From contig JACJNZ010000092.1 of the NCBI GenBank assembly GCA_014695325.1, positions 1 through 64,000 of the forward strand: a DNA stretch of 64,000 bases, given 5' to 3'. The notes below the pieces were generated by a model. It was not told the DNA's origin and did not search any database. It saw only the letters and a list, made by a program, of their open reading frames with translations. Positions 1 through 64,000 of this stretch are shown here, one piece after another. How positions within the stretch are numbered: position 1 is the first letter of the stretch; every line of letters begins with the position of its first letter. This stretch comes from Cyanobacteria bacterium FACHB-502 (GTDB taxonomy: Bacteria; Cyanobacteriota; Cyanobacteriia; Elainellales; Elainellaceae). The translations under genes were made by a program, and so were the position numbers.

Positions 1-50
1 ACGGCATTAATTGCTTTGCGACGCAGGTCGTCACCATAAGGGGAAGGCAT
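1..50 (-). CDS. IS630-family transposase, N-terminal start only (cut by window edge)
   Basis: On the minus strand an ATG at 50 opens a frame reading MPSPYGDDLRRKAINA before it leaves the window. This is the usual start of one group of IS630/Tc1-mariner transposases, whose N-terminus is a helix-turn-helix DNA-binding region. Only 16 residues are visible, so it cannot be judged whether the gene is intact. The inverted repeat at 60-92 probably belongs to the end of the same element, which would put the insertion immediately upstream of the phosphorothioation-linked operon. Confidence 0.5.
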   Translation of the reverse strand, partial: MPSPYGDDLRRKAINA

Positions 51-59
51 AGGCACTTC

Positions 60-92
60 TAGACGCTGGTTTTCCCCTAGCCTAGCGTTCTA
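60..92. repeat. Inverted repeat beside the edge transposase
   Basis: The arms TAGACGCTGG (60-69) and CCTAGCGTTCTA (81-92) are imperfect inverted repeats around a short C/T-rich loop. Their position just upstream of the transposase start suggests a terminal repeat or subterminal hairpin of that element. The other end lies outside the window, so the boundary is not proven. Confidence 0.35.
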
Positions 93-109
93 ACCTAATC
101 GCGTAAAGC

Positions 110-166
110 TATAAAGCAAAACTGGTCAAAGCCCTGAGAGCTTTTAATGTTATAAAAACTGAATAG
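110..166 (+). pseudogene. Fragment resembling the N-terminus of the DndPAP4 gene
   Basis: A frame reading YKAKLVKALRAFNVIKTE and ending at TAG 164-166 resembles residues 11-22 of the next gene (DKAEMVKALRAK). The DNA is also alike: GGTCAAAG...GAGAGCT recurs at 125-142 and again at about 228-246. It has no start codon of its own. It looks like the remnant of a duplicated or recombined copy of the downstream gene, left between the transposase and the intact copy. Confidence 0.4.
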
Positions 167-184
167 CTTCTATTTAATTCACAG

Positions 185-640
185 ATGCCTTTAGCCAGGG
201 TTCAAATATCTCAGGACAAAGCAGAGATGGTCAAAGCTTTGAGAGCTAAAGAAGACGGAACGGGCTTATTCTCAACTTATGCCGATGTCTTAACATTTGC
301 TGCGGCCATAGGCTTCAAACACAGGAAAAAAGTTCCTTTAGGGAAGTTTTCTAGAAAAGATCCTGATGCCGTATTGCAAGAGCAGTTTCGAGATCGTTCG
401 ATTATTGATTTGATCGCGATCGCTGAAACCAACGATCCCAAAATTCTGGCTTCTGATCCAGAAACTGATCTTCAAAGAGTAGAAATATTTCAAGAGTATG
501 CGAATGGTGGACTTGAGATTTTGAGTAGGGAGTTGTATGGAATTAAGGAGCCTTTAGAGCGAACTCTGTTAATCCTGTATTTAGAGAAGCAGAAACAACA
601 GGATGATACAGAAGACTTTGATCTAGATCAACTATTTTGA
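185..640 (+). CDS. DNA phosphorothioation-associated protein 4 (DndPAP4-like)
   Basis: This 151-residue acidic cytoplasmic protein contains segments VQISQDKAEMVKALRAK and FSTYADVLTFAAAIGFKHR. They match my recollection of the small family found beside dnd genes, which place sulfur in the DNA backbone; its biochemical role is not established. It is the first gene of a tight operon, with 1 nt separating it from the next gene and 2 nt to the one after, both carrying sulfur-binding domains. That context supports the assignment. No dndB, C, D or E gene is visible; they could lie left of the IS element. Length is normal and the frame is intact. Confidence 0.7.
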   Translation: MPLARVQISQDKAEMVKALRAKEDGTGLFSTYADVLTFAAAIGFKHRKKVPLGKFSRKDPDAVLQEQFRDRSIIDLIAIAETNDPKILASDPETDLQRVEIFQEYANGGLEILSRELYGIKEPLERTLLILYLEKQKQQDDTEDFDLDQLF

Positions 641-641
641 T

Positions 642-1211
642 ATGCCTCAGGATGAACATAAAAAAGCAATAAGAGACATTGAAGCATTGAGCTATTATGC
701 AAAAAAGTTTCAACGTTTACGGGTCGATCGTGCTCATGGTGTAGCCCCTCATAAACCCATTTTGTTATTATCCGTCATTGAAAAAGTTAGAAGAGAAATT
801 ATTACAGAGGACAAAATTTATTTATCTTCTGAACTGATTCAAACATTTCTTAAATACTGGAGTTATCTAGGCTCGTTCAACCACAATCCTGATATCTCTA
901 GACCCTTCTTTCACATGAGAAGTGGCAAGTTTTGGCATCTATGGGCAAATCCAGGTTATATAAAACTAATCTCTTCTAAAGAGAAGTTGAAAACTTTTGC
1001 AGAAGTCAAGCAAGCAATTAAATATGCGTATTTAGATGAAGAACTATTTGAATTTCTACAAGACCCAATTCTAAGAAGTAGTTTAGTTACTGTGTTAGTT
1101 GCTCGATGGTTTCCGGGTAAGGTTGAGTTAGTCGAAGAGATTTCGCAAAGCGATGAATTTCGAGATCCGCCAGAGTACCTCAGAGATGGCTATTGGGAGC
1201 TTTATAACTAG
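642..1211 (+). CDS. Stand-alone sulfur-binding-domain (SBD) protein, no nuclease domain
   Basis: The 189-residue product aligns with the N-terminal half of the next gene's product. Both share SYYAKKF, RAHG-x2-PHKP (residues 30-39 here), LLLSVIE, FLKYWS, a PFFH...KFWHL stretch and KYAY-D-ELFE. In the downstream protein this half is the sulfur-binding domain of phosphorothioate-dependent restriction enzymes. Here the protein stops after that domain and has no HNH motif. The gene is 1 nt from dndPAP4 and 2 nt from the SBD-HNH gene, so translation is probably coupled. It may sense modified DNA, regulate or partner the nuclease; this is inference. A simple truncation is unlikely to be recent because the frame is clean and the two copies have diverged. 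Confidence 0.65.
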   Translation: MPQDEHKKAIRDIEALSYYAKKFQRLRVDRAHGVAPHKPILLLSVIEKVRREIITEDKIYLSSELIQTFLKYWSYLGSFNHNPDISRPFFHMRSGKFWHLWANPGYIKLISSKEKLKTFAEVKQAIKYAYLDEELFEFLQDPILRSSLVTVLVARWFPGKVELVEEISQSDEFRDPPEYLRDGYWELYN

Positions 1212-1213
1212 CG

Positions 1214-2167
1214 ATGAAGAAAGACCTAAGCTACTACGCTAAAAAGTTTACAAAGCTAGGAGTCGATCGCGCCCATGGAGCTGTACCACACAAACCAACT
1301 CTATTACTCTCTGTGATTGAACAATTTGACAAAGGTAGAATACAGCATAATCAAATCTATTTAACTCCTGAGCTAATTGCTACATTCCTCAAATACTGGT
1401 CAAATTTAGTAACCACTGATCATCGCTCAGATATTTCCTTACCTTTCTTTCATCTCACAGGCGATAAATTTTGGCATCTTATGCCTAATCCTGGTTTCGA
1501 GGCAACGATTGCAAGTAGAACTAAAATTAAAGGTTTATCAGCACTCCGAAATACAGTTAAATATGCGTATGTAGATGATGAATTATTTGAGTATTTACAG
1601 GATGTGAGTTCAAGGGTTCATTTGGCTGAAACTCTAGTTTCAACATGGTTTCCAGCAAAGACACAACAGCTAGAAAAACTTTATGAAGTTGATGAGCTAG
1701 ATAATATTCAGTTGAGATTATTGGAAAAAGGCGGTGCTGTTTACACAACAGAAGATATTAAAGACCAAGATAAGACATTTGTTAGAAATGCTGCATTCCG
1801 TCGTAACGTAGTCTCCTTGTATCTACAACATTGTGCCCTTTGCTGTTTGAAGATCGTTAGCCAAGATAGTCAGAACATTGTAGATGGAGCGCATATCAAA
1901 CCATTTTCAGAGTTTCACGACGATCGCTTTGATAATGGAATTGCTCTTTGTAAAAATCATCATTGGGCATTTGATCGTGGTTGGTTTGGTATTGGTGATG
2001 ATTACAAAATTATTATTCCACGCGAGCGCTTCCATGAAGAAAGCCCAACAGATATACGACCACTAAAAGATTTTGATGGAGAAGCTATTCTTCTGCCAAA
2101 CCAGAAGATTTACAATCCAAGAATTGATTCTCTTCAGTGGCATCGCGCATTCTGGAAAATTGCCTAA
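1214..2167 (+). CDS. Phosphorothioated-DNA-binding restriction endonuclease (SBD-HNH)
   Basis: This 317-residue protein has an N-terminal sulfur-binding domain (RAHG-x2-PHKP at residues 19-28, PFFH and KFWHL further on). A C-terminal HNH nuclease follows, with a CxxC at 207-210, the first His in GAHIKP at 227, then DNGIAL and KNHHWAFDRG. This layout is that of type IV restriction enzymes related to ScoMcrA, which cut DNA carrying phosphorothioate bonds. Such an enzyme would be expected to attack foreign modified DNA, or to work in a host lacking its own Dnd modification. It is third in its operon. Its stop overlaps the stop of the convergent XRE gene by 4 nt. Confidence 0.8.
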   Translation: MKKDLSYYAKKFTKLGVDRAHGAVPHKPTLLLSVIEQFDKGRIQHNQIYLTPELIATFLKYWSNLVTTDHRSDISLPFFHLTGDKFWHLMPNPGFEATIASRTKIKGLSALRNTVKYAYVDDELFEYLQDVSSRVHLAETLVSTWFPAKTQQLEKLYEVDELDNIQLRLLEKGGAVYTTEDIKDQDKTFVRNAAFRRNVVSLYLQHCALCCLKIVSQDSQNIVDGAHIKPFSEFHDDRFDNGIALCKNHHWAFDRGWFGIGDDYKIIIPRERFHEESPTDIRPLKDFDGEAILLPNQKIYNPRIDSLQWHRAFWKIA

Positions 2168-2412
2168 TCTGATTCTGTCCCTGTCTCTGAATCAGGATTC
2201 ATATAAAGCTGTCTAAATTCTGTGGCAGCATCAGGGTTTAAGTTCTCAAGTGCTTCCAAAATTTTCATGACCGTTTCAGATCCGGGATCTCGGATCTCAT
2301 TGGCCCATCGGTAAACATTAGATGCACCAATCCCCATCGCTGCGGCTAGTTTTCCCTGACTAATGCCGTAGCTCTGCATGACTGTTTTTAGAACTCTACC
2401 CGCTTTCCCCAT
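2164..2412 (-). CDS. XRE-family helix-turn-helix regulator
   Basis: An 82-residue Cro/CI-like DNA-binding protein. Residues 10-60 form a classical HTH (SQGKLAAAMGIGASNVYRWANEIRDP), and the acidic tail has no further domain. It is convergent with the SBD-HNH nuclease and divergent from the small gene at 2569. The palindromic sites at 2475-2522 lie in the 156-nt divergent space and are natural operators for it. Proteins of this kind often repress themselves and a neighbouring defence or toxin-antitoxin operon, but the target here is inferred. Confidence 0.8.
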   Translation of the reverse strand: MGKAGRVLKTVMQSYGISQGKLAAAMGIGASNVYRWANEIRDPGSETVMKILEALENLNPDAATEFRQLYMNPDSETGTESD

Positions 2413-2474
2413 ACTCTCTAAACACGGTTTACCTCAAGCATGATCAATCGTGTCAGAGCTTTGCATCTTCGTAT

Positions 2475-2522
2475 ACAGTCCAATTGGACTGTGGTAGCCT
2501 ATATAAAGACTAATTGGACTGT
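2475..2522. promoter_or_regulatory. Palindromic operator pair between XRE gene and 2569 gene
   Basis: ACAGTCCAATTGGACTGT at 2475-2492 is a perfect 18-bp palindrome. An imperfect second copy, GACTAATTGGACTGT, ends at 2522. The AATT centres are 30 bp apart, close to three helical turns, so dimers would bind on the same DNA face. An A/T-rich stretch (TATATAAA, 2500-2507) between them could be a -10 region. This arrangement is typical of XRE-regulator operators in a divergent promoter. Confidence 0.6.
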
Positions 2523-2568
2523 GACAATTTAATGTGCCAGTCTTTCCTGCGTTTTAGGAGTATTTGTA

Positions 2569-2814
2569 ATGTTCATTGACAGAGATTCTGCGAATGATGC
2601 GGGGCAACCACCTGAAGCCAATTCTGCTCAATCTTCCCCACACGAGGAGCCTGTGAAAATGACCTTAACCGCTTCTCGTCAAGCTGTTGAGCGAATGATC
2701 CTGTTGCTGCATAACCGCAGCATTATCGCTGGTAGTGAATGGAGCCGCCCAGTCGTCATCAAGAACTCACCGGAGGTCATTAGTGTTGCCAGTCGCATGA
2801 TTGGCACAAATTGA
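2569..2814 (+). CDS. Small uncharacterised protein
   Basis: An 81-residue protein I do not recognise. It has a polar N-terminus rich in D, N, S and P, then a helix-like segment (LTASRQAVERMILLLHNRSII) and no obvious signal peptide or membrane helix. It follows the operator pair, with GGAG about 10 nt before the ATG, and lies 9 nt before the next gene, so the two are probably cotranscribed under the XRE regulator. It could be a small partner of the 2824 product or an antitoxin-like protein; the sequence does not decide. Confidence 0.55.
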   Translation: MFIDRDSANDAGQPPEANSAQSSPHEEPVKMTLTASRQAVERMILLLHNRSIIAGSEWSRPVVIKNSPEVISVASRMIGTN

Positions 2815-2823
2815 TCATGACCA

Positions 2824-3222
2824 ATGGATGCAAAATTTCAGCCCGTTCCCCGCCCTAACTCCAATCAAAACTCACTAGGAATTGATGAATGGAAGCTCCT
2901 CGAAGAACTCTGCGAAGGTGATTCCATGCAACTCGAACTGATGACAAAGCTGCTCGATACCGAACGCCAATATCAGCTTGCTTCCAACCATTCCGGCATT
3001 CTCAAAGATCTAAAAAGAGTGTTTGATACCAGTTCCCGTGATAAAGAAACTGCAATTCAAGCCGCACACCGCGATCGCGATTTGAAACAAGCCGTTGAGG
3101 CGGGTAATGTCGAGGCAGTTAAGCAAGCTACTAAGAAGAGCAGTGCCAGAGTGTCTGAAGCTCCCAGTGACTGGGCTGCAATGAAGTTTAAGGCGAGGCA
3201 AAATGAGGGAGTGGGAGAATGA
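2824..3222 (+). CDS. Hypothetical protein resembling DNA-modification-associated small proteins
   Basis: A 132-residue, highly charged, helical protein. Residues 20-65 (WKLLEELCEGDSMQLELMTKLLDTERQY...GILKDLKRVF) resemble the short helical family annotated as DNA modification system-associated small protein; this is a pattern match from memory. The C-terminal half is Lys/Arg/Ala rich and probably disordered. It is cotranscribed with 2569 and followed by the broken xisH. A 17-bp direct repeat (3210-3226 and 3249-3265) spans its stop codon and recurs just before the xisH start. Confidence 0.55.
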   Translation: MDAKFQPVPRPNSNQNSLGIDEWKLLEELCEGDSMQLELMTKLLDTERQYQLASNHSGILKDLKRVFDTSSRDKETAIQAAHRDRDLKQAVEAGNVEAVKQATKKSSARVSEAPSDWAAMKFKARQNEGVGE

Positions 3223-3648
3223 AGAGATAATAGAGTAGAAGGAATTGCAGTGGGAGAATGAAGAGGAGAAATGTCTGCCAGAGATTTATTTCATAATGCC
3301 GTCAAAATTGCTCTTGAAAAAGATGGGTGGATTATTACAGATGATCCACTTCATATTCGAATTGGAGGCGTGATTGATATGTATATTGACCTGGGAGCAG
3401 AAAAAATTATTGCTGCTCAAAAAGAGGGGCAAAAAATAGCCGTTGAAATCAAAAGCTTTATTGGTGCTTCTACGATTTCTAAATTTCATTTGGCGATCGG
3501 TCAATTCATTAACTACCGCTATGCCTTAGAAGACGCAGATCCAGAACGGATTCTATATCTTGCAGTTCCCCAAAACACCTACAACGACTTCTTTAAACTC
3601 CCTTTCATTCAATCTGTTGTTTCACAGTCAACTCAATCTTTTAGTTTA

Positions 3649-4678
3649 CAGCCTTTTCCAATCTAATCAGGTACAGTAACAGCAGTGAGTGAACCAGCCT
3701 TGCAGATCAGCGGTTGAGACTTGATTGAATGCTTGCTCAATAGCTTTGACCAAATCCGGATACGTTCTAGCACTCAACGAACGCAACACATTTTTGATCT
3801 TTGACCAGCAATTCTCAATCGGGGAGAACTCTGGGGAATAAGGCGGTAAGAAGATAACCGTTGCGCCTGCTTGTTGAATTAATTCAATGACCGGATTGCC
3901 CTTGTGAATCGAGCAGTTATCTAGAACGACACAAGCCCCCTTCCACAATTTGGGCACCAGTTTCTGGGCAATAAAAGCTTCAAATAACAGTCCATCCACG
4001 GCACCCAACATCGGCATGTGAGCAATCACCTCCGCTACTCCGATTGCCCCAATCATTGAGACGTTTTTGCCCCGCTTTTGCGGACGTTTGCCAACTGCCC
4101 GTTGTCCCTTGGGGGAGCGTTCTCTCAAGCGCACCAGCGCCAGATTGACTCCCGCTTCGTCAATGAAAATTAAATCCTTTGCCAATATCTTCCCAACCCA
4201 TTGCCAGAACTCGACCCGCTGCTGTTGCACTTGCTCGTTCTCCTTTTCACTGGCATGAAAGGTTTTTTTTGACGCTCAGGTTGAACTTGACCAACATCCG
4301 GTGGATCGTGGTGCAACCAACCCGCACCCCCGTCTTTTGCTCCAGACGGTCTTGCAGTTCCTTCAACGTGGCATCGTTTTGCTCATCGACCAATTCCTCC
4401 AACACCTGCAATTGCTCTGCATTCAGTTTCGTGGGGGTTTGTTGATTGCGAACTTTTGCCTCAACACTTCCGGTTTCTCGATACCGTTTGAGCAGCGTTT
4501 CCACAAAACTGGTGGCGACACGAAACTGACGAGCAAGTTCTCGTTGAGAGATGTTGCCCTCCTGGTATCGCTCTACGAGTTTCTGGCGCAGGTCACGGGA
4601 ATAGGGTTTCATGTCAGGCAGCTTCTAGATGGCACTTCCATTACTCTATCTTGTACCTCGCCAGCCTGGAAAAGGCTG
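3649..4678 (-). mobile_element. IS630-family insertion sequence with TA target duplication
   Basis: A 1,030-bp element. The left end starts CAGCCTTTTCCA, and the right end read on the minus strand starts with the same 12 bases. After 8 mostly different bases both continue AGGTACA, giving an imperfect terminal repeat of about 27 bp. A TA dinucleotide flanks each end (3647-3648 and 4679-4680), the target duplication expected for IS630/Tc1-mariner elements. It carries one transposase gene in two frames and interrupts xisH. Confidence 0.85.
3667..4612 (-). CDS. IS630-family transposase in two frames (A: 4612-4247, B: 4280s-3667)
   Basis: The first part (MKPYSRDLRQKLV..., 121 residues) is the paired-type helix-turn-helix DNA-binding region. 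The second holds the DDE catalytic core: D in FIDEAG, D in VVLDNCSIHKG, E in PPYSPEFSPIENCWSK. The frames join at a run of eight A (T at 4263-4270). Skipping one base there turns SVKKNLSCQ-stop into SVKKTFHASEKENEQV, which continues into part B. This fits either +1 frameshifting or transcriptional slippage, known in IS630 elements, or an inactivating one-base expansion. All catalytic residues are kept. Confidence 0.85.
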
Positions 4679-4707
4679 TATGACATTGAACAGGAGGCGA
4701 TCGTGCA

Positions 4708-5040
4708 ATGGCAAATTTAGATCAGTACCGAGCCTTTATTCAAACCTTGCTAACAGAAAAAGCAAACCGTGGCAGCGACCAAGAAGTGGAAGCGCAGACG
4801 CTGTTTGATCAAACACAAGATCACTACCAACTTATCTATATTGGCTGGCATAACAAACGCCATGTTTTTGGACCTGTCCTTCATTTAGATATTAAAGACA
4901 ACAAAATCTGGATTCAATGGAATGGCACAGAAGATGACATCGCAGCGGAACTGGTTGCCCTGGGCGTTCCCACTCAAGACATTGTTCTCGGTTTTCAACC
5001 ACCCTTTATGCGTCAATTTACCGATTATGCCGCTGGTTAA
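4708..5040 (+). CDS. xisI: XisI family protein
   Basis: This 110-residue intact protein has the XisI signature YQLIYIGWHNKRHVFGPVLHLDIKDNKIWIQWNGTEDDIA and a C-terminal IVLGFQPPFMRQFT. XisH and XisI were named as factors controlling fdxN-element excision in Anabaena, but they are widespread as a two-gene cassette, so an excision role here is not implied. The ATG lies inside the last codons of xisH (13-nt overlap), the normal arrangement. With xisH split by the IS630 element, this copy is probably orphaned, and its transcription may now depend on promoters near the IS end. Confidence 0.85.
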   Translation: MANLDQYRAFIQTLLTEKANRGSDQEVEAQTLFDQTQDHYQLIYIGWHNKRHVFGPVLHLDIKDNKIWIQWNGTEDDIAAELVALGVPTQDIVLGFQPPFMRQFTDYAAG

Positions 5041-5079
5041 ATGATTTTCCTTGCCCTTGCCCTTGAAAACTTCAACTCC

Positions 5080-5992
5080 TATAGAACTCATTTGAGATCT
5101 TTGAGGATGCTGGATTAAACTAAAGCAAAAATGGCATACTCCAGCAACCTGAGCGATGCAGAATGGAAAATTATTGAGCCACTCTTGCCGTCCAAGAAGC
5201 AGACTAGACCACCATTGTGGACTAAACGTCAAATTCTTGATGGCATCTTCTACCAGCTCAAGAATGGCTGTAACTGGTGTGACCTGCCGAGAGATCTGCC
5301 CCCTTACTCCACCGTGTTCTGGTACTACAAGCAGTGGCGGGAAACTGGAGCTCTCGACCAGATTCTCGAGGCACTTCATCAAAAAGTGCGGCAACAGGTT
5401 CAAAAAAACCGAAGTGGACAACCCTAATCATCATTGATTCTCAGGCAGTGAAGAACACTTGCAATGCGAGTGCTGCCTCCAAAGGGTTCTGTCATTACAA
5501 AGCAACTAATGGAATGGAACGACATCTAGCAGTGGATACCTTAGGGTTTCCCTTCTTTACCCACTGCACCAAAGCAAATGTGACAGATGACCAGGGATTG
5601 ATTGAGATGCTCTCGAACAATATCGCTTATTTCAAAGCGAAACCTGTCAATATTCCCAAGATTACAATCCTCATAGACCACGGGTATCATCCAGACAAGA
5701 TCAAGCAAGCGCTTAAAAACGTTTATCCCCAGATTATGACGAAGATTCGCTTTGAGCGTTCTCCCAAACCGTCGAAGGCGCAAAAGGAGGCTCAGGGTAA
5801 ATCTGGCTTTGTCCGAGTAGCCACTCGATGGATTGTGGAACGGTCGAATGCTTGGGTGGAGCGGTGCAAGAGTTTAGTGAAGAACTTTGAGTGGACTTTA
5901 GACCATGCGAGGGCAAAGCTCAATCTTTGCTTTATCCGGCTCATGCTGAAGCGGTTAGCTACACCCTAAAAAGATATCAAATGAATTCTATA
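5080..5992 (+). mobile_element. IS5-family insertion sequence
   Basis: Terminal inverted repeats of 23 bp, differing at two positions, bound the element: TATAGAACTCATTTGAGATC... at 5080-5102 and its complement at 5970-5992. The length is 913 bp. A TA at each outer edge is compatible with a short TA target duplication. It encodes one transposase in two overlapping frames. The right side abuts the C-terminal part of a DUF5615 gene, while the left side has no matching N-terminal part. Confidence 0.8.
5131..5969 (+). CDS. IS5-family transposase expressed by -1 frameshift
   Basis: Frame A (5131-5427) begins MAYSSNLSDAEWKIIEPLLP, a DUF4096-type N-terminal domain of IS5 transposases. Frame B continues from about 5403 to 5969 with the DDE core: D in IIIDSQAVKN, D in ILIDHGYHP, E in RWIVERSNAW. 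The overlap contains A AAA AAC (5403-5409) in the frame A register, the canonical -1 slippery heptamer. After slipping, the codons AAA CCG continue directly into frame B. Such programmed frameshifting is common in this family, so the element may be functional. Confidence 0.85.
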
Positions 5993-6135
5993 AACTTCTG
6001 CTCGTCACAACGGGAAATATCAAAAACGCAGACTTAGAAATTCTTTTCACTACAAATCTATCCCTCATCGTTAATTTGCTATCTCAGCACAATTACATTG
6101 AATTGAGTAGGGACTCTGTGATTGTCCATCAGTAG
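5993..6135 (+). pseudogene. C-terminal fragment of a DUF5615 (PIN-like toxin) gene
   Basis: Immediately after the IS5 right end an open frame reads LLLVTTGNIKNADLEILFTTNLSLIVNLL and ends in ELSRDSVIVHQ-stop at 6133-6135. LLVTTGNI-N-DL and the IxxH-type tail are typical of DUF5615 proteins, PIN-like putative toxins usually paired with DUF433. About 70 N-terminal residues are missing. They are not left of the IS either, since xisI ends at 5040. An IS-mediated deletion is the simplest explanation. Confidence 0.6.
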
Positions 6136-6157
6136 GAAACATAAAGTTTTAGCTCCA

Positions 6158-6757
6158 TTAAGTTGGTGCTTTTATCCAATGCTCAATCCCTTTCCTTGTG
6201 GGTACTCCTCCATCGGTAAATACCCAAATAGCTTTCCTTTGTTTTGGGCTATAGCTGATGTGGATGGGTCGATCGCCCCCGTAGTAGTACAGCGAGTCAA
6301 ACGGTAACTGCTGTTCCAGAATCCATTCCACAAGACGATTGCTCTCCAACTTCACAATCCGAAAATCGCAGGCAGCACCGAGGCAATCGCAGTAATACTT
6401 GCCATTTCGGTTCTTCTCATGGGCCATGTGCTGGTCACGACTCGGATCAACCCGTCCATTCTTAATCCCTGTCTCTGGGTCTTTCTGAGCCAGGAACCGC
6501 TTCAGATCCTTTGAGCAGAATCCGTAGGTTAACTGAAATTGCTCCATGCCAAAGTGAGTAATCGCGGGGTCAAGGATGTGTTGGCACAAAGCTTTTAGTG
6601 CTGGGATAGTCTCTTCTAAGTTCTCGGGGTACGGATCAATCTGATCGGCATACTTCTGGTAGGTTTGAGTGCAAGTGCAGAACTTTTCAAGATTGAGGTA
6701 TTGTCCAAGTAGTTGAGAGAGTTGGAAATTCTCAACTCTATTCGGTTGCTCACTCAT
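6158..6757 (-). CDS. Peptidase M15-like protein (putative)
   Basis: A 199-residue protein. An N-terminal helical part (LSQLLGQYLNLEKFC, then KALCQHILDPAITHFG) precedes a core with DQHM (about residue 108), GAACDF (about 131) and PIHISYSP near the end. In M15 D-Ala-D-Ala peptidases the zinc ligands are the His of SxHxxG, the Asp of xAxD and a final His in WxHVSY. The same three residues and their order are visible here. An insertion of roughly 15 residues with CDC lies between the first two, so activity is uncertain. There is no signal peptide. It stands alone in a region of decayed genes. Confidence 0.5.
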   Translation of the reverse strand: MSEQPNRVENFQLSQLLGQYLNLEKFCTCTQTYQKYADQIDPYPENLEETIPALKALCQHILDPAITHFGMEQFQLTYGFCSKDLKRFLAQKDPETGIKNGRVDPSRDQHMAHEKNRNGKYYCDCLGAACDFRIVKLESNRLVEWILEQQLPFDSLYYYGGDRPIHISYSPKQRKAIWVFTDGGVPTRKGIEHWIKAPT

Positions 6758-6798
6758 ACCGTGCCAACCAAGCTGGTGGAAAAACGCGACGACTTAAT

Positions 6799-6955
6799 GT
6801 TTCACACTCCACAGCAACCTTTTGCTCCTGAATTGTTTTTACAGTCCAGACTACCTTCAATTCATCAGATGAACGGCTATTGCCCTCACCTGTCAAAACA
6901 AGAAATCTTAAGTTTGGGTTATACCCTACCTGAGGAGCTTTGGGATGAGCTTTAG
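6799..6955 (+). CDS. Possible small protein, weakly supported
   Basis: An open frame of about 51 codons from the ATG at 6799 ends in a plausible helical tail (LSKQEILSLGYTLPEELWDEL). I do not recognise it and see no clear ribosome-binding site. A longer version starting at 6713 overlaps the 5' end of the divergent M15-like gene. It may be a remnant of a longer gene rather than a functional one. Confidence 0.25.
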
Positions 6956-6992
6956 TACAATTGGGATTAAGCACAAATCTATTTAGCGTTCT

Positions 6993-7415
6993 ATGACTCC
7001 AGCTACCAATATTTGTAGAAGGGCGATCGAACTGATTGAGCGGTTGCTGACCAATCGGTTCACTGCTTTGGTGCAATTATTGGAGTTTTTATCTGAACCT
7101 ACGCAGCAAGCTGTAGCTAGTCTTGAAGAAGTGGCTTTGATTGACGTGCTCCAGCGTTGTCTTCCTACGGATGAGCAGCAGCAGTTGAACGAGTTGCGCA
7201 ATCGCTGTGAGCAGGGCGAACTAGTTAAAGCTGAGCGTGAGGAATTGATTCAGTACGAGGACCAGCTAGAGCAGTGGAGAGTGGAATGCTTAGAAGCCCT
7301 TATCGAGTTAGCAAAGCTAGGAGGTATTGCTCTGCTGACCTTAAATCACCATTTTTTGAGAGTCTCAGCCCTTTATATGCCCTCTAAATGTAAGCGTGTA
7401 CTGGGGAGGATCTAA
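6993..7415 (+). CDS. Conserved-type hypothetical cyanobacterial protein, altered C-terminus
   Basis: A 140-residue helical protein. The stretch LPTDEQQQLNELRNRCEQGELVKAEREELIQYEDQLE...CLEALIELAKL resembles a common cyanobacterial family of unknown function with the pattern LRQRCE-G-LTEAEHQELI. In that family the chain normally ends soon after the ALIELAKL region. Here it continues with ALLTLNHHFLRVSALYMPSKCKRV, which may reflect fusion to unrelated sequence or a frameshift near the end. No operon partner is evident. Confidence 0.5.
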   Translation: MTPATNICRRAIELIERLLTNRFTALVQLLEFLSEPTQQAVASLEEVALIDVLQRCLPTDEQQQLNELRNRCEQGELVKAEREELIQYEDQLEQWRVECLEALIELAKLGGIALLTLNHHFLRVSALYMPSKCKRVLGRI

Positions 7416-7496
7416 TGTCAGTGTTTGAGAAAGCGGCGGAAGCAATTGGGAACAAGGTACTTGATCTGTATTTGAAAGCTAAGCCCAATGGGGTGA

Positions 7497-8103
7497 ATGA
7501 TGACTTACACATCCTCTAAAATCCTCTCCTTTGAAGACTTTCTAAGACAGTATGGCGATGACCCACGATATGAACTAATCGATGGTGAACTGCGCGACAT
7601 GGAACCAACCGGACCTCACGAATCCACTTCAGGAAAACTGGCTGGGAGGTTATTCGCTGAGATCTTGCGTTTGAACTTGAAATGGACAATTCCTAAAAAC
7701 TGCTTGATTCGCCCACCTGAGACTGAAGCGACAGCCCTCCGTCCTGATGTAATTGTGCTGGATGAAGCTGAGTTGGCTAACAGAACCGCTTTGGGAGAAA
7801 CAGCCTGTTTTAACAAGTGGTAAAGCGATTCGGTTAGTAGCGGAGGTAGTGAGTACTAACTGGCAGGATGATTATGCCCGTAAGGTGGAAGAATATGCAC
7901 TGCTGGGCATCTCGGAGTATTGGATTGTAGATTTCCGGGGTTTAGGCGGAATTGCCTTTATCGGGAAACCAAAACAACCTACGTTTATTGTTTGCCAATT
8001 GGTAAATGGGGAATATGCTCAACAACGATATCAGATGGGAGAGGCGATCGCCTCCACTCTATTTCCTGGATTGAATTTAAGATTGGATGACATCATGCCC
8101 TAA
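7497..8103 (+). pseudogene. Uma2-family endonuclease (DUF820), broken by one frameshift
   Basis: The first frame (7497-7823) holds the N-terminal half: SFEDFLRQYGDDPRYELIDGEL, GPHE, and RPDVIVLD. The second, from about 7786, continues WEKQPVLTSGKAIRLVAEVVSTNWQDDYARKVEEYALLGISEYWIVD and ends LNLRLDDIMP. Together they form a full Uma2/DUF820 protein, a PD-(D/E)XK nuclease-fold family abundant in cyanobacteria, with the catalytic pattern PDV, VAEVVS and YWIVD. One missing base near 7785-7793 (CCGCTTTGGGAG) separates the frames. A single-base sequencing error is the alternative to true inactivation. Confidence 0.8.
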
Positions 8104-8603
8104 CCTTTACCTTTTTGCTCAATCCAAAGGTTAGTAACCATAGCAAAGTGGATAGAGCCCGGTTCCTGCTTTCCACTATCAGCCCAGATCACAACAGATA
8201 ATGTACCCGGCTTCGCGCACCCTGAAGTTGGGCAAGCAGCAGTTCTACTCCAGAGAAGACTAGGAGAGTTGAAGGTTCAGTTGGCTGGAGATAGAGATGA
8301 CAATGCCCTTTTTTTTCAGATCTCCTAAAGCTTTGTAAAGGTTACCATCGTTTAGCTCCCAGCGATCGCAGAAGGCAGCAACGTCGATCGCCGGACGAAC
8401 TGCCAGGCAAAATAGCCAAACCTGCCCGTGAAAAGGGATGGCTTGCAGGTGCGAGAAATGGAGTCCTCTAAAGGAGAAACAAAAGCAACACAAACAAAGC
8501 TAGAATGCGCCCATCAGGATATTCAAGCTCTCGCTCAAGACTCCCAGCCTGAGCAATGACATCTTCCCTGAATCAGGCACGGGTTATCAAACTTCAAGTC
8601 GGC
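8104..8603 (-). pseudogene. Intergenic stretch holding a replication-protein-like C-terminal fragment (8260-8493)
   Basis: The only coding trace is on the minus strand, 8493-8260: VWLFCLAVRPAIDVAAFCDRWELNDGNLYKALGDLKKKGIVISIS. The AFCDRWEL-DGNLYKAL-DLKKKG pattern recalls C-terminal winged-helix segments of plasmid-type or mobile-element helix-turn-helix proteins of cyanobacteria. No convincing start lies upstream, so it is a 5'-truncated remnant. The rest of the stretch shows no gene, tRNA or clear hairpin. Confidence 0.35.
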
Positions 8604-9680
8604 TCAAGACGCTTTTGCGAAAACCTGCTTTGAAAAGCCAAGCTGCTTCAGCAGTTCATTCCAGCGATCGACGGGCAAACTTCCCCCCGATGCCTGATCG
8701 TGACCGTGCCCAAATGAGCCTTCGCCGTCGCTAATGGGCTGGCTTTGCAGAAACTCGAGGACATTCTGGCTGTTCGAGCGCGCAGAGAAGTTAACTCGTC
8801 CCGGTAGATAGCCGTCGTTCGCGGCAATCACAATGTATTGGGGCAGTCGATCGCGCCAGCTTTGGGCAATCAGTGGGTGAATCTGGCAGGGCGAATGCAG
8901 CCGAATCAGGGCAACTTTTCCAGCAAAGGTGGGAGCAGCGCGGCGGGCTTGTTCGAGTTCTTGCTTCACTTCCGATCGCATTTGGCGCAGGGTTTCGACT
9001 TCGGGCGCGGTTGAGTTGACCAGTTCTTTCGGATTCATGTGATTCAGCAATGCCTGAGCCGCAATTTCAGGATGGTATTCGCCTGCTCGCCGCGAAGCAT
9101 TAATCAGCGCAGTGGCTTCTTTGAGATACTTAGCAGTGTATTTTTTCTTGGCAGAAGTCAGCAGCTCGAACGGGGCACGATCGCCCAAATCGCTCACAGT
9201 TCCGATCGCTGCAATCCATTCGAGATCAGCAATATCCACGAGCGATCGACACAGCTCCCAAATCATTAAAGACGTATTGGGCACAGGTTCCCAGGTGTAG
9301 GCACTGATCAGCGTATCGCCTGCGGGCACGCCTTCGGGATGGTGGTGGTCAATAAAGCAGGTCGGCACACCCGGAATCACCGCCTGATCCTGACTGCCCA
9401 GATCCATCACAAACAGACGATCAGGGTTGGCTGCCTGTACTTTTTGCTGGTTTGCGGTCGTCCAGGCATTGCGTTCGCGATCGGGCACAACCCGCACCAC
9501 AGACTCAAAGCCCATGCGTTCAAAGGCACGCTGCCACACGACTCCGGCGGTCAGTCCATCTGCATCTGAATCATGCAGCGTTACAAGGCGATCGGATTTC
9601 GAGCAGGACTGGATAAACTGCTGAAAAGCTTGCTGCGCGGCTTCGAGGGTCGGGGTGGTATTAGGCGTCGCGGTGAGCAT
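8604..9680 (-). CDS. DHH/DHHA1-family phosphoesterase
   Basis: A 358-residue cytoplasmic enzyme. The DHH domain shows HDSDADGLTAG near residue 40, VMDLGS near 92, the DHHHPEG signature near 112, and GTVSDLGDR. The C-terminal DHHA1 domain contains GHGHDQASGGSLP. These Mn-binding aspartate and histidine motifs are those of RecJ-like nucleases and nucleotide phosphodiesterases. The protein is shorter than RecJ and the substrate is not known. It follows the BMP-type transporter operon on the same strand after 95 nt and could be cotranscribed with it. The frame is intact. Confidence 0.85.
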   Translation of the reverse strand: MLTATPNTTPTLEAAQQAFQQFIQSCSKSDRLVTLHDSDADGLTAGVVWQRAFERMGFESVVRVVPDRERNAWTTANQQKVQAANPDRLFVMDLGSQDQAVIPGVPTCFIDHHHPEGVPAGDTLISAYTWEPVPNTSLMIWELCRSLVDIADLEWIAAIGTVSDLGDRAPFELLTSAKKKYTAKYLKEATALINASRRAGEYHPEIAAQALLNHMNPKELVNSTAPEVETLRQMRSEVKQELEQARRAAPTFAGKVALIRLHSPCQIHPLIAQSWRDRLPQYIVIAANDGYLPGRVNFSARSNSQNVLEFLQSQPISDGEGSFGHGHDQASGGSLPVDRWNELLKQLGFSKQVFAKAS

Positions 9681-9774
9681 AGAGGACGATTCGGGTGATG
9701 AGAGATACTTTCACCGTAACGACCTCTGGCGGAATCACGTCTTTCGATCGACGGAAATCGGGGGGATGGATTTT

Positions 9775-10752
9775 CTATTGATGGCTTTCGTAGGGTTGAC
9801 CGCTTGCCGCAGGGGGAGTCGCTTTGCCGCCAAACCCAGCCAGAGCCACGATTGTCAGCAGATAGGGGATTGCCTGATACACCTGGGAGGGAATCAACGC
9901 CAGGGCGGAATCGGTTGCAGTGAGGCTAGCGGCTCGAATCTGGATTGCAGTTCCGAGTCCAAACAGCAAAGAGGCTCCCAGTGCGCCCACCGGATGCCAG
10001 CGACCAAAAATCATGGCGGCTAAAGCGATAAATCCGCGTCCGGCACTCATGCGAAGTGAAAAGGCTCCAACCTGCTCTAGCGTCAGCCATACTCCGGCAA
10101 GCCCGGCGATCGCCCCTCCAACGATCGTGCAAATATACCTGACCTGCGGGACATTAATCCCCACCGTATCCGCTGCGCGAGGATGTTCGCCCACTGCCCG
10201 CATCCGCAGACCCCACGGTGTGTAAAACAGGACGTAGTAAAGAACGCCCGTTAGCAGAAACATTGTGTAGACCAACGGCTGATGGTTGAATAGCAAATCA
10301 CCGACGATCGGGAGCTGGCTCAGCAACGGAATCGGCAGCCGTGGAAAGGTTCCAGGAGAGGTGGGCGCACCGGTGGTCATCCAGCGTTGAAACACCCAGC
10401 CTGTGACGCCCCACGCCAGCAGGTTAATCACCGTGCCGCTAATGATCTGGTCTGCCTTGAAGCGAATTGAGGTGATGCCGTGCAGACCGCCCAGCAATGC
10501 CCCAGAGCCAATTCCAGCGATCGTTCCCAATAGCAAACTCACCAGAACTGCTGCACCGCCAAAAACGCTCTGAAGCGGCTGATACAGGTACATTGCCACT
10601 AACTGGGCCACCATTGCCCCGGTGAGCATCATGCCTTCGATCGCAATATTCACGACGCCCGCCCGTTCAGACATAATTCCGGCGAATGCGCCTAAAGCGA
10701 TCGGCGTTGCGGTAATCAGTGCCAGCTTCAGAAATCCACTCAGGTCGTCCAT
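9775..10752 (-). CDS. BMP-family ABC importer, second permease (NupQ/YufQ-like)
   Basis: This 325-residue inner-membrane permease of the RbsC-like BPD_transp_2 type has 8-10 hydrophobic segments. It carries the family stretches MSERAGVVNIAIEGMMLTGAM, RAVGEHPRAADTVGINV and IFGRWHPVGAL. In nucleoside importers such as NupNOPQ this subunit pairs with the upstream permease. The ATG is 1 nt past the stop of that gene, so the two are translationally coupled. It is last in the transporter operon. Confidence 0.88.
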   Translation of the reverse strand: MDDLSGFLKLALITATPIALGAFAGIMSERAGVVNIAIEGMMLTGAMVAQLVAMYLYQPLQSVFGGAAVLVSLLLGTIAGIGSGALLGGLHGITSIRFKADQIISGTVINLLAWGVTGWVFQRWMTTGAPTSPGTFPRLPIPLLSQLPIVGDLLFNHQPLVYTMFLLTGVLYYVLFYTPWGLRMRAVGEHPRAADTVGINVPQVRYICTIVGGAIAGLAGVWLTLEQVGAFSLRMSAGRGFIALAAMIFGRWHPVGALGASLLFGLGTAIQIRAASLTATDSALALIPSQVYQAIPYLLTIVALAGFGGKATPPAASGQPYESHQ

Positions 10753-10753
10753 C

Positions 10754-11848
10754 TTAGCCCCATCCTCGCGTCAGTCCACCTTCTTTTTCGATCTCGCTTT
10801 GCGGCAATCTCAGCCGATAGAGCCAGCGCACGATCGCCGGAGCTGCCACAAATAAGAGAATCACTGCCTGCACAATAAAAATCACTTCTCGCGCTACCGT
10901 GCCACCCGATCGCAGCTGCATCAGGTCGCTGCCATTTCGCAATGCGCCAAACAAAATCGCAGAAAGCACCACGCCGATCGGCTGATTCTGCCCTAACAGA
11001 GCCACCGGAATTGCATCAAAGCCGTAATCGCTGGAATACAGCACAGGCATCGCGCGATCGACTCCAAGGATCTGCACTGCGCCGCCCAGCCCTGCCAATG
11101 CGCCCGATAAAGCAAGACTGAGAACCGTCAAGCGTCCCAGCTTCATGCCTGCATACTTTGCCGCCTCCGGGTTGCTGCCCACCGTGCGAAGCTCATAGCC
11201 CAGCGTGGTTTTGCTTAGCAGATACCAGACGCCAAACGCGGTTAGCAGTGCCAGAAATAAACCGATATGGAGGCGATCGTAAAAGCGGGGCAGTTCTGCC
11301 GTTGCTAAAATTTCTGGAGTGCGGATGACTGCCGGATTGGGGTCTTTCAGCGGATTCTTGACCAGCCAATCCTGCAAGAAAAATGCAAGGTAGTTGAGCA
11401 TGATCGTATTGATCACCTCATGGGAGCCAAACCGCGCCTTTAGAAATCCGGGAATTGCGCCCCACAATCCGCCTCCGACTATCCCGGCAATGAGTGCGGC
11501 GATCGGGTGAATCAGGGGTGGCAGGGGAATCGCGTATCCCACAAAAACCGCACAGGTCGCGCCAATCAAAAACTGTCCCGGTGCGCCGATGTTAAACACG
11601 CCCGTCCGAAAGCCCAGGGCAAGCGCAAGCCCGGTGAACATCAGCGGGATCGCCGCCACCAAGGTATTCGCGAAGGCAAATCGCTTAAACAAGGCTCCAT
11701 CCAGTAATCCGCCATAGGCCGTCGCAATTTTCGCCCAGTTCCAGTCCAGCGCAAAGCCGATCACGGGAACGGTAATGACGATCGCGGTCAGGATGGCGAG
11801 GAGGGGAAGTCCGAATTGGCGGAGGTAGGGTTTGAGGGTAGAGGGCAC
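10754..11848 (-). CDS. BMP-family ABC importer, first permease (NupP/YufP-like)
   Basis: A 364-residue membrane protein with about ten hydrophobic segments. Typical motifs are ALALGFRTGVFNIGAPGQFLIGA, GSHEVINTIMLNYLA, TVGSNPEAAKYAGM and YGFDAIPVALLGQNQPIGV. It forms the channel with the 325-residue permease. About 155 nt separate it from the ATPase gene upstream in the operon. That gap holds a C/G palindromic repeat (11915-11947), which could attenuate or process the transcript. The start is the first ATG of the frame and is followed by a positively charged N-terminus and a membrane helix. Confidence 0.88.
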   Translation of the reverse strand: MPSTLKPYLRQFGLPLLAILTAIVITVPVIGFALDWNWAKIATAYGGLLDGALFKRFAFANTLVAAIPLMFTGLALALGFRTGVFNIGAPGQFLIGATCAVFVGYAIPLPPLIHPIAALIAGIVGGGLWGAIPGFLKARFGSHEVINTIMLNYLAFFLQDWLVKNPLKDPNPAVIRTPEILATAELPRFYDRLHIGLFLALLTAFGVWYLLSKTTLGYELRTVGSNPEAAKYAGMKLGRLTVLSLALSGALAGLGGAVQILGVDRAMPVLYSSDYGFDAIPVALLGQNQPIGVVLSAILFGALRNGSDLMQLRSGGTVAREVIFIVQAVILLFVAAPAIVRWLYRLRLPQSEIEKEGGLTRGWG

Positions 11849-11914
11849 GGGTGGGAAAGGGGTAGATGAGTGGGGAGATGAGGGTGTTTGAGGGGAGTGA
11901 GGAGTGCTGTATTG

Positions 11915-11947
11915 CCCCCTAAATCCCCCAACTTTGGGGGACTTTGA
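11915..11947. repeat. Dispersed C/G palindromic repeat, copy 1
   Basis: CCCCCTAAATCCCCCAACTT followed by TGGGGGACTTTG forms a hairpin (CCCCCA / TGGGGG). Degenerate copies lie at 30228-30260 and 52018-52052, always between genes. Such elements are common in cyanobacterial genomes and probably act as REP-like or MITE-like repeats. Here it lies within the transporter operon, between the ATPase and the first permease. Confidence 0.6.
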
Positions 11948-12003
11948 AACTTAGAATGATTGGCTCGGTTCCCTTGGGTTTATATGCTGAATCTTTTGCT
12001 TCG

Positions 12004-13560
12004 TCAGGAAAGGGTACTGCCGCCCATCAGTTGCCCCACTCGATCGCGAGAAGCCTGCTCGATCGACAAAGTTTCGATAATGCGTCCTTGAAACATCACC
12101 GCAACCCGATCGGAGAGGGCAAGCACTTCGTCCAATTCGGAGGAAATCAGCAGGACTGCCATTCCTTGAGATCGAGCTTCGATGATGCGGCAATGAATCA
12201 GCTCGATCGCGCCAATATCGACCCCACGGGTGGGCTGACAGGCGATCAGAAATTTGGCGTCGCGGGAGAGTTCCCTTGCCATAATCAGCTTCTGCTGGTT
12301 GCCGCCAGAGAGCGAGCCTGCGGGATAGTTGGGGTTGCCGGGGCGGATGTCGAATTCTTCGATCAAGCGGGTGGTTTGGCGGACGATCGCGCCTTCTCGG
12401 AGCTGCAATCCCTTGGCGAAAGGAGGTTTGTAGTAGGTGCAGAGGGCGATATTGTCTGCCAGGGAGTAGGATTTGACGATGCCGTTTTTGCCCCGGTCTT
12501 CGGGGACGTGCGCCAAGCCGCGATCGATCAGCGTCCGAGGGCTGGCAGTCGTGATCTCCTGACCGAGAAACGTGATCTGACCCGATGCCACCGGACGCAG
12601 ACCCGCTAAGGCTTCCGAGAGTTCGGTTTGTCCGTTGCCCTGGACTCCGGCAATGCCGAGAATTTCTCCGGCGCGAATCGTGAAGCTGACCTCGTTCACG
12701 GCAATGTGCTGGCGGTTGCTTCGCAGTTTCCCGGAGGGGTAATTGTCTAAGACTCGCAAATCGCGCACCGTGACGATCGGTTCTCCGGGCTGAACAGGGG
12801 GCTTGTTGACCTGCAAGATCACTTTGCGTCCGACCATCAGTTCGGCCAGCTCTGCCTCGGTTGCCGTTCTCGGATTGACCCTGCCCACCATCTGACCCTG
12901 GCGCATCACGGAGATTCGATCGGCGATTGCCAGAGCTTCTTTTAGCTTGTGGGTAATCATGACGATCGACAAGCCCTGCTGAGTCAGCTTTCGCAGCAGA
13001 TCAAACAGCTCTGCGGTTTCAGCGGGAGTCAAGACGGCAGTGGGTTCGTCCAGAATTAGGATTCTCGCGCCGCGATAGAGTGCCTTGATAATCTCAATCT
13101 TTTGCTGAATTCCGACGGGAAGGTCGGCAACCTTGGCGTTGAGATCCAGATTGAGGCTGAGCTGATCTGCCAGATCGCGAATCCGCCGCTCTGGTTTTGC
13201 CCGTTCCAGCCTGCCCAACTTGCCCAGCTTCAGCCCGCGAGTTTGCTCCACGCCCAGCACTACGTTTTCCAGCACCGTAAACACGGGAACCAGCATAAAG
13301 TGCTGATGCACCATGACAATGCCGTGATGAATTGCATCTCTGGGACTGGCAAGGACGATCGGTTTTCCATCCACCCAGATTTCGCCGCTATCAGGACGCT
13401 CTAAGCCGTAGAGCAAGTTCATCAGCGTGGTTTTGCCTGCGCCATTTTCGCCCAACAGCACATGAATTTCGCCCGATCGCGCCATAAAGTTGATTGCATC
13501 ATTTGCCAGCACCCGACCATATCGCTTGCTAATCCCTCGCGCTTCCAGAACGGCAGACAC
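12004..13560 (-). CDS. BMP-family ABC importer, double ATPase (NupO/YufO-like)
   Basis: A 518-residue ATPase with two ABC domains. The first has a complete Walker A (GENGAGKTTLM, about residue 40), the signature LPVGIQQKIEI and Walker B ILILDEPTAVLTP. The second has a degenerate Walker A (GVQGNGQTELSEAL, no lysine) and the signature LSGGNQQKL. This asymmetry is normal for sugar and nucleoside importers of the RbsA type. The start codon is 1 nt after the binding-protein gene, so it is coupled to it. It energises uptake through the two permeases. Confidence 0.9.
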   Translation of the reverse strand: MSAVLEARGISKRYGRVLANDAINFMARSGEIHVLLGENGAGKTTLMNLLYGLERPDSGEIWVDGKPIVLASPRDAIHHGIVMVHQHFMLVPVFTVLENVVLGVEQTRGLKLGKLGRLERAKPERRIRDLADQLSLNLDLNAKVADLPVGIQQKIEIIKALYRGARILILDEPTAVLTPAETAELFDLLRKLTQQGLSIVMITHKLKEALAIADRISVMRQGQMVGRVNPRTATEAELAELMVGRKVILQVNKPPVQPGEPIVTVRDLRVLDNYPSGKLRSNRQHIAVNEVSFTIRAGEILGIAGVQGNGQTELSEALAGLRPVASGQITFLGQEITTASPRTLIDRGLAHVPEDRGKNGIVKSYSLADNIALCTYYKPPFAKGLQLREGAIVRQTTRLIEEFDIRPGNPNYPAGSLSGGNQQKLIMARELSRDAKFLIACQPTRGVDIGAIELIHCRIIEARSQGMAVLLISSELDEVLALSDRVAVMFQGRIIETLSIEQASRDRVGQLMGGSTLS

Positions 13561-13561
13561 G

Positions 13562-14659
13562 CTATTTTGCTCCTGATAGCTGGGGGTTTGCTTTCAAGGC
13601 TGCGGTTGCCTGAGTCACTTTCGTTTTACACTCCTGGGAAATTTTGCTGTCCCAGTCATGGAAGGGAGCCAAGCCGACTCCACCTGTCTCGATCGTTGCT
13701 TGCTGAATTCCCGGCTGGATCTGACCCGCAGCAAATTCCTTCACGGCGTTTGCGGTTGCCAGATCAATATTTTTCACGGCACTGGTGATCAGCGCGTCTT
13801 TCACTTCTGGGTAAGAGAGATATTGGTCTACGTCTACGCCGATCGCCTTCTTGCCTGCCTCTTTCGCTGCGAGCAGTCCACCGTTGCCCGTGTTGCCGCC
13901 CACGCCAAAAACCACGTCCGCACCCTGGCTAATGAAGTTCTGCCCGACCGATTTTCCTGTCGCCGGGTCGCCAAAGTCAGGAATGTACTGGTTATAGGCA
14001 ACAATATTGGGATTCACCGACTTCGCACCGCTCTGGAAGCCTTGCACAAACCGCACCACAGGCGGAATTTCCATCCCAGAAACCGTGGCAACTTTGCCCG
14101 TTTCGCTGACGCAGCCTGCCAATACGCCCGCCAGGTAGCCCGCCTGATCTTCAGCAAACATGAGACTGGTGACGTTTTTCAGGTCGCCCTGATAAGGGTC
14201 AGCTCCGCCATTTTCTGGGGCGTAGGCATAGTCGATGATCACAAACTTCACATCGGGATACTTTCTTGCCATCGCCGCCGTCGCGTCGCCCATCTGGAAA
14301 CCCACTGAAACGATTAGATTCGCACCTTCAGAAATCTGGGTTTCGATGTTCTTTTCAAAATCGCTGTTGCTCGTTGGGCTAACGTAGGAAAATCCCATTC
14401 CGGCAGCCTCTGCACCTTCTCTGGCTCCCTTCAGCGTGTATTCGTTAAACGACTTGTCATTTTCGCCGCCTGTGCCTAAAACAACGCCAACCTTTTGCTG
14501 AGCGCCTGACTGACCTCCGCTTGCTGTTGAGCCTGCATCCGTTTCCGACTGAGAACCGCAGGCAGTCGCAGTCACCGTCACAGCCGTTAGCGAAATTAGA
14601 AACCGGATCAATTGGCGGCGAAACATTCGTTTTTGCATAGATAGTGATGGAGTGGCCAT
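13562..14659 (-). CDS. BMP-family substrate-binding lipoprotein (nucleoside-type)
   Basis: The 365-residue product has a lipoprotein signal (charged RRQLIRF, hydrophobic core, TATAC-G lipobox around residue 34) followed by an S/T/G-rich linker. The binding domain has the BMP/PnrA-like motifs GTGGENDKSFNE, SNSDFEKNIETQ and GYLAGVLAG. Relatives bind purine nucleosides in other bacteria; the ligand here is inferred from family only. It is first in the operon, with ATPase and permeases following. The promoter should lie in 14660-14740, where I see no riboswitch. Confidence 0.9.
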   Translation of the reverse strand: MATPSLSMQKRMFRRQLIRFLISLTAVTVTATACGSQSETDAGSTASGGQSGAQQKVGVVLGTGGENDKSFNEYTLKGAREGAEAAGMGFSYVSPTSNSDFEKNIETQISEGANLIVSVGFQMGDATAAMARKYPDVKFVIIDYAYAPENGGADPYQGDLKNVTSLMFAEDQAGYLAGVLAGCVSETGKVATVSGMEIPPVVRFVQGFQSGAKSVNPNIVAYNQYIPDFGDPATGKSVGQNFISQGADVVFGVGGNTGNGGLLAAKEAGKKAIGVDVDQYLSYPEVKDALITSAVKNIDLATANAVKEFAAGQIQPGIQQATIETGGVGLAPFHDWDSKISQECKTKVTQATAALKANPQLSGAK

Positions 14660-15383
14660 TGAACGACCCTATTTCTTGGATAATATCGTGGGAATTACTG
14701 AATCAGGTCAAAAATTGCTGAAACCCATTCGATCGGGTGAATGAGGTGATTTGGTTGCGATCGATTCAGCGAGTAGGATACGTTACGCTGACGCTAACGC
14801 ATAACTTCCCAACATCGAAACGCTTCACTCCAAAACTGCAAAGCCTCTCAAGCCGTAATCGTCTTTTATTTGAATTCAGCGTCATTTGCTCGATCGGGGA
14901 ATACTCCTCCACAAAACCCGATTACCCCGAAGGGGGAACAGCTTCGTTTCGCCTCATATCATGCCCTACTACCGCAGAAGCAAAATTGCAGGCGGCACGT
15001 ATTTTTTTACGCAGGTCACGCATCAAAGACAGCCCTGGCTCTGTAGCGACCTTTCCGGTTCTTTGTTGCGATCGGGCGGTGGATTGGCAGTATTCGAGTT
15101 CACCGATTTGTAGCGCAAGGGGTGTACTTGCAGGCTTGGGGCTTGAAGGGGGATGAAATGCCGTGGTTGGAGGGAGGGAATGGGTGAGTTGCAGGGTTCG
15201 GGTTAGCGTTACGCGAGTCCCCTGGTAGATGTTCCCTTCGTTGCTCTGTGTGGGTTGTGAAGTTGGGTCATGCCTTATGCTCTCGCTAACGCATCCTACA
15301 AGATCAACGATCCTACTGTTGCAGTGTTGCAGCACTATATTCGCCTGCTTTAGACTCGGAGAAATACTAAATATCTGATCACA
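14660..15383. repeat. Intergenic zone with REP-like GTTACGC/GCTAACGC repeats
   Basis: Several short inverted elements built on GCGTTACGC and GCTAACGC occur here: GGATACGTTACGCTGACGCTAACGC near 14776-14800 (two parts), GGTTAGCGTTACGCG near 15199 and TCTCGCTAACGCATCCTAC near 15281. Similar units recur at 22585-22610, 29533-29606 and 55303-55395. The zone also contains the transposase stub at 14961. I see no other gene in these 724 nt apart from the upstream region of the BMP operon. Confidence 0.5.
14961..15113 (+). pseudogene. REP-associated tyrosine transposase (RAYT), N-terminal stub
   Basis: From ATG 14961 the first 30 residues, MPYYRRSKIAGGTYFFTQVT then HQRQPWLCSD, match the conserved start of Y1/RAYT transposases (MPNYRR-x3-PGGTYFFT-VT-QR). 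After that the match stops and the frame closes at 15111-15113. The catalytic HxH and Tyr regions are absent, so this is a truncated remnant. RAYT proteins mobilise REP palindromes, and REP-like repeats lie on both sides. Confidence 0.6.
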
Positions 15384-15614
15384 ATGACCTATCGTGACAT
15401 CATCACCATTGAGCCAGACAAGCGAGGCGGCAAACCCTGTATTCGGCGGATGCGGATCACTGTGTATGATGTCCTGGGCTGGCTGGCGGCGGGAATGTCT
15501 CATGCTGAGATTTTGGATGACTTTCCCGAACTGACAGAAACCGATATCAGAGCTTGTTTAGAATTTGCTGCTGATCGTGAACATCGTCTCGTTGCTTCGG
15601 TAGGTACGATTTGA
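15384..15614 (+). CDS. DUF433 antitoxin-like protein
   Basis: A 76-residue protein with the DUF433 pattern: ITIEPDKRGGKPCIRRMRITVYDVLGWLAAGMSHAEILDDFPELTETDIRACLEFAA. DUF433 proteins are small helix-turn-helix-like proteins encoded just before PIN-like DUF5615 proteins and are regarded as antitoxins of VapBC-type modules. The stop codon overlaps the TTG start of the next gene (TTGA), so translation is coupled. The length is normal and the frame intact. Confidence 0.85.
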   Translation: MTYRDIITIEPDKRGGKPCIRRMRITVYDVLGWLAAGMSHAEILDDFPELTETDIRACLEFAADREHRLVASVGTI

Positions 15615-15943
15615 AGCTATTGTTTGATCAAAATTTGAGCCGCAAGCTTGTAACTCGGCTGTCAGATATTTTTTCGGATTGCAGTTATGTTCAGCTTCAT
15701 AAGCTAGCAGAGCAAACCGATACCCAAATATGGGAATTTGCAAGAGCAAACGACTTTTGTATCGTCACTCAGGATGCAGATTTTGCAGAAAGAAGCCGCC
15801 TGTATGGTTCACCGCCGAAGGTCGTATGGCTGCGTTGTGGCAATGCGCCAACAAATCAAGTGGAAGCAATTCTCCGCAATGGATCAGAGGCGATCCAGGA
15901 ACTACTCACGAATTCAAACCTGCATTGCCTAGAGCTGTACTGA
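15611..15943 (+). CDS. DUF5615 PIN-like toxin
   Basis: A 110-residue protein with the PIN-like acidic residues: FDQNLS near the N-terminus, then VTQDADFAER in the middle. WLRCGNAPTNQVEAIL follows, typical of the DUF5615 group. The likely start is TTG at 15611, overlapping the DUF433 stop, and no ATG is better placed. It probably acts as an RNase toxin countered by DUF433; this is family knowledge, not shown here. A fragment of a different DUF5615 subtype remains at 5993-6135. Confidence 0.82.
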   Translation: MKLLFDQNLSRKLVTRLSDIFSDCSYVQLHKLAEQTDTQIWEFARANDFCIVTQDADFAERSRLYGSPPKVVWLRCGNAPTNQVEAILRNGSEAIQELLTNSNLHCLELY

Positions 15944-16044
15944 ATCTAATTCATCCAGTCATTCAAAGGATTCTCGAAGCGATCAAATTGCCGCACTCAT
16001 ATTCCGCTCATAGGCGATCTGAAAAGAAGATTGCACGATCGCGA

Positions 16045-17994
16045 TTATCCTTGACGTTCAGCTAATTCTAGCCAGCGTTCTGTCGCAGAGTCGATCGTCT
16101 GACTCAAATGGGCTAGCTTTTCCGTGAGCTGCTGCATCTCTGCATAGTCACTGGGCGGATTACCATAAAGCTGCTTTTCGAGTTCTTCTTTTTCAGTTTC
16201 AAGCTGAGGAATCTGCGCTTCTAAAGTTTCGTATTCTCGTTTCTCTTTGAATGACAGTTTGCGAGAAGTTCCGTTTTGCTGCGATCGATCTGCCGATTTC
16301 TCCGCCTCTTTCTCAGGTGCATTCACAGATTGTGCGGAACGATTCTTCGTGCTGTTCTCCGCCACATTCACCACAGTATTCTGCTCTTCGTCTTTTTTGA
16401 AGTCCAAATAAGTGGTGTAATTGCCCGGATACTGGCGCAGGGTGCCGTCTGGTTCAAAGGCAAAAATGGTGTCTACGGTGCGATCGAGGAAGTAGCGATC
16501 GTGAGAAACCACAATCACAGAGCCGTTAAAGTCTTCCAGATATTCTTCTAAAACCGCCAATGTCTGCACGTCCAGATCGTTCGTCGGTTCGTCTAGAATC
16601 AGCACATTCGGCGCAGCCATGAGCACCCGCAGCAGGAAGAGCCGTCGCTTTTCGCCGCCCGAAAGTTTATTAATTGGCGCATACTGCTGATTCGGCGGAA
16701 ACAAAAATCGCTCCAGCATTTGGGAAGCCGTAATGATGCTGCCGTCTGCCGTTTTTACCAGCTCTGCAACGCCTTTGAGATAATCAATCACACGCTGATT
16801 TTCGTTGATCGACACATCCTCGGAATGCTGGTCGAAATAGCCAATGTGAATCGTTGTTCCCAGTTCAACTTTGCCCCCATCTGGCTCCAGCCGCCCGGTA
16901 ATGATGTTCATCAGCGTCGATTTCCCGGCTCCGTTGCTGCCGATGATGCCCACCCGATCTTCAGGACTAAAGCTGTAAGTAAAGCCCTTGATCAAAACGC
17001 GATCGCCAAACGCCTTCCCCACGTTCTCCAGGTCGATCACTTTCTTGCCGATCCGCCGACCTGCGGTAGAAATGGCAACTTTACCCTGCGCCTGCTTAAA
17101 CTCCTGCGCCTGCATTTCGTGGATGCGATCGATTCGGGCTTTTTGCTTGGTGCTGCGGGCTTTGGGTCCGCGTTTGAGCCATTCGAGTTCGCGTCGTAAA
17201 ACTCCGGCGTGTTTGCGCTGACTGCTGACTGCGACTTCTTCGGCTTCGGCTTTTTTCTCCAGATAGTAGGCATAGTTGCCGCTATAGCTGAACAGCTCGC
17301 CCCGATCAAGTTCAATAATCCGATTCGTGACGCGATCGAGAAAATAGCGATCGTGGGTAATCAGCAGCAGCGCGCCGCGAAACCGATTGAGATAGCTTTG
17401 CAGCCACTCGACTGAAAGCGCGTCCAAATGGTTTGTCGGCTCATCCATCAGCAGCACATCCGGTTCAGATAGCAATGCCGATGCCAGGGCAATTCGTTTG
17501 CGATAGCCGCCCGACAGATCGCCAATTCGCGCTTCGAAGTCCTGAATTCCAAGCTGGCTCAGAATGCTCTTGGCGTTGTTTTCCGCATCCCACGCGCCGA
17601 TCGCCTCCATTCTTCCTGTCACCTGAGTCAGCCGGGCCATCAGCCGCTCTGGGTCACCGTGCCCATGGGTAAGCTTGTCAGAAAGTTCTTCGTATTCGCG
17701 CACCAGCGTCATTTGTTCACCGCCGTCGGCAAACACCTGATCGATCACCGTGCGGTCTTCGTCCATGTCGGGCTGCTGCGGTAAATAGACAATCTTTGTG
17801 CCCGAATTTTTCCAGATCTCGCCGCGATCGATCGGCTCCAGCCCGGCAATCATTTTCAGCAGCGTCGATTTCCCGGAACCGTTGATGCCAATCAGCCCCA
17901 CCTTATCGCCTTCTTCCAGGCTGAAACTGGCATCTCTCAGGATTTCTTTGATGCCAAAGTCTTTGGAAACCGATCGCAGCGTAAAAATTGTCAT
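16045..17994 (-). CDS. ABC-F family ATPase (Uup/EttA-like translation factor)
   Basis: This soluble protein of about 649 residues contains two ABC domains and no membrane helix. Domain 1 has Walker A GINGSGKSTLLK, signature LSGGYRKR and DEPTNHLD. Domain 2 has GSNGAGKSTLMN, LSGGEKRRL and DEPTNDLD. Between them lies the helical linker of ABC-F proteins, and the C-terminus (EKREYETLEAQIPQLETEKEELEKQL) is a coiled coil as in Uup. I chose the ATG at 17994 (MTIFTLRSVSKDFG) because the 13 residues before it in the longer frame do not fit the family. It is divergent from rpmF. Confidence 0.88.
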   Translation of the reverse strand: MTIFTLRSVSKDFGIKEILRDASFSLEEGDKVGLIGINGSGKSTLLKMIAGLEPIDRGEIWKNSGTKIVYLPQQPDMDEDRTVIDQVFADGGEQMTLVREYEELSDKLTHGHGDPERLMARLTQVTGRMEAIGAWDAENNAKSILSQLGIQDFEARIGDLSGGYRKRIALASALLSEPDVLLMDEPTNHLDALSVEWLQSYLNRFRGALLLITHDRYFLDRVTNRIIELDRGELFSYSGNYAYYLEKKAEAEEVAVSSQRKHAGVLRRELEWLKRGPKARSTKQKARIDRIHEMQAQEFKQAQGKVAISTAGRRIGKKVIDLENVGKAFGDRVLIKGFTYSFSPEDRVGIIGSNGAGKSTLMNIITGRLEPDGGKVELGTTIHIGYFDQHSEDVSINENQRVIDYLKGVAELVKTADGSIITASQMLERFLFPPNQQYAPINKLSGGEKRRLFLLRVLMAAPNVLILDEPTNDLDVQTLAVLEEYLEDFNGSVIVVSHDRYFLDRTVDTIFAFEPDGTLRQYPGNYTTYLDFKKDEEQNTVVNVAENSTKNRSAQSVNAPEKEAEKSADRSQQNGTSRKLSFKEKREYETLEAQIPQLETEKEELEKQLYGNPPSDYAEMQQLTEKLAHLSQTIDSATERWLELAERQG

Positions 17995-18146
17995 GAGTGC
18001 CCGGATTGCTGTTTTTCTGTTGCCGTTTCTCATCCAGTCTACCTGTTTGGTTTAGAGGTGAGTTTTTCCGAAAAACAATTGAACTCGATCGCCCGACTGC
18101 TGCTAAACTAGAAAGGTTGTAGTGTAATTTGCGGTTTCTCCCGGCC

Positions 18147-18320
18147 ATGGCAGTTCCTAAGAAGAAAACCTCGAAATCCAAGCGCGATAAGCGCAAAGCC
18201 ACCTGGAAGCGGAAAGCTTCTGTCGCAGCGCAAAAAGCATTGTCCCTAGGCAAGTCTGTGCTGACAGGTCGTTCCACGAGCTTCGTCTATCCGCAGAACG
18301 AGGAAGAGGAAGAAGAGTAG
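18147..18320 (+). CDS. rpmF: 50S ribosomal protein L32
   Basis: A 57-residue protein beginning [24 protein letters not shown], the L32 N-terminus. It lacks the paired cysteines of zinc-binding L32, as in other cyanobacteria, and has the cyanobacterial middle ([19 protein letters not shown]) with an acidic NEEEEEE tail. The ATG at 18147 is chosen over an upstream in-frame ATG at 18129 because MAVPKKK is the conserved start. It is divergent from the ABC-F gene. Confidence 0.95.
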
Positions 18321-18351
18321 GGTTAGGTTGACAGTGGAGGGACGGCTAGAA

Positions 18352-18387
18352 CTGGTGCAGTTAAAGCTGGTGCAGTTAAAGCTGGTG
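18352..18387. repeat. 15-bp tandem duplication downstream of rpmF
   Basis: CTGGTGCAGTTAAAG occurs twice in direct succession (18352-18366, 18367-18381), followed by the start of a third copy. It lies in the rpmF 3' region and codes for nothing evident. It is one of several short tandem duplications in this window. Confidence 0.8.
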
Positions 18388-18538
18388 TATCTAGCGCAAT
18401 GCAGCCATTGCGTTCAGCCATCCGCGTTTCTGTTTTTGATTTAAGATTAACTTCTAGTCAAAAGATTTCGGTCATGGGTGATCGATCGCATCGGCAACCG
18501 CAAGTTCAGTCTTTCCCTCACTCACCTCTACTGGGCTT

Positions 18539-19135
18539 ATGCTAGGCAAATTCTTCCAAAAACCAAGCTCTGAGCTAAAAGACCGTGTTCCGCCCGGACA
18601 GCATCTTGCAAGCGGCTTTCCCGTACTCACCTACGGACAAACGCCAACGGTTGATATTGATACGTGGGAATTTAAAGTCTGGGGCTTAGCCACTCCCAAA
18701 ACCTTCACCTGGGAGGACTTCATGGCAATGCCGCAAACGGAGTTCACCGCTGATTTTCACTGCGTCACCACTTGGTCGAAGCTAGACGTGAAGTGGCGTG
18801 GGGTCAAAGTCACCGATTTTATGCAGCAGATCGAAGTCAATCCGAAGGCAGTTCACCTGATGGAACACTGCTACGGCGGCTACACGACCAATATTTCAAT
18901 GGAAGACTTCCTGCGCGAAGAAAACTTCTTTGCCCATACCCTGTTTGACGAGCCGCTGCCGTCCGATCATGGTGGACCGATGCGCCTGGTTGTGCCTCAT
19001 TTGTACGCCTGGAAAAGTGCCAAATGGATCAACGGGCTGGAATTCCTCGATCGCACCGATCTGGGTTTTTGGGAGCGCAACGGATACCACCATCGCGGCG
19101 AACCCTGGGCAGAAGAACGATATAGTTCGCGATAG
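18539..19135 (+). CDS. Sulfite-oxidase-like molybdopterin oxidoreductase
   Basis: A 198-residue protein of the compact SUOX/YedY fold. It includes the cofactor Cys motif ADFHCVTTWSKLDVKWRGV (Cys about residue 79), HCYGGYTTNI, DHGGPMRLVVPHLYAWKSAKWI and a final GFWERNGYHHRGEPW. These match the soluble sulfite-oxidase-like group, which binds molybdopterin but has no known physiological substrate in cyanobacteria. There is no Tat signal, so it is cytoplasmic. A 10-bp duplication (ATAGTTCGCG, 19122-19141) covers the stop codon and may have changed the last residues. Confidence 0.88.
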   Translation: MLGKFFQKPSSELKDRVPPGQHLASGFPVLTYGQTPTVDIDTWEFKVWGLATPKTFTWEDFMAMPQTEFTADFHCVTTWSKLDVKWRGVKVTDFMQQIEVNPKAVHLMEHCYGGYTTNISMEDFLREENFFAHTLFDEPLPSDHGGPMRLVVPHLYAWKSAKWINGLEFLDRTDLGFWERNGYHHRGEPWAEERYSSR

Positions 19136-19277
19136 TTCGCGCCTGTTTTAAAAGGCAACCCTGAATGATTGAAACAAAATAGGTCTTGTGTCTGCGGGCA
19201 TGAGGCTTATTTTTTGTGCTTATTTTTGAGGAATCGATCGCTGTACACTGGAATTGCATTCAGCAGGAGCAAGCGTC

Positions 19278-19943
19278 ATGGCGGTTTGGTTCGGATACAG
19301 CGTCCTGGTTCTCTTCGTTGCCTACCTTTGTGGATCGATTCCGACGGGCTATTGGACGGGAAAGCTGCTGAAGGGCATCGACATCCGCGAACATGGCTCT
19401 AAGTCTACAGGCGCAACGAATGTGCTGCGAACGATCGGCAAACTTCCGGCTCTGGCAGTGTTGCTAATCGATATCGGCAAGGGTGTGGCGGCGATCGCTT
19501 TCACGCGCTGGTTTTTCTCGCTGCCTATAATTACTGCTGCTGCGCCTGCGGGCATTGATCCACAAACCTGGTTAGACGGGATGGTTCCTTTGGCGGCTCT
19601 GGCAGCACTGCTGGGACACAGCCGCTCAGTCTGGATTCAGTTTACGGGTGGCAAATCCGTAGCAACCGGACTGGGGGTACTTCTGGCGATGTCGTGGCAG
19701 GTTGGGCTGGGGGCACTGGCAGCATTTAGCATCGTGCTGGCACTGGCGCGCATTGTGTCACTGGGATCGATTATTGCGGCGATCGTAGGCATGGCACTGA
19801 TGATCGGTCTGGGCTATCCGCTGCCCTATCAGCTCATGGCGATCGTTGGTGGGCTCTTTGTAATCTGGCGGCATCAAGCAAACATCCGGCGACTTTTGGC
19901 AGGAACGGAACCGCGCATCGGGCAAAAGCAAATCGAAAATTAG
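19278..19943 (+). CDS. plsY: Glycerol-3-phosphate acyltransferase PlsY
   Basis: An inner-membrane enzyme of about 221 residues that transfers the acyl group from acyl-phosphate to glycerol-3-phosphate, the first step of phospholipid synthesis. Seen: five hydrophobic segments and the PlsY motifs GSIPTGYWTGK, HGSKSTGATNVLR, LLGHSRSVWIQFTGGKSVATGLG. The ATG at 19278 is preferred because AGGAG lies 9 nt upstream; the frame could start at 19254. The last codons and stop lie within a 15-bp triplication (19932-19976). Confidence 0.92.
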   Translation: MAVWFGYSVLVLFVAYLCGSIPTGYWTGKLLKGIDIREHGSKSTGATNVLRTIGKLPALAVLLIDIGKGVAAIAFTRWFFSLPIITAAAPAGIDPQTWLDGMVPLAALAALLGHSRSVWIQFTGGKSVATGLGVLLAMSWQVGLGALAAFSIVLALARIVSLGSIIAAIVGMALMIGLGYPLPYQLMAIVGGLFVIWRHQANIRRLLAGTEPRIGQKQIEN

Positions 19944-19976
19944 CTCATCGAAAATTAGCTCATCGAAAATTAGCTT
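19932..19976. repeat. 15-bp tandem triplication covering the plsY stop
   Basis: ATCGAAAATTAGCTC is present three times in a row (19932-19946, 19947-19961, 19962-19976, the last with T for C). Each unit contains a TAG. The first copy supplies the plsY stop, so expansion left the protein unchanged and only lengthened the 3' region. Confidence 0.9.
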
Positions 19977-20159
19977 GCTGGAGACGATCGCAGATTAGGG
20001 GCTTCCTGAAGGCGATAGTCATCGGCTCTTCTAAACCACAGCACGAATTTACTCCCAATCCTCTACCAGGGCAAGACCTCTAAACGCTTAAAGTCACCGG
20101 CACGATCGCACTCCCAGTAGAATAGGAAAGAACTGTGACTGTTCTCCTTTTTACGATTT

Positions 20160-20948
20160 GTGACCTCCCCCGAAGCTCTCCACCATCTTTTGCAATCTGT
20201 CGCCCAAGGCGCGGTAAGTCCCGAAGCGGCTCTGGACAGGCTCAAGCATTTTGATTTTGAACCCGTTGATGAATTTGCCAATCTCGATCACCATCGATCG
20301 CTCAGAACGGGCTTTCCCGAAGTGATCTGGGGACCGGGCAAAACGCCAGAGCAGATTGTGCAAATCATGCAGACGATGCGGCAGCGAAACCCCCTCGTGA
20401 TGGCAACGCGGATCGAGCCGGAGGTTTATGGGCAGATTCAGGGGCGCGTGCCAGGGTTGCAATATTATCGACTGGCTCGGATTGCGGCGATCGTTCCCCC
20501 GGATCTCAAACCCCGCTATCCAGGAACAATTACCTTGCTCTCGGCAGGAACGGCGGATTTGGCAGTAGCAGAAGAAGCGGCGGTGACAGCTGAGCTATCG
20601 GGCTTTCAGGTGAAGCGGCTGTGGGATGTGGGCGTGGCAGGAATTCACCGTTTGTTGAGCAATCGGCAGGTGATTGCAGATGCGGATGTGCTGATTGTGG
20701 TGGCAGGGATGGAAGGGGCGTTGCCGAGCGTGGTGGCAGGGTTGGCAGGCTGTCCGGTGATTGCCGTACCCACCAGTATTGGCTACGGAGCCAGCTTTAG
20801 CGGACTCGCGCCTCTGCTGACCATGCTGAATTCTTGCGCCGCCGGAATCGGTGTGGTGAATATTGATAACGGGTTTGGGGCGGCAGTGCTGGCAGGTCAA
20901 ATTTTACGGACTGCCGATCGACTCCAGCACCGTGTTTCTCAGAAGTAG
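20160..20948 (+). CDS. larB: LarB, nickel-pincer cofactor synthesis (PurE-like carboxylase/hydrolase)
   Basis: A 262-residue cytoplasmic protein. The C-terminal half has the PurE-like fold: LLSAGTADLAVAEEAAVTAELSG, WDVGVAGIHRLL, GMEGALPSVVAGLAGCPVIAVPTSIGYG, and LNSCAAGIGVVNIDNGFGAA. LarB carboxylates and hydrolyses nicotinic acid adenine dinucleotide in the synthesis of the lactate-racemase cofactor. The start is GTG at 20160, as no ATG fits. LarC and LarE are not nearby. Orphan larB genes are common in cyanobacteria, where the cofactor's use is unclear. Confidence 0.9.
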   Translation: MTSPEALHHLLQSVAQGAVSPEAALDRLKHFDFEPVDEFANLDHHRSLRTGFPEVIWGPGKTPEQIVQIMQTMRQRNPLVMATRIEPEVYGQIQGRVPGLQYYRLARIAAIVPPDLKPRYPGTITLLSAGTADLAVAEEAAVTAELSGFQVKRLWDVGVAGIHRLLSNRQVIADADVLIVVAGMEGALPSVVAGLAGCPVIAVPTSIGYGASFSGLAPLLTMLNSCAAGIGVVNIDNGFGAAVLAGQILRTADRLQHRVSQK

Positions 20949-21008
20949 CGTCAAACCTTGTAATCAGATAATCAGAAATTCAGTCAGGAATCGAGCAGGA
21001 GTAAGCCA

Positions 21009-21395
21009 ATGTCAGAATCGTATCATCTGATTGTTGAAGGGAATCCAGCGATCGTTTATGCCAGCCGCAGAGGAACACCGGACAAGGTGCTGGCGATTCT
21101 CACCCCGTTTCTCGAAACCTTTTGGCAGGAGCGGGATGCCTCTGGAGAAGCGAGCGATACGCCAGAGTGTTTAGTGGCTCAAATGGTGGTGCGGTTTGGC
21201 TTTGAGTTCTGCGAGGATGATTTCTCGAATCTCAAGGTGGGCGTAGACTATCACCCGGATGTGGACTATCTTTATACGATCGCTGCCGATCGCCGAGTGC
21301 GCATCTGGGTTCCCGAAGCTGCCTATCGCCAAAACCCTGCTCTGGGCATTGCAGGCTGTCGGGAAGTAGTTGCTGATGCCTCACCATCCCGCTAG
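21009..21395 (+). CDS. Conserved-type hypothetical protein
   Basis: A 128-residue acidic, soluble protein that I do not recognise. It has alternating strand-like segments (YHLIVEGNPAIVYASRRG, DDFSNLKVGVDYHPDVDYLYTIAADRRVRIWVPEAAY), no signal peptide and no transmembrane helix. A good ribosome-binding site (AGGAG) lies 9 nt before the ATG. It follows larB by 60 nt on the same strand and could share its transcript. The function is open. Confidence 0.7.
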   Translation: MSESYHLIVEGNPAIVYASRRGTPDKVLAILTPFLETFWQERDASGEASDTPECLVAQMVVRFGFEFCEDDFSNLKVGVDYHPDVDYLYTIAADRRVRIWVPEAAYRQNPALGIAGCREVVADASPSR

Positions 21396-21500
21396 GAATA
21401 ATTTGGGTACATTAGAGCAAAATTGAGGAACTTTCTGGTTTTGCTGAAGTCAACAGCATCCAGATGCGGATCTCAACTGATCTCGATTTTGGAGGAACCC

Positions 21501-22187
21501 ATGCAGCTTTCTCATCCCTGGCAGTCTGGTTTAGCCGTTACTCTGGCAACCATTGCCGCTTCAACAGTCGCCCTTCCCTTGTCGATCGCCAAATCTGATG
21601 CCGCTTCGTCCGAAGGATATTTGATCGCCCAGCGATTCCCCGATAGCTGGCGTACGCCGATGGTTGCCGTAGGAACACAGATTCCGGTGCGCTATGACAA
21701 ATCAGAGAAAATCGTTCTGACTCCAGAAGAAACCGTGCCCGTGACGCTGACCGTCGCTCGCGATATCACTAGCACCAGAGGCAGTGTGCTCATTCCGGCA
21801 GGCAGCCAGATTAAGGGAGAGCTGAAGCCTGCATCGGGTGGCACTCAGTTCGTGGCTGAAGAAATTACCTTATTTGAAGACGCAGAACCCGTTGCGATCA
21901 ATGCTACTTCGGATGTAATCACCCGAACCGAAACCGTGAGCCGCCGCACCAATCCCAACATTTTCCGGGGAGCGGCGATCGGGGCAGCCGCAGGCGCAGT
22001 TTTGGGAGAAATTTTCGGCAGTATTGACTTCCTGGAAATTCTTGGTGGAGCTGGAGTCGGCGTGCTGGGCGAAGTGCTGCTGCGCGACAGACGGGAAGTC
22101 GAAGTGGTAGTGGTAGAACCTGATACAGATCTGGCGTTAACCCTGCAATCGAACTTCGAACGAAATTCCAGTCAGGCTCTTCGCTAG
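21501..22187 (+). CDS. Exported protein with glycine-zipper segment
   Basis: About 228 residues from the ATG at 21501, which has GGAGG 5 nt upstream; a longer frame from a TTG at 21423 is unlikely. The N-terminus is a signal peptide ending near AIAKSDAAS. A beta-rich domain follows (VPVTLTVARDITSTRGSVLIPAGSQIKGELKP), reminiscent of the outer-barrel repeat of TrbI/VirB10-like proteins. A glycine-rich hydrophobic stretch comes next (GAAIGAAAGAVLGEIFG...GGAGVGVLGE). It is probably periplasmic or anchored to the envelope; no specific role can be given. Confidence 0.65.
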   Translation: MQLSHPWQSGLAVTLATIAASTVALPLSIAKSDAASSEGYLIAQRFPDSWRTPMVAVGTQIPVRYDKSEKIVLTPEETVPVTLTVARDITSTRGSVLIPAGSQIKGELKPASGGTQFVAEEITLFEDAEPVAINATSDVITRTETVSRRTNPNIFRGAAIGAAAGAVLGEIFGSIDFLEILGGAGVGVLGEVLLRDRREVEVVVVEPDTDLALTLQSNFERNSSQALR

Positions 22188-22196
22188 TGAAACTAC

Positions 22197-22445
22197 TCAA
22201 CCTGGAGGACTGTCTAACCGGGTAATATGGCGGTTCTCCAGCCCATCCACATTATCGAGGAAGGCGGCATCTTTTGCGTTTGGATTGGGCGTTGATTCTG
22301 GATCGATCGCGTCTGATTCTTGGCTTTGATGGGCAGCTAGCCTTTCTAGCACCGCTTCTCTTGTTTCTTCGGACTGTAGCTCAGTCGGCTGCGGCGTGTT
22401 GAATACCGGATTTGAATTTGACGGACTGGATTCGCTGGAAGTCAT
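22197..22445 (-). CDS. Small polar hypothetical protein
   Basis: An 82-residue, Ser/Asn/Pro/Glu-rich, probably disordered protein with a short helical patch (TREAVLERLAAHQSQ). It is convergent with the exported-protein gene, with 9 nt between their stops. I recognise no family and see no clear promoter. It may be a lineage-specific gene. Confidence 0.45.
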   Translation of the reverse strand: MTSSESSPSNSNPVFNTPQPTELQSEETREAVLERLAAHQSQESDAIDPESTPNPNAKDAAFLDNVDGLENRHITRLDSPPG

Positions 22446-22637
22446 GTGGGTTTCTCTGGCACTTCACTTCTTAGTGTTGAAGAGTGACTCTGGCGAGAGA
22501 TCCCTCAGAAGGAATAAAGTGAGAGGATGTCTGAGCAGTGTGTTGGACTAGCTGACGAGCTGTAACCTTTGTTGCTGAAGGAATCGCTGCGCTACGCTAA
22601 CGCTGAAGCATCCCAACTTTTAACCGCCGCTTAACCT

Positions 22638-23621
22638 ATGCCGACCTATTCTGGAATTTCCAGCACTGCTTTTCGCCATCCGCTTGATATTCAGGCAGAA
22701 CAAACGCTGCGGAGTGTTCCCGGCTTTGATCTGGTGGCGCGAAAGTTTGTGGAATTTATCTACGAGCGTCCGAGGCAGGTCTTTTTAACCGGGAATGCGA
22801 TCGAGGTCGGTCCACGTCAATACGCCTCGATTTATCAGATCTTTCAAGAAGCGGTGCGCGATTTGGATGTTAGCTCAGAGCCGATTCTATTTGTCTCCCA
22901 ATCTCCGATCGCCAATGCCTATGCGCTGGGACAGGAACGCCCCTGTATGGTGCTGAGTTCGGGCTTGCTTGATTTGATGGAAGCAGCCCAATTGCGATCG
23001 GTCATTGCTCACGAGCTAGGACACATCAAATGCGGACATACCACGCTTAATCAAATGGCACTCTGGGCGATTAATCTGGTCTTTGGTTTGGCGGGAGCAA
23101 CTTTTGGGCTGAGTAGCCTGATCAGCACCGGATTGATTGCCGCCTTTTATGAATGGCTGCGAAAAGCTGAACTCTCTGCCGATCGCGCAGCCTTGCTCGT
23201 CACCGATGACCTGAACCCAATCCTCCATTCCATGATGCGGGTTGCGGGGGGAAGCGTCCGCTATGCTAGCGAGCTAAACCTGGAAGAATTTATTCGCCAG
23301 TCCGATCGCTATCAGCAGCTCGACCAGGACGGACTGAACCAGGTCTACAAATTTTTGCTGTATAACAATATTTCTGAGGGCGCACTGAGCCATCCGTTTA
23401 CTGTGGAACGGGTGAAATACCTCCAGGACTGGGCAACCTCAGAAGACTATCGCCGCATCAAAACAGGCAACTATCCGCGCACCAATCAGGGAGCGGTCAA
23501 CGTGCCGCCGCAGCCCTCTGACTCTATCAGCGCAACTGGGGAAAGCGAAGTCGATCGCCTCCGCCGCGAAATCGAGTCCCTTCAGCAAGCGATCGAGGAC
23601 ATCAAACGCAGCCAGGGGTAA
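22638..23621 (+). CDS. M48-family zinc metallopeptidase, copy 1
   Basis: A 327-residue protein with HELGH at residues 125-129 (two zinc ligands and the catalytic Glu) and the third ligand region AELSADRAALL further on, as in HtpX/Ste24-type peptidases. Two hydrophobic segments (about residues 143-172) suggest membrane attachment. The C-terminus ends in a charged coiled coil (VDRLRREIESLQQAIEDIKRS). The start SSTAFRHPLD is shared with the paralogue at 43460, whose FRHPLDREA matches. It probably acts in membrane-protein quality control and lies just before the CIRCE-groEL unit. Confidence 0.85.
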   Translation: MPTYSGISSTAFRHPLDIQAEQTLRSVPGFDLVARKFVEFIYERPRQVFLTGNAIEVGPRQYASIYQIFQEAVRDLDVSSEPILFVSQSPIANAYALGQERPCMVLSSGLLDLMEAAQLRSVIAHELGHIKCGHTTLNQMALWAINLVFGLAGATFGLSSLISTGLIAAFYEWLRKAELSADRAALLVTDDLNPILHSMMRVAGGSVRYASELNLEEFIRQSDRYQQLDQDGLNQVYKFLLYNNISEGALSHPFTVERVKYLQDWATSEDYRRIKTGNYPRTNQGAVNVPPQPSDSISATGESEVDRLRREIESLQQAIEDIKRSQG

Positions 23622-23660
23622 GCTCTAAACACTAAAGTTCGGATTTCCCTCCATTCAAAA

Positions 23661-23687
23661 TTAGCACTCGATCGCCTGGAGTGCTAA
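23661..23687 (+). promoter_or_regulatory. CIRCE element (HrcA operator)
   Basis: TTAGCACTC, 9 nt, GAGTGCTAA: both arms are perfect. This is the binding site of the heat-shock repressor HrcA. It lies 30 nt before the groEL start, so it is inside or next to the promoter and predicts heat-inducible, HrcA-repressed expression. Confidence 0.95.
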
Positions 23688-23710
23688 ATTCAACAATGGA
23701 GCAATGGTAG

Positions 23711-25399
<1,689 letters not shown>

Positions 25400-25522
25400 T
25401 TTCCGGCTGTTCTATGCCCTGTTCTGTCGCTTATTCTGTCGTTAGGCGATCGATTCTGCGGATGAAGAGTCTGAATTGAGCATCGATCGCCCTATTACAA
25501 ACATCACGTTACAGACATCACG

Positions 25523-25567
25523 GTGGGTTGGACAAATCTTGTCTGCCCATTTTTTTCTGCCCATTTT
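25523..25567 (+). terminator. Likely groEL terminator
   Basis: GGTGGGTTGGACAA, loop ATC, TTGTCTGCCC forms an imperfect stem and is followed directly by seven T. CTGCCC plus seven T is then repeated. This is a rho-independent terminator type structure about 125 nt after the groEL stop. Confidence 0.6.
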
Positions 25568-25633
25568 TTTATTAAATGGATTCTTCCAAGAAGGCGCGCA
25601 ATGCTCTATTCGCTTGAGGATTAGGGTTGAACG

Positions 25634-28600
25634 TCAGGGTTGAGACAAAATCTGTTTGACGGCTGCAATGAGCTGAAGCGGGTCGATCGGTTTCGGGAGA
25701 TATGCTTGAAAGCCTGCTGCAAGAATTCGCTGCTCATCGGAGGGTTGGGCAAAAGCGGTGAGTGCAATTGCCTTTGGCAGCAGTGCAGCTTCCGTCTTTG
25801 GCAGTGTAGCTTCCGCTGAAATAGCCTGCAATTGTGGCGATGGCAATAATCGAACTTGTTGAATGAACTCGTAGCCATCCAGCTCTGGCATTCCAATGTC
25901 GCTAATTAATAGGTCGGGCGGAGATTGGGCAATGTGCCGCAATGCTTCTGAAGGCGAGGTAAAGGCAGTGACAATTGCGCCTTCGTGGGTGAGCAAAAAG
26001 CGCAGCAGCTCTAGATTATCTGGCTCGTCATCGACTAGCACAATGCGAACGCCCGCCAAAGCACCGAACGAAGTGGTCATCCCAGAGAATAAAGCAATCG
26101 CGTCCGGGGGCGATGCAGCCTGGGCAGCTGAGCCATGACTGTCTCCGTCGTCTGCCGCTTGCCTGCCAAAATCGGTTGGCTCAAAGCGATCGCCTTCGTT
26201 CAGCAGGGGCAGCTTGACGATAAACGTTGCACCCTGTCCTAGCCCAGGACTATCTGCGGTAATTGTGCCGCCGTGCAGTTCGACTAAATGCCGCACGATC
26301 GCCAGCCCTAACCCTAAGCCGCCGTACTTCCGCGTTGAGCCGCCCTCGGCCTGACGAAAGTATTCAAAAACATGGGGCAAAAAATCAGGCGCGATCCCAA
26401 TTCCAGTATCAGCAATGCAAACCTGAGCAAAGCGGCTGAAGCCGTCTTGAGAAACCGACAGTTGAATCTCAACCTGACCGCCCTCTGGGGTAAATTTAAT
26501 AGCGTTCGAGAACAGATTCCAGAAGACCTGTCCCAGCCGATCGACATCGCCCATCGTGTAAATCGGCTCTGAAGGGTTGAACTGAAGGGTGACAGATTTT
26601 GCTTGCGCGGCAAATTCCACCGTTTGGATTGCATCAGTCAGAATGAGTGTCAAATCGAGCGGACAAAAGCTTAACCGCAGCTTGCCCTGAATCACCCGCG
26701 AGACATCCAGTAAATCATCGACTAGATGAATCTGGTGTCGCACGTTGCGCTCGATCGTCTCCAGTGCATGAGCCACTTTTTCGGGAGTTAGCTTGCGCCC
26801 TTGCAGCATTTTCGTCCAGCCCAGAATTGGGTTGAGGGGCGTTCGCAGTTCGTGGGACAAGGCAGAGAAAAAGTCATCTTTCAGGCGGTTTACCCGCTCT
26901 GCTTCCTGGCGGGCGACCTGTTCACGGGCAAGCAGTTCTTCACGTTCGAGTTCGGCTTGCTTGCGATCGCTAATGTCAGTGTGCGTGCCCAGCATCCGCA
27001 GCGGGTTTCCTTCAGCATCCCAAGCAGCAATTCTGCCCAGCGACAAAATCCACTTCCAGCTGCCGCTGACTGTACGCTGCCGGAATTCAACCCGATACTC
27101 ATCTTGTTTCCCAGCAATGTATTCTTCATAGGCACGGCTGACGGGTTCCCAGTCGTCGGGGTGCAGGCGTTCGCGCCATCTGGCGTTGGTTTCCTCAAAG
27201 GTTTCTGGATCGTACCCTAGCATCAAGGCATATTCGGGGCTGACGATCGCATCTCCGGTTTGAACGTTGAGGTCATACAAGCCCTGGTTCGCAGCCCTTA
27301 AAGCCAGGCGCAGCCGCTCTTCACTGTCGCGCAAAGCCTGCATCGTTCGCGTTTGCTCGATCAGCGGCCAGAGCCGCACCACCACTTCCTGAAGGAGCAT
27401 TACTTCATCTGATCGCCACGAGCGCACGGCGGCGGAATTGACAGTAAGATGGGCAACCCAGCGTCCTGCTCTTACGCAGGGAACGGCGACAAAGGCATGA
27501 ATTCCCAGCCCCCTATAGTTTTGAGCAAAAGGCGCAGTATGCTCACAGGTTGCAACATCCCGAACGACAGCAGGGTGGCTGGTCTGCTGGTATTGATGAA
27601 TTATGTTGGGCAACATCATTTCGGATAAGCGATACGTGCCAACGATGCTGGGCATTTCTGCCTGCGATCGCCAATCCTGCTCGACGGTGATGATATCTGC
27701 TTGCAGGTCAACGTTGTGCCACAGACAGCGATCGACCTTGAGGTATTCGCCTAATCGACTGACCACTTCCCATTCCATTGCGTCCGCATCGGAAAGCTGG
27801 CGCAGTCGCGAATCGAGGTCGTTGAGGAACTGGTCATTGAGTTCGGCGATTCTGCGAGCGTCTTCGATGTGCTTACGCTCGGTAATGTCGAGAACCGTCC
27901 CTGACATGCGGCAAGGTTCCCCAGCAGCGTCAGAATATCCTTGTCCGCGTGCCAGTACCCAACGCATTGTGCCGTTCGGTTGAAAGATGCGGTACTCCTC
28001 GTCAAACTCAGCGCGATCGCGTAACGCAGTCGCAGCCGCATGAGACACTCGCTGGCGATCGTCAGGATGCAGCGCGTCGAGATGCCATGCCCAGGTCACG
28101 GGAACATCGGGCGGCAGTCCAAAAATTTCTTTGCAGCGATCGTCCCAGGTCAAAACCCCAGTGATGAGATTCCAATCCCAGATTCCCTGCTTTGATCCTT
28201 GCAAAGCAAGCTGGAGTCGTTCCTCGCTGAGGCGCAGCCGTTCGGAAGATTGCTTGCGTTCCTGATCAAGCTGATCGAGCGTGCCAGCACTCAGCCAAAT
28301 TAACCCCAGCGCAACAGCAATCTGCGATAGAGACAGCAGCGACAGCGCGAAGTTTGGGTCATAAGCGTCTGAATCTTGCCCCTGTAAAAAGACCCACCCC
28401 AGAACCAGCGGCACCACGATCGTGGCAGGCACAAATCGGCGGGCGACATCACTTCCAATCGAATCTCGACGAGTCAGGGTGTGCATTAGTCCCCGATCGC
28501 TTTCCAGTGCCAGAATCCCTGCACAAAGGAGGATAAACGCGAACGCAGTATGAACTGCCATTGAGGTGGTCAGACTGCTGACCCGATGCAGCACTTGAAC

Positions 28601-29215
28601 CCTATAGGCATAGCCCACCATTGCTTGTAGCGCAATTAAACCCGCAGCCGCCGTTAAACTTTGAGCCATAGTGATGCGATCGAACCTGGCTTGCTGATGC
28701 GATCGCTGCCTTAGTTTCTCTCGCTGACTGTATAACCAGAGGGCGGCACCCGTCAGCACAAAGTTGATAGCGGTATTGATGCCCATGCGACCGGGATGAG
28801 ACGTTGCCGGAGAAAGCGGAGTATCCCGAAACAGCAGTTCATCGATCCCAAGATTGAAGCCGAACCCGTACTGACTGCTCGTCAGTAAACCGATCGCACC
28901 GACTGCAACTGCACAGCCTGTTGCAAGGGAAGTCGTGGCAGAGCGGCGGGTTCGAGTTTGCAGCCCCAGCGACACACCAGCCAAAATAAAGCAAAGGGCT
29001 GTATTCGCCTTCATAGACACCGACCCTGGAATCACGCTCTTTAGGAATGCGAGATTCAAACTCCAGCCAAGCAGAACCAGGCATCCCAACAGCACGACCA
29101 GACCACTGGCAACTCGCGCAATCTTTAAACTCTGGCGATGGGAAGCAGCTCTGTCGGCAGGGCAATCGGGAGCAAGAAACCAGTTTCTCAAGTCCATAAA
29201 GATTTGAATCAGCAA
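25634..29215 (-). CDS. Hybrid sensor histidine kinase (membrane-PAS-GAF-PAS-HisKA-HATPase-REC)
   Basis: A 1,193-residue protein. Residues 1-320 hold about eight hydrophobic segments (a membrane sensor module). A PAS domain follows near 340-450 (ALQGSKQGIWDWNL), then a GAF domain near 460-620 and a second PAS near 630-750 (RAANQGLYDLNVQTG). HisKA has SALSHELRTPLNPILGW with the phospho-His near 800; HATPase has NLFSNAIKFTPEGG and GGLGLGLAIV; a terminal receiver has DDEPDN and the phospho-Asp in LLISDIGMPELDG. It senses an unknown signal and relays phosphate internally. Two separate receivers and a CheB lie upstream on the same strand and may be partners. Confidence 0.93.
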   Translation of the reverse strand: MLIQIFMDLRNWFLAPDCPADRAASHRQSLKIARVASGLVVLLGCLVLLGWSLNLAFLKSVIPGSVSMKANTALCFILAGVSLGLQTRTRRSATTSLATGCAVAVGAIGLLTSSQYGFGFNLGIDELLFRDTPLSPATSHPGRMGINTAINFVLTGAALWLYSQREKLRQRSHQQARFDRITMAQSLTAAAGLIALQAMVGYAYRVQVLHRVSSLTTSMAVHTAFAFILLCAGILALESDRGLMHTLTRRDSIGSDVARRFVPATIVVPLVLGWVFLQGQDSDAYDPNFALSLLSLSQIAVALGLIWLSAGTLDQLDQERKQSSERLRLSEERLQLALQGSKQGIWDWNLITGVLTWDDRCKEIFGLPPDVPVTWAWHLDALHPDDRQRVSHAAATALRDRAEFDEEYRIFQPNGTMRWVLARGQGYSDAAGEPCRMSGTVLDITERKHIEDARRIAELNDQFLNDLDSRLRQLSDADAMEWEVVSRLGEYLKVDRCLWHNVDLQADIITVEQDWRSQAEMPSIVGTYRLSEMMLPNIIHQYQQTSHPAVVRDVATCEHTAPFAQNYRGLGIHAFVAVPCVRAGRWVAHLTVNSAAVRSWRSDEVMLLQEVVVRLWPLIEQTRTMQALRDSEERLRLALRAANQGLYDLNVQTGDAIVSPEYALMLGYDPETFEETNARWRERLHPDDWEPVSRAYEEYIAGKQDEYRVEFRQRTVSGSWKWILSLGRIAAWDAEGNPLRMLGTHTDISDRKQAELEREELLAREQVARQEAERVNRLKDDFFSALSHELRTPLNPILGWTKMLQGRKLTPEKVAHALETIERNVRHQIHLVDDLLDVSRVIQGKLRLSFCPLDLTLILTDAIQTVEFAAQAKSVTLQFNPSEPIYTMGDVDRLGQVFWNLFSNAIKFTPEGGQVEIQLSVSQDGFSRFAQVCIADTGIGIAPDFLPHVFEYFRQAEGGSTRKYGGLGLGLAIVRHLVELHGGTITADSPGLGQGATFIVKLPLLNEGDRFEPTDFGRQAADDGDSHGSAAQAASPPDAIALFSGMTTSFGALAGVRIVLVDDEPDNLELLRFLLTHEGAIVTAFTSPSEALRHIAQSPPDLLISDIGMPELDGYEFIQQVRLLPSPQLQAISAEATLPKTEAALLPKAIALTAFAQPSDEQRILAAGFQAYLPKPIDPLQLIAAVKQILSQP

Positions 29216-29636
29216 TATATAGACACTACTGGTTCTTACACTTGCAATAAAGTAAACGATCGCGGTTTGCCTATCACAGTTTGACCATTAGTTTGCCCAT
29301 TCCCATTAGTTTGCCCATTAGAGTTCGTCTATCGTAGTTCGCTCATTATATAGTTCGCCTAATAATATAGTTCGCTCATTACAGTTCTCCCATCACCTTT
29401 TGTCTACGATATTGCCTACCGTAGCAACCGTTGAGCGGCGATCGAGTCTAATCAGACTTTTGAAAAGCGATACGATGATTCGAACTGCGCCCAATCCCGG
29501 GGAAACTGAACCATCGCTCAGTAATTAACCGTAGGGTGTGTTAGGTAAAGCCGTAACGCAGTGAGCCTTCGAGCATCAGGCATTACGCTGCGCTGGTTCA
29601 TCTTACAAAAGACTAAGTTTGATTCTGACCCCTGGC
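29216..29636. other. Intergenic stretch with degenerate short repeats
   Basis: No gene is evident in these 421 nt. Positions 29276-29392 consist of drifting copies of AGTTTGCCCATT and TAGTTCGCTCATTA. A REP-like inverted element (GTAACGCAGTGAG...ATTACGCTGCGC) occupies 29533-29606. The kinase promoter should lie near 29216-29270. Confidence 0.5.
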
Positions 29637-30077
29637 TTAATTTCGATCCAGAAAGTGATAGATAGATTGCCTGCGATGTTGTGAGGCTGCTGCAAAAGCT
29701 CGCGTCTTTTCAAGCAACTCCTCAAAGGTAATTGGCTTTCGGATACAGTCAGCAACTAATTGATATCGATGACAGAAATCTGGAAACTCAGAACAGCCCG
29801 TCACCACCAGAACCGGAATAAATGGATAGTTTTGTGCGAGCCACTCGGCAACGCCGCAGCCGTCTAAGCCAGGCATCATCAGATCCAGCACGATCAGGTC
29901 TGGAGGATGGCGTTCGATTTTGGCGATCGCACCATAGCCTTCTGACGCAGTTTCGACCACATACCCTTCACCTTCCAGTAGCACTTGCAGCAGTGCTCGA
30001 TTGTCTTCGATATCATCCACAACCAGAATATAAGGGGCGGGAAAGTGCGAAGAATTAAAAGAATCAATCGCAGACAT
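29637..30077 (-). CDS. Single-domain response regulator
   Basis: About 146 residues from the ATG at 30077 (MSAIDSFNSSHF), preferred over a longer frame whose first 56 residues look non-coding. The receiver domain has the acidic pair VDDIEDN, phospho-Asp in LIVLDLMMPGLDG, Thr in VVTGCSE and Lys in RKPITFEEL. There is no output domain, so it probably works by protein contact in a phosphorelay. It lies between the hybrid kinase and another receiver. Confidence 0.88.
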   Translation of the reverse strand: MSAIDSFNSSHFPAPYILVVDDIEDNRALLQVLLEGEGYVVETASEGYGAIAKIERHPPDLIVLDLMMPGLDGCGVAEWLAQNYPFIPVLVVTGCSEFPDFCHRYQLVADCIRKPITFEELLEKTRAFAAASQHRRQSIYHFLDRN

Positions 30078-30227
30078 GATAAAAATTTTATTTTTCAGTT
30101 CACATCGTGAAACTTCTTCAGCCCTATTTCTTCGGTCAGGGGTAAGAAAAAGAATGAACTGGAAGGAATAGATTGTGACCCGGATTCCTTTAGGAGGTTG
30201 CTTTAGAGGGATCAAAAGTGCTGCATC

Positions 30228-30260
30228 GCCCCTTACATGAGTCAACTTGGGGGACTTTGC
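30228..30260. repeat. Dispersed C/G palindromic repeat, copy 2 (degenerate)
   Basis: GCCCCTTACATGAGTCAACTT followed by GGGGGACTTTGC (30228-30260) matches copy 1 at the right half (AACTTGGGGGACTTTG) but is altered at the left. It lies between the two response-regulator genes. Confidence 0.5.
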
Positions 30261-30321
30261 AACGGAGCAATGGTTCAGTTTCCCCCAGAATTGGGAACAG
30301 CAAGGGAAATTTTAATCGCGA

Positions 30322-30738
30322 TCAGACAGGATGCATTCTGTCTTTGAATTGCAGAAAAGCTTTTACCCGCGCCACCAGTTCGTCAAAATCGACCGGTTTA
30401 CGAATAAAATCATTAGCTCCTAAATTCAGCCCTTCAGCCGCTTTAGGCTCTTCATGTGCCGTCACTAAAAGGATTGGAATGTAGGGTAGGTCTTGCCTCT
30501 GGCGAATTTCCTGCGTCACTTCGTATCCGTCCATACCAGGCATCATCACGTCTAGCAAAATCAGGTCTGGCGGATTGGCTTCCACCATTGCTACCGCTAA
30601 CCGACCATTATCTGCTATGTCAACTTCGTATCCTTCTGCCTCCAAAACGGTTTGCAGCAGAAATAAGTTGTCCATCAAATCATCAACGATCAGAATACGG
30701 GAGTTGGAAGCAGACACAGCAATCCTGGGAGGCAACAA
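30322..30738 (-). CDS. Single-domain response regulator
   Basis: A 138-residue receiver with VDDLMDN, phospho-Asp in LILLDVMMPGMDGYEV, Thr in LVTAHEE and Lys in RKPVDFDEL. It has no DNA-binding or enzymatic output. It is related to the receiver at 29637 and to the kinase's own receiver (MPxxDGYE), which suggests local duplication in this signalling cluster. Confidence 0.9.
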   Translation of the reverse strand: MLPPRIAVSASNSRILIVDDLMDNLFLLQTVLEAEGYEVDIADNGRLAVAMVEANPPDLILLDVMMPGMDGYEVTQEIRQRQDLPYIPILLVTAHEEPKAAEGLNLGANDFIRKPVDFDELVARVKAFLQFKDRMHPV

Positions 30739-30965
30739 TTGGGGAGCGAATCAATTAGGACAGGTAGAACAAAACAGAACCGCAAAAACTGCCCTGTCCC
30801 AGTATTCTAGATGCAGTGCTTTACTACCCTCTAACCTTCGGTAGATTGAGGAAATTTTCTTTAAAGAGGGTTCTTTAAAAAGGGACTGTACAGCAGCGTC
30901 GCGATCGCCCTTCCTTGTCCAGGGGTAAAAGGCAGTTTGATTTGCCCCGTTTGACTTGCCTCGTT

Positions 30966-31421
30966 TCACTGGTTCATTGGCAGATCAGATATCGGTGACT
31001 CTGAACGAGTTTCCAATACCGGACTCACCGAACTACTCAGCAACATCTGATGCAATGTCTCGGCTTGGTGCAACGCTTGCTCAGCCTGTGCCACAATCTG
31101 CTCGATCTCCTGGGCTGGACGCTTTTGCGATCGCGCTTCTGCTGCCAGCCAACGAGCCACAACAGCTTGTTCTCGCAGCAACCGTAACGCTGTCCACAAC
31201 TGCCGTTCGACTTCTTCTCCCTGGCTTTTGATCAAACTTTCGGGAAGAAAAGCGTGCCCCACATGACACTGGTAACGCTTTATGCCGCCGCTGTTCACGT
31301 GCCACAGTGATCCCCCGCAATCTGGGCAGCCTAGACCAGCAGGCGAATTGGTTGCCATCATTTGCTCAAGAGCGTCCTGTTCTAAATGAGCAGCATCGGG
31401 TCTGGGTTCTTTCTGGGTCAT
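30966..31421 (-). CDS. CheB-associated zinc-ribbon/helical protein
   Basis: A 151-residue protein. CPDCGG near residue 33 and YQCHVGHAF near 53 form a small zinc ribbon. Helices follow (GEEVERQLWTALRLLREQAVVARWLAAEARSQ). The same segment is often fused to or encoded beside receiver-less CheB proteins. Here its start overlaps the CheB stop by 4 nt (ATGA), so the two are made together. A structural or sensory partner role is likely; no enzymatic motif is seen. Confidence 0.75.
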   Translation of the reverse strand: MTQKEPRPDAAHLEQDALEQMMATNSPAGLGCPDCGGSLWHVNSGGIKRYQCHVGHAFLPESLIKSQGEEVERQLWTALRLLREQAVVARWLAAEARSQKRPAQEIEQIVAQAEQALHQAETLHQMLLSSSVSPVLETRSESPISDLPMNQ

Positions 31422-32026
31422 AGCGCGTTCTTTGATTCATGCGCCTGTTGCTGAATGAGCGTGACGAGCAACTGGGCGATCCCGGCGATCGGGAGAATAT
31501 GATCAGCAACACCGTAGTTAATGGCACTTTGGGGCATACTGGGAACCAGGGCTTGCTGGGGGTCTTGCACGATCGTAACGCCTCCGCGAGCTTTAACCTC
31601 TGCGAGTCCTGCTGTCCCATCCCAAAGCCCACCGGAAAGAATGATGCCAATGACTCGCTTGCCGTAGTGTTCAGCAGCGGTGCGAAATAGCGGGTCAACT
31701 GCGGGTCGAAATCCGTGCTCTTTCGGACCCATGACCACACGCATTCCTTCTAGAGACAGGAGCAAATGACGGTCTGGTACTGCAGTGTAGAGGTGCCTGG
31801 ATTTAATGCTCGCGCCATCAATCGCCTCACAGGCTAGAATTTCGTTCCAGGGTTGTAGCGTCTGGGCAAGTGCAAGCGACTGACGTGCCTGAGTGTGCAT
31901 CACCACAAAAATCGTTGCGGGAAATTTGTCTGGCAGGTGTTGCAATAGCTGGATTAATGCGTGAATTGCTCCCATTGAACCACCCACGACAATTAAAGGG
32001 TGTGCTGGCGAGTCTTGATTAGCCAT
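31418..32026 (-). CDS. CheB-type methylesterase domain protein without receiver
   Basis: About 202 residues from the ATG at 32026 (MANQDSPAHP, with AAAGGA upstream); the longer frame to 32137 has an unlikely start. The catalytic triad of CheB is visible: Ser in GGSMGA (17), His in VVMHTQ (44) and Asp in LSGGLWDGTAG. RPAVDPLFRTAAEHYG is also typical. It lacks the N-terminal receiver of chemotaxis CheB. There are no che genes nearby, so the target is probably not a classical chemoreceptor. Confidence 0.88.
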   Translation of the reverse strand: MANQDSPAHPLIVVGGSMGAIHALIQLLQHLPDKFPATIFVVMHTQARQSLALAQTLQPWNEILACEAIDGASIKSRHLYTAVPDRHLLLSLEGMRVVMGPKEHGFRPAVDPLFRTAAEHYGKRVIGIILSGGLWDGTAGLAEVKARGGVTIVQDPQQALVPSMPQSAINYGVADHILPIAGIAQLLVTLIQQQAHESKNAL

Positions 32027-32669
32027 GAGAGTGTCCTTTAAGCGACAGTGAGCAACCGTGACAGTGAGCGACCGTGAACAATAACAGCTCATCCGAATGG
32101 CATAAGCGCAAGCATCACAGGACGGTGCGAAGCTCAATGAACTGCTTTAGCTTAAGGTCTTAGCAGCGTGCGGCTCCTCCATCATCAGCAGCAACTTCAA
32201 TTGCGATCGATTGTATCCAGCCTCAACCGATCGAGAATTCGTCCCAATTAAATTTGAGCTTGCATGGAATCCGCTTGATTGAGGAAATGGCTGAGGCAGC
32301 GATGGGAAGGGGATTAGACCTGTGGCTTACGCGGTTCAAATCCCCCTCATTTCCCCTTCATTAATCATCCTTCATTAATAAATAGAGCGCGAAAAGATCG
32401 AGCAGAATTCGGGAAAACCCGAATAGATTAAAACAGTTCAAGGGTTTGTTCAAGGGTTTAGCGATCGCCCGCTGAGCATTGGTTGAATCAATTGAGCAGA
32501 TAGGTAGATTAGAGATAGGCGGATTCGAGATAGGCGGATTCGATAGATAAAAGCGATCGGAAATTCCAGAAATACAAGGCTGGGCTTTGTGGAGTCACAA
32601 TCATTGGCTAATGTTTCGATCGCAATTCGGGCATCTTTGACATAAACGCCTGAAGCGTGAGAACTAATC
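32027..32669. other. Intergenic stretch, no gene seen
   Basis: About 640 nt between divergent genes. It contains a 15-bp tandem duplication (AGATAGGCGGATTCG at 32513-32527 and 32528-32542) and a near-duplicate CCTTCATTAAT. Open frames here are short and without recognisable content. The promoters of CheB and of the 32670 gene must lie here. Confidence 0.5.
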
Positions 32670-33983
32670 ATGCCGCCCCAAATGTCGTCCCAGATGCCGC
32701 CTAAAATGCACTTTCAAGGCAGCGCGTATTTTGCCCAACCGCCTGCCTATGCGCCACTCCTGAAGCCGATCGTCCTGATCAAAAAAGGATTTTCTGCCCT
32801 CTATCAGCTGCTGCTGCAAGTGGTCTGGGCTGAACTGGTCAAGGGAAAACAGACAGACAGCCTTTTATCCGCGTTGCTCTTTCTGCTGCTGTGCGTTTGT
32901 TCACTGATGGTTTATCGCTTTGGTACATTACAGCAGCCGATCACGATCGCCTTTCTGCTGATCTGGACGATCGATCGGCAGATTGCGCTGTATGAATTTC
33001 GGTATCGGTTTCGATCGCCAGGCAGCCGCAGCATTATTCACCTACATGGCAGCGAGCATTGGCTGGTTTGGGATCAGCAGCTTCCCGATGGACAGCACAA
33101 TCATCTGAAGCTGAGGCAAACCGAAATTGAACAGATTACGATTCACCGCAGCGAACTTTACGGCGGCGTGTTTGACGATCGGCTCGGCGTGGTTTGGCAA
33201 ATCAATCTGCGGCTATGCGATGCCTCAGAGCTATTAGTCGATGAGCAAAGGCAGGTCAGCCGTGCCCTTGATATTGCTCGATCGCTTGCAGGACAGCTCC
33301 ATGTGCCGATCGCGTTCAAGCAGAGTGAAGGGCAGGGAAAATTTGCCTGGGAGCCGATCGACGAGGGAATGATGCGAAGCAGTCCAGCCGACGGACTAAT
33401 CGAATTTTCTGAGACATTTCCAAAAACGATCCAGGTGCAAAGAACCGCGCAGCAGTGGCAAATTTCTTCGCGCTGGCGGTGGATTAGTGGTTGGCTGCTG
33501 ATTCAACAGATTGGGCAAAGAACGGGATTTTTGCTGTTTGTGCTGTGGATGTCGAACTTTATGGTGTACTGGGGCGCATTTCTTCATTTCTTGCTGATCG
33601 CGCCTGGGGAGAGTAGTTCGCTCTTTGATCTGATCGGGCTGCTCATCCCACCGTGGAAATGGACGATCGCCCTGGAGTTAGGCTTCACGCTGCTCGTCCT
33701 GCTGATTCAGGGGGCAAGGCTCAGCTTTGAAGAGCATCTGCTGCTAAACCGCAACCGGCTCACCTTTTATCGCAATACCAAACCGCTTGCCCAGATTTCC
33801 CTGGATGCGATCGAGGCAACGCTATGGGTGAAACAGCCCGATCCGGTGCTGCTAATTGTAATGAGTGATTCGGTAGAGGGCGATCGAGTGATTGAAATTG
33901 ACGGACTCCAGCGAGAGATTGAATTCCGCGCCATGCTGATCGCCCTTGATCAGGGACGGGCTGCGCTGCAAGCTGAGGTCTGA
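32670..33983 (+). CDS. Multi-spanning membrane protein of unknown function
   Basis: A 437-residue protein I do not recognise. An N-terminal pair of hydrophobic segments (LLSALLFLLLCVCSLMVYRF, then PITIAFLLIWTI) is followed by a soluble region with a beta pattern (SRSIIHLHGSEHWLVWDQQL...ITIHRSELYGGVFDDRLGVVW). Three further membrane segments (about residues 270-350) and a second similar soluble part come next (LLLNRNRLTFYRNTKPLAQISLDAIEATLWV). The two soluble parts may be repeats of one bPH-like domain. Several in-frame ATGs lie within the first 13 codons. Confidence 0.75.
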   Translation: MPPQMSSQMPPKMHFQGSAYFAQPPAYAPLLKPIVLIKKGFSALYQLLLQVVWAELVKGKQTDSLLSALLFLLLCVCSLMVYRFGTLQQPITIAFLLIWTIDRQIALYEFRYRFRSPGSRSIIHLHGSEHWLVWDQQLPDGQHNHLKLRQTEIEQITIHRSELYGGVFDDRLGVVWQINLRLCDASELLVDEQRQVSRALDIARSLAGQLHVPIAFKQSEGQGKFAWEPIDEGMMRSSPADGLIEFSETFPKTIQVQRTAQQWQISSRWRWISGWLLIQQIGQRTGFLLFVLWMSNFMVYWGAFLHFLLIAPGESSSLFDLIGLLIPPWKWTIALELGFTLLVLLIQGARLSFEEHLLLNRNRLTFYRNTKPLAQISLDAIEATLWVKQPDPVLLIVMSDSVEGDRVIEIDGLQREIEFRAMLIALDQGRAALQAEV

Positions 33984-34143
33984 AACGCCGATCGCCTCAG
34001 CCGTCGCGTGATACGATGATTTCCTGGATCACTTTCGAAGCCCGGTTTAAGAATGTCGCTGTCGCCGTGCTGCTGCTGTAAGCGCGTCATCTGCCACGGA
34101 AATTCGGAAGCGGTCAACGACCCTATCCCTCAGCCGACGACCC

Positions 34144-35487
34144 ATGCATTTTGAAAAGATTTTGATTGCAAATCGGGGGGAGATTGCCCTGCGAATCCTG
34201 CGAACCTGCGAGGAGATGGGCATTGCAACCGTGGCAGTGCATTCCACGATCGATCGCCACGCGCTTCATGTGCAGCTTGCCGACGAAGCGGTCTGTATTG
34301 GCGAGGCTCCCAGCAGCAAAAGCTATCTGAACATTCCCAATATTATTGCTGCTGCCCTGACCCGCAATGCGACTGCGATTCATCCGGGCTATGGTTTCTT
34401 GGCAGAAAACGCCCGCTTTGCCGAAATTTGCGCCGACCACCAGATAGCCTTTATCGGTCCCACCCCGGAAGCGATGCGATCGATGGGCGATAAGTCCACT
34501 GCAAAAGAAACTATGCAGCGCATCGGCGTTCCCATCGTTCCCGGCAGCGATGGATTGCTCACGGACGAGAGAGAGGCTCTGGCGATCGCCCAGGAAATCG
34601 GCTATCCAGTCATTATCAAAGCCACAGCGGGCGGCGGCGGACGGGGAATGCGCCTGGTACGGACGGAGGATGAGCTGATCAAATCTTTCCTGGCAGCCCA
34701 GGGCGAGGCAGAAGCCGCCTTTGGGAACGCAGGCGTGTATCTGGAAAAGTTTGTTGAACGTCCGCGCCACATTGAGTTTCAAATTCTGGCAGATAGCTAC
34801 GGCAACGTGATTCACCTGGGCGAACGCGATTGCTCGATTCAGCGTCGCCACCAAAAGCTGCTCGAAGAAGCCCCCAGCCCAGCCCTCACCCCCGAACTGC
34901 GCGAAAAAATGGGCAGTGCTGCCGTTCGAGCGGCTCAAGCAATTAGTTATATCGGCGCGGGCACAGTCGAATTTCTGCTCGATCAATCGGGCAATTTCTA
35001 CTTCATGGAAATGAACACCCGCATCCAGGTCGAACACCCCGTCACTGAAATGATCGTCGGGCTGGATCTGGTGGCAGAGCAGATTCGGATTGCCCAGGGC
35101 GAAAAGCTCAACCTGACCCAGGATCAGGTGCAGCTTCGGGGGCACGCGATCGAATGCCGCATTAATGCCGAAGACCCCGACCACAACTTTCGTCCTAACC
35201 CCGGACGCATCAGCGGCTATTTGCCCCCCGGCGGCTTTGGCGTGCGGATGGATTCCCACGTTTACACCGACTACGAAATTCCGCCCTACTACGATTCGCT
35301 GATCGGCAAACTGATCGTGTGGGGACACAATCGAGAAGCGGCGATCGAGCGAATGCGACGGGCACTCCGCGAATGTGCGATCACCGGGCTTTCAACGACG
35401 ATCGGCTTTCATCAGCGGATTCTGGACAACCCGCAGTTTTTGAAAGGGGAAGTTTACACCAATTTTGTCGAGCAGATGATGCAATAA
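34144..35487 (+). CDS. accC: Acetyl-CoA carboxylase, biotin carboxylase subunit
   Basis: A 447-residue cytoplasmic ATP-grasp enzyme that carboxylates biotin on AccB, the first step of fatty acid synthesis. Seen: N-terminal [30 protein letters not shown], the glycine-rich ATP loop [23 protein letters not shown], and the active-site segment [15 protein letters not shown]. The length is normal. It stands 65 nt before crtQ on the same strand and could be cotranscribed with it. A long antisense open frame across it reflects codon bias only. Confidence 0.97.
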
Positions 35488-35552
35488 ACGGCGGCTACAA
35501 GGATTCCCCATTCCTTTAATATATGTAAAGAGAACCTTAGGGGACGGGCGGA

Positions 35553-37022
35553 ATGCGAGTTGCGATCGTTGGTGCAGGATTGGCAGGTCTGGCGGCAGCA
35601 GTAGAGCTGGTCGATGCAGGGCACGAAGTTGAGATTTTTGAGGCGCGATCGTTTGTCGGCGGCAAAGCCGGAAGCTGGATCGACGCAGACGGCAACCATG
35701 TAGAAATGGGACTGCACGTCTTTTTCAACAACTATTACAACCTGTTTGCCTTGATGAAGCATGTGGGCGCGTTTGAGAATTTGCTGCCCAAGGAACACGT
35801 TCACAATTTCATTAATCGCGGCGGGCAGGTCGGCAAACTCGATTTCCGGTTTTTGCTCGGTGCGCCGTTCCACGGGCTAAAGGCATTTTTTACCACCGAA
35901 CAGCTCTCGCTGATCGACAAGCTGCAAAATGCGATCGCCCTTGGCACAAGTCCTGTCGTTCCCGGTCTGGTGAGCTATGACCTGGCGATGCAGTGGATTC
36001 GATCGCTCGACAACATCAGCTTTGCCGACTGGTTTCGCCGTCATGGTGGCTCTGAGAATAGCCTCAAGCGGATGTGGAACCCGATCGCCCTCGCCCTGGG
36101 CTTTATCGACACTGAGGAAATTTCGGCACGCTGCATGCTGACAATCTTCCTGATGTTTGCGACCAAAACCGAAGCCTCACGGCTGAATCTGCTGGCAGGC
36201 TCCCCCGACGAATATCTGCACAAGCCGATCGTCAAATACCTGGAAGACCGGGGCACAAAAATCCACACCCGTCGCCAGACGCGCCGCATTTTGTTTGAGG
36301 AACGCGACGGACAAACGATCGTCACAGGTTTATCTATTGCTCAGGGCAACACCGAAGAAACCATTACCGCCGATGCCTACCTTGCCGCCTGTGATGTGCC
36401 CGGAATTCAGCGATTGCTGCCGCAGGAATGGCGCCAGTGGAAGGAGTTTAACAACATCTACAAGCTGGAAGCGGTTCCGGTCGTCACGGTGCAAATGCGC
36501 TTCGATGGCTGGGTCACAGAAATGAATGATCCGGCTTTGCGAAAGCAGGTCGATCGCGCCGCAGGCATGGACAATTTGCTCTACAGCGCAGATGCCGATT
36601 TCTCTTGCTTTGCAGACCTGGCACTCACCAGTCCCAAGGACTATTACCGGGAAGGGCAGGGTTCGCTGATGCAGGTAGTTCTCACTCCCGGCGATCCGTT
36701 TATCAAAATGAGCAACGAGGAAATTGCTCAACACGCGCTGAAGCAAATTCACGATCTGTTTCCCTCATCCCGCGAACTCAATATGACCTGGTTTGGCGTG
36801 GTGAAGCTGGCGCAGTCCCTCTACCGCGAACAGCCCGGCATGGACCCCTACCGCCCATCCCAAAAAACGCCAATCGCCAACTTCTTCCTAGCAGGTAGCT
36901 ACACCGCTCAGGACTATATCGACAGCATGGAAGGCGCAACCATCTCCGGCAAGCAAGCTGCTGCCCGCATCCTCGAACCCACCGGATACAAAGTTCAGGG
37001 AGCCGGACTGTTTAAGTATTAG
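35553..37022 (+). CDS. crtQ: 9,9'-di-cis-zeta-carotene desaturase
   Basis: A 489-residue FAD enzyme of the plant/cyanobacterial carotene desaturase type, which converts zeta-carotene to lycopene. Seen: dinucleotide-binding [15 protein letters not shown] near residue 30 in [34 protein letters not shown], and the C-terminal [26 protein letters not shown]. It acts at the thylakoid or plasma membrane in carotenoid synthesis. Its presence identifies the genome as oxygenic phototroph. A terminator follows at 37069-37120. Confidence 0.96.
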
Positions 37023-37068
37023 GCGATTTAAGGATTAGGCGATTGGCAAAGCCCAACCTCCCTCCTCC

Positions 37069-37120
37069 AAACCCCTCCCCCGTTAGATTTAATCAAGGGA
37101 CGAGGGGTTGAGCATTTTTT
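37069..37120 (+). terminator. Terminator after crtQ
   Basis: AAACCCCTCCCCC (37069-37081) pairs with GGGACGAGGGGTT (37097-37109) around a 15-nt loop. Six T at 37115-37120 follow. This is a good rho-independent terminator 47 nt beyond the crtQ stop. Confidence 0.65.
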
Positions 37121-37612
37121 GGGCGGATCGCTCCAGAAGGCTCATCAATTTGCCTTGCACAAACGCATCTCGGACGATCGAGTCACCTGCGCTCTGTTAC
37201 TGGCGATTCGCTTCACGTAAAACTTGTCGATCGTTTTGCTCACTTGCTTTCTTGTTCCCATACTTCAGATCTGCTCTTTTTCATCAGGCGGAATGGGCAG
37301 AGTTCGTTAAACCTGCTCACGAGAACTGGTTTGAGGCGATCGAGCTTTGAGGCAATGAAGGGGAGTTATCCTGAATTTTTCTACCTAACTAGCTGAATCG
37401 GGATCTTAGACGAAACTATTTCTGCCTATATCGCTACTCCAGGGTCTTAGACGGAAATATCCAGCCCAATCAGTAGTTATCCGGCTTCGTTTTCGGGTGA
37501 GGGTGCAGCTAGAAACCATTTGTGGGGGAGTCAGAGTTAAATGCTGCTATTGATTACCTCAACCTCAAAGCACATCGCTCATAATACTTCTGTTACGAAG
37601 TGGAGGAGTTGA
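37121..37612. other. Intergenic stretch before TauE gene
   Basis: No gene is supported. Two similar segments, GGATCTTAGACGAAACTATT near 37400 and GGGTCTTAGACGGAAATAT near 37442, form an imperfect direct repeat and could be regulator sites. GGAGGAG at about 37601-37607 is the ribosome-binding site of the TauE gene. Confidence 0.45.
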
Positions 37613-38401
37613 ATGCGAAATTTTTGGGCATTTGGTTGGGGTGCTTTGGTTGGGGTGCTTGGCGGACTGATAGGTCTGGGTGGTGCGGAGTTCCGCTTAC
37701 CTGTCCTAGTCAGCGTTTTTAACTATCGAACTCTACAAGCAATTATCATCAACCTCATTGTCAGCCTTGTCACAGTGACATTTTCATTCATTTTTCGAAG
37801 CGGCGTTGTGAGGCTGGAAAATGTTGCTGGGAACTGGGCAGTGATCATCAACATTCTGGCAGGCTCTCTAATCGGCTCTTATGTTGGAGTTCATTATGCA
37901 ACGCGAATCAACGAACGAGTATTAAACCGAATTGTCATCGCTTTTCTGATTTTTCTTAGCGTTGTGCTGGTCGGGCATAACCTCATTTTCAGTCTTGAGA
38001 GTTTGCAACTACCAAGCCTTTTAAGAATCAGCTTTGGATTTTTGGCAGGAATCGTAATTGGCATATTCAGCAGTATGTTGGGTGTGGCAGGTGGAGAGTT
38101 GATTATCCCAACAATCATTTTGCTATTTTCCGTTGATATTAAGCTGGCAGGAAGTTTGAGCCTTGCGATTAGCATTCCGACAATTTTGATGGGTCTGTTT
38201 AAGTACAGAAGCCAACAAAGACTTAAGGAAGTTAAAACAGAGCAAAGATTTATCATTTCAATGGCATCTGGTTCAATTTTGGGTGCATTTATTGGCAGTA
38301 ATCTTTTAAGGTATGTATCAAGTTCTCTGTTGTATCTAATCTTGGGCCCAATTCTACTATTGTCAGCGTTGAAGCTGGCGCAGCACAAGCCAGCCTCATA
38401 A
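37613..38401 (+). CDS. TauE/SafE-family sulfite/anion exporter
   Basis: A 262-residue membrane protein with about eight hydrophobic segments. It has the family pattern of two related halves, each beginning with a glycine-rich helix: GVLGGLIGLGGAEFRLPVL and GIFSSMLGVAGGELIIPTI. The family exports small anions such as sulfite or sulfoacetate, or imports others; the substrate is unknown here. Its base composition is slightly more A/T-rich than that of its neighbours. A strong ribosome-binding site (GGAGGAG) precedes the ATG. Confidence 0.85.
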   Translation: MRNFWAFGWGALVGVLGGLIGLGGAEFRLPVLVSVFNYRTLQAIIINLIVSLVTVTFSFIFRSGVVRLENVAGNWAVIINILAGSLIGSYVGVHYATRINERVLNRIVIAFLIFLSVVLVGHNLIFSLESLQLPSLLRISFGFLAGIVIGIFSSMLGVAGGELIIPTIILLFSVDIKLAGSLSLAISIPTILMGLFKYRSQQRLKEVKTEQRFIISMASGSILGAFIGSNLLRYVSSSLLYLILGPILLLSALKLAQHKPAS

Positions 38402-38526
38402 CAACCCCCTTACAGCCGCAAGTCGCAAGTCATTGATGCTGAGTTCAAGGTTACTAGCGCCTAGGGGAACGTTGTACTGCTTAAGATGTCTGTGGCGACG
38501 ATGGTTGAAAGTTTGCCTATCGGGAT

Positions 38527-38934
38527 TCATGGTTCAGTTGCTTTGCAGTTACTGGCATCCGACGGATTACTTTGAGGAATCTGTGTGTCAGCAATATGCT
38601 TCAAACCCCAAGCAGTGATGACTTTCAAAACAGGACGCAAGCTTTTTCCCTTCTCGGTGAGTTGATAGTTCATTCGACGGGAATGGTTACTGTAAGGCTG
38701 CTTTTCTGCTAAACCTAATTCTTCAAGCAGTCTGAGGCGGTTTGCCAAGATATTAGTCGAGATTCCCTCAGGGGATTCTAAAAACTCTTCAAATCGTTGC
38801 TTTCCAAAGAACATCATGTCTCGGATGACAAGTAACGTCCAGCGATCGCCAATCAAATCTAGCGTACAGGAGACAGGGCAAGAAGAGCGTTTTGGCTGGA
38901 TCATGGCTAGATATAGCAGCTTAGTTACTTGCAT
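38527..38934 (-). CDS. HxlR-family transcriptional regulator
   Basis: A 135-residue winged-helix regulator. Seen: CPVSCTLDLIGDRWTLLVIRDMMFFGKQRFEEFLESPEGISTNILANRLRLLEELGL, the HxlR/MarR-like core with its N-terminal Cys, which often senses electrophiles or oxidants. It is divergent from the thioesterase gene with a 54-nt gap, so it probably controls itself and that gene through the repeats at 38927-38984. Confidence 0.9.
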   Translation of the reverse strand: MQVTKLLYLAMIQPKRSSCPVSCTLDLIGDRWTLLVIRDMMFFGKQRFEEFLESPEGISTNILANRLRLLEELGLAEKQPYSNHSRRMNYQLTEKGKSLRPVLKVITAWGLKHIADTQIPQSNPSDASNCKATEP

Positions 38935-38984
38935 TTTACAAGCTATTCTTGCTAAGCTACAGCCTAACTTGCAAATTAAAAGCT
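38927..38984. promoter_or_regulatory. Direct-repeat operator pair in the hxlR/thioesterase divergent promoter
   Basis: ACTTGCATTTTACAAGCT (38927-38944) and ACTTGCAAATTAAAAGCT (38967-38984) agree at both ends and are spaced 40 bp start to start, near four helical turns. Each is also a weak inverted repeat (ACTTGCA/AAGCT). One covers the hxlR start codon and the other lies just before the thioesterase start. They are the most likely sites for the HxlR protein. Confidence 0.5.
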
Positions 38985-38988
38985 AAAC

Positions 38989-39414
38989 ATGGACACAACG
39001 GCACAGAAGCAACTGTTTGAGGTCGAAATTCATCTACCCGTTAGAACTTACGATATTGATTTTGCGGGTGTTGTCAACAATATTGTTTACGTTCGTTGGT
39101 TAGAAGATTTACGTTTAGAGATGCTAGCCCGTCATTTCCCGTTGGACGAACAACTCAAAAATGGAATTGCGCCTGTCATTGTGCAGACAAAAATTGATTA
39201 CAAGCAGCCCATCAAAATTTCTGACGTTCCAACCGGCAAGATGTGGATCGAGATAATGGAATCGCTGCGATGGACTGTTAATGCAGTGATCTCTGTCAAT
39301 GGCAAAGTAGCGGCTCTTGGTGAACAAGTTGGTATTTTTGTTGATTTACAAAACAACAAGCCGATTCGTATGCCAGAAAGGTTAAAGCAGAAGTATCAAG
39401 AGTTTGTGGCGTAA
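38989..39414 (+). CDS. Hot-dog-fold acyl-CoA thioesterase
   Basis: A 141-residue protein of the YbgC/FadM/4HBT type. The motif VRTYDIDFAGVVNNIVYVRWLEDLRLEML carries the catalytic Asp and the following Gly-Val-x-Asn. It hydrolyses acyl-CoA or related thioesters; the chain specificity is not readable. It is divergently transcribed from an HxlR regulator with short shared control DNA, suggesting regulated expression under a chemical or redox signal. Confidence 0.85.
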   Translation: MDTTAQKQLFEVEIHLPVRTYDIDFAGVVNNIVYVRWLEDLRLEMLARHFPLDEQLKNGIAPVIVQTKIDYKQPIKISDVPTGKMWIEIMESLRWTVNAVISVNGKVAALGEQVGIFVDLQNNKPIRMPERLKQKYQEFVA

Positions 39415-39622
39415 GCAATACAACAATTGAAGTTTGAGGTAATCTGCGACGGGTAAAGCGGCTTGTGTGCTGAAGAAAAGTGTGCTGAAAAAGCAGGAAA
39501 CAGGTCAGTATTTGTCTCATGCTTTAAGATGACGATCGCCCAATTGATTACAGAATATTTGTAACCCTGAAACAGCAGAATGGTTTCGAGAATGATTTCC
39601 TGATTCAGGAATGCCTAAATTT

Positions 39623-40513
39623 TTAACTTTGAGTCATTTGAGTGGCTAAATCTAAAAATCGCTGGACAGTTGGCGTGACGTCCAATTTACGGCAAACGAT
39701 CGCCACTTCTGCCTGGGGTGTTTCTTCCTGCAAAGGCTTGTAGATCACCCCCGTTCGTTGCAGGTTTTTGAGGGAGACGGGGACGATCGCAATCCCAATT
39801 TCGGCGGCGACTAAGCTAATAATCGTCTGCATCTGAATCGCTTCCTGTACAACGGTGGGACTGAATCCGGCTCGCTGACACAGGCTGATGATTTGGTCAT
39901 ACAAGCCGGGAGCCAGCGATCGCGGAAACAGAATAAATGGCTCGGCAGCGATCGCCTTGAGCGAAATTATCGGCTCCTGGGCAAACAGATGGCGATCGGG
40001 CAGTGCCAGCACCAGAGGTTCCTGAAAAATAGTTTGCACCTGTAACAGCAGATCGTCGATCGGCGGACGCACCAAGCCCACATCTAATCGACGATCGCTG
40101 AGCCACTGAAGCTGGTGATCGGTCGTCAGTTCATGCAGTTCTAGCTTCACTTCAGGAAAAGCCGCCCGAAACGATCGCAGAATCGGCGGCAGCACGTTAT
40201 ACGCCGCAGAACTGACAAACCCGATGACGAGTTGCCCCTGTTCGCCCCGGCTAACCTGCCGTCCAGTCTGGATTGCCTGCTCAAGCTGATAAAGCAGCCG
40301 GCGACTTTCCTGCAAAAAAACGGCTCCGGCTTCGGTCAGGGCGACCGATCGCTTTGTGCGGTGAAACAGCTGAAAACCCAGCTCATTTTCTAACTGCCGA
40401 ATTTGCTGACTCAACGGTGGCTGGGCAATATGCAACCGCTCGGCGGCACGACCAAAGTGCAGTTCCTCAGCAACCGCGACAAAGTAGCGTAAATGGCGAA
40501 ATTCGATCGGCAC
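39623..40513 (-). CDS. LysR-family transcriptional regulator
   Basis: A 296-residue regulator. Residues 1-65 are the winged HTH (FRHLRYFVAVAEELHFGRAAERLHIAQPPLSQQIRQLENELGFQLFHRTKR). The remainder is a periplasmic-binding-protein-like effector domain (VIGFVSSAAYNVLPPILRSF, LDVGLVRPP). It is close to the CatR/BenM/AlsR-type subgroup beginning MEFRHLRYF. The target is not evident; the neighbouring DUF255 gene on the same strand ends 5 nt before its start, so the two may be cotranscribed. Confidence 0.92.
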   Translation of the reverse strand: MPIEFRHLRYFVAVAEELHFGRAAERLHIAQPPLSQQIRQLENELGFQLFHRTKRSVALTEAGAVFLQESRRLLYQLEQAIQTGRQVSRGEQGQLVIGFVSSAAYNVLPPILRSFRAAFPEVKLELHELTTDHQLQWLSDRRLDVGLVRPPIDDLLLQVQTIFQEPLVLALPDRHLFAQEPIISLKAIAAEPFILFPRSLAPGLYDQIISLCQRAGFSPTVVQEAIQMQTIISLVAAEIGIAIVPVSLKNLQRTGVIYKPLQEETPQAEVAIVCRKLDVTPTVQRFLDLATQMTQS

Positions 40514-40518
40514 AGATC

Positions 40519-42573
40519 CTAAACGCCCAACGCTTTCTGAATCTGACGCTGCATTTGTTCGCTTTCGGTAGAAGGCTCCAGACAGCTCAAGCCTTTGCAG
40601 ACCATTGCCATTACACCGGGGGGCAAGTGTGAGTCGAGGCGAAGGGCGATCGTTGGCAAGTACTGCTGAGCAAGGTTTGCGATTTCGTCAGGCGTGGTTC
40701 GGATCAACGTCGGATAGCGGAACCAGTCCAGCCCACTCACTAAGCTAGGGCAGGCTTGCGGAATTTGCTCAATCACAGTGCTAAAAGCTTGCAGCGTTTG
40801 CTCGGCGCGATCGAAGCATTGCAAATCTTCCGTGAGCAGAAACAGCCGGATCAGGTTCATCGCGGCGATTCCATTTGCAGAAGGTGTGGCATTGTCACCG
40901 TAGCTGCGTTCCTGCACAACCAGATCGCTCACTGCATCGGTGTTGTAGTAGCCACCCTGCTCTCGACTCCAGAGAAATTCTTCAAACTCACACTGCACTT
41001 CCTGGGCGCGAGCGAGCCATTGTTGACCGTCCTGTCCCAGACTCAAGCTTGCCTGATGCAGATCAAGCAAAGCTTTGATGAGTAGCGCGTAGTCTTCCGA
41101 TTGAGCAATGACGCTGACCTGCCCGTCATAGTTGAGCCGATGTAGACGGTGATCCTGCCACTGGTAATTCAAGATGAACTGTGCCGCCCTGACTGCCAGA
41201 TCGAAATACGCCCCGTTTTGCAAGACTGCAGCCGATCGTGCCAGTCCCGAAATCATCAGACTATTCCAGGCGACGATCATCTTGGTATCGGTCACCGCCG
41301 GAATACGTCCTTTCCAGGGCAAAGTTCTTGCTTGCTGATTGTTCTGTGCTGGGGGAAATGTGGTGGTGTCCAGAGCAGAGGCTCCATAGCGCACGGTAAA
41401 TAGTTTTTCTAGCGCGGCGACTGCGGTCGAAGCAAGTTCACCGCTCCTCGATCGCTGCAAAACGTTCTTGCCTTCAAAGTTGCCAGCCGGATTGACGCTA
41501 AATTCGGCTTCCAGAATGGTCAATTCTTCGGGCGTGAGAATCTGCTCTAGTTCTGGATAGCTCCAGACATAAAACGCGCCTTCTTCTGGTTCACGATCGT
41601 CTGGACGAGGAAAACTATCCGCATCCTGCGCCGCATAAAAGTACCCTTCAGGAGCCGTCATCTCGCGCTGAAGCCACTGGACGGTACCGTCGATCGATCG
41701 GGCAAAGGCAGGTTCCTGAATTCCGATCGCCCACAGCTCCGCCAGATACTCAATGATCTGCCCGTTGTCATAAAGCATTTTCTCAAAGTGAGGCACTGTC
41801 CAGGTCGGATCAACCGTATAGCGATGAAACCCACCCGCCACATGGTCATAAATGCCACCCAATGCCAGATCCATGCCGCGCTGCTGGCAAACGGTCAGCC
41901 GATTCAAATCCGGGTCATTGTGCTGAAACCGAACACTGTGCAGGGCAGTCATCGCGTGAGGAATCATGGGAAATTTTGGCCCTCCTCCCTTCGCGGCTAG
42001 TACCGTCAGACTGACCCGTAGCCCTTCCTGCAAGCGTTCTTCAGAGAGTTCGCCATTTCCCTCGATCGTCGCGCCCTGCTTCAACCGTTCCCGCAGCTCG
42101 TCCGTCACTGCCTGAAGCTTGACTGCCTCGGTGTCGTAAAAATTTCGGAGTGCCTGAATGACCTGCAAAAAGCTCGGTCGCCCGTACTTCGCCTCTGGCG
42201 GAAAGTAAGTTCCCCCATAAAAAGGCAGGAGATCGTGCGGCGACAGAAACACATTCAGGGGCCAGCCGCCTTGTCCCGTCATGAGCTGGAGTGCCTGCAT
42301 ATAAATGCTGTCAATGTCCGGGCGTTCTTCGCGATCGACCTTAATTGCCACATAGTTCGCGTTTAGATAATCGGCAACGATCGGATCAGAAAACGCTTCG
42401 CCCTCCATCACCGTACACCAGTGGCAGCTAGAGTAGCCGATCGACAAAAAAATCGGCTTGTTCTCCTGTTTTGCTTTCTCTAATGCCTCATCGCACCACG
42501 ACCACCAGTCGATCGGGTTATCGGCATGTTTGCGGAGATAAAGGCTCTGAGTCTGAGCGAGGCGATTGGTCAT
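40519..42573 (-). CDS. DUF255 thioredoxin-domain protein (YyaL/SPATA20-like)
   Basis: This 684-residue soluble protein starts with NRLAQTQSLYLRKHADNPIDWWSWCDEAL, then IFLSIGYSSCHWCTVME with the CHWC redox-type motif near residue 50 and VDREERPDID. A thioredoxin-like domain (about 1-165) is followed by a six-hairpin glycosidase-like alpha toroid (GGIYDHVAGGFHRYTVDPTWTVPHFEKMLYDN). The family is widespread but its function is unsettled; links to cellobiose epimerase-like folds exist. The length is typical and the frame intact. Confidence 0.92.
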   Translation of the reverse strand: MTNRLAQTQSLYLRKHADNPIDWWSWCDEALEKAKQENKPIFLSIGYSSCHWCTVMEGEAFSDPIVADYLNANYVAIKVDREERPDIDSIYMQALQLMTGQGGWPLNVFLSPHDLLPFYGGTYFPPEAKYGRPSFLQVIQALRNFYDTEAVKLQAVTDELRERLKQGATIEGNGELSEERLQEGLRVSLTVLAAKGGGPKFPMIPHAMTALHSVRFQHNDPDLNRLTVCQQRGMDLALGGIYDHVAGGFHRYTVDPTWTVPHFEKMLYDNGQIIEYLAELWAIGIQEPAFARSIDGTVQWLQREMTAPEGYFYAAQDADSFPRPDDREPEEGAFYVWSYPELEQILTPEELTILEAEFSVNPAGNFEGKNVLQRSRSGELASTAVAALEKLFTVRYGASALDTTTFPPAQNNQQARTLPWKGRIPAVTDTKMIVAWNSLMISGLARSAAVLQNGAYFDLAVRAAQFILNYQWQDHRLHRLNYDGQVSVIAQSEDYALLIKALLDLHQASLSLGQDGQQWLARAQEVQCEFEEFLWSREQGGYYNTDAVSDLVVQERSYGDNATPSANGIAAMNLIRLFLLTEDLQCFDRAEQTLQAFSTVIEQIPQACPSLVSGLDWFRYPTLIRTTPDEIANLAQQYLPTIALRLDSHLPPGVMAMVCKGLSCLEPSTESEQMQRQIQKALGV

Positions 42574-42665
42574 AACAGCAGCCGGAACGCTTCACTGTTG
42601 AGTCTAGCGTTTTAGCTTGATTTACGAAGGGCTGATGACAAAGGGCTGCTTGCCTCAGTCATTTC

Positions 42666-43298
42666 CTATAGAGTTGCCTGCTGCGCCGCTTGCTCCGCAG
42701 TTTCCCGCAGGGGTAATCGAATATATCCCGCAGCCACACTCTCCGCCACAATTGCTTCGACCCACTCCCACAAATCAGGCGTGCCCTGCTTAACCGGTTC
42801 CATCCGCTTCCAGACCTGATCGATCGAAACGCCGTGTTTCTTCCAGGTTCCGCCTGCCGTTTTGTAGTTGTGCAAGAGGGGCTGAATGCGATCGAGTGCA
42901 GCCGCAAATTGAGCCGTTGCCGTTTCCCGCGCTTCAAACTCTTCCCATAAAAGACGCAGCTCGGCTTCCAGATCCGGCGGCAATAAGCCAAAAATGCGAT
43001 CGGCGGCACGCTGTTCTCGATCGGCTTTGTCCAGATTGCCCTGCACGTCGTAGCAAAAGGTATCGCCTGCATCAATTTCAACCAGATCGTGAATCAGCAG
43101 CATTTGAATCGCGCGGCTCATGTCTGTTCCCGCAGGGGCGTACTCTGCCAGCACGATCGCCATGATTGCCAGATGCCAGGAATGCTCTGCGCTGTTTTCC
43201 TGCCGTGATGCATCGACCAGCAGGGTTTGCCGCAGGATGTGCTTAAGGCGATCAATTTCCAGGATGAATTGAATTTGTTGGGTGAGTCGTTGCTGCAC
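42666..43298 (-). CDS. HD-domain phosphohydrolase (YfbR/HDDC2-like)
   Basis: A 210-residue protein. Metal-binding HD motifs are visible: SAEHSWHLAIMA (first His pair), LLIHDLVEIDAGDTFCYD (HD pair) and ALDRIQPLLHNY (distal Asp). This is the pattern of 5'-deoxynucleotidases of the YfbR/HDDC2 group, which remove phosphate from deoxynucleoside monophosphates. The role is inferred from the family. It stands alone between the DUF255 gene and the M48 gene. Confidence 0.88.
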   Translation of the reverse strand: MQQRLTQQIQFILEIDRLKHILRQTLLVDASRQENSAEHSWHLAIMAIVLAEYAPAGTDMSRAIQMLLIHDLVEIDAGDTFCYDVQGNLDKADREQRAADRIFGLLPPDLEAELRLLWEEFEARETATAQFAAALDRIQPLLHNYKTAGGTWKKHGVSIDQVWKRMEPVKQGTPDLWEWVEAIVAESVAAGYIRLPLRETAEQAAQQATL

Positions 43299-43459
43299 GG
43301 TGGGAGGTGGAGGGAGGTGGGCTGACGCTTTATTTTAGTGTGAATGGGGGTGGGAGATGAGGGGGTGAGCGTCTTGATCGCGTTTAGATTGAATCAGTGG
43401 GTATGTAGGGGGTTTGATTAGAATGGGAGCAGGCACTTTTTCACCACACGATTGCCCCT

Positions 43460-44332
43460 ATGTCTCTTCCCAAATCTCTGCTGGTCGGTTTAACTTCTAA
43501 CGACTTTCGCCATCCGCTCGATCGTGAGGCAACTCAGGCACTCAAGCAGATTCCGGGGATGGATTTAGTTGTGCGATCGGTGCTTGGACCTGTGGCAGAA
43601 CGATTCTTCTATTTAGAAAATATTGCGTCTAGCATTTTGGTGAGCGATCAGCAGTTGCCTCATTTACATCAGCTGCTGCTGGAAGCCTGCAAAATTCTTG
43701 ACCTGGAACCGCCTCAGCTTTATGTGCGGCAGCATCCGGTTCCCAATGCCTACACTTTTGCAATGCGAGGCAAACAGCCGTTTATTGTGCTGCATACATC
43801 GCTGATTGATATGCTCACATCTGAAGAAACCCAGGCAGTGATCGCTCACGAATTGGGGCATCTCAAGTGCGAACACAGTGTTTATATGACCCTAGTGAAT
43901 GTGCTGGTGCTGGCTGCCGGACAGGTTCCCTCCTGGGGTGCGGTGCTGGCACAGAGTTTGCAGACTCAGTTAATGGAATGGGTGCGCTGTGCAGAATTTA
44001 CCTGTGATCGCGCTGCGTTGCTGGTTGCTCAAGAGCCGCGTGTGGTTGCCTCGGTGCTCATGAAACTAAGTGGCGGTTCGCCTACGCTTGCCTCTCAGCT
44101 CAATCTGGATGCATTTTTAGCACAGGCGCGATCGTATGACACCATGACCACCGATGATGTGGGCAAGCTGCTGCGCCAGATGCAAACCACGCCGCTAAGC
44201 CATCCCCTCCCGGTACTTAGAGCTAGAGAAGTCGATCGTTGGGCAAGCAGCCAGGAATACGCAGGGATTCTCCAGAAGCGATCGATGCGCTATAATGATG
44301 AGGCTGAAAAGGGCGGATGGCGAAACTGGTAG
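43460..44332 (+). CDS. M48-family zinc metallopeptidase, copy 2
   Basis: A 290-residue paralogue of the protein at 22638. HELGH is at residues 130-134, the third-ligand region reads CAEFTCDRAALLVA, and the N-terminus TSNDFRHPLDREATQAL is shared. It has one clear hydrophobic segment (about 140-160) and lacks the C-terminal coiled coil. Its last seven codons and TAG stop lie inside the tRNA-Leu gene (overlap 44311-44332), so the C-terminus GGWRNW is read from tRNA sequence. It is probably a membrane-linked quality-control protease. Confidence 0.87.
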   Translation: MSLPKSLLVGLTSNDFRHPLDREATQALKQIPGMDLVVRSVLGPVAERFFYLENIASSILVSDQQLPHLHQLLLEACKILDLEPPQLYVRQHPVPNAYTFAMRGKQPFIVLHTSLIDMLTSEETQAVIAHELGHLKCEHSVYMTLVNVLVLAAGQVPSWGAVLAQSLQTQLMEWVRCAEFTCDRAALLVAQEPRVVASVLMKLSGGSPTLASQLNLDAFLAQARSYDTMTTDDVGKLLRQMQTTPLSHPLPVLRAREVDRWASSQEYAGILQKRSMRYNDEAEKGGWRNW

Positions 44333-44395
44333 ACGCACCACACTCAAAATGTGGCGAGGTAACCCCTCATGGGAGTTCGATTCTCCCTCTGCCCA
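44311..44395 (+). tRNA. tRNA-Leu (anticodon CAA)
   Basis: The acceptor arms GGGCGGA and TCTGCCC pair with one G-T, and A is the discriminator. Anticodon stem CCACA/TGTGG encloses CTCAAAA, giving anticodon CAA, which reads UUG. The D-arm TGGCGAAACTGGTAGACGCA and a long variable arm before GGGAGTTCGATTCTCCC confirm the class II leucine type. No CCA is encoded. TATAAT at 44291-44296 is a well-placed -10 box inside the preceding coding region. Confidence 0.95.
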
Positions 44396-44491
44396 TAGAC
44401 TTAAGTAAATTACTAAAATTAAATTAGTAAAGAAGTGAATTAGTAAAGCTGAATTACTCAAGCAAGATTAAATTCGAGGAGGGTTCGGATC

Positions 44492-44824
44492 ATGGCTCAA
44501 CGGTTGAAGCGATGGGAATCTCCCCGCAAGCAGGGCAGAAACGATAAAGGAAAAGGCGGCAGTGCCCGACAGCGACAGCTCCGCAAACAAACTCAAATGC
44601 TGCGGAAGAAACTGAAGGACGGCAACCCATCTAATCAAAATTCAAACCGATCGGGGGAAGGGACACTATCTCTTCCCTCTTTTTTTATTCAATTCCCTCT
44701 CTTTCAATCCACTTTGTTCACTCCACGCCCAACACACTTACCAGCAATGCCTTTTGAGCATGCAGCCGATTTTCTGCCTCGTCCCAGACCCGCGATTGGT
44801 TGCCTTCGATCACGCCGTTTGTAA
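44492..44824 (+). CDS. Small basic protein, frame runs through its own terminator
   Basis: The first 50 or so residues (MAQRLKRWESPRKQGRNDKG, then KGGSARQRQLRKQTQMLRKKLKDG) form a very basic, RNA-binding-like peptide with a strong ribosome-binding site (GAGGAGG). I do not recognise a named family. No in-frame stop occurs before the terminator at 44655-44686. The frame closes only at 44822-44824, within the 3' end of argF on the other strand. The native protein was probably about 55-60 residues and has lost its stop, or is translated to the transcript end. Confidence 0.5.
   Translation: MAQRLKRWESPRKQGRNDKGKGGSARQRQLRKQTQMLRKKLKDGNPSNQNSNRSGEGTLSLPSFFIQFPLFQSTLFTPRPTHLPAMPFEHAADFLPRPRPAIGCLRSRRL
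44655..44686 (+). terminator. Terminator between small basic gene and argF
   Basis: GGGAAG (44655-44660) pairs with CTTCCC (44672-44677), extended by GA/TC, and is followed by seven T (44680-44686). It ends transcription from the tRNA-Leu/small gene side. The same hairpin read backwards lacks an A-run upstream, so it acts mainly on the plus strand. Confidence 0.7.
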
Positions 44825-45644
44825 TCTCCTCGCCGCGATGTGCCGGAAGACAGTGCAGCACGATCGCCTTTGAGTCGGCTTTATTCATCAGGTCTTCATT
44901 CACCTGGTAGGGCATAAAAACGGGAATGCGGCTGTCTGCCAGATCTTCCTGTCCCATACTCGCCCAAACATCGGTGTAAACAATTTGTGCGCCCTGAACG
45001 GCGGCTTGCGCGTCCTGAGTGAGGGTCACTTCGGTTCGATCGCCTGCGATCGCTTTTGCCTGCTCCAGAACTCCGGCGTTTGGTTCAAAGCCAGCAGGAG
45101 CAGCAACCCGAACGTTCATACCGCTTAAGGCACAGCCCAACATCAGGGAGTTTGCCATGTTGTTGCCATCGCCGACATAGGCAAGCGTTAAACCGTCGAG
45201 CTGTCCAAATTCTTCTTTGATGGTCTGCAAGTCGGCTAACACCTGACAGGGATGCTCCAGATCGGTGAGAGCATTAATCACGGGAATTTTGGCATAGCGG
45301 GCAAAGGTTTCAAGCTCCTGCTGCTCGTAGGTGCGAATCGCCAGCACATCCAGATAGCGATCGAGCACTCGCGCTGTATCTTCCACGGGTTCTCCCCGGC
45401 TCACCTGGGTGACGTTGACGTTGAGATCCAGTACTTGCCCGCCGATTTGATACATTGCCGCCGAGAAGCTAACTCTGGTGCGTGTCGAAGCTTTGGTAAA
45501 CAGCAGACCCAGAATCTTTTCGCAGCGCGGGTTGAGCTTCTTTGCTTTCAAGTCGATCGCCAGATCCAGCAAATCCCGCAGTTCTGCCACACTTAAATCC
45601 GCCATGCTTAGCAGATCCCGCCCATATAATGTCGCTACGCTCAT
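44718..45644 (-). CDS. argF: Ornithine carbamoyltransferase
   Basis: This 308-residue cytosolic enzyme makes citrulline from ornithine and carbamoyl phosphate in arginine synthesis. Seen: carbamoyl-phosphate site KASTRTRVSFSAAM, DLEHPCQVLADLQT, the ornithine loop, and HCLPAHRGEEITNGVIEG near the end. The start MSVATLYGRDLLSMADLS is the usual one for the family. The length is normal. No ARG-box-like operator could be identified by eye. Confidence 0.97.
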   Translation of the reverse strand: MSVATLYGRDLLSMADLSVAELRDLLDLAIDLKAKKLNPRCEKILGLLFTKASTRTRVSFSAAMYQIGGQVLDLNVNVTQVSRGEPVEDTARVLDRYLDVLAIRTYEQQELETFARYAKIPVINALTDLEHPCQVLADLQTIKEEFGQLDGLTLAYVGDGNNMANSLMLGCALSGMNVRVAAPAGFEPNAGVLEQAKAIAGDRTEVTLTQDAQAAVQGAQIVYTDVWASMGQEDLADSRIPVFMPYQVNEDLMNKADSKAIVLHCLPAHRGEEITNGVIEGNQSRVWDEAENRLHAQKALLVSVLGVE

Positions 45645-46186
45645 TTCTGAAGCTTGATAGTAGGGGTTTCTTGAATTCCGGAAACTAAAACCCTACCAGA
45701 TTTTCTGCGATCGTGCAGTGTTCAATTCAACTCCTGAGCAATTCTCGTTCTGTCACCAAGAACTTTTTCCTTCTACCGCCTAGGGGCTTGACTCAGCAGA
45801 CTGAATTCGAGCATCAGCAAAGAGGGAGCCGTTCTTATCCTACTCGCCTGAATAAATCTCCAAAAGAAATCGGATTACAAGTGTTGGCACAGCAGTTGGT
45901 AGGCTCAGGCTTTGTCCGTTTACTCAAGTAACTTACTTAAGTAACGACTGAAATTTGAAGTACTTTGCCATACCTTCAAGCTAGCAAACCGCTTTGTTAC
46001 CTCTCAACTCGACTTAAGCTTCAAAAATTGTTTGCGTACAATGCGCTTACTTATTCACTCGATCGTCTTTTTTCGGGAAACTTCACCATTCCTGTACAGT
46101 TCTCCCCACTGTCTCCGGGTTGAGGTGCAAGACATAATCAAAACATGAGGATTAAACGTTTCAATTACCCCACACAAGATAGAGCG
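45645..46186. other. Intergenic stretch between argF and hsp20
   Basis: About 540 nt without a supported gene. TACTCAAGTAACTTACTTAAGTAACG near 45926-45950 (in two halves) is a repeat/palindrome that may be a regulator site. The Hsp20 mRNA leader must lie in the right part. No CIRCE is present, so control may be by another factor or by leader structure. Confidence 0.4.
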
Positions 46187-46705
46187 ATGTTAGTGAGATA
46201 TTGGAATCCTTGGCGCGAAATGGAAACGCTCCGCCGTCAAATGGATCGAGTGTTTGATGAGATTGCAGTACCGAGCGAATACAGCTGGGCTCCGGCGATC
46301 GAACTACATGATAGCGGTGAAACATTTACGCTGAAAGCTCAACTTCCCGGCATGGATGTGAAAGATATCAACGTTGAAGTGAGCCGTGAAGCAGTTGCTC
46401 TCTCCGGTGAGTATCGCAGTGAGCAGCAGGGCGAAACCAACGGCATTATGAAGTCCGAGTTTCGCTACGGTAAATTCCGCCGCATTGTGCCGCTTCCGGT
46501 TACTGTGCAGAACGATCAGGTTCAAGCCGAATACAAAGATGGCATCTTGACCCTGACGCTGCCCAAAGTCGTCGAAGTTCGCAACAAAGTGGTGAAGCTG
46601 AATCTGACAGACTTGGCTCAGCCTACGATCGAGCCGACGACCGAACCCGCGACAGCAGCCGTCACCGGATCGAATGAGGCACAGGCTACCGAAGCCAACA
46701 GCTAA
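46187..46705 (+). CDS. Small heat-shock protein, Hsp20 family
   Basis: About 172 residues from the ATG at 46187 (MLVRYWNPWREMETLRRQMDRVFDE), which matches the family start; an ATG at 46145 gives 14 extra residues. An alpha-crystallin domain follows (PAIELHDSGETFTLKAQLPGMDVKDINVEVSREAVALSGEY...YGKFRRIVPLPVTV...YKDGILTLTLPKV). The C-terminus is an A/T/E-rich tail. It holds unfolded proteins and stabilises membranes under heat. The transcript ends at the terminator 46791-46820. Confidence 0.92.
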   Translation: MLVRYWNPWREMETLRRQMDRVFDEIAVPSEYSWAPAIELHDSGETFTLKAQLPGMDVKDINVEVSREAVALSGEYRSEQQGETNGIMKSEFRYGKFRRIVPLPVTVQNDQVQAEYKDGILTLTLPKVVEVRNKVVKLNLTDLAQPTIEPTTEPATAAVTGSNEAQATEANS

Positions 46706-46790
46706 GAGCTTAAGCGGTTTTGAGCCGCCTCTGGAGTAAGCGACACGCAAATTAGACAAATTAGATTTGAGTTAAACAGATAGCGCAATA

Positions 46791-46820
46791 AGCAGGAGGT
46801 CGATCGCCTCTTGCTTTTTT
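46791..46820 (+). terminator. Terminator after hsp20
   Basis: AGCAGGAGGT, loop CGAT, CGCCTCTTGCT: a near-perfect 10-bp stem with one mismatch. Six T follow directly. A strong rho-independent terminator 86 nt after the Hsp20 stop. Confidence 0.8.
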
Positions 46821-46823
46821 GTA

Positions 46824-47012
46824 TTTTTGTATTGGTACACCATTTTTGTATTGGTACACCAATGGTTTAATAAACCAATTTTTATCTATCTTCAATGCAT
46901 CAATTTTCTGCATCAAATCATAATTTCTGCATCAAATCCTAAAGCTAAAGCTGATATTACTCCTGCTAAACCTGCCTTGACATTCATATTTACTGCACTC
47001 ACCTGCACTCAC
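46824..47012. repeat. Cluster of short tandem duplications
   Basis: TTTTTGTATTGGTACACCA occurs twice in tandem (46824-46842, 46843-46861). TGGTTTAATAAACCA next to it is a palindrome. TTTCTGCATCAAATC recurs with 19-bp period (46905-46919, 46924-46938), and CTGCACTCAC is doubled (46993-47012). No gene is supported between the hsp20 terminator and the riboswitch. Confidence 0.75.
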
Positions 47013-47229
47013 CGTTCTTCAACCAACTTTATTGAAATCATTTACAGCGTTTATTTCTGCGTTCGACTTAGAAACGCAACGTTTGTAATCAAAAATTCGC
47101 AAAATCGATCGCCTACCTTCGGCTGAATAAGCAAACACAATGGTGAAAGCAATTCGATTGCTTTAGCAGTAGAGAGATTGACGGACGCAATGGGCGATGT
47201 TAGTATGGATGCACTTCAAATTAATCTCG

Positions 47230-47366
47230 AACAGTCAGCTTAATTCAGTCTCACCCTAACCAAAGAAGACTGAAGCGGAGGAACCAATATTGGGGCGTAT
47301 CGCAAGAAGGACACCTCTCAGTCCTAGCCCGTCAGCTAACTCCGTCGGCATTGAGGGGAGACTGAA
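47230..47366 (+). promoter_or_regulatory. ydaO/yuaA-type riboswitch (c-di-AMP sensor)
   Basis: The conserved blocks of this class appear in order. GCTTAATTC (about 47238) is followed by the helix CAGTCT/AGACTG. Then come GAAGCGGAGGAACCAA and TTGGGGCG (47271-47296), and CCCGTCAGCTAAC-TCCGTCGGC (47328-47349, hallmark block). GAGGGGAG precedes the closing strand. The closing helix P1 is CAGTC (47232-47236) with GACTG (47360-47364). These RNAs bind cyclic di-AMP and usually turn expression off. The next gene is the permease at 47489, about 120 nt downstream. The assignment rests on recalled consensus, not a covariance search. Confidence 0.82.
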
Positions 47367-47488
47367 GCTTTTGGCAATTTGTCTTTGGATAACCGTCTTT
47401 GGGCAACCGTGCTAAAGCTCGTCAGTATCCTTGACTGTTGGACAGTGGTTCCGTTGTTCTGTCCACCTTCAACCCTGAGGAGTTCAGG

Positions 47489-48343
47489 ATGGTTGTACAA
47501 TTTGTGGGTTCGATCGCCGTTGCCGGACAAGCAGCCTGGAGGCGTGTGCAGCCAGTCGTGCTGCAAGAAACTGTGCTGCTGCCTGCGTTGGGATTTGCAG
47601 GTCTGATTTTGCTGTGGTGGATAATTGCCCTGTTTAACAGCGACCTGATGCCCACCCCGCCAGAGGCACTTCAGGCAAACATGGACTATTTGCTGCATCC
47701 GTTTTATCGTCGTGGTCCTGGCGATTTGGGAATTGGTTGGCTGTTGATGGCAAGTTTGCGGCGCGTTTTGATTGGCTTTAGCCTAGGCGCACTGGTTGCA
47801 ATTCCCGCCGGATTTCTGATTGGGATGTCGCGTCAGGCAATGCTGGCACTCAATCCGATTATTCAAATCCTGAAGCCCGTTTCGCCTCTGGCCTGGCTGC
47901 CGATCGCCTTGGCAATTTTTAACCTGGCAGACCCTTCTGCGATTTTCGTCATCTTCATTACGTCGCTCTGGTCAACGATTATTAACACTGCACTTGGCGT
48001 ATCCAGCGTCTCCAAAGATTATCTGGATGTGGCGAGAGTCCTGGAAATGCCTCAGTGGAGACGAGTTATCAAAATTATTCTGCCTGCCAGTCTGCCCTAT
48101 ATCTTCACCGGGCTGCGCATTAGCCTGGGCATTGCATGGCTGGTGATCGTCGCAGTCGAGATGCTGACCGGAGGTGTAGGCATTGGCTTCTTTGTCTGGG
48201 ATGAGTGGAGCCGCTTGAACCTTAGCTCGGTCTTCCTGGCGGTGGTTGTAATTGGGCTAACCGGGCTGATTCTGGACTTTATCGTGGTCAAAATTCAGCA
48301 GTTTGTCACTCGTCGTCGTTTTCGATCGCAGTCGGCAGCCTAA
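47489..48343 (+). CDS. NrtB/CmpB-like ABC transporter permease
   Basis: About 284 residues from the ATG at 47489 (MVVQFVGSIAV, with GAGGAG upstream). It has six hydrophobic segments, and the coupling-loop EAA motif is present as VARVLEMPQWRRVIKIILPASLPYIFTGLRISLGIAW. The pattern IQILKPVSPLAWLPIALAIFN is that of nitrate/bicarbonate/cyanate/sulfonate importers. Together with the binding protein and ATPase downstream it forms a complete importer. The leader carries the ydaO-type riboswitch, so uptake is predicted to respond to c-di-AMP. Confidence 0.9.
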   Translation: MVVQFVGSIAVAGQAAWRRVQPVVLQETVLLPALGFAGLILLWWIIALFNSDLMPTPPEALQANMDYLLHPFYRRGPGDLGIGWLLMASLRRVLIGFSLGALVAIPAGFLIGMSRQAMLALNPIIQILKPVSPLAWLPIALAIFNLADPSAIFVIFITSLWSTIINTALGVSSVSKDYLDVARVLEMPQWRRVIKIILPASLPYIFTGLRISLGIAWLVIVAVEMLTGGVGIGFFVWDEWSRLNLSSVFLAVVVIGLTGLILDFIVVKIQQFVTRRRFRSQSAA

Positions 48344-48603
48344 TCAAGTGGGGGAATCCGGGGGTGAGGGGTAAGTGAGCAGGGGATAAAATCTCTCGAT
48401 CGCCCTTGCGTCAGAGCTTCCTAATCTACTTCATCAGCTTTGCGTCAATCATTTCCACAGTCTCTCTACTGTCTGTTGAATCAGGTTGAGCAGCAAGACG
48501 CTCCCCATTTATAGAACGAACCGCAAAACCCGCTCCTCACCTCCCCATTCTCTCATCCCTCCGACTTTCCATCCTTTATCCACTCCCCACTCCCCAAACC
48601 AAT

Positions 48604-50073
48604 ATGAACCACGATCGTCTCAATCGACGTGACTTCTTAAAAGGATTCGGAGCTTCGGTCGCTGCAACGACGCTGGCTTCCTGTGCGGTAAGTGCGAATA
48701 GGGCGCCGCAAGGACTGCCGCAAATGGCGGCTGAAGTAGAACCGATCATCGATCCCCAAACGCTGGAAAAACCGAATTTAACGATTGGCTATGTACCTGT
48801 CAATGACTGCGCTCCCTTTGCGATTGCCTGGGAAAAAGGCTTCTTTCGCAAATATGGCTTGAACGTGAAGCTTAGCCGCGAAGCAAGCTGGGCAACCTCA
48901 CGAGATGGCGTAATTTTTGGTCGGCTGGATGCGTCACCCGTGGTTTCAGGAGCCGTGACCAATGCCCGAATTGGCGCAGAAGGTGCGCGCCATGCCCCGA
49001 TGTGTGCCGCAATGACCATCCACCGCCATGGCAATGCAATGACCATGAATCGTGCCATGTGGGAATCGGGGATTCGCCCCTGGCATGAGTACAAGGGTGA
49101 TTTGGAGGCATTCGGGCGGGATTTCCGTCGCTATTTTGAAGGTCTGCCCTCGGATCAGCGAATTTGGGCAGTGGTTCTCAGTTCGGCGATTTATGAATAT
49201 TTCATTCGCTATGTCTCGGCTGCCGCAGGCGTTGATCCGTTGAGCGAATTTCGCGTGATTATTGTGCCGCCGCCCCAAATGGTAACGAATATGCGAATTG
49301 GTGCAATGCAGGCATACATGGTGGCAGAACCCTGGAACACTCGCGCAATTCGGGGGAATGAAGGAATTGGCTTCACCTTTGCTCAAGGAAAGGAAGTCTG
49401 GCGCGGACATCCTGATCGCCTGCTAGCAGTGATGGAGCCTTTTATTAATGAAAATCCCAAGACGTATCGATCGCTGGTGAAAGCCATGATCGAAGCCTGT
49501 CAGTATTGCAGCAAGCCGGAGAATCGCGCCGAAGTTGCAAAGATTATCACCGGGCGATCGTTCACCGGAGCCAGACCGAAAACCTGCAAAACCCCGCCCC
49601 TGATCACGCCGGACAATCTGCCTTCACTGCCCGAATGTGCAACCAAGTTTACGGGTCCAGGCATTATTGGCGAATATAACTATGGCGGTTTTGATAGCAA
49701 AGACCGGACGATCGCTGCCGCCGATACCACCATTTTTTACGACTTCCCAACCGACCTCGCCGAACCCGCCAACGCCCATTCCACCTTCTTGTGGCGATCG
49801 CAAAGTCTCTGGCTGATGACGCAAGCCGCCCGCTGGGGACAGATTCCCGAAATTCCGGCAAACGCAGACGAGCTGACGAAAAAAGCCTGGCGATCGGACC
49901 TCTACCGCGACATCGCTGCCGAAATGGGCATTAACTGCCCCAGCGAAGACTACAAAGTAGAACCCGCTACTGTCTTTATCGACCAGAAAGGATTCGATCC
50001 CAGCGACCCGGTCGGCTACTTGAAAAGCTTTGAAATTCGAGCCGATCGCCCCAAACCCTTCTATTTATCCTAG
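48604..50073 (+). CDS. NrtA/CmpA-family substrate-binding protein
   Basis: A 489-residue exported protein. NRRDFLKGFGASVAATTLASCA combines a twin-arginine signal with a lipobox (LASC), so it is exported folded and probably lipid-anchored. The binding domain has LTIGYVPVNDCAPFAIAWEKGFFRKYGL, LDASPVVSGA, RIGAMQAYMVAEPWN and the C-terminal NrtA-type tail. Relatives bind nitrate or bicarbonate, but the ligand residues could not be checked here, so the ion is open. 260 nt separate it from the permease; the ATPase follows after 45 nt. Confidence 0.88.
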   Translation: MNHDRLNRRDFLKGFGASVAATTLASCAVSANRAPQGLPQMAAEVEPIIDPQTLEKPNLTIGYVPVNDCAPFAIAWEKGFFRKYGLNVKLSREASWATSRDGVIFGRLDASPVVSGAVTNARIGAEGARHAPMCAAMTIHRHGNAMTMNRAMWESGIRPWHEYKGDLEAFGRDFRRYFEGLPSDQRIWAVVLSSAIYEYFIRYVSAAAGVDPLSEFRVIIVPPPQMVTNMRIGAMQAYMVAEPWNTRAIRGNEGIGFTFAQGKEVWRGHPDRLLAVMEPFINENPKTYRSLVKAMIEACQYCSKPENRAEVAKIITGRSFTGARPKTCKTPPLITPDNLPSLPECATKFTGPGIIGEYNYGGFDSKDRTIAAADTTIFYDFPTDLAEPANAHSTFLWRSQSLWLMTQAARWGQIPEIPANADELTKKAWRSDLYRDIAAEMGINCPSEDYKVEPATVFIDQKGFDPSDPVGYLKSFEIRADRPKPFYLS

Positions 50074-50118
50074 CTGACCCCTCACCCCTTACTCACCCCC
50101 TCACACCCGGAGAACCTC

Positions 50119-50958
50119 ATGATCAAACCGCTTACCTTCCCCGCCACCGATCGCCTGCGTGACCCAGCCGAGTTTCTTAGGATTGAGAATGTAACCAAAG
50201 CTTATCCTGCCGCCGGAGGTGGCCAGACCGTGATTCTGGATGGCATCAATCTGACGATCGGCGCAGATGAATACATCTCAGTCATCGGGCATTCGGGCTG
50301 CGGCAAATCGACCCTGCTGAAGATTGTGGCAGGTCTAGAACAGGCAACGTCTGGTTCTGTTTGGCTCGAAGGGCGCGAAGTGCGTAAACCCGGAGCGGAG
50401 CGCATGATGGTATTTCAGCAATACTCGCTGCTGCCCTGGCTCACGGTGCGAGAAAACGTTCGGCTGGCAGTGGATGAAGTGTTGAGGAACCTCTCTTCAG
50501 CAGAAAAGCGGGAAATTGTCAACGAACATCTGGCAATGGTGAATCTGACCCCTGCGGCAGAAAAATATCCTGATGAGCTTTCGGGCGGCATGAAACAGCG
50601 AGTGGGGATTGCTCGCGCTTTAGCGATTCGTCCCAAGGTGCTGCTGATGGATGAACCCTTTGGCGCGCTCGATGCGCTGACACGGGGCAAGCTCCAGCGG
50701 CAAGTCCTGGATATCTGGGAAAACCACCGTCAGGCGGTCATGATGATTACTCACGATGTGGATGAGGCGTTGTATATGTCCGATCGAATTATCTTAATGA
50801 CGAATGGACCTGCTGCCCAAATTGGCGAAATTTTGGAAGTTCCCTTTGCCCATCCGCGCCAGCCGAAGGAGCTGCGAGAACTGCCTGAATACTACGAACT
50901 GCGGAACCACGCGCTCAACTTCCTCGATCGTCATTTCGGACACGATGACCAACTTTAA
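50119..50958 (+). CDS. NrtD/CmpD-like ABC transporter ATPase
   Basis: A 279-residue ATPase with Walker A GHSGCGKSTLLK (about residue 59), Q-loop MVFQQYSLLPWLTVRENV, signature LSGGMKQRVGIARAL, Walker B VLLMDEPFGALDALTRGKLQ and switch His in MITHDVDEAL. It is the single-domain type, unlike NrtC, and has no regulatory extension. It energises the permease at 47489. The gene order permease, binding protein, ATPase differs from the nrtABCD and cmpABCD order. Confidence 0.92.
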   Translation: MIKPLTFPATDRLRDPAEFLRIENVTKAYPAAGGGQTVILDGINLTIGADEYISVIGHSGCGKSTLLKIVAGLEQATSGSVWLEGREVRKPGAERMMVFQQYSLLPWLTVRENVRLAVDEVLRNLSSAEKREIVNEHLAMVNLTPAAEKYPDELSGGMKQRVGIARALAIRPKVLLMDEPFGALDALTRGKLQRQVLDIWENHRQAVMMITHDVDEALYMSDRIILMTNGPAAQIGEILEVPFAHPRQPKELRELPEYYELRNHALNFLDRHFGHDDQL

Positions 50959-51186
50959 TCTTTGTTAAATTAAGCCCGTTCTATTCCTAAAGAGGACTGT
51001 GTAGGGCAAATAGGAAGCTTTACACTGCAATTGATCCCTCTAATGTTTCTGTTGATTCCTGTCTGTTTTTCATTGATCCCAAAGCTTGTTTCCCTTAGGA
51101 AACTGTAAAGCGATCGCTTAAATTTCACGCTGACCCGTCTGCCGCTTTTAGCTTCCATTTCCTCACTTGCTCCTCCAACACCGACT

Positions 51187-51957
51187 ATGAGAATTCAACC
51201 GATGCTGCTGCGCCTGCAAAGCGCGCTTGGACAAGACAACCTCAGTGAGCAAATGCTTTTGTATCCGGGTGTCGCGCCGACGCAGAATTCTTTTGCTGAG
51301 ATGTCAAGCAGTTCCGCCAAGGGAGCAATTGACGCTACTGAGGCAACTTCGGAATCGATCGACGAAACGACCAATATTGTCATCAGCTACAATGGTTCTC
51401 CGAATAGCCAAACTGCTCTCGATTTTGCCTTCTGGATTGCTCATCAAACGAAACTCGCGACCAACAAATCTGTTACCGTTCACGTCGTCTATGTGCTGGA
51501 TAGCTGCAACTCGCTCCAGTTAACTTGCGCTGCCGCTCCTGATCTGAACGGACTCCGATCGCAGTCTCTTCAAAAAGCGCAGGTTGGCGGTCTCCCCTCG
51601 ATTCAGAAGCAAACTGCAACGGCAGTTCAATCCAAACCCCAATCGCAGGCAGCAGCCGTCTATCAACCCAGAACGATTCAAACCCAGTCAGCCCGATCGC
51701 TAACCGATTCCCTTGAGACTGCCGATCGCATCCTGTGGCAGGCTCGCTGTCTAGCTGATGAATGGCGTGGTTCTCTAGAGGCACATTTGCGCTTTGGGGC
51801 AGTGGCGATCGAGCTGCGTCAGGTAGTGGAGGCTGTAAAGGCAGATGTGCTGATGGTAGGCTGTACGACCGGAGAACATTCCCTGATCCAGCAGTTGCTC
51901 ACCCCAGCGTTTCCCTGCCCGATCCTGGGCATTCCGCACGAGCTAGAAAAGCAGTAG
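51187..51957 (+). CDS. Universal stress protein (UspA fold) with long insertion
   Basis: A 256-residue protein. The UspA fold is split. NIVISYNGSPNSQTALDFAFWIAHQT near residue 62 gives strand 1 and helix 1. The second part (ADRILWQARCLADEWRGSLEAHLRFGAVAIELRQVVEAVKADVLMVGCTTGEHSLIQQLLTPAFPCPILGIP) completes it. Between them lies a Gln/Ser/Ala-rich, probably disordered stretch of about 60 residues. The N-terminal 55 residues are also low in structure. The GxxGxH-type nucleotide loop is only partly kept (GCTTGEHS). Its role in stress is inferred from the family. Confidence 0.8.
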   Translation: MRIQPMLLRLQSALGQDNLSEQMLLYPGVAPTQNSFAEMSSSSAKGAIDATEATSESIDETTNIVISYNGSPNSQTALDFAFWIAHQTKLATNKSVTVHVVYVLDSCNSLQLTCAAAPDLNGLRSQSLQKAQVGGLPSIQKQTATAVQSKPQSQAAAVYQPRTIQTQSARSLTDSLETADRILWQARCLADEWRGSLEAHLRFGAVAIELRQVVEAVKADVLMVGCTTGEHSLIQQLLTPAFPCPILGIPHELEKQ

Positions 51958-52017
51958 GAAATTAGCGGGGCGTTGCTCAATCGAAGGATAAATGGTTGAG
52001 TTGAACATGGCTGGGCA

Positions 52018-52052
52018 GCCCCCTAAATCTCCCAATTTTGGAGGGCTTTGAG
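52018..52052. repeat. Dispersed C/G palindromic repeat, copy 3
   Basis: GCCCCCTAAATCTCCCAATT followed by TTGGAGGGCTTTGAG (52018-52052) forms the hairpin CTCCCAA/TTGGAG. It matches copies at 11915 and 30228 with compensating changes in the stem (TCTCCC with GGAGGG), a sign that the fold is kept. Confidence 0.6.
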
Positions 52053-52100
52053 CGTGTAAAGGTCATACACAGAATCCTTGCCGCGACCTACGAACGAAGC

Positions 52101-53060
52101 CTAAAGAAATCGCTGCTGGTGCGGGCGAGTTGCCTGATCGATGCGATCAATTTCTTCTTGCGTGAGGCTCCAGCCCAGTGCGCCTGCATTCTGTTGGGCC
52201 TGGCTCCCATTCTTTGCACCTGGAATTGGGACAACGTTACCCTGAGCAATCAGCCAGTTCAGCGAAACTTGGGCGGGAGTGCGATCGTATTTTTCGCCGA
52301 TTTGCTTTAGCAACATTATCACCGGAGCCAATTTTTCCACGCCACCTCTGCTGAAGCGAGGGTCTAGCTTGCGCGCGCCCGTCGGGTCTTGATAATTTTC
52401 AGGAGTGTATTTTCCGGTAAGCAAACCCTGCGCTAATGGGCTGTAAGCCAGAATCATGATGCCCAGCTCTTTTGCTGCTGCCATAACGCCATTGTGCTCG
52501 ATCTGACGCGCCAGCAGCGAATACTGCATTTGATTCACCGCCAAAGGAACACCGCGCTTTGCCAGTAGCTCGTGCGCCTGTCGCATCTGATCCGCCGAAT
52601 AGTTGCTCACGCCGATCGCCTTAATTCTGCCGCGTTTTACTTCGTCAGCCAGTGCCTCCATCAAGGTGGGCTGTCCCATGAAAAAGTCAAAGGGCTGGTG
52701 AACTTGATACAGCTCTACGGTGTCACGCTGGAGCCGCTTCAAACTTGCAGTCAGCGCATCAGCAACAGCACTTTTTCCAAACCGCCAGGGCAGCGGGAAG
52801 TACTTCGTTGCAATGTAGACAGGCTGATTGGTTTGCTGCATAAACTGTCCCAGCAGCGTTTCTGACTTGCCCAATCCGTAGATTTCTGCGGTATCAAAAA
52901 AATTAACGCCTGACTCTAGAGCGGTCTTGAATGCCTGCTCGACTGAACTTGCATCGTAATCTTTGCCATAAGTCCAAAACAGGTTGTCGCCCCATTGCCA
53001 GGTGCCGATTCCCAGAGGCTTGATTGTCAAACCGCTAGAGCCGATCGAGAGGATATCCAT
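52101..53060 (-). CDS. Aldo/keto reductase, first copy
   Basis: A 319-residue NADPH-dependent TIM-barrel oxidoreductase. Catalytic residues are visible in the family order: Asp and Tyr in FFDTAEIYGLGKSE, Lys in IATKYFP and His in YQVHQPF. Cofactor-binding positions appear near the C-terminus in IPGAKNGSQAQQNAGALG. It is like plant and cyanobacterial pyridoxal-reductase/auxin-induced type AKRs. The physiological substrate is unknown. It stands alone on its strand. Confidence 0.9.
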   Translation of the reverse strand: MDILSIGSSGLTIKPLGIGTWQWGDNLFWTYGKDYDASSVEQAFKTALESGVNFFDTAEIYGLGKSETLLGQFMQQTNQPVYIATKYFPLPWRFGKSAVADALTASLKRLQRDTVELYQVHQPFDFFMGQPTLMEALADEVKRGRIKAIGVSNYSADQMRQAHELLAKRGVPLAVNQMQYSLLARQIEHNGVMAAAKELGIMILAYSPLAQGLLTGKYTPENYQDPTGARKLDPRFSRGGVEKLAPVIMLLKQIGEKYDRTPAQVSLNWLIAQGNVVPIPGAKNGSQAQQNAGALGWSLTQEEIDRIDQATRPHQQRFL

Positions 53061-53183
53061 TGTTTGCTTTATAAAACTTTACAATTACTTCATAGTGTAG
53101 CCCAGATACTCAGGATCAGGCGTAAGCCGATCGAGATAACTGCATCAACCGTCAGCAGCAGAAATCAGTATCAGGAGCCACTC

Positions 53184-53630
53184 TTAGGAGTCAGGCGACT
53201 TCTCTTTTAACTGCTTCAGTATCAGGTAGCGATCGATAATGGCGCGGGTTGCTTCTGACATTCGCACTTGGTCGCCAAGCTGATAAAACCGCAGTTCGCG
53301 AATCTCGTGGGTTGGCTGCGGCGTTCCCTGCGCTTCAACGAGAAATACTTTGTGCTCATCGCGCACCCAGCCCGACTTACGCCAGCGAATGTGTCCGGTG
53401 TAGCTAAAGAGATACTGCATTGAAATTGTTTTGAGGGTTGTTTCTTCTTGCAGTTCCCGAATCGTTGCCGCCTTGCGCGATTCTCCTTTTTCGGCAGCTC
53501 CTCCAGGTAATAAAAATCGTCCGCTCTTGCCCGCCACGAGCAGCACACCCTGAGGCGTATCAACGAGCGCAGTACCTCTACGCCGCTTACGGACGGCTTT
53601 TTTTAGCAGTTTTGAAGGGGTGGTTTGCAC
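53184..53630 (-). CDS. NUDIX hydrolase
   Basis: A 148-residue enzyme with a full Nudix box: GGAAEKGESRKAATIRELQEETT (G-x5-E-x7-RE-x2-EE), which binds metal and cleaves nucleoside diphosphate linkages. A short basic N-terminus (KLLKKAVRKRRRG) precedes it. The substrate cannot be told from the motif. The start MQTTPSKLL is the first ATG in the frame. No partner gene is evident. Confidence 0.9.
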   Translation of the reverse strand: MQTTPSKLLKKAVRKRRRGTALVDTPQGVLLVAGKSGRFLLPGGAAEKGESRKAATIRELQEETTLKTISMQYLFSYTGHIRWRKSGWVRDEHKVFLVEAQGTPQPTHEIRELRFYQLGDQVRMSEATRAIIDRYLILKQLKEKSPDS

Positions 53631-54198
53631 AAACTAATTAATGAGAGGGTGAAGGGTCAAAAGATAGTTTTGGGTGAAGAAGCAAAGATACCAATGGTTT
53701 GAAAACTTGATTGAAAATGCGAATCGCTTCATTCACAATTCATTCAGTGCGTGATTTGATTAACTCACTGAAACCCCTCCAATTTTTTGATTTGCTCCAC
53801 TCTTCTTTTATAATAACGAACCCTATCCGAAGGCTGGTTTGGATCTTGCCTCAGTCTGTCCTGAGAAACGGCAAATTCTAGAAAAAACACTAGTCGTCGG
53901 GTAGTCGCTGCTCGAGGTTCTGCTTGTTACGCTACCCAAAGTGACCGATCGTCGAATCGGTATGCAGCAATACAGCTTAAACTTAAAGCTGCAACGCAGT
54001 ATCAACGGGCGATCGCCTGAACGGAGAGCGGTTTTGAGCGAACAGCTTTTAGCTCATCTTAGTATCCGTGTTCAGAATTATGCGATTACGCTTTGGGGAA
54101 CTGCGAAGCGATTGAAATTGCATCAAATAATACTAAAACTCAGCTTGAAACTCTCAGCCCCCGATTACGTCAAGGACAGGAAAACTTAAACATCAGCT
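53631..54198. other. Intergenic stretch with promoter and hairpins, possible small RNA
   Basis: TTGATT (53787-53792), 16 nt, TATAAT (53809-53814) is a good vegetative promoter on the plus strand. Downstream lie two stems: CTCAG/CTGAG (53850-53865) and GGGTAG/CTACCC (53899-53904 with 53932-53937). No convincing start codon follows until 54199, so the product is either a long structured leader of the VTT gene or a separate RNA. An 82-codon frame at 53941 lacks support. Confidence 0.35.
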
Positions 54199-54774
54199 AT
54201 GCAAACTGGCTATTTCGGAATTGTGATTTTAATGGTGGTTTCCCCCGTTCCACCTGAAGTGTTTATGCCGCTTGCAGGCTTTATGGCAGCGCAGGGAAAA
54301 CTGCATTTTGTTTATGTTGTCTTGTCCGGGGTCGTGGGCTTTTTGCTAAGCATTTTCCCCTGGTACATTGGCGGTCGCATTTTGGGAAAGCAAGGCTGGC
54401 GAAAGCTGATCGATCGACAGCCGAAATGGCTCACGGTTTCTCCGGCAAAGCTGCAAAAAGCAAATCGCTGGTTCCGTCGCTACGGGGGGCAGGCGTTGCT
54501 CATTTCCCTGCTGCTGCCCGGACTTCGCAATATCATGGCAGTCCCTGCTGGGATTAGCGGAATGTCTACGCTAAAGTTTCTGCTGTATACGAGCTGCGGC
54601 GCGGTAAGCTGGCTATCGCTGTTGACCTACACCGGGTATGTGCTGGGCGACCGATACGAGCTAATCAACACTTACTTCAGCTCAACCACTACCCTCTTTT
54701 TGATGAGTGTGGGAGCCATTGCACTCTGCATTTTGGGCGTTCGCTTTTTCCTGCGACGGAAAGCGACCCTGTAG
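54199..54774 (+). CDS. DedA/VTT-domain membrane protein
   Basis: A 191-residue inner-membrane protein with about five hydrophobic segments. The DedA-type motifs are present: PPEVFMPLAGFMAAQGKLHF near the start, then WYIGGRILGKQGWRK, RYGGQALLISLLLPGLRNIMAVPAGISGMSTLKFL. The family has roles in lipid scrambling and envelope homeostasis; the exact role is not known here. The start is the first ATG. It is convergent with the small membrane gene at 54845. Confidence 0.85.
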   Translation: MQTGYFGIVILMVVSPVPPEVFMPLAGFMAAQGKLHFVYVVLSGVVGFLLSIFPWYIGGRILGKQGWRKLIDRQPKWLTVSPAKLQKANRWFRRYGGQALLISLLLPGLRNIMAVPAGISGMSTLKFLLYTSCGAVSWLSLLTYTGYVLGDRYELINTYFSSTTTLFLMSVGAIALCILGVRFFLRRKATL

Positions 54775-54844
54775 TTCCCACTTCACGATCGTTAAGCAAC
54801 GGACAAGATTTGTGATTTCAAATTGATTATGAAGTGATTGCAGG

Positions 54845-55099
54845 CTAACGATTTTGGTGATAACTCGGTGAACGAGACGGAGCCAGATCAGTATCAAAGG
54901 TTTTATCCAGCAGATCAATTAGTTTGATAATTGCGATCGATGTAATAACTCCCAGCACCAACCCGCCAATTAGCAAACGCAGAACCATTTTTTTGGCTTG
55001 CGCGATCGACTCTTCTGCACTAATTCGACCTTTGAGTTGCAAAACCTTTTCTTCCGGCGGTAAGGGTTCGGGCGGAATCGGCTGATTGGGATGCGCCAT
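54845..55099 (-). CDS. Small single-pass membrane protein
   Basis: About 84 residues from the ATG at 55099 (MAHPNQPIPPEPLPPEEKVLQLKGRISAEE), preferred over an upstream ATG at 55129. A proline-rich N-terminus and a charged helix precede one membrane segment (LLIGGLVLGVITSIAIIKLI). The arrangement resembles small conserved cyanobacterial membrane proteins, but I cannot name a family. Confidence 0.6.
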   Translation of the reverse strand: MAHPNQPIPPEPLPPEEKVLQLKGRISAEESIAQAKKMVLRLLIGGLVLGVITSIAIIKLIDLLDKTFDTDLAPSRSPSYHQNR

Positions 55100-55129
55100 A
55101 ATGAGAGTTCTGTGAAACTGTCGCTGCAC

Positions 55130-55453
55130 TGATTTTTACACTACGATCGAGCAAGTTTTTAGTTTGTCATTCGTCATTTCCCACTCGTGTTTATAAATTA
55201 GTGTTTACGAATTGATGAATAACATTTCCCTTGTTTCTGGTTAAATCGTGTCCTGCTCCTGGGGAGCGCAAATTCATTAATTTGTCTTCTCCATAAGGTG
55301 TATTAGGGAGTACGCGTAGCTCATCGATTGGGAGGCTCAGGGTTAATGCGTTACGCTGTATCAAACGATCCTACAGAGTCAACCGATCCTACAGAATGCG
55401 CTCCTGAGCAGCGTAGCAATTAGCATCAATCGATCGTAATCCGCAGTTTAATC
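55130..55453. other. Intergenic stretch with REP-like repeat
   Basis: No gene is seen. A REP-like element lies at 55303-55395: TACGCGTAGCTC and GCGTTACGCTGTATC, followed by CGATCCTACAGA twice with 17-18 bp spacing. It shares GCGTTACGC and CGATCCTAC with the elements near 14770-15316. Confidence 0.45.
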
Positions 55454-55495
55454 TTGCAGCGAAATCTTCATCATCTACCGCATGGCAATTACAGC

Positions 55496-56104
55496 ATGAC
55501 AATGCAGCGCCCAATTAAGCCCACCAAAGTTAAGCCCACCAAAGCCGATATCCAGGCTGCCTACAATTCCACCGTATCCGATATTATTGACCATCATTTG
55601 AGCGTTCTGTTTTGCGGCATCAATCCCAGCCTTTACAGTGCTGTGGTGGGGCATCACTTTGCGCGTCCTGGCAATCGCTTCTGGAAAACGCTGCATCAGG
55701 CAGGTTTTACCGATCGCCTCTTTTCCCCAGATGAAGATCGGGATTTGCTGAAACTGGGCTACGGCATTACCAACTTGGTCGATCGTGCAACGGCACGGGC
55801 AGATGAAGTCGCAGCCGCAGAATTTGTCGCAGCGCAGCAGGCTCTAGCCGAAAAGCTGCACACCTACCGTCCGCGCTGTCTAGCGGTGTTGGGTGTGAGT
55901 GCCTATCGCTTAGCCTTTCAGCAGCCCAAGGCAAAAATGGGGCAGCAGCCTGAACACTGGCACGGGGCGATGGTCTGGATTTTGCCGAATCCAAGTGGCT
56001 TAAACGCCCACTATCAGCTTCAGGACTTAGCCGAGGCTTATCGATCGCTGCGGCTGGCAATCTCCTCCCAATGCCTCAACAACTCCGCCACCGACCAGGC
56101 TTGA
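55496..56104 (+). CDS. mug: Mismatch-specific uracil/thymine DNA glycosylase (Mug)
   Basis: About 202 residues (ATG at 55496 or 55502). The active-site motif LFCGINPSLYSAVVGHHFARPGNRFW and the intercalation motif NPSGLNAHYQL identify the Mug/TDG family, which removes U or T from G mismatches and other damaged bases. The N-terminal 30 residues are Lys/Pro-rich. The 3' end overlaps the convergent debranching-enzyme gene by 67 nt. Confidence 0.92.
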   Translation: MTMQRPIKPTKVKPTKADIQAAYNSTVSDIIDHHLSVLFCGINPSLYSAVVGHHFARPGNRFWKTLHQAGFTDRLFSPDEDRDLLKLGYGITNLVDRATARADEVAAAEFVAAQQALAEKLHTYRPRCLAVLGVSAYRLAFQQPKAKMGQQPEHWHGAMVWILPNPSGLNAHYQLQDLAEAYRSLRLAISSQCLNNSATDQA

Positions 56105-58119
56105 GCGATCGCCCCACGTGGCAAATGCGGCGGGTCGCCGTCAAACACTTCAGAAATAAACCCCAAGCCTGCCTGCTGCTGAAAATGTTGCCATAACGGT
56201 TCTGGATCAAACGGAACAGCTTGACCCGGATAAAATCGCTGCCAGCCGCGCACAAACGCCCCAATGAGCCAGCTCCAGACCGTTCCCTGATGGTATGCCC
56301 GATCGCGCTGCCAGATGCCACCTTCGTATTTGCCTTCATAGCGGGGGTCTGCGGGGTCGAGCGATCGTAAGCCGTAGGGGGTCAAAAGCCGGTCGCAGGC
56401 GGTTTGCATCACGGCTTGCCCGATCGCTGCATGAAAAGCGCAATGGCTGAGGGAAAGGGCGATCACTGCATTCGGGCGGATACTGGAATCGGGATAGTCG
56501 TCCGGCGAGATGCCATCAAATAGATAATTCTGCGCCGGATTCCAGAACTTTTGCAGCGATGCTTTCACTTGCTCTGCCTGTTGGCTGTAGCGGCGTGCCT
56601 GGTTTGCCAGCGTTCCCTGATCCAGATCAGACGCCGAATCGAACTTCTGAAGCTGCTCTGCCCATTTTGATGCCCAGCACAGCGCGGAATACCACAGAGC
56701 ATTCACTTCGATCGGCTTACCCCGTCTTGGCGTCACAGGCTGATCGGCAACCAAAGCATCCATCCAGGTCAGGGCAATATTGGGCGCATCCCACGTCACC
56801 AGATTGTCTGAGGCATCGATGCGAATGTTGTGCAGCGTTCCTACCGTCAGTCCCTTATAAATCTTGCCGACCGTAGGGTACTGCTCTATTAGAAATGCCC
56901 AATCCTGCGTTGCTTCCAGATATTGCCCCAAGGCTTCAATCCACCACAGCCCCACATCCATATTGGTGTAGGACAGTGCATCCTCGTCAGCAAACCGATT
57001 GGGAATCAAACCTCGATCGCAGTAGTCGCTGCAAGTCCGCAGCAAATCCTTTGCTAATTCATAGCGTTGAGTCGTAAGTGCAATTCCTGGCAGGGCAATC
57101 AGCGTATCGCGCCCCCATTCGTTAAACCAGGGGTAGCCCGCGATCAGGGTAGGACGATTTTTGACTGCTTGATATACGATGAAGCGATCGCTCGCCTGAA
57201 GGAGCTGTGGCGGCACGGTTCGCTTTTGATTGTGCGATTGATGCTGCGATTGATTGTGCAATCGATTCTTGGATAGTGCAAATACGGTCTTTAATCGCTC
57301 CTTCTCGGCGGCAATGGTTTGATCAAACGTGGTTTCATCTAGCGTTGCTCGTCCCTGATAGCGATCGAAGTCTCGCACTCTTGCCTCGATCGTCACGGAT
57401 GCTCCAGATTGAAGCGGAACCGTCAGCACTCCAGGACTGTAGAGATCTTCCTGATCGGCAAGTCCTCGTTTCGTTTCTTCTGGATAGCGATAGCCCCAGT
57501 ACCACATTCCGTCAGCCTGATAAGTGCCCGTTGTCCAGGAAAGCTGCCAGGAAATTCCGGTTCGGGTCGGCGTTTTGGCTTGCAGCAAGAGCCGACTCGA
57601 CTCGACAAGTTGAGCAAACTCCAGCTCAGGCTGCTGTTGCTGCTGATAGTGCAGCCCCCGATCGGCAATCAAGGGACGCAGGGAAAGCAGGGCAGGCTGA
57701 TTGCCCTCATAGCGATAGTGAATCAGCGTTCGGGTTTTGAGTCTAGGCGGCTCATCGTTTTGGGGAGACAGCACTCCGTAGGGCATCACCAGGCGACGCT
57801 GAAGCTGCCAGTGCTCCTGTCCCCAAATCCAGGCGGGAACCGGATCAACCGTGAACGATCGCAGTAGCCGATCGCCCTGCGGAGAAATCGCGCCGCTAAT
57901 CCAGAAATTCACGCCGAGCTGCAATCGCTGTCCGCCAATTTCGATCGCTGCATCAATCCGCGACAGCAGTAGCGTTCGCCGACCGGGAGGCTCCAGAGCC
58001 GCCATTAGCCAGCCATGATAAGTGCGGGTATGGGCATCGCAGACTGTTCCGCAAGCAAAGCTACCGATGCCGTTGGTGAGCAGCCACTCGCGGGTATCTC
58101 GCTCATCGATTCGATCCAA
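56038..58119 (-). CDS. Glycogen-debranching-type amylo-alpha-1,6-glucosidase
   Basis: This 693-residue protein has an N-terminal GDE_N-type domain (REWLLTNGIGSFACGTVCDAHTRTYHGWLMA) and a C-terminal GDE_C six-hairpin catalytic domain. The latter carries WFNEWGRDTLIALPGI (general acid Asp region), ALSYTNMDVGLWWIEAL and GGIWQRDRAYHQGTVWSWLIGAF. It is predicted to cleave alpha-1,6 branches or related glucosides of glycogen. The single-domain layout lacks a GH13 part, so it differs from GlgX. Its end overlaps mug. Confidence 0.92.
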   Translation of the reverse strand: MDRIDERDTREWLLTNGIGSFACGTVCDAHTRTYHGWLMAALEPPGRRTLLLSRIDAAIEIGGQRLQLGVNFWISGAISPQGDRLLRSFTVDPVPAWIWGQEHWQLQRRLVMPYGVLSPQNDEPPRLKTRTLIHYRYEGNQPALLSLRPLIADRGLHYQQQQQPELEFAQLVESSRLLLQAKTPTRTGISWQLSWTTGTYQADGMWYWGYRYPEETKRGLADQEDLYSPGVLTVPLQSGASVTIEARVRDFDRYQGRATLDETTFDQTIAAEKERLKTVFALSKNRLHNQSQHQSHNQKRTVPPQLLQASDRFIVYQAVKNRPTLIAGYPWFNEWGRDTLIALPGIALTTQRYELAKDLLRTCSDYCDRGLIPNRFADEDALSYTNMDVGLWWIEALGQYLEATQDWAFLIEQYPTVGKIYKGLTVGTLHNIRIDASDNLVTWDAPNIALTWMDALVADQPVTPRRGKPIEVNALWYSALCWASKWAEQLQKFDSASDLDQGTLANQARRYSQQAEQVKASLQKFWNPAQNYLFDGISPDDYPDSSIRPNAVIALSLSHCAFHAAIGQAVMQTACDRLLTPYGLRSLDPADPRYEGKYEGGIWQRDRAYHQGTVWSWLIGAFVRGWQRFYPGQAVPFDPEPLWQHFQQQAGLGFISEVFDGDPPHLPRGAIAQAWSVAELLRHWEEIASRSDR

Positions 58120-58543
58120 TCCGGTCTCCTTAGGATAGTGGGTATTTCTATCCTACGTGGAGAAGTTTAAAGGTGAGGCAGGGAGTGAGTAGGTCTAGGA
58201 ATGGATAAGGAGATGAGGAGTGCATAAGGGAAACTGCTTTGGGGCGGGATACTCAAAATCGTTATGAGTATGATATAGTCGTAACAGATTGTAATGACGC
58301 TCGAGCGCAGGCTTGAATCTCTGAAGCTTTTTGTAAAAGTTTTGATCAAAGATTCTCTGTCTTTCCCGTCATTTGAATTGTGGCCCAAGTCCACCTAACC
58401 CTAAGTCACCTGAATTATCCTGAAATCGCTCTGCACCGAGTGACCTGAACAAATTTTAGGACACGGTTCGGTGAAGAGTTCATCGGGTTCATGTTCGTTA
58501 GACGCACTGAGACGCATTAAGACGCATTTAAGGAGAGTAATTC
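58120..58543. other. Upstream region of the peroxiredoxin gene
   Basis: No gene is supported in these 424 nt. A 10-bp unit close to GAGACGCATT is present three times in tandem (58500-58529). It sits directly before the GGAG ribosome-binding site of the peroxiredoxin gene. A TATGATATAG-like A/T patch lies near 58270. Confidence 0.45.
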
Positions 58544-59155
58544 ATGACCTTGACCTACAGCATGGAAGGATGCCTCCGAGTTGGTCAGCCTGCCCCTGAG
58601 TTCACGGCAACGGCTGTGTACGATCAGGAATTCAAGACAATCAAATTATCTGACTATCGCGGCAAATACGTCGTGCTGTTCTTCTACCCGCTCGACTTCA
58701 CGTTTGTTTGCCCAACCGAAATTACGGCGTTCAGCGATCGGTATGATGAGTTCAAGAGCATCAACACCGAAGTTCTGGGTGTATCGGTAGACAGCGAATT
58801 CTCTCACCTCGCATGGACGCAGACCGATCGTAAGGCTGGTGGTGTGGGTGATCTGAACTATCCGCTCGTCGCTGACATCAAAAAGCAAATCAGCGCAGCT
58901 TACAACGTGCTTGACCCGGAAGCAGGTGTGGCACTGCGTGGTCTATTCATCATCGACCAAGATGGTGTGGTCCAGCACGCCACGATCAACAACCTGGCAT
59001 TTGGTCGCAGTGTGGACGAAACCCTCCGCACACTGCAAGCGATTCAGCACGTTCAGTCTCACCCCGACGAAGTTTGCCCTGCCAACTGGAAGCCGGGTGA
59101 AGCCACGATGATTCCTGACCCCGTGAAGTCGAAGAATTTCTTCGCTGCGGTGTAG
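58544..59155 (+). CDS. 2-Cys peroxiredoxin (AhpC/TSA type)
   Basis: A 203-residue thiol peroxidase. The peroxidatic Cys is in [17 protein letters not shown] (about residue 56) and the resolving Cys in [13 protein letters not shown] (about 178), as in typical 2-Cys enzymes reduced by thioredoxin. It ends KSKNFFAAV. It removes hydrogen peroxide and protects photosynthesis. A strong ribosome-binding site (AAGGAGAG) and a terminator at 59249 mark a single-gene unit. Confidence 0.95.
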
Positions 59156-59248
59156 TCTGCATCAATCTGAAATCGCGATCGTATTTTTAGGTCGATCGGG
59201 ATTTGGATTTTTGAATAATTCTCAGTAGTTCTGAGTAACTCTATTAAG

Positions 59249-59276
59249 TGTGGTGGGTAACCCTGCCACGCTTTTT
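59249..59276 (+). terminator. Terminator after peroxiredoxin
   Basis: GTGTGGTGGG, loop TAA, CCCTGCCACGC pairs over about ten positions with small mismatches. CTTTTTATTTTT follows. Rho-independent type, about 95 nt after the stop. Confidence 0.7.
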
Positions 59277-59301
59277 ATTTTTATGTCTTATTTTGGTGTA
59301 G

Positions 59302-60213
59302 TTATGGGACTTCGGCTCCAGTTGAAGCAGTCCAGATGGTAAACCACTGCTCTCGCGTTAGCCGTAATTGTTCAGCCGCGACTGCTGCCTGAATACGATC
59401 GAGCTTACCGGTTCCCAGAATTGGAATGATCCGGGCGGGGTGGGTTAACAGCCAGGCAAAGGCGACCTGATCGATCGTGGCTCCGCCGAACTGTTCGCCA
59501 ATATGTTGCAGTGCCGTTTGAATTCGCTGAGTGCGATCGTCTTTAGGTTGAAACAAACGACCTCCTGCCAGCGGCGACCAGGCCATTGGTGCGATCCGCA
59601 ACTGCTGACACTGATCCAGCGTTCCGTTCATGAAGGGTTCTAGATGGAGCACCGAAATTTCGATTTGATTCGTAACCAGGGGAAACGGCAACCGCGAAGC
59701 CAGCAGATTAAACTGATTGGGCGTGAAATTCGACACACCAAAATAACGCACTTTCCCAGCTTGCTTTAGATCGATAAATGCCTGGGCAACTTCATCCGCA
59801 TCCATCAGCGGGTCAGGACGATGGATTAGCAAAACGTCCAGATAATCTGTGTGGAGCTGCTTCAGGGAGTTGTCTACAGAAGCATGGATATGGGTAGCAC
59901 TCGTATCGTAATCGTGCATCTGATGCTGGGGACGGCGATCGGACACAAGCCGAATTCCGCATTTATCAATGATTTGGATTTGCTCTCTTAACGCTGGATC
60001 TTCTGCCAGAGCTGCCCCAAACAGACCTTCGCAGGTGTAGTCGCCGTAGATATCAGCATGATCAAAGCTCGTGATGCCCCATTCTATAAGGCGATCGATC
60101 AGTTCCCGAATCTGAGCCGTAGTCATCTGCCATTCCGCCATGCGCCAAACGCCGAAGATCAGACGCGAACAAAGGGGTTCTGAGCCATGAAGCGGAAGTT
60201 GTGTGAGGGGCAT
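59302..60213 (-). CDS. Aldo/keto reductase, YdhF-like
   Basis: A 303-residue TIM-barrel NADPH reductase. Catalytic positions are Asp/Tyr in SFDHADIYGDYTCE, Lys in IIDKCGI and His in LLIHRPDPLMDADEVAQAF. The cofactor end is IPILGTGKLDRIQAA. It belongs to the YdhF branch (FGVSNFTPNQFNLLASRLPFPLVTNQIE) and is only distantly related to the copy at 52101. The substrate is unknown. Confidence 0.9.
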   Translation of the reverse strand: MPLTQLPLHGSEPLCSRLIFGVWRMAEWQMTTAQIRELIDRLIEWGITSFDHADIYGDYTCEGLFGAALAEDPALREQIQIIDKCGIRLVSDRRPQHQMHDYDTSATHIHASVDNSLKQLHTDYLDVLLIHRPDPLMDADEVAQAFIDLKQAGKVRYFGVSNFTPNQFNLLASRLPFPLVTNQIEISVLHLEPFMNGTLDQCQQLRIAPMAWSPLAGGRLFQPKDDRTQRIQTALQHIGEQFGGATIDQVAFAWLLTHPARIIPILGTGKLDRIQAAVAAEQLRLTREQWFTIWTASTGAEVP

Positions 60214-60352
60214 GAGGGGGTGGGGAATGAGAAGGTAGGGGGGGAATGCAGGGCAGGGTGCGTATGTGAGACCGTTTGGCGATAAATAATTGAGTTCTAT
60301 TCTGGTTTCAGTCTTATGTCTATGTCTGATGCCTACGTCTTATATTTGAGTC

Positions 60353-60847
60353 TTATTCTGAAAATTGCTTCACCATAAACACCGACTGCGGCTGATAGCC
60401 CAATTTCTCGTAGAGTCGCAGCGCAGCCTGATTTTGCACAAACACCTGTAGACCAACCTGGCGATCGCCTCTTTCACGCGCCCAATCTTCTGCTTTTTGC
60501 ATCAGGGCAGTTCCAATTCCCAGGTGTCGATAATCGGGATGAACGTACAGCAGAAAAATATAGGGATATCGATCACCCTCAATTTGATCGATCGCGGTTC
60601 CCATCCAGAGACAGGCGATGGAAGGTGAGGAAGGTGAGGAAAAGGACGATGCGGTATGTTCGACCCAGAATAGCGGCGTTTCTGCAGAAAGATATTGCTC
60701 GACGGTATGCGAGAGGTGCGCGAATCCGTTCCCAGGAAAGAGTTCCTGATAAGTGCGCTGCATAAATTTGACCAGCAGGGCGCGATCGAGTCCTGAGCCA
60801 GAACGCAACCGATAGCCGGATGGCAGGTTCACCCGCTGACCTCGCAA
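60353..60847 (-). CDS. GNAT-family N-acetyltransferase
   Basis: A 164-residue enzyme with acetyl-CoA-binding motif A: YPYIFLLYVHPDYRHLGIGTALMQKAEDWARERG (pattern R-x2-G-I-G-x-A), followed by LQVFVQNQAALRLYEKLGYQPQSVFMVK. The N-terminal part (ALLVKFMQRTYQELFPG) is typical of RimI-like cyanobacterial members. The acceptor substrate cannot be inferred. Its start is 42 nt from the neighbouring small membrane gene. Confidence 0.9.
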   Translation of the reverse strand: MRGQRVNLPSGYRLRSGSGLDRALLVKFMQRTYQELFPGNGFAHLSHTVEQYLSAETPLFWVEHTASSFSSPSSPSIACLWMGTAIDQIEGDRYPYIFLLYVHPDYRHLGIGTALMQKAEDWARERGDRQVGLQVFVQNQAALRLYEKLGYQPQSVFMVKQFSE

Positions 60848-60889
60848 GCAAAACGGCTACTCATGACCCAAACTTTGCTCCGAATCTTA

Positions 60890-61168
60890 CTACATCGCGC
60901 CATCCACAGACGGAAAACCGCGAACGAGCGTTTCCAGAGTGGGCGGCAGATCGGCAACGCCAACATCCGTTGTGGAAGAAAGGGCAGGAGAAACGATCGC
61001 TGCGGCAGCGGTTTTTGTGGGTGAAGCTCCTTCCGGGCGGACTTCTTCGATGGGGGCAGGAGCCGCCAGGTCAGACGGTAAAAAGATACGAGCACTGACG
61101 GCAATCAGAGCTACAAAGAAAATTAGAACAACAATGAGCGGGGCAATATACTGACGAAAAATAGCCAT
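60890..61168 (-). CDS. Small membrane-anchored hypothetical protein
   Basis: 92 residues: an N-terminal membrane segment (YIAPLIVVLIFFVALIAVSARIFL) followed by a Pro/Ala/Thr-rich, probably extracytoplasmic tail. No family is recognised. It lies between the GNAT and AmpG-like genes on the same strand, 54 nt after the latter's stop, so it may share that transcript. Confidence 0.6.
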   Translation of the reverse strand: MAIFRQYIAPLIVVLIFFVALIAVSARIFLPSDLAAPAPIEEVRPEGASPTKTAAAAIVSPALSSTTDVGVADLPPTLETLVRGFPSVDGAM

Positions 61169-61222
61169 GCTTGGGAACAGCAGCGATAAGGATTGAGCCG
61201 CAAAAAGCTTGATATTTCTATC

Positions 61223-62539
61223 CTACAACTGCGATCGATCTTCTTCGTCTGTCTCCAGTTCAGAATTATAAGACTCTGGAGGGTTCGCCAATGCGGGCTT
61301 TTGATTCCAGGGAGCGCAAATTGGCAGCAGCAGCAGTCCGGGCAGAGCCGCTAGCAGGGTGAGCAAAAAGAAAGTAGACCAGCCTGTTGCTTGTGCCACG
61401 CTTCCGGCAGGCGCGACCAAAATATCCCGACTAACTGCCACCAGACTCGACAGCAGCGCGTACTGAGTTGCCGAAAAGCGGTGATTGCACAAGCTAATTA
61501 AAAAGGCAACAAAGCCAGCCGTTCCCAGCCCGCCGCAAAAATTCTCGATGTTAATTGCCAGCACCATTGCCGGATAGTTCTGCCCCAACTGCGCCAGGGC
61601 GAAATAGGCGAGGTTGCTGACTGCCTGAAAAATGCCGAAGACCCAGAGCGATCGATAAATGCCGATTTGCCCCAAGATGGCGCCCCCTGCCAGCGCACCC
61701 ACGATCGTTGCCAACAGCCCCATTCCGCCTTGAATCGCGCCGATATCCGTCTGGCTAAATCCGGTTTGCAACAAAAACGGCGTTGCCATGTTGCCCACTA
61801 ATCCATCGCCAAAGCGATATAGCACGATGAAGAGCAGAATGGTCAGTCCCATTCCCAGGCCCGAGCGCCGGAAGAATTCCTGAAAGGGCAGAATCACGGC
61901 ATCGGCAAGCGTGGCAGGCGGACGATTTTCGCCCAGGGATGAATCAGGTTCAGGCGCAAACAGCGTAAAACCAATACAAATCGCCATCAGTCCGGCAAGG
62001 CACAGATACACTAGCTGCCAGGAAATCCGATCTGCCAGGATCAACGCTAGCGATCCGGTGAGCAGCAGCGCGATGCGATACCCCAATACGGCAACGGCGG
62101 CTCCGGCTCCGGTTTCCCGTTCTTCCAGCACATCGACTCGGTAGGCATCAACCGCGATATCCTGCGTCGCGCTCAAAAAGGCAATCAGCAGCGCATTCAG
62201 GGCAAGCAACTGGAGGGTCTGTCGGGGGTTTTGCAGTGCCATCAAGCCGATCGCCAGCGTCAGCAAAACTTGGGAGACCAGCAGCCAGCCTCGTCTGCGT
62301 CCCAGAAACGGCGGCACATAGCGATCGAGCAGCGGTGACCAGAGAAACTTGAGCGAATAGGGCAGTGCCACCAAGCTAAATAAGCCGATCGCCTTCAAGT
62401 CCACCTGTTCCATTGTCATCCAGGCTTGCAGGGTTCGACTGGTCAGAAACAGCGGCAGCCCAGAGGCAAATCCTAGCAGTAGCAGCGCGGCAATTTTACG
62501 ACTCTCAAAAACTTTTAGAAGCGATCGGGTTATGTGCAC
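61223..62539 (-). CDS. AmpG-like MFS permease
   Basis: A 438-residue transporter with about twelve hydrophobic segments. Family marks are LGFASGLPLFLTSRTLQAWMTMEQVDLKAIGLFSLVALPYSLKFLWSPLLDRYVPPFLGRRRGW in the first two helices, and ATQDIAVDAYRVDVLEERE. AmpG proteins import anhydromuropeptides in cell-wall recycling. In cyanobacteria the substrate is not proven. The C-terminus is acidic. It is the first gene of a possible short operon with the small membrane protein. Confidence 0.87.
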   Translation of the reverse strand: MHITRSLLKVFESRKIAALLLLGFASGLPLFLTSRTLQAWMTMEQVDLKAIGLFSLVALPYSLKFLWSPLLDRYVPPFLGRRRGWLLVSQVLLTLAIGLMALQNPRQTLQLLALNALLIAFLSATQDIAVDAYRVDVLEERETGAGAAVAVLGYRIALLLTGSLALILADRISWQLVYLCLAGLMAICIGFTLFAPEPDSSLGENRPPATLADAVILPFQEFFRRSGLGMGLTILLFIVLYRFGDGLVGNMATPFLLQTGFSQTDIGAIQGGMGLLATIVGALAGGAILGQIGIYRSLWVFGIFQAVSNLAYFALAQLGQNYPAMVLAINIENFCGGLGTAGFVAFLISLCNHRFSATQYALLSSLVAVSRDILVAPAGSVAQATGWSTFFLLTLLAALPGLLLLPICAPWNQKPALANPPESYNSELETDEEDRSQL

Positions 62540-62867
62540 GAGTTCTTAACAGACACAGCATCGAAATTTAGACTGATGCCATCTTGCCACAGGTCAGCAG
62601 CACGTTAAAAGGATGATTAATAGCTGATGCCTAAGTGGTTGGAGCGAATTGGGAATTTGCAGGAAGTATGACGATCGCTGCATTGCTGCTACATCGATAC
62701 TGCATTGATACAGCCTTGAGTCAAAATCTCTTCTTAGATAACTAAAACAGGAGGAGCGTATCTCAACTCTGAATCCGTTCTAAATCCGTAACGATCCTTT
62801 CCTTACGGTTGGGCTAGGACTGCTGGTTGCTCAAGAAATAGGTTTGGAAAAACCCAGCTGGAGCAAA
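62540..62867. other. Intergenic stretch, nothing recognised
   Basis: 328 nt between the AmpG-like gene and the pseudopilin gene. No supported open frame, tRNA or clear hairpin is seen. The AmpG promoter is expected near its left end. Confidence 0.4.
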
Positions 62868-63386
62868 CTAGATCGAGTTGCAATCACTATTTTGAGCCGT
62901 TCGAAGTGTCCCCAGAAGTGTTGCAACAATTACACAGCGTTTTCGGTTGCTGTTTCCAGCCGAAGTCGCGGTAATAATCATATTTACGCCTTTTGTCACC
63001 GTTCCACGCGAATCAAATTCGACAACGTTATTGGGGGTAGTGCTGCTATTGCTCACTGCGAGTGAGAGGATTCCAGGTCGAAGCTGAGCCTGGGTTGTTT
63101 CTTCGCCCAATCGTACTGGCGATCGGCTACCAACCTGGACAGTTGGAGGCGTTGCCGTCGGGTTAAAGGTCACCGTTTGCGATCGGCGCGTGCGGATTGC
63201 ATCTGCCTGTGCCTGCCGCAGTGTTTGCAGGATTTCATTTTGCGCCGTGTCTGCCCGTCGGGAAGCGGCGAATCCTTGCCAGCTTGGTGCAGCAATTGCG
63301 GCGAGAATGCCAGACATCAGCACTGCGACAAGCAGCTCGACTATCGTAAATCCGGCTGGTGCAGTCTGCCTAAATTCATATTTCAT
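62868..63386 (-). CDS. Type IV pilin-like protein (GspH/FimT type), hps-like pseudopilin
   Basis: About 172 residues from the ATG at 63386 (MKYEFRQTAPAG). A prepilin signal is present: basic start, cleavage at G|FTIVELLVAVLMSGILAAIAAPSW, with Glu at position 5 of the mature protein. SRRADTAQNEILQTLRQAQADAIRTR is typical of FimT/GspH minor pilins. The C-terminus has two Cys (RCVIVATLLG, NSDCNS) that may form a disulfide. With the neighbour at 63519 it resembles the pseudopilin set for hormogonium polysaccharide secretion, but the exact hps name is uncertain. Confidence 0.82.
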   Translation of the reverse strand: MKYEFRQTAPAGFTIVELLVAVLMSGILAAIAAPSWQGFAASRRADTAQNEILQTLRQAQADAIRTRRSQTVTFNPTATPPTVQVGSRSPVRLGEETTQAQLRPGILSLAVSNSSTTPNNVVEFDSRGTVTKGVNMIITATSAGNSNRKRCVIVATLLGTLRTAQNSDCNSI

Positions 63387-63518
63387 CGTCTGTCTCCTGG
63401 TTTCTCGTGGTATCGCTTCAAGACGATAGACCTTCTTTTGCAAATCCTTGCCCTCTTTGTTGATCTCGCTCTCGCTGGTCTCTTTTTAGGGGCGAGGGTC
63501 TAATAAACGGAATCACTC

Positions 63519-64000
63519 CTAAGGTTGACGGGTTAGGACACCGCGCAGCAGTACTCTGGTCTCCAGTGTGGGCAGCAGTTCAGCTGATCGAGCGCTCAGA
63601 GCCGTGGAGATTCCAGGTCTGCCGACCGCACTACCGCGTAGATATAAAACGACATCCTGATATTCACCGACCGTTTGCAAGTTTTGGGTACCGGTTACTG
63701 TGGCTACTTCCTGGGTAGAAATGACGCAGGCATAGAAACTACGAGGCATTGGGGGCGAAGAAACACTGAGCATGGAGTCTGGCGGAGAGAGGCTGTAGGG
63801 TTTTCTTGCAGCTGTTCCGTCGTCACCAGGACAGCGAACGGTTGTGTTAAAGGTGGTTTGCCCGTCTACATAATCAACCAGCGTGTTAACCGTGCCTGAG
63901 GAAGCGGCAGGGCGACCTCCTGCAGCAGTTTGCAGGTTTACACCGCCCATGGAAGGCCACGTTGCAAAATTTCCTTCATCGCCAGGGTTGACATAGCCAG
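63519..64000 (-). CDS. Hps-like (HpsC-type) pseudopilin, C-terminal part; runs off the window
   Basis: The frame stays open to the window edge: upstream of MGGVNL it reads GYVNPGDEGNFATWPS, so the visible ATG at 63950 is not the true start. The 160 visible residues (LVDYVDGQTTFNTTVRCPGDD...SFYACVISTQEVATVTGTQNLQTVGEYQDVVLYLRGSA) match my memory of the large pseudopilins of the hormogonium polysaccharide locus. The prepilin N-terminus must lie beyond 64000. It precedes the FimT-type gene on the same strand, with 132 nt between them. Confidence 0.6.
   Translation of the reverse strand, partial: GYVNPGDEGNFATWPSMGGVNLQTAAGGRPAASSGTVNTLVDYVDGQTTFNTTVRCPGDDGTAARKPYSLSPPDSMLSVSSPPMPRSFYACVISTQEVATVTGTQNLQTVGEYQDVVLYLRGSAVGRPGISTALSARSAELLPTLETRVLLRGVLTRQP

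Follow-up and report, generated by a model that had tools for sequence, protein, structure and literature searches.

In the 64,000-nucleotide stretch of DNA that we analysed (the window), a c-di-AMP riboswitch stands before the genes of an ABC importer of the nitrate/bicarbonate type, a combination found again in many cyanobacteria. We consider it likely that the riboswitch is a translational OFF switch on a three-gene importer of a distinct group, which probably takes up a small anion or some other charged solute.

The aptamer and the genes behind it

The whole window was searched with cmscan, and two Rfam matches at the curated cut-offs were found, one tRNA and RF00379, the c-di-AMP (ydaO/yuaA) class; ARAGORN found the tRNA alone. 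The aptamer lies at 47227–47365 on the forward strand and matches the model over its full length (positions 1–134 of 134); its score of 65.5 bits (E 6.1e-13) is well above the gathering score of 38. The original prediction, which had assigned the RNA to this class and proposed a covariance scan of 47200–47400, is thus borne out with a score above the threshold, and the conserved blocks and the closing helix CAGTC/GACTG that it had named are all present in the sequence. One block has the form GGGGCGTATC, which differs from the Rfam consensus GGGGUGAAUC. In 177 distinct aptamers searched with a pattern, which caught nothing in 80, GGGGCGTATC was the commonest form caught (29 of 177). By class, the RNA is a regular RF00379 member and a genuine c-di-AMP riboswitch, for which ligand binding is predicted, and a diadenylate cyclase domain is encoded in the same genome.

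Just upstream of the aptamer there is a candidate sigma-70-like promoter, TTGACG-17-TAGTAT (47178–47206, forward strand); one was found in the stretch scanned, where 1.3 are expected by chance. A sigma-70-like site at most 80 nt upstream of the aptamer was present in 24 of 71 related leaders, compared with 10.6% in simple base shuffles. We also noticed a terminator-like hairpin at 46790–46816, 3' of the Hsp20 gene and between that gene and the riboswitch operon; 0.9 such sites are expected by chance in the stretch.

From the aptamer end to the likely start codon of the permease gene, ATG 47489, the presumed leader measures 123 nt on the same strand, in agreement with the predicted position of the riboswitch before an importer gene. 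This ATG stands six bases after the SD sequence GAGGAG (47477–47482), and the whole element with the start codon 47489–47491 spans 47475–47491 (forward strand); it would be paired in the inferred OFF state once the switching segment described below is released. The permease (47489–48343, forward strand; 284 amino acids), with the frame end at 48343 as claimed, is of the NrtB type (TIGR01183, 235.5 bits against a cut-off of 209; PF00528). It is followed on the same strand by an SBP of 489 amino acids (48604–50073) with a TAT signal and an NMT1_2 domain, which belongs to the family of NrtA, CmpA and the CmpC C-terminal domain, and by an NrtD-type ATPase of 279 amino acids (50119–50958; TIGR01184, 364.7 bits against 291.8). 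With two models over their curated cut-offs, the proposed Nrt/Cmp type of the importer is supported. The gene order is permease–SBP–ATPase. An ATPase of the NrtC/CmpC type, with a C-terminal regulatory domain, is absent from the cassette; there is a single ATPase, and no SBP-like domain is found among its Pfam matches. The cassette is followed by a universal stress protein (Usp) gene (51187–51957, forward strand). Relatives often have a Usp gene at this place, frequently with a c-di-AMP riboswitch of its own; before the Usp gene of the window no RF00379 match was found up to an E-value of 10.

The window RNA shares the full-length match, the conserved blocks and the closing helix with its class. 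It differs in its target, an Nrt/Cmp-type ABC importer, and in its expression platform, in which a downstream helix is predicted to compete for the 3' arm of the closing helix (P1) while the same segment is complementary to the SD. No description of such a target or of such a platform for c-di-AMP riboswitches was found in the available portions of the literature examined, and none of the pairing of this riboswitch with an Nrt/Cmp-type importer, although an earlier listing in the target tables of Nelson 2013 or Block 2010 is possible; the accessible text of PMC5897029, PMC5623697 and PMC4755225 contains nothing that bears on the pairing. According to the available part of a review (PMC10117731), the class has been verified in cyanobacteria, and in Synechocystis the gene under its control is slr0753, putatively for chloride efflux. 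That system resembles ours as a cyanobacterial c-di-AMP riboswitch before a transporter gene, but the transporter is of a different class. Likewise, the kdpFABC operon of Bacillus thuringiensis has a c-di-AMP riboswitch before an ion importer, but in this case a K+ importer of a Firmicute (excerpt of PMC6488665). For the class as a whole, the accessible text of PMC3766115 speaks of many transporters, all possibly serving osmoregulation, and that of PMC5986932 and PMC4284465 states that Nelson 2013 linked the cyanobacterial targets to osmoprotectants. In the available part of PMC7266159, the targets given for ydaO are transporters of K+ and of amino acids as well as proteins of the cell wall or of osmotic shock; nitrate/sulfate/bicarbonate transporters are named there for ykkC RNAs.

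Conservation of the pairing and other riboswitch targets

A survey of relatives for the same RNA before nrt/cmp-like genes had been suggested together with the original prediction, and it revealed a strongly conserved pairing. The permease sample consisted of the best 80 of 563 relatives found (76 of the 80 with cyanobacterial titles, 70–83% identical), and 79 of these loci were scanned with RF00379, L039 being left out. A match over the cut-off lay on the same strand, 62–357 nt before the permease match, in 72 of the 79 loci. Among the seven exceptions, which count against our explanation, there was none near the permease in L093, L096, L105 and L111, and the distance was 677 nt in L110, 892 nt in L095 and 2871 nt in L109. 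The permease relatives in L109 and L111 come from assemblies labelled Verrucomicrobia (70%) and Cyclobacteriaceae (73%), respectively, by gene transfer or through mis-binned contigs.

Because this sample was chosen by the permease, we also surveyed 60 genomes, the window's own and 59 relatives. RF00379 reached the cut-off in 46 of them; in 14 control genomes it did so only in Bacillus subtilis and Corynebacterium glutamicum, with no match at the cut-off in the control genome of Synechococcus elongatus. Thirty of the 60 genomes, the window's own included, have an orthologous SBP, and in 28 of these a riboswitch was found at most 1.6 kb upstream of it (G034 and G042 were the misses). The pairing of riboswitch and operon is true and conserved.

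The 81 riboswitch loci over the cut-off had the ABC cassette as their largest target class (30 loci), followed by Usp (20), a CitMHS-family permease (10) and a distant SBP (1), with 20 other targets; classes were assigned from BLAST hits to five reference proteins at most 1.1 kb away, by which G011:C456 is counted as 'other' yet has a Usp by Pfam, and two loci below the cut-off (G004, G010) were left out. Among the 71 named loci that extend 4.3 kb or more beyond the cassette, a Usp gene followed it in 39, and in 22 of those 39 it had its own riboswitch. A CitMHS-family gene came after the cassette in 22 of the 65 loci with at least 6 kb downstream and upstream of it in 8 of 80. The second c-di-AMP riboswitch of the window's genome (L185, G000:C34:288646-288833) precedes a CitMHS/ArsB-family permease, and it is possibly the counterpart of that before slr0753.

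Some further targets were observed. There were five glycosyltransferases among the 20 'other' targets; a riboswitch before a gene of the family-4 type was seen in G009:C28, G016:C70, G020:C58, G024:C141 and G028:C499 (with a Pfam scan of one of the five), and the product is perhaps an osmolyte enzyme. In G014:C34:312573, G018:C112, G025:C69, G031:C871 and G034:C61 the riboswitch lay 274–441 nt before an ATP-grasp/CoA-ligase gene resembling succinyl-CoA synthetase (again, one of five by Pfam scan). Finally, in a genome of the same genus (L139, G001:C1) a riboswitch was located some 500 nt upstream of a distinct NrtA-like SBP (protein at 1153–2508, forward strand), which has 28% identity to the window SBP, keeps HPEK and, by eye, has Ile at the place of His196 of NrtA; a second Nrt-type system may thus be a riboswitch target.

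A predicted switch in the leader

When folded, the leader of the window adopted two mutually exclusive states, and the leaders of relatives have a similar layout. If the 3' arm of P1 is free, 47355–47432 (forward strand) are predicted to form one long hairpin, which we call anti-P1 and which takes up this arm in the inferred ON state, and the SD is placed in the loop of a small hairpin. If P1 is formed, 47403–47425 are predicted to pair with 47475–47496, covering the SD and the AUG. The switching segment AGCUCGUCAG (47416–47425, forward strand) would thus pair either inside the anti-P1 hairpin or with the SD. On this model, in the absence of c-di-AMP the 3' arm of P1 would pair with a segment about 50 nt downstream, the SD of the permease gene would be left more open and the importer would be made. 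With c-di-AMP bound, P1 would form and the freed downstream segment would pair with the SD and the start region, so that translation would stop. The OFF direction is assumed from the class and the fold; a point against our explanation is that even the ON state predicted for the window does not leave the SD in open sequence but in the loop of a small hairpin.

The two helices were examined for covariation. The set comprised 72 leaders, that of the window included; removal of ten because of inserts or doubtful starts and of three near-duplicates gave 59 aligned leaders (58 distinct). In the anti-P1 helix 89.1% of cells were paired and 60 cells were changed on both sides, values that none of 500 shuffles reached, and both-side changes occurred in 10 of the 15 pairs (19 of 500 shuffles reached ten), figures that are favoured by the dropping of ten leaders before the pair count and, where they rest on shuffles, inflated by the kinship of the sequences. 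Slid versions of this helix were at most 51.2% paired. For the anti-SD helix the covariation is weak, which again counts against our explanation: 77.8% of cells were paired, compared with 74.5% in shuffles (2 of 500 reached the observed value) and at most 60.8% in slid versions, and both-side changes were seen in 17 cells, where shuffles gave 10.0 (3 of 500), but these fell in only 4 pairs against 5.0 in shuffles (461 of 500), and the helix slid by one column gave more such cells (22 and 19) than the true register.

That the aptamer is a mere relic which does not control the operon is hardly credible in view of the full-length match far above the cut-off, the conserved position before orthologues in many cyanobacteria and the covariation of the platform.

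We also calculated how accessible the SD and the start codon would be. In the window the predicted accessibility was 0.36 with the 3' arm of P1 available and 0.18 without it. Over 69 distinct leaders the means were 0.46 and 0.34, and the difference with shuffled linkers was 0.025; no leader of this set was dropped for inserts, while L055 (very short spacing) and L108 (long) were outside the limits. The change was above the leader's own shuffle mean in 50 of the 69 leaders and exceeded 0.1 in 38; the remaining 19, with no change above that mean, are a further point against our explanation, and with related sequences a Wilcoxon value is not a fair probability. A duplex-energy test of the pairing with the P1 arm did not discriminate and was set aside: p was at most 0.05 for 6 of 30 ABC, 3 of 20 Usp, 0 of 10 CitMHS, 2 of 20 other and 0 of 1 distant-SBP leaders. 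For this reason the competing helix rests on covariation, and we propose it for the leaders of ABC cassettes and not for those of the other targets.

Termination of transcription is the mechanism described for c-di-AMP riboswitches of Gram-positive bacteria. Applied to this leader, the freed switching segment would let a CAGUGUC/GGUACUG hairpin form before a U-run. Such a hairpin with a U-run is present in the leaders of many relatives, and it was 84.2% paired across 59 leaders, while slid versions reached at most 55.2%. A terminator rule was satisfied in 11 of 70 leaders, about twice the shuffle rate of 7.6%, which also weighs against our explanation. However, the pairing was below the shuffled mean of 85.4, no pair was changed on both sides (2.2 in shuffles), and the U-run begins several bases past the stem, as judged by eye in aligned leaders and as seen in two folded ones. 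No intrinsic terminator-like site was found in the window's own leader, and the support in relatives is weak. We therefore rank translational OFF control first, as part of an explanation that we hold to be probable, and termination second, as possible but doubtful.

The binding-protein pocket and the substrate

It had been proposed that the riboswitch ties nitrogen or inorganic-carbon supply to c-di-AMP. This part of the original prediction is not supported, since the genome contains an nrt cluster and a cmp cluster apart from this cassette and the pocket of the SBP differs at the positions that contact nitrate and bicarbonate. When the SBP was used as the query against its own genome, two further clusters came up, one on contig C49 and one on C77. 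Both encode an SBP of the NrtA/CmpA type together with an ATPase ending in an SBP-like domain; the ATPases were named NrtC and CmpC after the neighbouring genes. Against solved structures, the C49 SBP scores 620 bits with NrtA and the C77 SBP 696 bits with CmpA, and the frame before the C49 SBP putatively resembles nitrite reductase (nirA), as recognised by eye. The window SBP is 34–38% identical to its relatives in these clusters over the main stretch. Among solved structures it is closest to chains that contain the C-terminal regulatory domains of CmpC and NrtC (217–228 bits, with 226–228 bits for the CmpC and regulatory-domain chains), followed by CmpA (174 bits) and NrtA (159 bits).

Lys269 and His196 are the nitrate contacts of NrtA, as stated in the available part of PMC8786288. 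In the alignment they correspond to Arg272 and Tyr197 of the window SBP. Two further columns, which presumably also belong to the NrtA pocket, match Trp102 to Trp96 and Gln155 to Asn144. W96, N144, Y197 and R272 were invariant in 99 of 99 distinct SBP orthologues (lowest identity listed, 58.9%), which are not independent because some genomes occur both among the relatives and among the named loci (for example, G014 and G080 share hits). They were obtained from 110 matched frames, of which 104 were kept as orthologues and two, at 28% identity in the same loci, as non-orthologues; four partial frames were left out. Asn at the Gln155 place is common to the genome's CmpA and both ATPase domains, while Tyr at the His196 place and Arg at the Lys269 place occur in none of the genome's four comparison sequences. 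The genome's own CmpA has Gln at the His196 column and Glu at the Lys269 column. For CmpA, the accessible text of PMC13249358 lists Glu271, Gln155 and Gln198 as pocket residues, the acidic Glu271 binding Ca2+ and bicarbonate, and the Glu of the genome's CmpA probably corresponds to this Glu271. With Arg272 and Tyr197 in all 99 orthologues, neither the Lys/His pair of NrtA nor the acidic residue of CmpA is present, and, judged by the alignment, the window SBP fits neither known pocket.

The cassette nevertheless shares much with the known systems. Its permease and ATPase pass the curated NrtB and NrtC/D models and its SBP is of the same family as NrtA; it differs from NrtABCD by the lack of the NrtC regulatory domain, the order permease–SBP–ATPase, the Tyr/Arg pair in the pocket and the presence of an NrtA-bearing cluster elsewhere in the genome. 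To CmpABCD (BCT1) it is related through the SBP, but it has Arg where the genome's CmpA has Glu, no CmpC with a regulatory domain, and a CmpA-bearing cluster elsewhere in the genome. An accessory nitrate/nitrite or bicarbonate transporter, through which c-di-AMP would act on nitrogen or carbon uptake, is compatible with these family matches, with the basic residue kept at the Lys269 place, with Asn144, shared with the genome's CmpA, and with the rise of several bicarbonate transporter genes in a Synechocystis dacA mutant (available text of the review PMC10117731). We regard it as rather unlikely, given the separate clusters and the 34–38% identity to their SBPs, the invariant Tyr and Arg, and the missing regulatory-domain ATPase; as a default identity, a nitrate or bicarbonate pump was set aside. 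The pattern GTAN8TAC, which we take to be an NtcA-type site, occurred in only 8 of 71 upstream stretches and was not found near the candidate promoter of the window, but this is weak evidence because the pattern is also absent from the 500 nt before the genome's own nrtA, the operon promoter of which probably lies further upstream.

A cyanate transporter of the CynABD type would have the same parts, namely an SBP, a permease and one ATPase without a regulatory domain. CynABD is linked to the cyanase gene. A cyanase domain was somewhat commoner in SBP-bearing genomes (25 of 30) than in the others (18 of 30), but the cyanase gene of the window's genome is on contig C49 and not beside the cassette, and no cyanase hit was obtained in the SBP-bearing genomes G003, G013, G014, G029 (only 69% complete) and G042. 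Such a pump, with no physical link to cyanase, is improbable and was rejected.

What we favour is that the cassette is a three-gene ABC importer of the nitrate/bicarbonate family that forms a separate orthologous group with its own substrate; together with control by the riboswitch and the translational OFF mechanism, we think this probable. That the importer serves ion or osmotic balance is suggested mainly by the clustering of the cassette with Usp and CitMHS-family genes; these and a glycosyltransferase, which are other targets of the riboswitch, look osmotic or ionic. Since the pocket holds a basic residue, the substrate may plausibly be an anion. The importer would be made at low c-di-AMP as part of an ion and osmotic balance with the Usp and CitMHS-family genes that share its riboswitch and often its locus. 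We put forward only tentatively the more specific view that it takes up a small anion, such as chloride or another counter-ion of K+, and that with Usp and the CitMHS-family permease it might form a c-di-AMP-controlled module for charge and turgor, worked by a translational switch, in a previously undescribed family with its own pocket.

In cyanobacteria c-di-AMP is connected with night survival and salt acclimation, according to the available part of the review (PMC10117731). Few of its outputs in these bacteria are known. If our explanation is true, the riboswitch target met most often in the sample is an importer with a permease and an ATPase that both score above the cut-offs of curated 'nitrate transporter' models. 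This would provide a directly testable output of c-di-AMP, and it would warn against taking such genes for nitrogen or carbon uptake systems. The recurrent pairing suggests that one main target of c-di-AMP in cyanobacteria is an ion or solute importer not yet characterised.
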